In this document: positions 1 to 26,982 of the stretch, piece after piece
Layout: every line of letters starts with the position of its first letter
Position numbering within the stretch: the first letter of the stretch is position 1
Source of the DNA: a virus
Strand: one strand, 5' to 3'
Length of the DNA stretch: 26,982 bases
Virus record (IMG/VR): IMGVR_UViG_3300048927_000124
Span: 1 to 26,982 of that record
The notes under the pieces: generated by a model
Told to the model about the DNA's origin: nothing
Databases searched by the model: none
What the model saw: only the letters and a program-made list of their open reading frames with translations
Made by a program: the position numbers and the translations under genes

Positions 1-2
1 CC

Positions 3-149
3 GGCATGACCGATGCTGAGCTTGTCAAGGCCGAGCGGGCATTCCGCGCCGAGATACCCAGGGCGCAGGCGCTGCTGGTCGAGATCCGCAGAGAACTGAA
101 GAAGCGGCGCCGCGCCGCCAACCAACAAAAGGGGAAAGGCAATGGCTAG
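3..149 (+). CDS. Small basic protein, possibly the C-terminal part of a longer gene
   Basis: An open frame enters at the left edge and stops at TAG 147-149, overlapping the next start by 8 bases. An ATG at position 6 would give a 47-residue protein. The window edge hides whether the frame continues upstream, so it may be the tail of a longer gene. The product is predicted helical, with a very basic end (KKRRR near residues 33-37) followed by a Q/K/G-rich tail. I do not recognise a family. The overlap suggests cotranslation with the following gene in the late-early part of the phage. Confidence 0.45.
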   Translation, partial: GMTDAELVKAERAFRAEIPRAQALLVEIRRELKKRRRAANQQKGKGNG

Positions 150-564
150 CAAGGAACTGGAACTTCGCCTGTGCGGCTGGGCCAGCGAGTACGCCGGTGG
201 ACGCTACGAGAATGTCGGCTGGGCCGGGCGTTCATGGCTGTACACCATGGTCAAGTATCGAGGCCGTGCGCCGGATGGCCTCATGGGCGAGGTGATTTCC
301 CTGGGTACGCCGGCCGATGCCGTAGAGAAGGCGGTTGCCCAACTGGAGAAGACGAAAGACGGATTCAAGCCGGGGCGTGTTCTGCGGGCCGAGTATTGGA
401 TGCCGAACGCTCCGGAGGAACAGAAGCTGCAATCGCTCCGGGCAATGGGCCTACCCATGAGCCGGCAGGGGTACTACGGGTATCTTAAGTGCGCCAAGTT
501 CTACGTAGCGGCAGCCATCGGCGTGGATGTCGGGGAAGTAATTGAAGAAAGTTGTTGCGTCTAG
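142..564 (+). CDS. Possible Q-type late antiterminator (140 aa)
   Basis: The start ATG lies after a purine-rich AAAGGGGAAAGG stretch. The N-terminus (LRLCGWASEYAGG) and a C-terminal segment rich in Tyr and small residues (SRQGYYGYLKCAKFYVAAAI) loosely recall phage Q-like antiterminators, which begin with a W-x-x-W helix and end in a helix-turn-helix helix used for DNA binding. Size also fits (Q-like proteins are about 130-200 aa). Position is the better argument: it is the last gene before a terminator-bearing gene-free stretch and then the lysis genes, where lambda has Q, then the late promoter and leader terminator. No catalytic motif is seen. A generic small phage protein remains possible. 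Confidence 0.35.
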   Translation: MASKELELRLCGWASEYAGGRYENVGWAGRSWLYTMVKYRGRAPDGLMGEVISLGTPADAVEKAVAQLEKTKDGFKPGRVLRAEYWMPNAPEEQKLQSLRAMGLPMSRQGYYGYLKCAKFYVAAAIGVDVGEVIEESCCV

Positions 565-582
565 ACAAGAAAGCCTAAAAAT
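552..582 (+). promoter_or_regulatory. Candidate late promoter
   Basis: TTGTTG at 552-557 and TAAAAA at 576-581 are 18 bases apart, straddling the stop codon of the Q-like gene. A transcript would begin near 588-592, immediately before the first hairpin at 594-613. The match to sigma70 consensus is modest (TTG of the -35; TA at the start of the -10). The call rests mainly on position, between a Q-like gene and a leader ending in an intrinsic terminator. Confidence 0.3.
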
Positions 583-589
583 AGAGGGA

Positions 590-936
590 AGTGGTAGCTG
601 ACACCGGAGCTACGCCAGTTTTCGCGAGTCTGGACTGGGGGAGCCCGGTCGCTCGCGCCAAATTGCGGTGAATGCACGGGTGCCGTGTTTGCAATAGTAG
701 GGAGCCTATCGGTCTAGCTGCGAAGCGATGATGGCCGACTCGGAGGACTAAAGCCCTCTAGGTGCAAGCCCACATGCCGGGATCAGCGCCGGCCACCGCA
801 ACCGAGCAAAGCCCTCTGGCCAGGTAGAGAGGCAGGCGTCCGGGACGTATTGGGCGTTATGCGCTTGGGCTCGTAAAAGCCTGGCTGCTGCAACCGAGGC
901 TCGGCCGCTTCCCCTGGCGGTCGAGCCTCTTCTTTT
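590..936 (+). ncRNA. Structured leader or small RNA ahead of lysis genes
   Basis: No credible gene lies here, but hairpins follow one another: 594-599 pairs 608-613; 623-628 pairs 652-657 around a stacked inner stem 633-639/644-650; 662-666 pairs 691-695 around 675-679/683-687 with a 3-base loop; 732-737 pairs 790-795; 814-817 pairs 826-829; 837-840 pairs 844-847; 867-871 pairs 878-882; then the terminator at 896-929. Two direct repeats sit inside: AAAGCCCTCT at 750 and 808, and GCAACCGAG at 798 and 890. By analogy with the lambda late leader (6S RNA ending at tR'), it may be the constitutive leader on which Q acts. At about 345 bases it is longer than lambda's, so a dedicated phage ncRNA is also possible. 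I do not recognise an RNA family. Confidence 0.45.
896..936 (+). terminator. Strong intrinsic terminator (tR'-like)
   Basis: A 13-bp stem pairs 896-908 with 917-929 (one G-U pair) around an 8-base loop, followed by TTCTTTT at 930-936. It sits between the Q-like gene and the endolysin on the same strand. Transcription must therefore be blocked here or read through by antitermination before lysis and structural genes are expressed, which is the job of lambda Q. Confidence 0.85.
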
Positions 937-999
937 ACATGCCCGCTCCCTCGCCGGACCAATCCTCGCATCCAGCCGGATCGCGGGGCGGGCGCCATA

Positions 1000-1150
1000 T
1001 TCACGATAAATGCTCGGTGCCCGCATTGCGGGGGAAGGGGCGCGCAACACGGCGTTGGATGCGCGTCAGCGGCCAAAGATGGCGATGGGGCTACCGTCGG
1101 TCTTGGGGTAAACCGCTGGGGGGACGGCCGACCCGAGCATTTGTCGTGAA
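1000..1150 (+). promoter_or_regulatory. Long-range stem enclosing a folded leader of the endolysin gene
   Basis: Bases 1000-1017 and 1133-1150 form an 18-base inverted repeat with one difference, which becomes a G-U pair in RNA (1007 with 1143). The enclosed 115 bases contain more stems: 1020-1024/1028-1032 with a 3-base loop, and 1041-1045/1061-1065. Two others, 1068-1072/1113-1117 and 1094-1098/1123-1127, cross each other and could form a pseudoknot. The 3' arm ends 6 bases before the AGGAG ribosome site of the endolysin. A further 6-bp stem 941-946/988-993 links it to the terminator. It may control endolysin translation or be part of a larger RNA starting near 590. Confidence 0.5.
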
Positions 1151-1169
1151 CCACATAGGAGTAGCCGTG

Positions 1170-1688
1170 GTGAGTACCGAAGCAGTTGCAGCCAAGATGG
1201 GCGCGGGCAAGTACGCCCAGCCCCTTGAGGATGTGTGCATCCGCTTCGGCATCACCAGCACGCTGCGCAAGGCCCATTTCCTGGCCCAGGTGGCCCATGA
1301 GTCGGACTCCTTCAGGACGGCGACGGAGTACGCCTCTGGCGCCGCCTACGAGGGCCGCAAGGACTTGGGCAACATCCGCCCAGGGGACGGCCGCAGGTTC
1401 CGGGGGCGCGGGCTGATCCAGCTCACCGGCCGGGTCAACTACGCCGAGTATTCCATGGCGGTGTACGGCGACCCCCGGTGTGTCGATCACCCGGAGATGC
1501 TGTCCGAACTGCCCGACGCGGCAATGGCTGCTGGGTGGTTCTGGGAGACACGCGGCCTGAACCGGTGGGCCGACAAGGACGATGTGGTTGGAGTGACCAA
1601 GCGCATCAACGGCGGGACGAACGGGCTTGAGGACCGTAAGGCGAAGCTGGCGCTTGCCAAGCGACTTTTCGCTGAACTTGCCAGGTGA
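1170..1688 (+). CDS. Endolysin, glycoside hydrolase family 19 (chitinase/lysozyme type)
   Basis: Cleaves the glycan backbone of peptidoglycan at the end of infection. GH19 signatures are clear: the helix with QVAHESDSF (likely catalytic Glu44), the second acidic residue in TEY (Glu53), and the substrate-cleft segment FRGRGLIQLTGRVNY followed by the C-terminal helices. At about 172 residues it is a bare catalytic domain without a cell-wall-binding domain. No signal peptide is seen, so it needs the holin. The frame is open back to 939, but that stretch is the folded leader; AGGAG at 1157-1161 favours GTG 1167 or 1170. I chose 1170, 8 bases after the site. First gene of the lysis block. Confidence 0.9.
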   Translation: MSTEAVAAKMGAGKYAQPLEDVCIRFGITSTLRKAHFLAQVAHESDSFRTATEYASGAAYEGRKDLGNIRPGDGRRFRGRGLIQLTGRVNYAEYSMAVYGDPRCVDHPEMLSELPDAAMAAGWFWETRGLNRWADKDDVVGVTKRINGGTNGLEDRKAKLALAKRLFAELAR

Positions 1689-1707
1689 TAGGGAACTGGA
1701 GTGAGGA

Positions 1708-2088
1708 ATGATGGGAGCAAATCCATGTTTGCTCTCACTGGCGACTGCCGTCCAGAGTGTGGCCCCGTCCAGCGCAGCATGGGCACGCTTGGATGTGGGT
1801 ATTGGCCTTCCCTCCATCGTCATCATTTGCATCTTCGTGGGGGCCTGCGCCGCAGTCTTGCGGGATCGGCTCACGCACAACGGGACGCTGTTCGGCACGT
1901 TCTTCACGGCCCTGATTACGACGATTGCTTGCGTTCATTTCGTGCTGCGGCCGGTGATCGCCGACCCGGCGTCCCAGGCGGTCGCAGGTATGTTCTTGGC
2001 TTACAACGCGCAGCGATGGGCAGGCAAGTTCACCGAGCGCCTAATGCGAGGGATCAACACCCCGGACAAGAGGAAAGCCGATGATTGA
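1708..2088 (+). CDS. Holin-like membrane protein (126 aa)
   Basis: Expected to form the inner-membrane lesion that releases the endolysin. It shows two clear hydrophobic segments (about residues 31-51, with IVIICIFVGACAAVL, and 63-82, with FGTFFTALITTIACVHFVL) and a weaker one near the N-terminus. The C-terminal tail is charged (KFTERLMRG, DKRKADD), as usual for holins. GGAG at 1698-1701 precedes ATG 1708; ATG 1711 after GAGG is an alternative, and such paired starts occur in holin/antiholin genes. Placed directly after the endolysin and overlapping the next gene by 8 bases. The family is inferred from topology and location. Confidence 0.7.
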   Translation: MMGANPCLLSLATAVQSVAPSSAAWARLDVGIGLPSIVIICIFVGACAAVLRDRLTHNGTLFGTFFTALITTIACVHFVLRPVIADPASQAVAGMFLAYNAQRWAGKFTERLMRGINTPDKRKADD

Positions 2089-2716
2089 CACCGTGCTTGC
2101 CACCATGACGGTTTCTAGGATCGCCGCGCCATTCCTGTTTGGCATCCTGTTGACGGCTGTTTACGGCCTCAACGAGATGCGCCTATCAGCCTTTGCGCCC
2201 GCCTTCGACCGGCACACGCTGAAGGAAGTTTGCCTGAGTGTGTCGTGGATGGGCCTAGCATCGTCCACTGGGCTGATGCTGTGGGGCATCTTGCACGGGG
2301 TTGAGGTCATCACCTGGCGCGGTCTGATCCTGATTTCTAGCTTTGCCGGGGTGCTGCTGTTCGTTGGCAAGTTCCACCCCTGGCGCCGCTGGCTAACCCG
2401 GACGGTGCCAATCAGCCGGCAATGGGCGGGCAAGGCACATCCGTCCTCTGACGATTTGTCCGAACTGATTGCAGAGTGCCGCCGAGCGATCCACTACGGG
2501 GCCGGCGAGTGTTTGAGGGTGCTGCCCAAGGTCATCTCTGCGCTGGAAGTCCTGGCGGCTGAGCGGCTGGAGATGGAGCGCATCCGCGCCGAACTCATCC
2601 AGACCGTAGGCGACCTGCGCCGGCGGTTTCGCAATTCCGAATCACTGAGTACCGATGTGGTCGAGCATATGGACGAGCTACTGGACCGGCTGCAGAAGGC
2701 GCTGGTGGATGACTGA
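2081..2716 (+). CDS. Membrane protein with coiled-coil cytoplasmic tail, lysis block (211 aa)
   Basis: Three hydrophobic stretches occupy roughly residues 13-30, 52-72 and 80-97, followed by a soluble helical region of about 110 residues rich in Glu, Arg and Leu heptads (about 125-210). I do not recognise a family. The start ATG overlaps the holin stop by 8 bases and its own stop overlaps the next start, so it is cotranslated with the lysis genes. It could be a second holin-like or regulatory membrane component (antiholin or lysis inhibition), but nothing in the sequence proves this. Confidence 0.65.
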   Translation: MIDTVLATMTVSRIAAPFLFGILLTAVYGLNEMRLSAFAPAFDRHTLKEVCLSVSWMGLASSTGLMLWGILHGVEVITWRGLILISSFAGVLLFVGKFHPWRRWLTRTVPISRQWAGKAHPSSDDLSELIAECRRAIHYGAGECLRVLPKVISALEVLAAERLEMERIRAELIQTVGDLRRRFRNSESLSTDVVEHMDELLDRLQKALVDD

Positions 2717-3023
2717 GCCAACGAGCGACGATGGATTGGTCGAAAGCACCGTCCGTCTAGTCAAGGCGGTCGAGAGCTTCCAAGCCAGCCGAGCCCCAAG
2801 CGCTGTTGGTAGCTCCCACGTCACCATTAATGCCGGCGGTCTAGGCGTTGCTGTTGCGCTTATCGCGTGCGCCCTGATGCTTGGTGTGAACCTGGCGATG
2901 GTGGCGACCTTCGTCACGCAGGACCGCAAGATCGACCGCATGCAGGACCACCTAAACGCCATTTACATGCTGGCGCCACAGCTACGGCCACCGCAGGCCC
3001 AGCCCCAGGAGAGCGACAATTAG
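2709..3023 (+). CDS. Small single-pass membrane protein, lysis block (104 aa)
   Basis: The start is ATG 2709 in an overlap with the preceding stop (ATGACTGA); the frame extends upstream but only as an antisense-like shadow of the preceding gene. One transmembrane segment is seen at about residues 45-66 (GVAVALIACALMLGVNLAMV), with a Ser/Glu-rich N-terminal part and a short C-terminal Gln/Pro-rich tail. No family recognised. The single-span layout would fit an antiholin-type or accessory lysis protein; this is inference from context only. Confidence 0.65.
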   Translation: MTEPTSDDGLVESTVRLVKAVESFQASRAPSAVGSSHVTINAGGLGVAVALIACALMLGVNLAMVATFVTQDRKIDRMQDHLNAIYMLAPQLRPPQAQPQESDN

Positions 3024-3192
3024 CACCATCATCATCATCACCCCGCCGCCGGCCCGGGGCGGTTCGATTGGGTCGCGGGGGACTGACATTGTAGCTGCCG
3101 ACGGCACGCTGATTGCCTCGTTCAACACTGTCGAGCAGGCGCAAGCGTACCTGCGCAGTCTCAACGCGCTGAGCAAGCTCAAGGACGAATGA
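3019..3192 (+). CDS. Small protein apparently starting at ATT (57 aa)
   Basis: A continuous frame ending at TGA 3190-3192 has no ATG, GTG or TTG in a useful place, but ATT at 3019 sits 7 bases after a perfect AGGAG (3007-3011) and overlaps the preceding stop as ATTAG, the same geometry as the ATGA overlaps elsewhere in this operon. The peptide begins with Ser-Thr, four Ile, Thr and three Pro, then has a globular-looking segment: GTDIVAADGTLIASFNTVE, then AQAYLRSLNALSKLKDE. It would fill the otherwise empty 170 bases before Rz. ATT starts are rare (infC is the known bacterial case). Function unknown. Confidence 0.5.
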   Translation: MSTIIIITPPPARGGSIGSRGTDIVAADGTLIASFNTVEQAQAYLRSLNALSKLKDE

Positions 3193-3193
3193 C

Positions 3194-3733
3194 GTGTTGC
3201 CCCTGGCCCTCCAGCCCTATGCGCTCGCGCTGAAGGTTGGTGGGACTGTGGCCGTAGCAAGCGCGCTATTCATCGGCGGCTGCCAGCACGGCAAGTCCAG
3301 CCAGGAGGCGGAGACGGCCAAGGTGCAGGCCCAGTACGACGCCTATGTCGAAAAGATGGTGGCGCTGACCAATCAGGTCGCCATCGCCACCGAGCGCGCC
3401 CGCCAGGAATATCACGCCAAGTCCGCTGAAGCAGCGAGGAACTACGAAGATGGCCGCAAGAGTGCTGAGCAGCATGAGACCACTTTGGTTGCTGATCTTC
3501 GCGCTGGGAATGTCCGCCTGCGCAGCGAGTGGGCCGCGTGCATGTCCGCCCCCCGCAAAGATCAAGCTGGACCCGCTGTCGGAAGCGCTGATGCAGCCCC
3601 CGCAGTACAAGCAGAGGCTTTCGGCCGAGTTCTTCGGGTCGGAGAAGATGCAGACAACCACGTCCTCTGGCTCCAGGCCGAACTGATCGCGACGCGGAAG
3701 CTAGCTGAGAGCTGTGGAGTGGTCGGGCCATGA
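3194..3733 (+). CDS. Rz: Rz-like inner-membrane spanin (179 aa)
   Basis: Spans the periplasm with Rz1 to fuse inner and outer membranes in the final lysis step. It shows an N-terminal hydrophobic segment (about residues 10-29) and a long periplasmic helix rich in Ala, Glu, Lys and Gln (about 35-115) typical of i-spanins. GTG 3194 follows AGGA at 3182-3185 by 8 bases and lies just after the stop of the ATT gene. Oddly, the anchor ends in FIGGC, which resembles a lipobox, so the protein might be lipidated instead of simply anchored. A second frame inside encodes the Rz1 partner, which supports the assignment. Confidence 0.8.
   Translation: MLPLALQPYALALKVGGTVAVASALFIGGCQHGKSSQEAETAKVQAQYDAYVEKMVALTNQVAIATERARQEYHAKSAEAARNYEDGRKSAEQHETTLVADLRAGNVRLRSEWAACMSAPRKDQAGPAVGSADAAPAVQAEAFGRVLRVGEDADNHVLWLQAELIATRKLAESCGVVGP
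3450..3686 (+). CDS. Rz1: Rz1-like outer-membrane lipoprotein spanin nested in Rz (78 aa)
   Basis: Encoded wholly inside Rz in the +1 frame, as in lambda. A lipoprotein signal peptide (RPLWLLIFALGMSAC) ends in a lipobox with Cys24, followed by a short Pro-rich mature part (CPPPAKIKLDPLSEAL, then QPPQYKQRL) of the kind seen in o-spanins. GAGGA at 3436-3440 lies 9 bases before ATG 3450, a good ribosome site; ATG 3474 is a possible internal start with a poorer site. Acts in the outer-membrane inner leaflet and contacts the Rz C-terminus. Confidence 0.85.
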   Translation: MAARVLSSMRPLWLLIFALGMSACAASGPRACPPPAKIKLDPLSEALMQPPQYKQRLSAEFFGSEKMQTTTSSGSRPN

Positions 3734-4170
3734 TCGTGCACATCGTGCCTGTAGATTCTGATGGCGGCAGGTATCCGACCCCGACCATGGGCACTAAGGT
3801 ACTGACCGTATCAGGCGAGGCAATCAGCGGAGTAAGCAAGATCGTCCTCACGGCAGACGTTGAGGATGTGTGGCGTGCAACTATTGATACTGTGGCTCAG
3901 CCTGAAGCGGTTTGGGCTGAAGCAGAGATCATCCACCATCTGCCGTTTTGGAAACGCCTGCTGATCCGTGTTGCTGGGGTTGAATGCTGGACTGAACAAC
4001 AGCGCCACGTCGCACAGCTTGCGCGCGCGGCTCCACCCAGTAGGAGTCCAACGCAAGCTGCACCAGCCGCCAGGGTAGGTAGCAACCCGCCCCCTCCCAG
4101 CGTGTCCAAGCCTCCAGTGCCGCCAAGCCCGCCCAGGCCGGCCACCCCGGAATCAGGAGTGAGGCCATGA
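3730..4170 (+). CDS. Unknown protein with proline-rich tail (146 aa)
   Basis: Starts in an ATGA overlap with the Rz stop and ends in an ATGA overlap with the next gene. Residues 1-95 look globular, with beta-strand-like segments (VLTVSGEAISGVSKIVLTA) and an amphipathic region HHLPFWKRLLIRVAG. Residues 100-146 are low-complexity Pro/Ser/Ala (PPPPSVSKPPVPPSPP). No signal peptide or catalytic motif is seen, and no family recognised. Its place between lysis and packaging genes is a common spot for small accessory genes. Confidence 0.65.
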   Translation: MIVHIVPVDSDGGRYPTPTMGTKVLTVSGEAISGVSKIVLTADVEDVWRATIDTVAQPEAVWAEAEIIHHLPFWKRLLIRVAGVECWTEQQRHVAQLARAAPPSRSPTQAAPAARVGSNPPPPSVSKPPVPPSPPRPATPESGVRP

Positions 4171-4460
4171 GCGAGCAGCAAGAGCCTGTGGTATTCCAAC
4201 TGCATCAGCATCTGAGCATGGAGCAAATGGAGGAGCTGAAGGAAAAGCTGGGCCAGGCATACGGCGATCGGATGGTGATCGTTCTCCCGCCTGGCATCAC
4301 CAAGAGTCACAGCGATCAGCTGGTCCGCATCGAGCGCAAGCTGGACGCGCTGCTGGAAGCGTTGGCGGACGATGACGTGGAAGAGCCCGACCCTGCGGCC
4401 ATCACGCTAGACGGCGACACCGTGCCGGCGGACCGCGACCAGTCGCAGAGCCTTGGCTGA
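4167..4460 (+). CDS. Unknown acidic helical protein (97 aa)
   Basis: ATG 4167 overlaps the preceding stop by 4 bases, and TGA 4458-4460 overlaps the HNH start by 1. The middle is helical with Met/Glu/Leu heptads (MEQMEELKEKLGQAYGD and SDQLVRIERKLDALLEAL), suggesting a short coiled coil, and the C-terminus is acidic. No recognised domain. Cotranslated with the HNH endonuclease, so a role near packaging is possible but unproven. Confidence 0.65.
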   Translation: MSEQQEPVVFQLHQHLSMEQMEELKEKLGQAYGDRMVIVLPPGITKSHSDQLVRIERKLDALLEALADDDVEEPDPAAITLDGDTVPADRDQSQSLG

Positions 4461-4792
4461 TGCCCAGCTTCCCCGGCAGTCATAGGCCGATGCCCAGGCT
4501 GGCCCCTGTGCACGTTGCCCAAGAGCGCAAAGAGAACTACGGCAACGGGCGAGGCGGTCGTCCGTGGCGGCGTAAGCGCGATGCAGTCATGGCACGAGAC
4601 AAGTACATGTGCCAGCCATGCAGCCGCACAGGGCGCATCACGTTGGCCGACGAGGTGGACCACGTCACCCCACAGGCTGAAGGCGGGACGGATGACGAGG
4701 CCAACCTTCAGGCCATCTGCTTTGAGTGTCACCAACTGAAGACGCTGGCAGAGGCCCGGCGTGGAGTGGCCAAGCCTTCACGTGGAACATAG
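4460..4792 (+). CDS. HNH endonuclease (110 aa)
   Basis: A small zinc-bound HNH nuclease of the packaging-associated type. Two Cys pairs (C51/C54 and C87/C90) frame the HNH core: D67-H68 in EVDHVTP, N82 in EANLQAICFECH, and H91. The length is normal for the phage family. In HK97-like cos phages such an HNH protein sits just before the terminase genes and works with the terminase in cutting DNA at cos; the same arrangement here supports that role. The stop codon TAG 4790-4792 falls inside the first 20-bp iteron of the next feature. Confidence 0.85.
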   Translation: MPSFPGSHRPMPRLAPVHVAQERKENYGNGRGGRPWRRKRDAVMARDKYMCQPCSRTGRITLADEVDHVTPQAEGGTDDEANLQAICFECHQLKTLAEARRGVAKPSRGT

Positions 4793-4866
4793 AACCTGAA
4801 TGTGAAACATGAACGGCAGTCGTGGAACATGAACGGATAATATGAACGTGGAACATGAACGGGGGG
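4781..4866 (+). repeat. Four 20-bp iterons before terminase; candidate packaging (cosB-like) site
   Basis: Units begin at 4781, 4801, 4821 and 4847. The first three are exactly tandem at 20 bp, two DNA helical turns; a 6-bp insert (TATGAA) precedes the fourth. The shared core is GTGGAACATGAAC, with GTGAAACAT in unit 2 and ATAGAAC in unit 1. The rest of the 170-base gap to the terminase holds a G-run and C-runs around AAAAATTT (4861-4894) and an A/T patch, but no gene. Position directly before the small terminase gene, next to an HNH gene, fits binding sites for the small terminase near cos. The half-site GTGGAAC also equals half of a Pseudomonas-type parS palindrome, so host ParB binding is an alternative. 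Confidence 0.75.
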
Positions 4867-4961
4867 GTGGGAAAAATTTCTACCCCTTACCCCCGGACAC
4901 CGGCCGCCCAGCCATTTTTTCACACAGTCAATTCCAACAAACCAGAAATTGAGGTCGAGAG

Positions 4962-5387
4962 ATGCCCCGCCCACGAAAGCCAACGAGCTTGAAGGTGGTG
5001 GCCGGCACGGACAGGCCTGACCGGGCATTCCCGCCCGTGACGGAGCTTCCATTGGTCGCTTACGTTCCCGCCGCTCCCGACTGGCTACCCAACGCACATG
5101 CGATCAAGGAGTGGGAGCGCTTGGCTCCGATCCTTCACGCAAACAAGCTTCTGACTGAAGCAGGCCTATCCACGCTGGGAATGCTCTGCGCACTCCACGG
5201 GAAGATCGTCCAGCTATACGCCGCCGGTGAGTCCCCGGTTGCTTCGATGGTCGCGCAACACCGCGCGCTCTCGAACGACTTTGGGCTGACCCCGGCTGCC
5301 CAAGGAAAGGTGAGGCCGAATGGCGACACTGAAAAGCCGGGGAACGCCTTCGCGGCGCTCGGCAAGCCAGCCGGACGATCCGCCTAG
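4962..5387 (+). CDS. terS: Terminase small subunit, P27 family
   Basis: Recognises the phage DNA packaging site and loads the large terminase. The N-terminus MPRPRKPTSLKVVAGTDRPD is the hallmark of the P27 family, followed by a helical region (KEWERLAPILHANKLLTEAG) that builds the oligomer and a variable C-terminal tail. Its 141 residues are in the usual range. GAGG a few bases upstream supports ATG 4962. Its 3' end overlaps the large terminase gene by 68 bases, so the two are strongly coupled. The 20-bp iterons just upstream are likely targets. Confidence 0.9.
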   Translation: MPRPRKPTSLKVVAGTDRPDRAFPPVTELPLVAYVPAAPDWLPNAHAIKEWERLAPILHANKLLTEAGLSTLGMLCALHGKIVQLYAAGESPVASMVAQHRALSNDFGLTPAAQGKVRPNGDTEKPGNAFAALGKPAGRSA

Positions 5388-7065
5388 CGATTTCGTGTCG
5401 ATCGCGCTGGAGTACGCGCGATTGGCGGCCGCTAATAAGGGCGGTCAGTTTGGAAGGCTGATCCAGTTTGCGGCGAAGCGGTTCCTGGTCGACCTGAAGC
5501 GTGCGGAGAAGGAGGACGGCCCTTTTTGGTTCTCCCCTGAACATGCCAACCACGCATGCGGGTGGATCGAGCTTCTGCCACACGTTGAGGGGACGTGGGA
5601 CACGCCAGAGATCAAGTTGCACCCATCTCATGTGTGGTTCGTAGTGCAGTTGTTCGGGTTCCGGAAAGATGACGGAACACGGCGATTCACATCGGCTCTG
5701 TTCGCGGTGGCGCGCAAGAACGCCAAGTCAACCTTGGCTGCGGCGATCTTGCTGTACTGCCAATGCTGTGAGGACGAAGAGGGCGCCCAAGTCATCTCGG
5801 CGGCGACCACTGGCAGCCAGGCACGGATCATCTTCAACGTCGCGAAGCGGATGGCGGAGAAGAAGGCGGACTTGCGCGATGCCTATGGGCTGGAGTGCTG
5901 GGCAAACGCGATAAGCCGGGTCGAGACTGGGTCGACGTTCAAGCCGATCAACGCCAAGGCCTCGACGCAGGACGGTCTAAACCCGTCCCACGTCGGCCTC
6001 GACGAGATCCACGCACACAAGACGCCGGATCTTCTGAACGTTCTACAGTCGGCGGCTGGCGCAAGGCGCAATCCGCTCTGGCTGTTCACCACAACGGAAG
6101 GGTACTCAAATCCTGGGCCATGGGCTGAGATCAGGCAGTTCGCTACGCAGCTCCTAGAGGGCGTGTTTGGCGAAACGGCAGACCACTTCCTGGCGATCTT
6201 CTTCGCGATCGACCAGGACGACGGGGATTTTGACGAGAAGGCTTGGCACAAGGCCAACCCGCTTATGGATGTCAATCCGCACTTGCTCGCCGCCATCCGC
6301 AAGGAGGCGATTGAAGCCAAGGCGATGCCGTCCAAGTTGGCCGAGTTCCAGATCAAGCGCTTGAACCGCCCTGCAGCAGCGGCGAACGGCTTCATCTTGT
6401 TGCCGAAATGGAACGAGTGCAGCGGCAAGGTGGACCTAGAAGCACTCAAGGACGTGCCCTGCTGGGGCGGGCTAGACCTTGCCAGCACGCGGGACCTTAC
6501 GTCTTTGCGGCTGGTATGGCGTGTGGACGACAAGATCATTACGTGGGGGCGCCGCTGGGTTCCGGAGTCGGCCGTGATGCAGCGCACCGAGCGCGGCACG
6601 GTTCCTTATGCCGGATGGGTTGCCGCGGGGCTCATAGAGCGGACCGAAGGCGAGGTGACCGACTACGCCGTGATTGAGCAGGCGGTGTTGGATGTGCGTG
6701 ATCGCTTCAATCTGCAGTCGCTTGCATTTGATCGATGGAACGCGACCGAGATGATTAGCCGTCTAGTAGCCGCTGATGTGCCGCTGGTGGAGTTCATTCA
6801 AGGCCCAAAGTCCTACCACCCGGCGATGAGCGAGTTGGAGCGGGCCTACATCGGGAAGCGCTTGGTACATGACGACGATCCGGTGTTGGCCTGGTGTGCA
6901 GCGAACCTGATCGCACGCAAGGACGTGAATTTGAACATGGCCCCTGACAAGCGCAAGTCGCCGGACAAGATCGACGACATGACGGCGCTCCTGATGGCGA
7001 TCGGAATCAGCATCAACACCGAAGAGCCGAGCAACAAGAAACTCATCCTGATGACTCTTGGATAG
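5320..7065 (+). CDS. terL: Terminase large subunit, HK97-type
   Basis: ATPase and nuclease that pumps DNA into the prohead and cuts it. Residues 130-138 VARKNAKST form the deviant Walker A (Lys136), and 225-231 VGLDEIH the Walker B with catalytic Glu229. The C-terminal RNase H-like nuclease shows GGLDLAS (Asp386), AFDRWN (Asp471) and DKIDDMTAL (Asp552/Asp553). At 581 residues it is full length. ATG 5320 lies inside terS after GAGG; GTG 5395 is a later alternative, with a poor ribosome site. The HK97-type large subunit with P27 TerS and HNH points to cos packaging. Confidence 0.95.
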   Translation: MATLKSRGTPSRRSASQPDDPPSDFVSIALEYARLAAANKGGQFGRLIQFAAKRFLVDLKRAEKEDGPFWFSPEHANHACGWIELLPHVEGTWDTPEIKLHPSHVWFVVQLFGFRKDDGTRRFTSALFAVARKNAKSTLAAAILLYCQCCEDEEGAQVISAATTGSQARIIFNVAKRMAEKKADLRDAYGLECWANAISRVETGSTFKPINAKASTQDGLNPSHVGLDEIHAHKTPDLLNVLQSAAGARRNPLWLFTTTEGYSNPGPWAEIRQFATQLLEGVFGETADHFLAIFFAIDQDDGDFDEKAWHKANPLMDVNPHLLAAIRKEAIEAKAMPSKLAEFQIKRLNRPAAAANGFILLPKWNECSGKVDLEALKDVPCWGGLDLASTRDLTSLRLVWRVDDKIITWGRRWVPESAVMQRTERGTVPYAGWVAAGLIERTEGEVTDYAVIEQAVLDVRDRFNLQSLAFDRWNATEMISRLVAADVPLVEFIQGPKSYHPAMSELERAYIGKRLVHDDDPVLAWCAANLIARKDVNLNMAPDKRKSPDKIDDMTALLMAIGISINTEEPSNKKLILMTLG

Positions 7066-7068
7066 AAG

Positions 7069-7638
7069 ATGAAGACTGAAAACCGTGCCTACAGCCTCCT
7101 AGAGGTGAAGAGCTACGACGACGACCAGCGGGTCATCACTGGGTGGGCAACCACACCGGAACCAGACCGGATGGGCGACATCGTGGAGCCGTTAGGCGCA
7201 AAGTTTGCCGCCGAGCTGCCGTTGCTGTGGCAGCACCGCCACGACAGCCCGGTCGGTGTCGTGAAGTTCGGAAAGCCGACAGCCAAGGGCATTCCGTTCG
7301 CCGCGAGCGTCGCGAGGATCGAAACACCTGGCGTGCTGAAGGATCTGGTTGATCTGGCCTGGCAATCGGTTAAGGAGAAGCTGGTCCGCGGCGTGTCGAT
7401 CGGCTTCCGTGCGCTGGAATACAGCTTCATGGAGAGTGGCGGTATCCGCTTCACCGAGGTCGAAATCTACGAGCTGTCCCTGGTCACGATCCCGGCCAAC
7501 GCCGCGGCGACCATCCAGAGCATCAAGGCCATGGACACCGGCGCGCGACGCCCGGCGAACTATGGCGTCCCCCTCATCCAGCGCCAGGCGGCACCGGTCG
7601 AGCGACCTGCTGGCGGCGCGGTGAAGTTGCTGCACTGA
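7069..7638 (+). CDS. Prohead maturation protease, HK97 (S78) family
   Basis: Serine protease that trims the scaffolding domain from the capsid protein during prohead maturation. Catalytic His56 is in LLWQHRHDSPVG, and Ser110 in RGVSIGF is the nucleophile. The following segment IYELSLVTIPANAAA carries the conserved Glu and the typical strand. The N-terminal GWATTPEPDRMGDIVEP is also family-typical. Length (189 aa) is normal. It starts 3 bases after terL and precedes the capsid gene, its substrate. Confidence 0.92.
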   Translation: MKTENRAYSLLEVKSYDDDQRVITGWATTPEPDRMGDIVEPLGAKFAAELPLLWQHRHDSPVGVVKFGKPTAKGIPFAASVARIETPGVLKDLVDLAWQSVKEKLVRGVSIGFRALEYSFMESGGIRFTEVEIYELSLVTIPANAAATIQSIKAMDTGARRPANYGVPLIQRQAAPVERPAGGAVKLLH

Positions 7639-7644
7639 AGCACC

Positions 7645-7715
7645 GGGCCGCAAGGCCCAGCGGGGTGGAACCCGCTTCCCAATCTTGCAGGCACTGCCCG
7701 GCGTGGAACCCGGGC
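7645..7715 (+). promoter_or_regulatory. Three tandem hairpins in the capsid gene leader
   Basis: The 104-base gap before the capsid gene holds three successive perfect stems: 7645-7649/7654-7658 with a GCAA (GNRA) loop, 7659-7664/7671-7676 with loop GTGGAA, and 7696-7701/7710-7715 whose loop also contains GTGGAA. No U-run follows, so they are not classical terminators. They may protect or punctuate the mRNA of the most abundant virion protein. Confidence 0.55.
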
Positions 7716-7742
7716 CGAACGGCTGCGCCATCAGGAAACCTC

Positions 7743-9191
7743 ATGAACATCGCAGAACAGCTGGAAAAGCTCCGCGCCACGCGCGCCGAGCTGGAGAAGA
7801 AGCTCAACACCGTGGTGGAAAAGTCGATGGGCGAGGGCCGCTCGATGAACACCGGCGAGCAGGAAGAGTTTGATGGCGTCAAGGACCAGATCAAGGCGCT
7901 GGACGGCGATATCGAGCGCCTGACCGAGCTGCAGGCGATCCAGGCGCGCTCGGCGGTGCCGGTGACCCAGTTCGCGGCCGAGAACGCGAACCAGCCGGCC
8001 GGCAGCGCCCAGCAGCAGCGTGGCGCGATCCAGATGCGTTCCGCCGAGAAGCTGGAGCCCGGCATCATGTTCGCCCGGCATGCGATGTGCGTGTTCGCGG
8101 CCAAGGGCAACGTCCGTGAGGCGGCGTACATCGCGCGCGAGCGCTTCGGCGCCGAAAACCCGATCGCCAAGGCGCTGGCCTTCTGTGGTTCGCAGAAGAT
8201 GGAGGCGATCCTCCATGCCAACGTGACCAAGGCGACGATCGACGCGGCGACCACGACCGATGCGACCTGGGCGGCGCCCCTGGTGGCGTACAACCAGTAC
8301 ACGGCTGACTTCGTGGAATTCCTGCGGCCGCGCACCATCGTCGGCCGTTTCGGCCAGGATGGCATCCCGGCCATGCGGCGCATCCCGTTCAACGTGCACA
8401 TCCGCGGAGCGACCTCGGGCGGCACGGGCTACTGGGTCGGCCAGGGCAAGGCGAAGCCGGTGACCGCGTTCGGATTCAACGACGCCTACCATGGCTGGTT
8501 CAAGGTCGCCGGCATCACCGTGGCCACCGACGAGCTGATCCGCTTCAGCGATCCCGCGGCGGAGACGCTCTTCCGCGACATGCTCGTGGATGCGCTGGGC
8601 GAACGGATGGATACGGACTTCATCGATCCCGCCTTCGCCGGTGTCGCGAATGTCGCTCCGCCGTCGATCACCAACGGCGTCACGGCGATTCCGTCTTCAG
8701 GCAACACCGCCGCCGACATCCGAGCCGACCTGAATGCCCTGTGGGCCGCGTCCGACGATGCGAACCATGTATTCACCACGCCGGTCTACATCATGCGGGC
8801 ATCAACCGCGCGCGCGGTCTCGTCCCTGGTGAACGCGCTTGGCCAGAAGGAGTTCCCGGCGCTCACCCCGCAGGGCGGCTCGATCGACGGCGTTCCGGTG
8901 ATCGTGTCCAACTACGTGCCGACCGACTCCTCCGGCACCTACGTCTTCCTGGTGGATGCCACCAACATCTACCTGTCCGACGACGGCCAGGCCACGGTCG
9001 ACTTCAGCACCGAAGCGTCGATCCAGATGGTGGACAACCCGACCAACGCGAGCGATCCGGCGACGCCGACGACCCTGGTGTCGATGTTCCAGACCGACAG
9101 CACCGCGATCCGCGCGCATCGCTTCATCAACTGGTCGCGCCGCCGTGACTCGGCGGTCGCCGTGCTGTCCGGCGTCAACTGGGGCCAGTAA
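7743..9191 (+). CDS. Major capsid protein, HK97 fold
   Basis: Forms the icosahedral shell. Residues 1-75 are a heptad-rich helix (AEQLEKLRATRAELEKKL) that matches the delta/scaffolding domain removed by the protease. The HK97 body follows, with family-typical segments such as FIDPAFAGVANVAP, NALWAASDDANHVF and GVPVIVSNYVP, and the C-terminal FQTDSTAIRAHRFINWSRRR. At 482 residues it is full length. ATG 7743 is preceded by AGGAAA; the open frame back to 7665 covers the hairpin leader and is not taken as coding. Confidence 0.93.
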   Translation: MNIAEQLEKLRATRAELEKKLNTVVEKSMGEGRSMNTGEQEEFDGVKDQIKALDGDIERLTELQAIQARSAVPVTQFAAENANQPAGSAQQQRGAIQMRSAEKLEPGIMFARHAMCVFAAKGNVREAAYIARERFGAENPIAKALAFCGSQKMEAILHANVTKATIDAATTTDATWAAPLVAYNQYTADFVEFLRPRTIVGRFGQDGIPAMRRIPFNVHIRGATSGGTGYWVGQGKAKPVTAFGFNDAYHGWFKVAGITVATDELIRFSDPAAETLFRDMLVDALGERMDTDFIDPAFAGVANVAPPSITNGVTAIPSSGNTAADIRADLNALWAASDDANHVFTTPVYIMRASTARAVSSLVNALGQKEFPALTPQGGSIDGVPVIVSNYVPTDSSGTYVFLVDATNIYLSDDGQATVDFSTEASIQMVDNPTNASDPATPTTLVSMFQTDSTAIRAHRFINWSRRRDSAVAVLSGVNWGQ

Positions 9192-9198
9192 CAGAATA

Positions 9199-9223
9199 GG
9201 GGAGGGCCGTCCTGGCCCTCCCC
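9199..9223 (+). promoter_or_regulatory. 10-bp GC hairpin directly after the capsid gene
   Basis: Bases 9199-9208 and 9214-9223 pair perfectly around a 5-base loop, 7 bases after the capsid stop. There is no U-run; the next gene's AGGAGG site (9229-9234) follows at once. It could be a weak terminator or, more likely, a 3' stabiliser that sets the capsid mRNA level above that of downstream genes. Confidence 0.6.
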
Positions 9224-9239
9224 GCCGCAGGAGGATGCG

Positions 9240-9506
9240 ATGAACACACGGATCATCTACAGGGGCGAGGAAATCGAAGTTCCTTCGTTCCATGCCACCC
9301 GACTGATCAATAACGGGCGGGCCACGCTTCCCAAGGTCAAGCCGCGGGGCAATTTGCCGCGCGAGCGTGAGACGCAGGAGCAGGAGCAAGCTGCGGTCGC
9401 CGCGCCCGAATCGGATGCAGTGTCCACCGAAACCACCGCCGAGACGGAGTCCGACGTTGCGACGCGCCGGCAATATCGCCGCCGCGACATGAAGGCGCAG
9501 GACTGA
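9240..9506 (+). CDS. Unknown small protein between capsid and portal (88 aa)
   Basis: A strong AGGAGG lies 5 bases before ATG 9240. The first 35 residues look folded (TRIIYRGEEIEVPSFHATRL, then INNGRATLP) and recall small FluMu-like N-terminal domains. Residues 36-88 are charged and low in complexity (many Glu, Gln, Ala, Thr), with a basic end (RRQYRRRD). I do not recognise a specific family. The location suggests a minor head or connector-associated protein. Confidence 0.65.
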   Translation: MNTRIIYRGEEIEVPSFHATRLINNGRATLPKVKPRGNLPRERETQEQEQAAVAAPESDAVSTETTAETESDVATRRQYRRRDMKAQD

Positions 9507-9507
9507 C

Positions 9508-10899
9508 ATGCGAATCCTGGGACTGGAAGTGAAGCTGGCGAAGAAGGCATTGTCTCCAGTCCCGGCTGGGCGCGGCTGGCGGCCACTGATTCGCGAGCCG
9601 TTCTCCGGGGCATGGCAGCGGGACATGGAGGAGGAGCACGGCACGGTGCTGTGCTATCCGACGCTGTATGCCTGCCTCAACCGAATCGCCTCGGACACCG
9701 GCAAGCTGCCGTTCGTGCTGAAGATAGAGGACGGCAACGGCATCTGGTCGATCGACACCGCGAACACGGCCTATTGGCCGGTGCTGCGCAAGCCGAACGC
9801 CTACCAGACCGCGCAGCAGTTCCGCGAGGCCTGGATGCTGTCGAAGCTGATCCAGGGTAATACCTACGTGCTCAAGGGGCGCGACGACCGCCGCGTGGTG
9901 ACGCGGCTGTGGGTGCTGGATCCATGCCGCGTGCAGCCGATGGTGTCGGATAGCGGCGACGTCTTCTACCAGATCAACTATGGCACCGGGTCGAATCTGC
10001 TGCCGGAGAACTACCCAGGTGACCAGCTGATCGTGCCGGCGAGCGAGATCATCCACGACCGGATGAACTGCTTCCACCACCAGCTGATCGGCGTGCCGCC
10101 GCTGTGCGCGGCGCACTGGCCGGCGGTGAAGAACCTCAAGATCCTGAAGGATTCGACCACGTTCTTCAGCAACGGCGCGAGCCCCGGCGGCATCCTGACG
10201 GCCCCGGCCGGCATGACGGATGAAGACGCAAAGGGTGTGAAGGAATATTGGGACACCAACTTCCACGGTTCCAACGCAGGGAAGGTGGCGGTTATCGGCG
10301 CGGACATGAAGTTCACGCCGTTCGCGTTTAAGTCGGCGGACAACCAGTTGGTCGAGCAGATGCAGTATTCGGACCAGCAGATCACCCAGCCGTTCGGCAT
10401 CCCGCCGTTCAAGATCGGGATTGGCGCGATCCCGGCCGGCATGAAGGTCGACGACATCAATCAGCTGTACTACTCCGACGCCCTGCAGACCCACATCGAG
10501 GCGATGGAGGCGCTGTTGGACGAGGGCCTGGGGATCAGCCGGCCGCGCGGTGTCGAGCTGGATCTGGAGCCGCTGCTGCGCATGGACGTGGGCAAGCAGG
10601 CCGACGTGCACACGAAGCTGACGGGTGGCGGGATCGAGACTCCGAACGAAGGGCGCCGAGCGTTCGGACTCGGCCCGCTGGATGGCGGCGACACCGTCTA
10701 CATGCAGCAGCAGGACTACCCGCTGGATCAGGTGCGGCTCAACAAGATCGAACAGGCGCCAGCCGCGGAACCTTCGCCAACGCCGCCCGCCGCAGCCGAC
10801 GCGCAGGACGACGCCGACGAGGTGCGCCAGCTGCGGCAGCAGCTTTTCATGATGAAGGCCCTCGCGGCCGCCCGAGCCGAGGTGCTTTGCAATGAGTGA
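9508..10899 (+). CDS. Portal protein, HK97 family
   Basis: Dodecameric ring at the capsid vertex through which DNA passes and to which the tail joins. Family-typical segments include YPTLYACLNRIASDTGKLPF, LSKLIQGNTYVLKGRD, SEIIHDRMN, SNGASPGGILTAP and QQITQPFGIPPFKIG. At 463 residues it is of normal length; the C-terminal 60 residues are Ala/Pro/Asp-rich and helical. It starts 1 base after the preceding stop and overlaps the next gene by 8 bases. Its place after protease and capsid differs from the textbook HK97 order (terL, portal, protease, capsid). Confidence 0.93.
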   Translation: MRILGLEVKLAKKALSPVPAGRGWRPLIREPFSGAWQRDMEEEHGTVLCYPTLYACLNRIASDTGKLPFVLKIEDGNGIWSIDTANTAYWPVLRKPNAYQTAQQFREAWMLSKLIQGNTYVLKGRDDRRVVTRLWVLDPCRVQPMVSDSGDVFYQINYGTGSNLLPENYPGDQLIVPASEIIHDRMNCFHHQLIGVPPLCAAHWPAVKNLKILKDSTTFFSNGASPGGILTAPAGMTDEDAKGVKEYWDTNFHGSNAGKVAVIGADMKFTPFAFKSADNQLVEQMQYSDQQITQPFGIPPFKIGIGAIPAGMKVDDINQLYYSDALQTHIEAMEALLDEGLGISRPRGVELDLEPLLRMDVGKQADVHTKLTGGGIETPNEGRRAFGLGPLDGGDTVYMQQQDYPLDQVRLNKIEQAPAAEPSPTPPAAADAQDDADEVRQLRQQLFMMKALAAARAEVLCNE

Positions 10900-11758
10900 T
10901 CCGATCCAGTTCGGCAAAGAGATTGGGAATATCATTCGCGAAGCTCTAGCGCCCATTCATCGCCGTCTTGAGGTTCTTGAGCAGCGCTCCCCTGAAAAGG
11001 GAGAGCCTGGTGAATCGCCCCCGCCTGTGGATCACGATGCAATTGCAGATGCGGTTATTGCTGGATTGCTTGGCACAGACCGTTTGCAGACGCTGGTTGA
11101 CCTTTCGACATCCGAGGCGGTAGCGAAGCACTTCGAAGCCAACCCGGTTCGCGACGGGAAGGACGCCGACCCGGCTTTGATCGAGGCTGCTGTTGAGAGG
11201 GCTGTGGCTGCCATTCCGGCTCCCCGCGATGGAAAAGATGCACAGCCTATCACCGAGGAGCAGCTGGCGGCCCAGGTTGCCAAGCATCTGGCCGCGCATC
11301 CGCCGAAAGACGGCATCGACGGCGTGGGCCTGGCTGGCGCGATGATCGACCGCGGCGGGGAACTGGTCGTCACCACCACCAAGGGAGAGGCGATCAAACT
11401 CGGGAAGGTGGTCGGCGATGACGGGCGAGACGGTCTGAGCTTCGAGACGGCACGCGGGGAATACGACTCGGAGCGCGGCTTCGTCATCACGCTTGGAGCC
11501 GGCGAGCGCTGCAAAGAACTTGTGTTGCCTTACATGGTCCATCGCGGGTTCTGGCGCGAAGGCTTGGCCACAAAGGCAGGCCAGTCCATCACCCACGACG
11601 GCGCGCTGTGGATCGCCAAGCGCGACAACGCCTCGCGGCCGTGCTTGGAGAACGAGCAGGACTGGGCACTGGCAGCGCGGAAGGGCCGCGACGGCAAGGA
11701 CGGCAAGAGCGTGCGCGTACCGGCCGAGCCGGTGAAGCTGGGAACCGACAATGGCTGA
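10892..11758 (+). CDS. Collagen-like phage structural protein (288 aa)
   Basis: Overlaps the portal stop by 8 bases. It mixes helical parts (residues about 8-30) with scattered collagen-like or RDGKD-type motifs: KGEPGES near 36-42, VRDGKDADP near 86, PRDGKDAQP near 111, and RKGRDGKDGKS near 263. A compact domain at about 150-260 (VLPYMVHRGFWREG, ITHDGALWIAKRDNASRP, ENEQDWALAARKGRDG) looks like the small carbohydrate-binding-type modules seen in phage appendage proteins. It may be a capsid or neck decoration that touches glycans. The role is inferred. Confidence 0.7.
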   Translation: MSDPIQFGKEIGNIIREALAPIHRRLEVLEQRSPEKGEPGESPPPVDHDAIADAVIAGLLGTDRLQTLVDLSTSEAVAKHFEANPVRDGKDADPALIEAAVERAVAAIPAPRDGKDAQPITEEQLAAQVAKHLAAHPPKDGIDGVGLAGAMIDRGGELVVTTTKGEAIKLGKVVGDDGRDGLSFETARGEYDSERGFVITLGAGERCKELVLPYMVHRGFWREGLATKAGQSITHDGALWIAKRDNASRPCLENEQDWALAARKGRDGKDGKSVRVPAEPVKLGTDNG

Positions 11759-12146
11759 GTTCGTGACTGCGGATGAAGCCAGGGAACAGCTGCGCATCGA
11801 CAGCGATGCCGACGACCTCTGGCTGGCCATCTGGATCCCTGCCGTGTCCGCGTCGGTGGCGGCCTGGCTGAAACAGGAATGGCGCCTGTACACGCTGCTG
11901 CGCGACTCGAACGGCGACTTGGTGCGCAACAGCGCCGGAATACCTCTTCCAGCCGAGGACAGCGACGGCGCGCCGATCCTGCATCCGGCGGTGATTGCCG
12001 CCACTCTGCTGGAACTGGCCTCCCAGTACCGCTACCGCGAAGGCGAGGGCGACAACACGGTGCCGGCTGATGCCGGCCACGGCTACGTGCTCTCCAGGGC
12101 AGCCACGGCGCAGCTGGCGCCCCTGCGTCGAACGACGGTGGCCTGA
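11751..12146 (+). CDS. Head-tail connector protein (gp6-like / phiE125 gp8 family)
   Basis: Forms the ring below the portal. The N-terminus (FVTADEAREQLRIDSDADD, then LWLAIWIPAVSASVAAWL) is the classic gp6-like pattern of two helices, and the C-terminal helix HPAVIAATLLELASQYRY is also typical. At 131 residues it is slightly longer than short family members. It overlaps the preceding gene by 8 bases and the next by 1, in the usual order connector then head closure. Confidence 0.85.
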   Translation: MAEFVTADEAREQLRIDSDADDLWLAIWIPAVSASVAAWLKQEWRLYTLLRDSNGDLVRNSAGIPLPAEDSDGAPILHPAVIAATLLELASQYRYREGEGDNTVPADAGHGYVLSRAATAQLAPLRRTTVA

Positions 12147-12487
12147 TGAGCAACGTAGCGGCGGGCGAACTGCGGCACCGGGTGCTGATCCAGCAGCAGG
12201 AGACGACTAGGGACAGCGACGGCGTGTCCCAGACAGCATGGGTGGATGTGGCGGAGGTATGGGCGTCGGTAGAACCGCTGTCGACACGCGAGTTCATCCA
12301 GTCGAGCCAGACCCAGGCCGCGGTGACGGCGCGCATTACCATCCGCTACCGCGCCGGCCTGACGCCTTCGATGCGGATCCTGCACCGCAGCAAGGTCTAC
12401 AACATCGCCGGCCTGCTGCCGGACAAGGCATCTGGGCTGGAGTACATCACCATCCCCGTGTCGGTAGGGGTCAACGACGGCCAATGA
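12146..12487 (+). CDS. Head closure protein (SPP1 gp16 / HK97 gp7-like)
   Basis: Small beta-barrel that seals the connector after packaging. The family pattern is evident: AGELRHRVLIQQQETTRD, DVAEVWASVEPLSTREFI, ARITIRYRAGLTPSMRI and the end KVYNIAGLLPD. Its 113 residues are normal. The stop is an ATGA overlap with the start of the first gene of the sugar cassette, so that cassette is translationally coupled to a head gene. Confidence 0.88.
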   Translation: MSNVAAGELRHRVLIQQQETTRDSDGVSQTAWVDVAEVWASVEPLSTREFIQSSQTQAAVTARITIRYRAGLTPSMRILHRSKVYNIAGLLPDKASGLEYITIPVSVGVNDGQ

Positions 12488-12987
12488 TCGAGTTCGACCT
12501 ACTGGGGCCAGGCCCGAGCGCATCGGCCAGGCTGGCCGAACGGCTGCGCGGGCGCCGTGTCGGCGTGGTCGGCAACGCCTTCGAGCTGGCGCCGTGGGCT
12601 GAGTTCCTGGCCGCCAGCGACCGGCAGTGGTGGGACAAGTACCCGGAGGCGCGCGAGTTCGCTGGTGAGCGCTATAGCGGTCATCGGATGAGTGGAGTTC
12701 AGCAGCTGTCTGGCGCAGCCACAAACTGGAACAGCGGCGTGCTGGCGCTGGCGGTCGCGGCCCATCTGGGCGCAACGCTGGTGCGCCTGCACGGTTTCGA
12801 CATGCACGGCACGCACTTCTTTGGCGCGTATTCCAACGGACTTACCAACACGGCGCCGGCGCGGCGCGAGGTCCACAAGCAGCAGTTCGCCCAATGGGCG
12901 AGGCACAACCCACACGTCCGGGTGGTGAATTGCACGCCCGGCTCAGCCCTCAGGTGCTTCGAATTCGATGAACAGATTGCCGCTTAA
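12484..12987 (+). CDS. DUF115/sialyltransferase-like glycan enzyme (167 aa)
   Basis: ATG 12484 overlaps the head closure stop by 4 bases; the frame open further upstream is a shadow of that gene. A nucleotide-binding-like start GRRVGVVGNAFELAP (about 24-37), a central NSGVLALAVAAHLGA (83-97) leading into RLHGFDMHGTHFFG (101-114), and a final VRVVNCTPGSALRCFEF match the layout of DUF115/sialyltransferase-like proteins (VGNG motif, NSG helix, GFD strand). Such proteins act on sugars or surface glycans. At 167 residues it is short, so it may be a minimal version. Substrate unknown. It overlaps the methyltransferase by 20 bases. Confidence 0.6.
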   Translation: MIEFDLLGPGPSASARLAERLRGRRVGVVGNAFELAPWAEFLAASDRQWWDKYPEAREFAGERYSGHRMSGVQQLSGAATNWNSGVLALAVAAHLGATLVRLHGFDMHGTHFFGAYSNGLTNTAPARREVHKQQFAQWARHNPHVRVVNCTPGSALRCFEFDEQIAA

Positions 12988-13525
12988 CTCGGTGCGCGGC
13001 CGCATCCGCGCCTACATCGAGCGCCACGCCGGCGCCCTGGGAGAGGACGTGCTGGAGGTAGGCAGCCGCATCCATGACCCGGCCGCGTGGTGGTGCACGA
13101 ACCGCGACCTGGCCGCCGGCCAATGGACGGGCATCGACATGCAGGCAGGCGAGGGCGTCGATCAGGTGGCCGACATCCACGATCTGCCGGCCGAGTGGTC
13201 CGGCCGCTTCACCGGCATCGTCTGCTTGGAAGTGCTGGAGCATGTGGCTCGGCCTTGGCTGGCGTTGCCGGAGCTTCGCCGGGTGCTGCAGCCGGGTGGC
13301 CTGCTGGTGATCACCACGCTGTTCGCCTTCCCGGAACACAGCTACCCCGAGGACTACTACCGGTACAGCCAGAGCGGGCTGCGGCTGCTGCTGGACGATG
13401 CCGGCTTCAGCGACATTGCGACCGAGTACGCCGGCGAGGTGCCGATTGAACTGAACGACCACGGCGAGCGCGGCGTTGCTCGCCGTCGCCTGCCGATGCA
13501 CACCTTCGCGGTGGCGCGATGCTGA
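12968..13525 (+). CDS. SAM-dependent class I methyltransferase (185 aa)
   Basis: Motif I VLEVGSR (28-34) binds SAM, GIDM (55-58) carries the acidic ribose ligand Asp57, CLEVLEHV (86-93) is motif II/IV of the Methyltransf_11 type, and VLQPGGLLVITT is post-motif III. The segment FPEHSYPEDYYRYSQSGLRL closely resembles methyltransferases in polysaccharide clusters, so a sugar substrate is more likely than DNA (no DPPY or PC motif). ATG 12968 overlaps the preceding gene by 20 bases and the next by 7. Confidence 0.85.
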   Translation: MNRLPLNSVRGRIRAYIERHAGALGEDVLEVGSRIHDPAAWWCTNRDLAAGQWTGIDMQAGEGVDQVADIHDLPAEWSGRFTGIVCLEVLEHVARPWLALPELRRVLQPGGLLVITTLFAFPEHSYPEDYYRYSQSGLRLLLDDAGFSDIATEYAGEVPIELNDHGERGVARRRLPMHTFAVARC

Positions 13526-14211
13526 CGCTGCTGACGGCCACCGGTGCCCGGCCCGCTGCCTGGGCGCTGTGCGAGCGCTGGATGGCGCGACAGGACTACA
13601 CCGGCCCGGTGCGCTGGATCATCGTGGACGATGGCCCGGAGCCGCAGCCGGTGACCTTTCATCGCGATGGTTGGCAGCTGGAGCTGATCCGTCCGTCGCC
13701 GTACTGGACGCCTGGCCAGAATACGCAGGCGCGCAACTTGCTCACGGGTCTGGCTGCGGTCGACCACAGCGAGCGGCTGGTAATTTGTGAAGACGACGAC
13801 TGGTATGCCTCCGACTGGCTAACCACCGTCGACCAAGCGCTGGGCCGGGCCGAGTTGGTGGGCGAGTACCGCGCCCGCTACTACAACGTGCAGCAGCGCC
13901 GCGGCCGGCAGCTGGCCAACACGGGACACGCCAGCCTGTGCAGCACCGCGATGCGTGGCAGCGCGCTGCAGGACTTCGCCGCGGCATGCGATGCGCGCCC
14001 GAAGTTCATCGACCTGGAACTTTGGCGACGCGCGCGGGGCCGCTACCTGTTCGGCGGCCATCGTGTGGTCGGCATCAAGGGATTGCCGGGTCGCGGTGGG
14101 ATCGGCATGGGGCATGCCGACGATTTTGCCGGCCAGCCTGATCCCGATGGAGTCCTGCTGCGGTCCTGGGTTGGGGAGGACGCGGAGACCTATCAGTGGC
14201 TGACGGGCTGA
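13519..14211 (+). CDS. GT-A fold glycosyltransferase (family 2-like, 230 aa)
   Basis: Transfers a sugar from a nucleotide-sugar donor. The N-terminal strand-loop WIIVDDG (33-39, Asp37/Asp38) binds the nucleotide, and EDDDWY (91-96) is the DxD metal site. No membrane segment is seen, so it is a soluble enzyme acting in the cytoplasm. The later part (HASLCSTAMRGSAL, FIDLELWRRARGRYLFGG) should form the acceptor side. It is coupled by overlap on both sides, 7 bases with the methyltransferase and 16 with the gp10-like gene, so it is made together with virion proteins. Confidence 0.75.
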   Translation: MLTLLTATGARPAAWALCERWMARQDYTGPVRWIIVDDGPEPQPVTFHRDGWQLELIRPSPYWTPGQNTQARNLLTGLAAVDHSERLVICEDDDWYASDWLTTVDQALGRAELVGEYRARYYNVQQRRGRQLANTGHASLCSTAMRGSALQDFAAACDARPKFIDLELWRRARGRYLFGGHRVVGIKGLPGRGGIGMGHADDFAGQPDPDGVLLRSWVGEDAETYQWLTG

Positions 14212-14681
14212 AAATCCAAGGCATCGACGGCGTGCTGGACCTCCTGCGTTCGCTGCCGCCCGAAGTGGTGAGCAAGCGTGGAGGTCCGGTCAAGTCGGCA
14301 CTCGCGAAGGGCGCGCGGTTCCTGCGCGACAAGGAGCGCCAGAACCTGCAGGCGGTGCTTGAGCCTGGCGAGGAATCAACTGGCCTGCTCGCGGAGAACA
14401 TCATTGCCAGTCGCGGGAAGGCGCCGATTGGAGGGAAGGGGGAGCGCTACCTCGTCCGCATCAAGCGAAAGATGTACCCAGGCCGAAAGGGTGAGCAAGT
14501 GAGCACTCTGAAATCGGCACAGCTAAAGGAATACGGGTCGGTAAAGCAGCCGGCCCGCTCCTTCATCCGTCGCACGGTAATCGCGGAAGGCTCCCAGACC
14601 ATCAATGTGGTCGTCACTGAGCTGGTTGCTCGTGTCGACCGGGTTGTGAAGAAGCTTGCACAACAAAACAAGGGCCGCTGA
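14196..14681 (+). CDS. HK97 gp10-like tail completion protein
   Basis: Minor neck/tail completion protein. It starts at GTG 14196, 8 bases after GGAG (14184-14187), inside the glycosyltransferase gene. The pattern IQGIDGVLDLLRSLPPEVV, then KSALAKGARFLRDKERQN and the end PARSFIRRTVIAEGSQ are typical of HK97 gp10. The family is basic and about 130-165 residues, as here (161). It follows head closure in standard siphophages; here three sugar-type genes separate them. Confidence 0.85.
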   Translation: MADGLKIQGIDGVLDLLRSLPPEVVSKRGGPVKSALAKGARFLRDKERQNLQAVLEPGEESTGLLAENIIASRGKAPIGGKGERYLVRIKRKMYPGRKGEQVSTLKSAQLKEYGSVKQPARSFIRRTVIAEGSQTINVVVTELVARVDRVVKKLAQQNKGR

Positions 14682-15034
14682 TGTTCCCCAAGGTCTATCG
14701 CGCCATCCACACACCGGCTGTGGCCGCGATCGTGGGCGACCGCATCAGCCGTCACGGCGAGATCGCACAGACAGAGACGCGTCCCTACGTCACATGGCAG
14801 ATTGTAACGGGGCAGCCCTACGACAACCTCAGCGACACGCCATGCGGCGACTTCACAAGCGTGCAGTTGGACGCCTACCACTTGACGGATGCAGGCGCCG
14901 AGCAACTGGGACTAGCAATCCGCGCCGCGCTGGATGCCTCTCTCATCTGCAACAGGGTCGTCATCGACAACCGCGACCAAGACACGAAGCTGTACCACGT
15001 CGGCATTGAGGCCGACTTCATCGACCAGCGCTGA
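14681..15034 (+). CDS. DUF3168 tail completion protein (gp17-like)
   Basis: Caps the head-proximal end of the tail tube. Family features include a short N-terminal helix, PYVTWQIVTGQPYDNLS, VQLDAYHLTDAGAEQLGLAI and the terminal strand YHVGIEADFIDQR. At 117 residues it is normal. It shares one base with the gp10-like stop and precedes the tail tube gene, as expected. Confidence 0.85.
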   Translation: MFPKVYRAIHTPAVAAIVGDRISRHGEIAQTETRPYVTWQIVTGQPYDNLSDTPCGDFTSVQLDAYHLTDAGAEQLGLAIRAALDASLICNRVVIDNRDQDTKLYHVGIEADFIDQR

Positions 15035-15056
15035 GCCGCTGGCATACCCACCACCA

Positions 15057-15077
15057 GCCGCCGCAAGGCGGCTTCTT
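15057..15077 (+). promoter_or_regulatory. Hairpin with short U tail before the tail tube gene
   Basis: 15057-15062 pairs with 15067-15072 around a GCAA loop, followed by TTCTT. It could be a leaky terminator or an mRNA processing/stability element. The GCAA loop is the same as that of the first hairpin before the capsid gene. Confidence 0.55.
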
Positions 15078-15092
15078 CATTGAGGAATCGAA

Positions 15093-15602
15093 ATGACCGC
15101 TGGAACCCTTCGTACCCAGGGAACCGAGCTTTACCTTGTCGACAAGCTGAGTTCCAGCGTGGAGCAGGTCGTCAAGTTCGCGTGCCCGACTGGCATCACC
15201 GGCATCGGTGGCGGCACCAAAGATCAGCTTGAGGACACCTGCCTCGACAACGAGGAGGACAAGACCTACAAGGCCGGCCTCGGCAATCCCAATGCGATCT
15301 CGGTGCCTTTCAACTTCATCCCTTCCAGCTTCAGCCACCAGACCCTCTGGGATCTCAAGGCCAGCGGCGAGACCCAGGAATGGATGGTCGGCTTTTCGGA
15401 CGGACGCGGCATCGCACCGACGCTGGACAGCGAGGGGCACTTCGTACCGCCGCCGTCGCCGGAGCGGACCACCATCGGATTCGATGGCTACGTGTCGGAA
15501 GTGAACATCGACGTGGCCACGAACGAGATCGTGCGCGGCACGCTGACCATCCAGCGCTCCGGCTCGGAACGCCCCTTCTGGAACGGACCGGAACCGACCT
15601 GA
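15093..15602 (+). CDS. Major tail tube protein
   Basis: Polymerises into the tail tube around the tape measure. The protein (169 aa) has the beta-rich pattern of siphophage tube proteins: GTELYLVDKLSSSVEQ, VKFACPTGITGIGGGTKDQL, LWDLKASGETQEWMVGFSDG and VSEVNIDVATNEIVRGTLTI. It has its own ribosome site (GAGGAA about 9 bases upstream) and is bracketed by hairpins, unlike most late genes. It precedes the G/GT chaperones and tape measure, as in lambda-like tails. Confidence 0.85.
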   Translation: MTAGTLRTQGTELYLVDKLSSSVEQVVKFACPTGITGIGGGTKDQLEDTCLDNEEDKTYKAGLGNPNAISVPFNFIPSSFSHQTLWDLKASGETQEWMVGFSDGRGIAPTLDSEGHFVPPPSPERTTIGFDGYVSEVNIDVATNEIVRGTLTIQRSGSERPFWNGPEPT

Positions 15603-15620
15603 CCCCTACGACGTCGGCTC

Positions 15621-15641
15621 TGCGCGGCGATTTGCTGCGCA
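15621..15641 (+). promoter_or_regulatory. Hairpin after the tail tube gene
   Basis: 15621-15628 pairs with 15634-15641 (8 bp with one G-U) around a GATTT loop, 18 bases after the tube stop. No U-run follows. Likely an mRNA stability or processing element. Confidence 0.45.
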
Positions 15642-15672
15642 TCCGGCGTCCCACTCATCACGGCAGAGATGC

Positions 15673-16038
15673 ATGGACAAAAAGCTTCTTCTCACCCCTT
15701 CCGCTGCGGTCGAGCGCGAGATCACGCTTGCGGACGGGCAAAAGCACAACACGTGGTTCAAGCCCGTCACCGGCGGCGAGTTCTTCCGCTTCCAGCGCGA
15801 CACGCGTTCCGAGGACGAGAACGTTCGCATATTCGCGATGCAGCGCCTGATCGCCTGCAGCCTGTGCGAGGACGCACGCGGCCGTCCGACGCTCACGAAC
15901 GACGAGGCCAAGGCCCTATCGATCGACGCGATCAATGTCCTATTCCCTCATGTGATCGCTGTATCTCGCACGGTGGAAGAGGAAAAAAAAGACTCGCCGA
16001 GCGCGGATCTGAGTGGTTCCGCCATGTCCTCGCCCTAG
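15673..16038 (+). CDS. Tail assembly chaperone, gpG-like
   Basis: Binds the tape measure protein during tail assembly. The frame from ATG 15673 encodes 121 residues, starting MDKKLLLTPSAAVEREITLA and containing the conserved GGEFFRFQRDTRSED-type region. Near the end the frame runs over eight A residues (15983-15990); most ribosomes continue to TAG 16036-16038 and make G, some slip to -1 and make GT. An ATG at 15669 in another frame belongs to no useful product. Confidence 0.85.
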   Translation: MDKKLLLTPSAAVEREITLADGQKHNTWFKPVTGGEFFRFQRDTRSEDENVRIFAMQRLIACSLCEDARGRPTLTNDEAKALSIDAINVLFPHVIAVSRTVEEEKKDSPSADLSGSAMSSP

Positions 16039-16046
16039 CGCTCGGC
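15983..16046 (+). promoter_or_regulatory. Programmed -1 frameshift signal (A8 slip site plus 9-bp stem)
   Basis: In the G frame the codons are GAA AAA AAA GAC, giving an A AAA AAA heptamer. After a 5-base spacer (15991-15995), bases 15996-16004 pair perfectly with 16038-16046 (9 bp, GC-rich) across a 33-base loop that holds part of the G stop codon. Slip site, spacer and stem are the three classic parts of a -1 signal. The loop is long enough for pseudoknot contacts. Confidence 0.85.
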
Positions 16047-16295
16047 AAGAGCCTGGTTGAGATCGACGCGCTGCCACAGGCTGAGATCGACGCCTGGCGC
16101 AACTACCACACGTTGTTCCCCATTGACGACCTGCATCGAATCCACCGCCCGGCTGCTGTCATGGCCGCCTCTAATGGCGCGAAGTTCGAGGCGACGATGG
16201 ATTTCCTCGCGCCTGATCCGGCATTCGCCGGGTACGAAGACGCTGACATAGCCACCATGCGGGCCTTCGGCCTGCGCCCGCCCATCAGGACCTAA
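15990..16295 (+). CDS. T extension of the GT tail chaperone (reached by -1 frameshift)
   Basis: After the slip, translation runs from AGA 15990 to TAA 16293-16295, adding about 101 residues to the first 106 of G. The extension (EWFRHVLALALGKSLVEIDA and AEIDAWRNYHTLFPIDDLH) resembles the DUF4035/gpT-type domain that recruits the tail tube protein to the tape measure. There is no independent ribosome site or good start codon before it, so expression depends on the frameshift. It ends 4 bases before the tape measure gene. Confidence 0.85.
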   Translation, partial: RLAERGSEWFRHVLALALGKSLVEIDALPQAEIDAWRNYHTLFPIDDLHRIHRPAAVMAASNGAKFEATMDFLAPDPAFAGYEDADIATMRAFGLRPPIRT

Positions 16296-16299
16296 ACCC

Positions 16300-18510
16300 A
16301 TGGCAGCAGGTTCCATCGTCATCGATCTGCTGATGCGCACCGGCAGCTTCGTCACCGACACGGATCGGGCGTCGAAGCGGCTGAAGCAGTTCGAGCGGGA
16401 GGCCAAGGACGCTAGTACGGCCATCGGTGCGGCCCTGGCTGCGGCTGCAACCGCGACGGCCGCCATCCTGCAACAGTCCGTCAACACGATGGACGACATC
16501 AGCAAGGCGGCGCAGCGCTCCGGCACTACCACGGAAGAGTTTTCCAAGCTGAGCTATGCCGCCGGCCTGGCCGATGTGGCGATGACCGACTTGCAGACCT
16601 CGCTGGGACGCCTGACGAAGGCTCAGGCTGAAGCGCTCGATCCTGCTTCGCAGCAGGCGAAGATTTTCAAGGCGCTGGGGATTGAGGTGACCGACGCGGC
16701 CGGCAACCTCCGCAGCTCCACGGATGTGTTCAAGGCATTCGCAGACGTTTTCCAAGAGCAGAAGGGATCACCGGAGATTATCGCCGCAGGCCTGAACATC
16801 TTCGGGCGTAGCTTCCAAAACCTCATACCTCTGCTGAAGGATGGCTCCAGAGGACTGAAGGAAGCGGGTGACGAGGCAGAAGCGCTTTTGCAAGTCATCA
16901 GCACCAAGAGTGGCAATGAAGCTGAGGCTTTCAACGACAACCTCAGTCGCATGAAGCTGATCGTGACTGGCGTGGCGAATGCGGTGGCTGGTGATCTCCT
17001 ACCGGACCTCGTGGAGCTACAGGAGAATTTCCTTGATGGAGCTCGCGAGGGCGACAAGCTCCATCGGGTGGCTGACGATGTTGCGAACGTCTTCCGGGTT
17101 CTGGGGGGCGCAATCGAAGCCGTCTCTATTCCGCTGGGCTGGATCGACGACAAGATCCAGGGCACAACCATGGCACTCCAAGGCCTTGCGGAAGTAGCCA
17201 AGGGCGTCATTGGACTGAATTGGGACCAGATCACACGTGGTGCCACGCTTACGTTCCAGAGCACGGGCGATGCTCTTGGACTCCCGGATTTTCTAGACCC
17301 TATGGCGCGTGGTGGGAAGAAGCCATCTGGCGCTGGTTCAGACATGTACTCGGCTGGCGCTGGCGGTGGTCTCGGGTTGTTCGCCAGCAGTGCCGCCGAG
17401 AAAGCTGCGCAGCAAAGGGCTAAGCGCCTACGTGACTCGGCATTTGGACCCCAGGAGAAAAGAAGCAGTTCTGGCGGGAAATCCGAGGCGGAGAAGGACG
17501 CAGAAAAGCTTGCCGCAGCGTACAAGAAAACCAATGAGCAGTTGGAAGAGCAGATCGCGCTAAACGGAAACAACAGCGCGATGGCCAAGCTCGCGTTCGA
17601 GTTGCAGAGCGGCGAGCTTTCGAAGCTTAGTGAGGCTCAGAAGCAGGATCTTACTGAAAAGCAGGCGAAGGTTGATCTTCTGGAGTTGGAGCGCGCCGCA
17701 CAGAAAGAGGTTAACCAGCAATCTGAGGACTACGCCCGCGCAGTTGAAGACCAAGCCAAGTCATTTCAAGCCCATGCCTCTGATCTCCAGTTTGAGATAG
17801 ATTTGCTTGGAAAGAGCAACAAAGAGCGCCAGCGCGAGATCGAACTTCGCTATCTTGGTGTGGGGGCAACTGAGGCCCAGCGCGAGGCCATCGGGCGACT
17901 GTCGGATCAGCTATACGAACAAGGCGAGGCGATGCAGCGCAGCATCGACCTACAGGATGACTTCCGCGATTCGTTCTCAGACGCGGCGAAGGACCTGATC
18001 AGCGGCAGCTCATCGGCCAAAGATGCGTTGCTGGACTTCCTTGATTCCATCAACGACCGCCTAGCCCGCATGGTGGCTGACGGCTGGGCCGACAAGCTGT
18101 TTGGCAAGCAAGGCGAGAACGGAGGCGGTGCGGTTGGAGGATGGCTGTCTTCGTTCGCCGGCTCTTTCAGCGGCAAGGGTGGTGCAGCGTCGGGCGCTTC
18201 ACAGGGCGGCGGATGGATCGACACAATCCTCGGCGCCTTCGGCGGAGCGAAGGCCAGCGGCGGCGACATTCTCGGCAGCCGCGCCTATCTCGTCGGCGAG
18301 GATGGCCCGGAGATGTTCGTGCCCAGGACTGCAGGCCGCGTCTACACGGCTCCGCAGACGCAGGCAATTACGGCAGGTCACGGCAGTCGTGGACTCACGC
18401 AGATCAACAACTTCAACACGCAGGGGCGGCTCGATCGTAGGTCGAAGCAGCAAATCGCCGCAGACGTAGGCCGCAAGGCGAATGCCGCAACTTCTCGGGG
18501 TATCGGCTGA
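16300..18510 (+). CDS. Tail tape measure protein (736 aa)
   Basis: Sets tail length and takes part in DNA passage. It has a lambda-type N-terminus (RASKRLKQFEREAKDASTAI), an Ala-rich hydrophobic stretch at about 43-60, long helical coiled regions at about 390-560 (AEKDAEKLAAAYKKTNEQL), and the family C-terminus SRAYLVGEDGPEMFVPRTAG followed by a flexible tail. At about 0.15 nm per residue, 736 residues predict a tail near 110 nm. It directly follows the G/GT genes. Codon choice in the middle (17480-17850) is somewhat less GC-rich than its flanks. Confidence 0.92.
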   Translation: MAAGSIVIDLLMRTGSFVTDTDRASKRLKQFEREAKDASTAIGAALAAAATATAAILQQSVNTMDDISKAAQRSGTTTEEFSKLSYAAGLADVAMTDLQTSLGRLTKAQAEALDPASQQAKIFKALGIEVTDAAGNLRSSTDVFKAFADVFQEQKGSPEIIAAGLNIFGRSFQNLIPLLKDGSRGLKEAGDEAEALLQVISTKSGNEAEAFNDNLSRMKLIVTGVANAVAGDLLPDLVELQENFLDGAREGDKLHRVADDVANVFRVLGGAIEAVSIPLGWIDDKIQGTTMALQGLAEVAKGVIGLNWDQITRGATLTFQSTGDALGLPDFLDPMARGGKKPSGAGSDMYSAGAGGGLGLFASSAAEKAAQQRAKRLRDSAFGPQEKRSSSGGKSEAEKDAEKLAAAYKKTNEQLEEQIALNGNNSAMAKLAFELQSGELSKLSEAQKQDLTEKQAKVDLLELERAAQKEVNQQSEDYARAVEDQAKSFQAHASDLQFEIDLLGKSNKERQREIELRYLGVGATEAQREAIGRLSDQLYEQGEAMQRSIDLQDDFRDSFSDAAKDLISGSSSAKDALLDFLDSINDRLARMVADGWADKLFGKQGENGGGAVGGWLSSFAGSFSGKGGAASGASQGGGWIDTILGAFGGAKASGGDILGSRAYLVGEDGPEMFVPRTAGRVYTAPQTQAITAGHGSRGLTQINNFNTQGRLDRRSKQQIAADVGRKANAATSRGIG

Positions 18511-19109
18511 TGGCGTACTTGGATGCCTACCTGCCGCCGTGCCCGGGCTACGGATTCGAGGGCGGCCCCAACTTCTCGACGCGGATTGTGGAGATGGCCA
18601 ACGGCCGCGAGCGCCGCAACGCCGACTGGAGTATCGCGCGGCACAGCTACACGGCGCCGTTCCTCAACATCTCGAAGGAGGCCTATCGAGAGCTGAAGCG
18701 CATGCACATGGTATGCCGCGGGAAGCTGCATTGTTTCCGCTTCAAGGACTACCTCGACTTCCAAGCCGTGAACGAGGTATTCGCGATCGGGGATGGCGTG
18801 CAGACGACCTTCCAGCTCGCGAAGTTCTCCACCATAGACGGCATTTCCTACGAGCGTCCGGTGTATGCGATCGTCTCCGCTGCGGTCACCGATAACGGCG
18901 TCCCGGCATCGCCCGTGGTCGACATGGAGCGAGGGACAGTCACCTTTGCGGTAGCGCCGGCAAACGGCCACGTGTTGCGCTGGTCGGGAGAGTTCGACGT
19001 TTGGGTCCGGTTCGATCAAGACAACCTGCCATTCACGCTGGACAACGTGGACGCGACGAATGGGCAGGTGGAACTTCTGGAAGTGCCTCCGCCGGAAGAA
19101 GAGAGCTGA
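18510..19109 (+). CDS. DUF2460 distal tail protein
   Basis: Part of the tail tip joining the tube to the fibre hub, a place held by lambda gpM/gpL-type proteins. The family pattern is clear: PGYGFEGGPNFSTRIVEMAN, GRERRNADWSIARHSY, GKLHCFRFKDYLDF and AIGDGVQTTFQLAKF. At 199 residues it is normal. It shares one base with the tape measure stop and one with the next start. Confidence 0.88.
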   Translation: MAYLDAYLPPCPGYGFEGGPNFSTRIVEMANGRERRNADWSIARHSYTAPFLNISKEAYRELKRMHMVCRGKLHCFRFKDYLDFQAVNEVFAIGDGVQTTFQLAKFSTIDGISYERPVYAIVSAAVTDNGVPASPVVDMERGTVTFAVAPANGHVLRWSGEFDVWVRFDQDNLPFTLDNVDATNGQVELLEVPPPEEES

Positions 19110-20116
19110 TGCCGCGCAATATCCCCATCGCGCTGCGCTCCCATCTGGCGCAGGACGACACTACCACAACTGTGCTACTGCGCATCGCGTCGGTTAGGCC
19201 TGGCGTCGCGCCCTACGGCGCTGTCATGACCAACAGAGAGTTGGTGTACGACGATGGCGACGGAGCCATCGTCTATTCCCCGATCATCGGCATGCAGCTC
19301 AGCACGATGGCCGCCGGCATGGACATGAGCGTCGACAACGCGGAGGCGGGAGGGCTGCTGCCTGAGTTCGATTTCCCGATCAGCGAGGCCGACATCCGCG
19401 CAGGTGTCTACGACTACGCGCGCTGGGTGGCGTACTTGGTGAACTACGAGGACCTAAGTCAGGGGCATGTCGTGCTGGGCGCAGGCGAGATCGGCCGCGT
19501 CTCGATCAACGACGACGGACTGTCGTTCGTCGAGGAGCTGTTCGGCAAGACCAAGCGCCTGCGACAGTCCGTGGTCGAGCGGGATTCCCTGACCTGCAGG
19601 GCGATCTTCGGCAGCCAGCCCATCGGCACCGGCGGAGGCGTGCCGGAGCAGCGCTTCCCATGCGGGTTCGATGCCACGAGCCTGCTGGTGGCCGGCACCA
19701 TCACCTCGGTGGGGCTGGAGACGAATATCACTTTCACCTCGGCTGACGTGGCCGCAGCGTTCGGCGCTAACGAACTCGCTCCAGGCAAGGTGTACTGGAA
19801 GACAGGACTCAACGCAGGCCGCGATACCGAGATCGAGAGCAACACCGCCGGAGGCGAGGTCACACTTTCGTTCAAGACCGACTATCCAATGCAGGCGGGG
19901 GACACCTTCGACATTCGGCCGGACTGCAACAAGCAATGGGACGACGCAGACCATGGCTGCCTGCGCTGGTGGAGCCTGCAGCGGGTTAACCACTTCCGTG
20001 GCGAGCCGCACATCCCGATCGGTGACGCTGGCCAGCTGAGCGTGCCGGGCGCATCAGTCGGTCCCAGCCTTGGCGGCAATACATCGCAGGAATTCACTGA
20101 GGGCGAGACGGCATGA
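19109..20116 (+). CDS. DUF2163/BR0599-type tail tip protein with four-Cys site
   Basis: ATG 19109 overlaps the preceding stop by one base; the open frame further upstream is a shadow. The N-terminal part (RSHLAQDDTTTTVLLRIASV) and the C-terminal HFRGEPHIPIGDAGQLSVPG mark DUF2163 with the BR0599 C-terminal domain. Cys163, Cys185, Cys273 (in PDCNKQW) and Cys284 (HGCLRWW) are the four family cysteines; lambda gpL, in the same position, uses four Cys for an iron-sulfur cluster. The C185-C273 spacing here is long because a beta-rich segment is inserted. It ends in an ATGA overlap with the NlpC/P60 gene. Confidence 0.88.
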   Translation: MPRNIPIALRSHLAQDDTTTTVLLRIASVRPGVAPYGAVMTNRELVYDDGDGAIVYSPIIGMQLSTMAAGMDMSVDNAEAGGLLPEFDFPISEADIRAGVYDYARWVAYLVNYEDLSQGHVVLGAGEIGRVSINDDGLSFVEELFGKTKRLRQSVVERDSLTCRAIFGSQPIGTGGGVPEQRFPCGFDATSLLVAGTITSVGLETNITFTSADVAAAFGANELAPGKVYWKTGLNAGRDTEIESNTAGGEVTLSFKTDYPMQAGDTFDIRPDCNKQWDDADHGCLRWWSLQRVNHFRGEPHIPIGDAGQLSVPGASVGPSLGGNTSQEFTEGETA

Positions 20117-20544
20117 CGGCACTGGTTGCGGCAGCGCGGGCCTATCTACACGTGCCGTTTCGCCACCGCGGCCGCTCCCGCCGAGGCCTCGACTGCGCTG
20201 GGCTGCTGGTGCTGGCCTGCAGGGACATCGGCAAGCCGATCCCCGACCAGCGCCACTACGGCCGCGAGCCGTTCAACGATGGGCTGGTGGAAGCCGGAAC
20301 GCGCGCGTTCGGCCAGCCCATCGCCGTCGGGCAGGTGCCTGCTGAGTTCCTGCGCGCCGGCGACGTGCTGCTGCTGCGCTTCGACATCAACCCGCACCAC
20401 GTGGCCATCGTGGCCGACCACCCACTGGGCGGCCTGAGCATCATCCACGCGAACGCGGACGCCACCCAGCGAGGCCTTGTCGTCGAGCAGCGCCTCGATG
20501 CGCTCTGGCTCTCACGCATCACCCACGTCTTTCGGACCACCTGA
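20113..20544 (+). CDS. NlpC/P60 peptidase of the tail tip (lambda gpK-like)
   Basis: Cysteine peptidase thought to act on peptidoglycan crosslinks or to mature the tip during assembly. Catalytic Cys28 is in GLDCAGLLVLA, the catalytic His is in NPHHVAIVAD (His95/96), and a third polar position follows in IIHANAD. At 143 residues it is the stand-alone NlpC form without the JAB domain of lambda gpK. It is coupled to both neighbours by 4- and 1-base overlaps. Confidence 0.9.
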   Translation: MTALVAAARAYLHVPFRHRGRSRRGLDCAGLLVLACRDIGKPIPDQRHYGREPFNDGLVEAGTRAFGQPIAVGQVPAEFLRAGDVLLLRFDINPHHVAIVADHPLGGLSIIHANADATQRGLVVEQRLDALWLSRITHVFRTT

Positions 20545-23500
20545 TGGCACGTCAAGTTCTCCCCATCGTCGGTGCGGTGGTCGGCGCCTACTTCGGCAAC
20601 CCAGCGCTGGGCTACGCCGTTGGCGCCGCGATCGGAAACGCCGTCGACCCGCTGGTGGTGCAGGGGCCGAAGATCGGCGACACCGCGATCCAGACCTCGG
20701 CTGAGGGCGCCTATCGCGCGATCGTGTACGGCACGGCGGCCGTCGCCGGGAATCTAATCTGGACCGGCCCGAAGATCATCCGAAAGGAGAAGGAGCAGGC
20801 GGCCAAAGGAGGCGGCCCCGTCACCGAGTACGAGCGACTGTTTCAGTCGTTCGCCATCCGGATTTGCGAGGGGCCGATCAGCGGCATCCTGCGCATCTGG
20901 GAAGACGAGAAGCTGGTCTATGACGTGCGCGAGGGGTCGACGATCCCGGCCGACACCACGAAGTTCGCGAGCCGCTTCGTGCTGCACTTGGGCGGCGAGG
21001 ACCAGCTGCCCGACTCGGAGATCGAGTCGGTCATGGGCATCGGCAACGCGCCGGCCTACCGCGGTAGCGCCTATATCGTCTTCCCGAAGGCCGATCTGAC
21101 CGACCGGCGCGGCAGCATCCCGCAATACCGGTTCGAAGTCGTGTCCAGGGATGCAGACATCACCTGGTCGCCGAAGATCATCTCGCGCAGTGCGTTTTTC
21201 ACCGGCACCCTGGAGGATCTGACGCCACATCCCGATTCCACGTTCGCAACGGTGCGCACGGTGGCGAAGAAGGGAATCGCGCTATCACCCGATGGCCTGA
21301 CGTCTGCCGGCATCTTCGAAGGTGCGCCGTACCTGCGGGCCTTCACATATGACCGCGATTCCGACACCTTTACCCCTCTGACTGTGAGCGGCAGCCTGCC
21401 AAGTTCATCGAATGTTGCCGTACTTTTTTCGCAAGATGGAAAGTGGCTTGCGGTGGCGGGCGAGGGTGCCCCAAAGATCAATGTTTTTCAGGTCACATCC
21501 GCTGGCTTGGTGTTCCATTCTTCTTTGGAGGATGCCAGTAGCGGGAACCCTGTGTTTGCGGCGTTCAGCCCTGCCAATAACGATCTGGCGGTGCTCTTCG
21601 ACACCAACCCAAAGATTCGGATCTACCGCTTCTCTGAAGGGATGCCGGTTTACCGGCTGAATCAATCTCCCGCCTTCTCGACGTTCGTCGATCGGCTGGC
21701 ATGGGAGCCAAATGGTGGACGCATCTGTGCGGGATCCTCCAGTTCGTTCGCCGCCTGGTCGCTCGGGCAGAACCCCATGCAGCCGGCGATTGTGGACGTC
21801 AGCGCTGTTGCTGGCGCGAACTGTCAGCGTGGCCTGCACTGGTCGGGATTCCTAGACTTCATCTACATGGTCGGCATCGGAGTCGGTTCCAACAACCTCA
21901 CGGTGTTCCGTCTGCTCAACGATGGCGACAACCACTACACGATGCAGCGCTATCCCGATCCGGTGCAGGTGCCATTCCTTCCATTCGATTCTGCCCTAAG
22001 CGCGGATCGCCGACACCTTGTAGTTGGCGGCTCAACGGGCACTCCATCGCTCGCGATCTACCGGACCAACCTGATGCAATCGCTCGCGCTCACCAACACG
22101 GCAAGCAGCGGCAGCAACACATCGTTCGCAATCAACGAGGGGTTGAGCGTGGGCTCTGGCACGGCGGTGCCCGGGACGCTCGGCGCCATCGTCGCGGATA
22201 TCGCGGCGCGCTGCGGCATGGATGCCGCAGACGTGGACGTGTCGGAGCTTGAGGACCAGGTGGACGGGTTCGTACTGGCGGGGAGCTACACCGGGGCGTC
22301 TGCGATCAACGCACTGCGCGCACCATACTTCTTCGACGCCAGCGAGTACGACAAGGCGATCCATTTCGTGAAGCGAGGCAAGGCCGTCATCCGGACGCTC
22401 ACGTTCGATGACCTGGTCGACGAGCCGGAATCCGCGACGCGTGAGGATGCGCGCGAGTTCCCCGCCAAGCTGCATCTGGAATACCAAAATTCCATCAGTG
22501 GTTACGAGACGGCCAAGGCGACCAGCTCCCGCAGCAGCACCGACATTCGGGTGACCGGTGAGATCTCAGTCTCGGTGCCTGTGGTGATGGATTCGACCGT
22601 GGCCCAGCAGACGGTGGTAAAACTGCACAAGGTGGCCTGGGCGGATCAAGAGGGAGAGATTCCACTCACAGTCTCGGACAAGCATCTGGACTTGGTTGCG
22701 GCAGACAACGTGGGTCTAGCGTTGCGCGACACGGTGTCACGCTTGCGCATCGAAAAGCTTGAGCATGCGGCGGGCGAGATCAAGCTGACCTGCCGTCACG
22801 ACCGGCAGAGCGCCTACTCGGCGAACGTAACCGGCGTTCCGCTGCCGACGCCTACGCCGCCGCCGAGCAGCATCGTCGGCGCGACGCAGTTGGCGATACT
22901 GGATATCCCGGCGCTGGTGGACATCAACGACCTGGCCAACCCGGTCGAATACGCGGCAATTTCGGGGATCACCGATGCCTGGTTCGGAGCGACGCTCCAG
23001 CGCAGCGTCGACGGGGGCAGCACCTTCGGTACGGTGCTACAGGATCCAGGCGGCACGGTCATGGGGACCCTGGTTCAGGGCGTCGCGGCTGCGAGCGAGT
23101 ATTACCGCGACCGCACCAACCGCGTGGTTGTGGCACTGTCCAATCCCAGCGACGTGCTGGAAGACCTGTCCGAATCGGCGTACCTCAGCGAGGGCGGCGC
23201 GTTCGCGCTTGAGACGCCGGCCGGCGGCTGGGAGATCCTGCAGTACAAGGACGTTGAGGAAGCGAGCGACGGCAACTGGGTGCTGTCCGACCTCCTGCGT
23301 GGACGCCTCAACACGACGCCGAGCGAGCACATGATCGGCGCGCGCTTCGTGCTGCTGTCCGGTGTGAAGCTGGTCAACATCACGAGCGGATTGATCGGTC
23401 AGGTCGTCGTGGATCGCGCCGTCTCGTCGGGTGAAAGCCCGGAGTCGGCGGCTCAACAGTCGCACACCGTCACGGCGCAGTCGCAGCGCGAATGGCCGGT

Positions 23501-23774
23501 GGCGTCGCTTCGGCTATCACGCAGCGGCGGATCGATCATGGCGACGTGGGCCGCGCGCCATCGCTTCGGGACCGAGGTCAACCCGATCGCTTCGATCAAC
23601 TTCCAGGGCTTCCGCGTCACCGCCAACGACGGCGTGTTGCCGCCGATCACCCAGGACACCACAAACCAGTCCATCACTATTGACGCCAGCAGCCTCGGTC
23701 CGTCCGTCGTTGTCAGCGTAGCCGCAATCAACCGCATCACCGGGCCAGGCCCGGCCGTCTCGGAGACGATATGA
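20544..23774 (+). CDS. Large tail-tip (host specificity) protein with inserted beta-propeller-like repeats (1076 aa)
   Basis: Central tail-tip protein of the gpJ/Phage-tail_3 type. It opens with a Gly/Ala-rich hydrophobic start (GAVVGAYFGNPALGYAVGAA) and a conserved domain ending in PQYRFEVVSRD (about 193-203). The usual continuation (GAIVADIAARCGMDAADVDV, then LEDQVDGFVL) resumes only near residue 546. Between them lie six repeats anchored at residues 247, 295, 341, 387, 433 and 485, each of the form FSxDGxxLAVxGxxxPxIxVF, e.g. LFSQDGKWLAVAGEGAPKI and ALSADRRHLVVGGSTGTPSL, which look like WD40/YVTN-type propeller blades. The third part includes a fibronectin-like C-terminal region. DNA at 21360-21660 is visibly less GC-rich, which hints that the insert was acquired. 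Confidence 0.85.
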   Translation: MARQVLPIVGAVVGAYFGNPALGYAVGAAIGNAVDPLVVQGPKIGDTAIQTSAEGAYRAIVYGTAAVAGNLIWTGPKIIRKEKEQAAKGGGPVTEYERLFQSFAIRICEGPISGILRIWEDEKLVYDVREGSTIPADTTKFASRFVLHLGGEDQLPDSEIESVMGIGNAPAYRGSAYIVFPKADLTDRRGSIPQYRFEVVSRDADITWSPKIISRSAFFTGTLEDLTPHPDSTFATVRTVAKKGIALSPDGLTSAGIFEGAPYLRAFTYDRDSDTFTPLTVSGSLPSSSNVAVLFSQDGKWLAVAGEGAPKINVFQVTSAGLVFHSSLEDASSGNPVFAAFSPANNDLAVLFDTNPKIRIYRFSEGMPVYRLNQSPAFSTFVDRLAWEPNGGRICAGSSSSFAAWSLGQNPMQPAIVDVSAVAGANCQRGLHWSGFLDFIYMVGIGVGSNNLTVFRLLNDGDNHYTMQRYPDPVQVPFLPFDSALSADRRHLVVGGSTGTPSLAIYRTNLMQSLALTNTASSGSNTSFAINEGLSVGSGTAVPGTLGAIVADIAARCGMDAADVDVSELEDQVDGFVLAGSYTGASAINALRAPYFFDASEYDKAIHFVKRGKAVIRTLTFDDLVDEPESATREDAREFPAKLHLEYQNSISGYETAKATSSRSSTDIRVTGEISVSVPVVMDSTVAQQTVVKLHKVAWADQEGEIPLTVSDKHLDLVAADNVGLALRDTVSRLRIEKLEHAAGEIKLTCRHDRQSAYSANVTGVPLPTPTPPPSSIVGATQLAILDIPALVDINDLANPVEYAAISGITDAWFGATLQRSVDGGSTFGTVLQDPGGTVMGTLVQGVAAASEYYRDRTNRVVVALSNPSDVLEDLSESAYLSEGGAFALETPAGGWEILQYKDVEEASDGNWVLSDLLRGRLNTTPSEHMIGARFVLLSGVKLVNITSGLIGQVVVDRAVSSGESPESAAQQSHTVTAQSQREWPVASLRLSRSGGSIMATWAARHRFGTEVNPIASINFQGFRVTANDGVLPPITQDTTNQSITIDASSLGPSVVVSVAAINRITGPGPAVSETI

Positions 23775-24535
23775 GCACCCCGATTCTCCCGTTCGAAGTC
23801 TGGGAGCCTGGCACAAACCAGAACAGCATCCCGGCGAACGATAACGCGCTGCGCAGCGAGATCCTCAACGGCTACGTGATCTCGGCCAGCACCACGGCAC
23901 AGCCTGCGAGTCCTGCGGATGGCGCGATCTACATCATCCCAACGAGTGCAACGGGCGCCCAGTGGTCTACCTTCACGGCAAAGGACTTGGCGATCTACCG
24001 CACTGGCACGTGGTATGCCTATGCCCCCGTGAAGGGCATCACCATCAACCTTGCTGGGGTAGTCACCGAGTACGACGGATCCGCCTATGTGCCGGTGAGC
24101 GGTGGTGGAACCGGAGATGTTGTGGGGCCGGCTTCATCGGTGAACGATCAACTGGCAGTATTCGATGGCACCAGTGGCAAGCTGCTGAAGGACGGAGGCA
24201 GAACCATCGCCAGCCTCCGCGCTCCGTCGATCCAGTCGGTGACCAGCGCGGCTACGGTAACTCCGACTTTCCTCAATGACATGATCAAGATCACGGCCCA
24301 AGCGGTGCCGCTGACACTAGCAAATCCGACCGGGACGGCGATCGATGGGTTAGGTATCGTCATCCGAATTAAGGATGACGGCACGGCGCGCGCGATCACC
24401 TATGGGAGCCAATACCGGGCTATCGGTGTAGCGCTCCCGGTGAGCACAACGCCCAGCAAGACTACCTACATTGCCATGATCTACAACAATCAGGACACGA
24501 CCTGGGACGTGATCGCGGTGGGGACACAAGCATGA
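23771..24535 (+). CDS. Tail fibre protein with DUF2793-type domain (254 aa)
   Basis: The N-terminus (STPILPFEVWEPGTNQNSIP, then ANDNALRSEILNG) is the conserved attachment-type start seen after gpJ-like proteins. Residues about 45-90 (PADGAIYIIPTSATGAQW, LAIYRTGTWYAYAPVKG) match DUF2793, a small carbohydrate-binding-type domain. VNDQLAVFDGTSGKLLKDGG and the later beta-rich part are typical of trimeric fibres. It is coupled by an ATGA overlap to gpJ and to the glycine-rich protein that follows. Confidence 0.82.
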   Translation: MSTPILPFEVWEPGTNQNSIPANDNALRSEILNGYVISASTTAQPASPADGAIYIIPTSATGAQWSTFTAKDLAIYRTGTWYAYAPVKGITINLAGVVTEYDGSAYVPVSGGGTGDVVGPASSVNDQLAVFDGTSGKLLKDGGRTIASLRAPSIQSVTSAATVTPTFLNDMIKITAQAVPLTLANPTGTAIDGLGIVIRIKDDGTARAITYGSQYRAIGVALPVSTTPSKTTYIAMIYNNQDTTWDVIAVGTQA

Positions 24536-25362
24536 TGCCATTCAAGGCGATGATGTTGCGTCGGCGCTCCGACGCGCCTCTCTACACATTCACCGCCAGC
24601 GGCACGTGGACATGTCCGACAGCCGGTGATTACGAGGTGCTGATCGTAGGTGGGGGTGGGGGTGGGGGTGGCTACTTCGCTGGTGGTGGTGGTGGTGGCG
24701 GCCAGGTTCGCAAACTTATCAAGTCGCTGGCGCCTGGGAACTACGCTATTGTCGTCGGTGCCGGGGGGGCTGCTGGCACCGCGGCTGAAACTGGAACGGC
24801 ATCGATCGGCGGCAACGGCGCTAACTCGTCATTTGATACCGATGTGGCCCAGGGCGGCGGCGGGGGAGGTGGCGGCTTCGGCGCTAGCCAAACCGCGCCT
24901 ACCGGGAAATGGAATGGCGGAGGCGGTGCAGGTCGACAGAGTCAGCCGGGGGCTGCTGGGTCCGGCGGCTTTTCTGGCGGGGCGGCGGCGGCGGGCAACG
25001 TCACCAATCAAGGCGGTGGTGGTGGTGGCGGCGGCTCTGGCACGGCGGGCGCAACAGGAAGCTTGGAGACTTCGACCGGCGTGGGTGGCGCGGGCATCGC
25101 GGACAGCATCAGCGGCGTATCTGTCATCTATGGGAGCGGTGGTGGCGGCGGCATCGCATCCATCACAACGCGCAGCGGATCGGCTGGTGGTTCTGGCGCA
25201 GGGAATGGCGGCGGTAGCACCGCCAGCGCTGCAACAGCAGGCGGCGCGGCCACTGCAAACCGTGGAGGTGGGGGTGGCGGTGGCGGCGCATTCGGCAGCC
25301 TCTACGCTGCTGGCGGCGCTGGTGGTAGTGGTGTGGTGATAATTCGCGGGCCAATGCTGTAG
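24532..25362 (+). CDS. Glycine-rich tail fibre tip / adhesin (276 aa)
   Basis: Starts in the ATGATG overlap (ATG 24532 or 24535). The N-terminal YTFTASGTWTCPTAGDYEVL leads into a body of at least seven glycine runs (4-8 Gly) separated by variable loops. The same plan, a polyglycine-helix sandwich with variable receptor-binding loops, is known for phage S16 gp38 adhesin and for glycine-rich fibre domains. It ends in a hydrophobic strand, GGSGVVIIRGPML. As the last gene of the tail operon it is the likely receptor-contacting protein. G-run repeats in the DNA may allow slippage or recombination between loops. Confidence 0.8.
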   Translation: MMPFKAMMLRRRSDAPLYTFTASGTWTCPTAGDYEVLIVGGGGGGGGYFAGGGGGGGQVRKLIKSLAPGNYAIVVGAGGAAGTAAETGTASIGGNGANSSFDTDVAQGGGGGGGGFGASQTAPTGKWNGGGGAGRQSQPGAAGSGGFSGGAAAAGNVTNQGGGGGGGGSGTAGATGSLETSTGVGGAGIADSISGVSVIYGSGGGGGIASITTRSGSAGGSGAGNGGGSTASAATAGGAATANRGGGGGGGGAFGSLYAAGGAGGSGVVIIRGPML

Positions 25363-25558
25363 CCGTCGTCGGAATCTACCGACAGCACATCGGGCCGATC
25401 GCCGATACCGCCAGCCCGGCCGCGCCGCAATCCTGACCATGCCGGACGCGGGCGCCAGGTGGCCGCTCAACCCGCGAGCCTTGAGCAAGCCTCGCCGGCA
25501 CCTAACGATTTCAGGCTCCCGTCTCGGCCCGTGCGACCGGGGCCGGTAGCATGCCCCC

Positions 25559-25795
25559 ATGCTCCCCGAGTCCTACCGCTGGCTGATCCAAGAGGATGTG
25601 GCGTTGCTGCGCCAGAACAGCAACGGCCTAGCCGGCGTGCGTCTGCGCCCTGACGGCAAGTGGGACATATGGGTGCACTGGCAGCATAGGACACATCAGG
25701 CCGTGGCTGGCAGCCAGGGGCAAGGGATGCGCTGGGTAGAGAGGTGGGTCGCGGCTCGCAAGTCGCTGCCAGTTGTGGTCAATCGGAGGCGGTAG
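25559..25795 (+). CDS. Small unknown protein between tail fibre and integrase (78 aa)
   Basis: The protein has a folded look, with aromatic and charged residues in order: LPESYRWLIQEDVALLRQNS, GLAGVRLRPDGKWDIWVHW and MRWVERWVAAR. I do not recognise a family. No clear ribosome site precedes ATG 25559. The 196 bases before it contain GC-rich inverted repeats (25368-25372/25379-25383 and 25391-25395/25414-25418) without U-runs; I see no gene there. It is convergent with the integrase and separated from the late operon, the usual place for a lysogeny-expressed 'moron' gene. Confidence 0.5.
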   Translation: MLPESYRWLIQEDVALLRQNSNGLAGVRLRPDGKWDIWVHWQHRTHQAVAGSQGQGMRWVERWVAARKSLPVVVNRRR

Positions 25796-25803
25796 CACTG
25801 AAC

Positions 25804-25837
25804 CACTACCTGTAGTGTGTCGAGCCAGTGTCGACAC
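25804..25837. repeat. Clustered inverted repeats between convergent genes
   Basis: 25804-25809 and 25812-25817 are a perfect 6-bp inverted repeat (CACTAC/GTAGTG). GTGTCGACAC at 25828-25837 is a 10-bp palindrome, and its left half GTGTCGA also occurs at 25817-25823. TGTAGT recurs at 25811 and 25844. They lie in the 54-base gap between the ends of the 78-aa gene and the integrase, so a two-way transcription end or a protein-binding site are both possible. No U-run is present. Confidence 0.45.
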
Positions 25838-25849
25838 GCCACATGTAGT

Positions 25850-26809
25850 TCACAGCCGGTCAGCCAGCTCATCTGCGTCTGCGTTGTAGTAGAGCAATAG
25901 GCTTTTTAAGTCGCGGTGTCCGATCATCCGGGCTAGTTCCATCACGTCCAGCTTCTTGGACAAGCGCCAGATGGCCTCAGCCCGGCTATCGTGGAAGTGA
26001 AGGTTCTCAATCTTTGCGGCATCACGCGCCCGGCGGAACAGGGTGTCTTTTGTGGCCGCATCCACGTCGAAGACCGTATCCGCTTCCTTGGGCATGACGG
26101 CGATGATTTCCCTCGCCCTCGCCGACAGTGGCACTCGGCGCACATCGCCGTTCTTGGTCCGGGGGAGTGTCACAGACTTGGCGGCCACATCAGCCCACTT
26201 CATTCCAAGGATCTCCCCGGACCGCATGGCCGTCTCCAGTGCGAACAAAAACGCCAGTGCGATACGGTCTGAGACAGTGGACGGTTCCCCGCCGTCATAG
26301 CCAAGCGCCAGGGTCACCCGGTCGATTTCGTCCTGCGAGATGCGTCTACGGCGGCTAGGCGGATTCGGCGGCCGCTCCACGCTTGTGAAAGGATCGGACT
26401 CCAACCAGCCCCAGTCTTGGCGGCACACCTTTAACACCGACTGGAGAAGGTTCATTTCCCTACGGACCGTGGCCGCAGAGACGCTTTTCAGGCGCCGCTC
26501 CCGCCATTGGGCGATATCCACGGACCGAATGGCAGGCAGCTTGATGGCTGCCAGTGGATCCGACTCGAAGCTGTTCAGCCTCAGGACCTCCCATCTCTCG
26601 CCTCGGTGTTTGGGGCTGACCTCATTGGCGTACCGCCGCAGCGCGTCCTTCACCGTATGGTCTGGCAGCCTCCCGCTGATCAGTTCAGCCTCACGCCGTT
26701 GTGCCCAGGCAACGGCCTGGCGCTTGGTCGGGAAGGTGTTCGACTCGCGTCGTCCGTCCTTGTAGAGTTCTGCGCGCCATGCTGCGCCGCGCTGTCTGAT
26801 AGATGCCAT
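25850..26809 (-). CDS. int: Tyrosine-type phage integrase (319 aa)
   Basis: Catalyses recombination between attP and attB. The N-terminal arm-binding-like domain begins MASIRQRGAAWRAELYKDG, followed by a core-binding SAM-like domain, then the catalytic domain: first Arg in ETAMRSGEILGMKW, Lys in RTKNGDVRRVPLS, H-x-x-R in HFHDSRAEA, His in ARMIGHRDL, and the nucleophile Tyr in SLLLYYN. The size is usual for short-arm integrases. The start at 26809 is chosen by homology style; the frame opens back to a TTG at 26911 but adds an unlikely Arg/Pro-rich extension. The ribosome site is weak. It lies next to the att core, pointing away from it. Confidence 0.92.
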   Translation of the reverse strand: MASIRQRGAAWRAELYKDGRRESNTFPTKRQAVAWAQRREAELISGRLPDHTVKDALRRYANEVSPKHRGERWEVLRLNSFESDPLAAIKLPAIRSVDIAQWRERRLKSVSAATVRREMNLLQSVLKVCRQDWGWLESDPFTSVERPPNPPSRRRRISQDEIDRVTLALGYDGGEPSTVSDRIALAFLFALETAMRSGEILGMKWADVAAKSVTLPRTKNGDVRRVPLSARAREIIAVMPKEADTVFDVDAATKDTLFRRARDAAKIENLHFHDSRAEAIWRLSKKLDVMELARMIGHRDLKSLLLYYNADADELADRL

Positions 26810-26881
26810 GGGGTTATGGTGGCGTAGTTCTTGGCGTAGTGCAGTCGTTCTTGACCGGGGCACGGCGGGGTAGGTAGCCCT

Positions 26882-26940
26882 GATGCCCGGCCGTAAGGGG
26901 TTGAATTCCAAGAACTATCGGGCATCGCCGTCGCACGGCG
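26882..26940. repeat. Inverted repeats between integrase and att core
   Basis: GATGCCCG at 26882-26889 is repeated inverted as CGGGCATC at 26919-26926 (8/8, 29-base gap). Directly after it, 26926-26931 and 26935-26940 form CGCCGT/ACGGCG with a 3-base loop. They lie upstream of the integrase start and within about 80 bases of the att core, where arm-type integrase sites, excisionase sites or an operator over the int promoter would be expected. Confidence 0.45.
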
Positions 26941-26962
26941 TGATACAGCGGGGGGAGTCAGA

Positions 26963-26982
26963 GATTCCTATTTCCGGCACCA
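26963..26982 (+). other. Attachment core: 3' end of a tRNA (probably tRNA-Thr)
   Basis: The last 20 bases, GATTCCTATTTCCGGCACCA, read as the T-arm 3' half, acceptor 3' strand and CCA end of a tRNA; tRNA-Thr genes commonly end in this way (acceptor 5' strand would be GCCGGAA). The bases before it do not form the rest of a T-arm, so this is only a tRNA tail, as left at an att site after integration into a tRNA gene. The intact tRNA should lie at the other end of the prophage, outside the window. Confidence 0.65.

Follow-up and report, generated by a model that had tools for sequence, protein, structure and literature searches.

The window analysed here, meaning the whole stretch of 26,982 nucleotides of the IMG/VR virus record IMGVR_UViG_3300048927_000124, carries a set of tail-tip genes on its plus strand. 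A DNA search among phages returned no near match to the window. The genes considered here, and the parts of the tail-tip protein, are as follows:

18510..19109, plus strand: DUF2460 protein, in the position of RcGTA g12, distal tail (Pfam, 4.7e-50)
19001..20116, plus strand: hub-attachment protein with Gp84_N and BR0599, in the position of RcGTA g13 (Pfam, 1.3e-22 and 2.1e-12)
20113..20544, plus strand: NlpC/P60 peptidase, in the position of RcGTA g14 (Pfam, 3.9e-7)
20544..23774, plus strand: gene for the GTA-type megatron, or tail-tip hub, of 1076 aa (Pfam, phmmer, PHROG)
20544..21140, plus strand: N-terminal hub part, residues 1-199 (aligned to RcGTA 5-203)
21141..22178, plus strand: slot insert, predicted beta-propeller domain, residues 200-545, borders +/- 5 aa (HMM borders in relatives, AlphaFold2, Foldseek)
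22287..22763, plus strand: Phage-tail_3 (PF13550) part of the C-terminal hub, residues 582-740 (Pfam)
23058..23351, plus strand: Rcc01698_C (PF23666) part of the C-terminal hub, residues 839-936 (Pfam)

The Pfam domains of the three genes directly upstream of the megatron (DUF2460, Gp84_N/BR0599, and NLPC_P60) stand in the g12-g13-g14 order of RcGTA. This gene order suggests that the DUF2460 product is the distal tail protein, and the true start of the Gp84_N/BR0599 reading frame, given here as listed, probably lies later. Immediately 3' of the megatron, at 23771-24535 and 24532-25362, are genes for a DUF2793 protein and a glycine-rich (Gly_rich_2) protein, both probably of fibre type. In the head/tail gene block, the product of 12238-12984 matched PHROG 4603 (6.7e-28), whose label, alpha-2,3-sialyltransferase, may be a misannotation.

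The tail-tip protein had been called gpJ-type in an initial annotation made from the sequence alone. Pfam matched it to Phage-tail_3 (2e-19, 70 bits against a cut-off of 23) and Rcc01698_C (1e-19, 71 bits against a cut-off of 27), its PHROG matches were tail proteins, and a phmmer search of solved structures with the 1076-residue protein found the megatrons of RcGTA (6tba; 1.3e-24) and roseophage R4C (8gtc; 5e-24). Judged from these sequence matches, the protein is a GTA-type megatron and not gpJ in the strict sense. It is like the RcGTA megatron Rcc01698/g15 (6tba, 6teh) in hub family, in the gene order distal tail - hub - NlpC/P60 - megatron, and in the position of a slot between the two hub parts; it is like the R4C megatron in hub family and slot. 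The slot contents differ, as RcGTA has a peripheral domain of ~515 residues with a TIM-barrel and R4C a mannanase-like barrel with a CBM11-like module and no reported propeller, whereas the window protein carries a predicted propeller of ~345 residues.

The RcGTA megatron has been divided into iris/penetration (1-46), adhesin-like (47-229), peripheral (230-744), central (745-984), and fibre-binding (985-1304) domains (PMC7296036), with the 'iris' helices reassigned to the tape measure protein in a newer structure (PMC13420450). Residues 5-201 of the window protein (P0001) aligned to RcGTA 5-203 (domain i-Evalue 4.6e-15) and residues 538-967 to RcGTA 758-1185. The N-terminal hub part, which is 45-63% identical in closer relatives, is the counterpart of the RcGTA domains called iris/penetration and adhesin-like. 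Because the aligned flanks enclose residues 230-744 of RcGTA, the insert occupies the place of the peripheral domain, which in R4C is held by a mannanase-like peripheral domain and an extra carbohydrate-binding module (PMC10276861). What had been taken for an interruption of gpJ is thus a replacement of the peripheral TIM-barrel carried there by RcGTA and R4C, and the hub-type Pfam domains together with the aligned flanks bear out the earlier proposal that a propeller lies inside a tail-tip hub. The Pfam model of the TIM-barrel peripheral domain, GTA_TIM (PF13547), was present in RcKai, RcSaxon, and XAJ2 and absent from the window protein. Since slot content varies among proteins that share the hub, we assigned the window protein to the hub family and not to the TIM-barrel owners.

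Slot borders were located with hub profiles, one for the N-terminal part (1-201) and one for the C-terminal part (542-1076). In relatives these borders were sharp, with '...PQYRFEV' before the insert and 'L..iVadi..r.gl' after it. The insert, first placed at 21240-22130, proved real but longer, running from about residue 200 to about residue 545 (21141-22178) by comparison with relatives. All six repeat anchors that had been proposed were recovered (247 SPDG, 295 SQDG, 341 SPAN, 387 EPNG, 433 SGFL, and 485 SADR). We then compared self-similarity at lags of 38-58 residues with that of 1000 shuffles. Neither the top-50 mean nor the count of high-scoring windows of the insert was reached by any shuffle (0/1000), and its single best window was reached by 4/1000. 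Both hub flanks were unremarkable in the identical test, the observed values being reached by 54-79 of 1000 shuffles for the C-terminal hub and 166-248 of 1000 for the N-terminal hub.

The insert is also less GC-rich than its flanks, as had been pointed out, by a modest margin (59.1% against 66.3% and 64.7%; third-position GC 70% against 88% and 82%). This dip is not unique, because an equally low GC content occurs in 3.5% of the 1020-nt windows of the record, the lowest lying in the tape-measure gene. The slot was lower in GC in 21 of 27 relatives (mean -2.5 points), and the lowering may partly reflect amino-acid composition. We considered the GC content as a sign of recent import and judged it weak, since the slots of most relatives are lower in GC as well.

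Modelling of the full-length protein with AlphaFold2 (30 alignment rows; mean pLDDT 68.4) yielded the blade-like four-stranded sheets expected of a propeller, with units starting at ~245, 291, 336, 384, 427, and 483, matching the six anchors. The pLDDT was 65-80 across most of the first four blades and below 50 at 203-242 and 471-544, the insert being supported by two sequences. In the alignment (A5), some residues of C-terminal fragments were misplaced at the N-terminus, which may have lowered model quality. A model of the slot alone with one relative (mean pLDDT 54.9, pTM 0.58) contained most blades as in the full-length model plus an extra strand at residues 526-532. The predicted arrangement, all on the plus strand, is:

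21162..21269, plus strand: probable outer-strand half closing composite blade 7, residues 207-242 (inferred from repeat arithmetic and L002; pLDDT < 50)
21276..21386, plus strand: blade 1, residues 245-281 (AlphaFold2 strands)
21414..21530, plus strand: blade 2, residues 291-329 (AlphaFold2 strands)
21549..21659, plus strand: blade 3, residues 336-372 (AlphaFold2 strands; the ANAPC4_WD40 match overlaps)
21693..21794, plus strand: blade 4, residues 384-417 (AlphaFold2 strands)
21822..21950, plus strand: blade 5, residues 427-469 (AlphaFold2 strands, lower confidence)
21990..22103, plus strand: blade 6, residues 483-520 (AlphaFold2 strands, low confidence)
22119..22166, plus strand: probable inner strands of composite blade 7, residues 526-541 (inferred, with the slot-only AlphaFold2 strand 526-532)

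Besides phage tail-tip proteins, Foldseek against the PDB returned a long list of propellers with E values of 1e-7 to 1e-9, comprising lactonase/YVTN types (3fgb, 3hfq, 1ri6, 3scy, and 1l0q, the last YVTN) and WD40 proteins; the best E was 1.4e-9 (3fgb), and TM scores to solved propellers were about 0.4-0.65. In Pfam, ANAPC4_WD40 scored 23.9 against a cut-off of 22.9 with the insert alone and fell below the cut-off in the full protein, the Lactonase match of the insert had an E of ~0.1, and the classical WD40 model PF00400 stayed below its cut-off (E 0.05, 14.7 bits against 27). Because PF00400 was missed and only ANAPC4_WD40 marginally passed, we filed the insert as a propeller of the WD40/YVTN class and not as a classical WD40 domain. 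The tandem repeats of ~40-50 residues, the AlphaFold2 blades, the Foldseek matches, and the marginal Pfam match all agree with the WD40/YVTN-type propeller suggested at the outset, and on the basis of these models we take the insert to be one. It is like the YVTN/lactonase/WD40 propellers 3hfq, 1ri6, 3scy, and 1l0q in repeat length and blade pattern, at sequence identities of 12-18%, and unlike them it lies inside a phage tail-tip protein and falls short of the PF00400 model. The six repeats originally counted stand as a minimum: seven blades are probably the better reading, with a composite seventh blade that would close the propeller by pairing both ends. This follows from the length of the domain (about 340/48), the extra strand at 526-532, and a like arrangement seen by eye in a relative, L002.

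To see what the slot holds elsewhere, viral contigs, named phages, and genomes were surveyed. In genome contigs searched with the hub, a first scan gave no match and a second scan two loci; among 385 genomes of Alphaproteobacteria, the class of one of the loci (L084), 40 had a hub match. The survey yielded 49 inserts (about 45 after same-locus copies), which BLAST single linkage at E 1e-4 divided into 21 groups between which no sequence kinship could be detected, although such groups need not differ in fold and several may be propellers of different sequence. The two WD40-like inserts, those of the window and L002, were themselves unlinked at E 1e-4, though classed together by motif and fold. 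With the L002 insert as query, nothing was matched beyond its own two contigs. The window insert, searched by itself, had no relatives among viral contigs, and its sole match in the phage collection was a distant 718-aa WD40 protein of a podovirus-like record (E 2e-3). In the podovirus-like environmental record MW202701.1 (L005), 5614-7758 encodes a WD40 repeat protein of ~714 aa that is flanked by structural genes and matches the window propeller weakly in several places.

Other members of the family carried quite different domains at the shared borders. GTA_TIM filled the slot of XAJ2, RcKai, RcSaxon, and L099 (E 1e-73 to 1e-155), and L039 had laminin-G (7e-17). Asp-box/BNR or sortilin-like inserts, so labelled from weak Pfam scores and motif counts, were found in L004, L008, L009, L015, L019, L044, and L047, with up to 3 Asp-box motifs per insert against ~0.1 expected. 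Weak Kelch or Reg_prop matches were obtained for phiCbK, Lacusarx, L104, and L110, and many inserts of the sampled relatives had no Pfam match at all. Caulobacter phage phiCbK gp099 and Sphingobium phage Lacusarx LAV_00023, annotated only as tail or hypothetical protein, have the same hub and, at the slot position of the window protein, inserts of ~397 residues with weak Kelch/propeller matches and no detectable sequence relation to the window insert. A propeller in the tip hub, thought unusual at first, is thus no one-off, as predicted Asp-box propellers occupy the slot of related phages. In L114 and L119 the hub halves adjoin directly; aligned homologues hence show a block that varies or is missing at shared borders, and the slot domain appears dispensable in some members of the family.

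In a further set, comprising Langgrundblatt1 (L087), Sonora (L089), L012, L013, L029, L039, and L074, the megatron is divided at the slot, and the hub halves are on separate ORFs. L012 (3770-8189) has ORFs of 321 and 195 aa between them; in Langgrundblatt1 and Sonora the intervening gene is annotated as tail fibre. In several split megatrons the end of the N-terminal protein consists of short tandem repeats, 'PEALDTAATFESGELREALL' in L012 (~4630-5020), likewise in short tandem repeats in L029 (~4600-5000), and in 'LSHDNYND' units in L074/L076.

Close pairs of hubs gave a view of how these differences arise. L008 and L019 are 95% identical in both N- and C-terminal hubs and 51% in their inserts, with DNA identity of 83-97% around the slot, 50-65% inside it, and a recovery beyond. 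Identical codons at same-residue sites amounted to 61% (N), 43% (insert), and 83% (C), differences better explained by the import of a diverged allele than by amino-acid replacement in situ. On the contigs of this pair (L043 and L056), a baseplate island of ~4.8 kb has ~70-97% DNA identity outside the slot; the DNA on either side is unrelated, so that the whole tip module seems to move between phages. In the hub tree, L045, L048, and L050 formed one clade (support 100/100). In their inserts, however, L045 is related to L007 (6e-6), a protein placed with L044 by its hub (99/98), and L048/L050 are related to L017, L022, L025, and L034, which sit in other hub clades; the Asp-box label requires at least 3 changes on the same tree. 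These sequence comparisons support horizontal exchange of the slot domain, in a number of events that is small and undated. The idea of a swap module has thus held up, through the 21 insert groups, the L008/L019 pair, and the discordance with the hub tree.

These observations are consistent with the following mechanism. The N- and C-terminal hub parts would form the trimeric end of the tail tube, and the propeller, probably seven-bladed with its ends paired, would take the place of the TIM-barrel peripheral domain of the megatron. Since three megatrons sit at the tail end of RcGTA (PMC7296036), the baseplate should bear three projecting slot domains, and by analogy with the RcGTA and R4C structures the propellers may point sideways. 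There they would bind a component of the host envelope, which would help the phage to attach in the right orientation ahead of baseplate opening. The slot plausibly accepts many unrelated domains because its two ends would be near each other in the hub, and the domains would be exchanged by recombination as hosts change. We think it fairly likely that the propeller in the peripheral slot binds the host envelope, probably a polysaccharide, in three copies on the baseplate. Host-surface binding is favoured by the position, by the lectin- and mannanase-like domains in the same slot, and by the turnover of slot domains; the authors of the R4C study likewise assigned carbohydrate binding to the peripheral and added domains of the megatron (PMC10276861). 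The slot, filled by quite different domains or by none in related phages and GTAs, therefore has the look of an exchangeable holder for what would be the host-contacting part.

The main rival is that the slot domain is a docking platform for fibres, spikes, or a fibre-binding domain of the phage itself and varies with these partners. In RcGTA a loop of the peripheral domain (591-599) touches the detachable tailspike TspA (PMC13420450), and the domain keeps the fibre-binding domain in position (PMC7296036); propellers are common protein scaffolds, and the DNA identity of L008 and L019 also declines in the genes after the hub. Yet TspA comes off readily, and a tested phage with this type of baseplate lacks a TspA-like complex (PMC13420450), while lectin-like laminin-G and mannanase-like slot domains suit contact with glycans better. 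We regard docking as a real but clearly less probable reading than host-envelope binding.

Less probable by far is that the propeller cuts a surface glycan, as another hydrolase fold in the place of the mannanase-like TIM-barrel. That barrel shows weak similarity to GH113 (E 3e-5 to 4e-8), in R4C it is described as mannanase-like, and the best fold matches of the insert include propellers of the lactonase type, but Pfam gave no glycan-active family for the insert, and its Lactonase match was at the E of ~0.1 noted above. About equally improbable, if not slightly more so, is a spacer or shield without a specific partner: L114 and L119 do manage without an insert, but close relatives whose hubs hardly differ retain a slot domain at full length and of one family, with altered sequence, which suits selection on specificity over bulk. 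As for the fold itself, the moderate model confidence and the PF00400 score leave room for a reading without a propeller, in which the supposed repeats belong to an ordinary hub domain that is conserved. This is very hard to reconcile with the repeat test, the blade pattern, and the Foldseek matches, or with relatives' slots that have no domain in common, and we give it almost no weight.

Another siphophage offers a comparison. In Staphylococcus phage phi11, a beta-propeller is part of the receptor-binding protein Gp45. A paper on this host-recognition device discusses a beta-propeller (PMC4901313); Gp45 is a separate receptor-binding protein, whereas the window propeller is an insert in the central hub. 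Peripheral domains of megatrons, phage propellers, and the swapping of receptor-binding modules are each already known separately. We found no description of slot variability, or of propellers in the slot, in the open-access literature searched. Even in the best-studied GTA, what exactly the peripheral domain of the megatron does has been called unknown (PMC13420450), and the exchange of unrelated domains at one position offers a comparative handle on it; because members without an insert exist, a direct test of slot function is possible. On balance we favour the view that the megatron peripheral position is a general domain-display slot, in which unrelated folds, from TIM-barrels and more than one family of propellers to laminin-G, unknown folds, or no domain at all, are swapped by recombination at one insertion point with conserved borders, in phages and GTAs alike, altering the contacts of the baseplate. 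A broad range of phages and GTAs would then probably have, in the central hub of the tail, a second site of host specificity beside the tail fibres.
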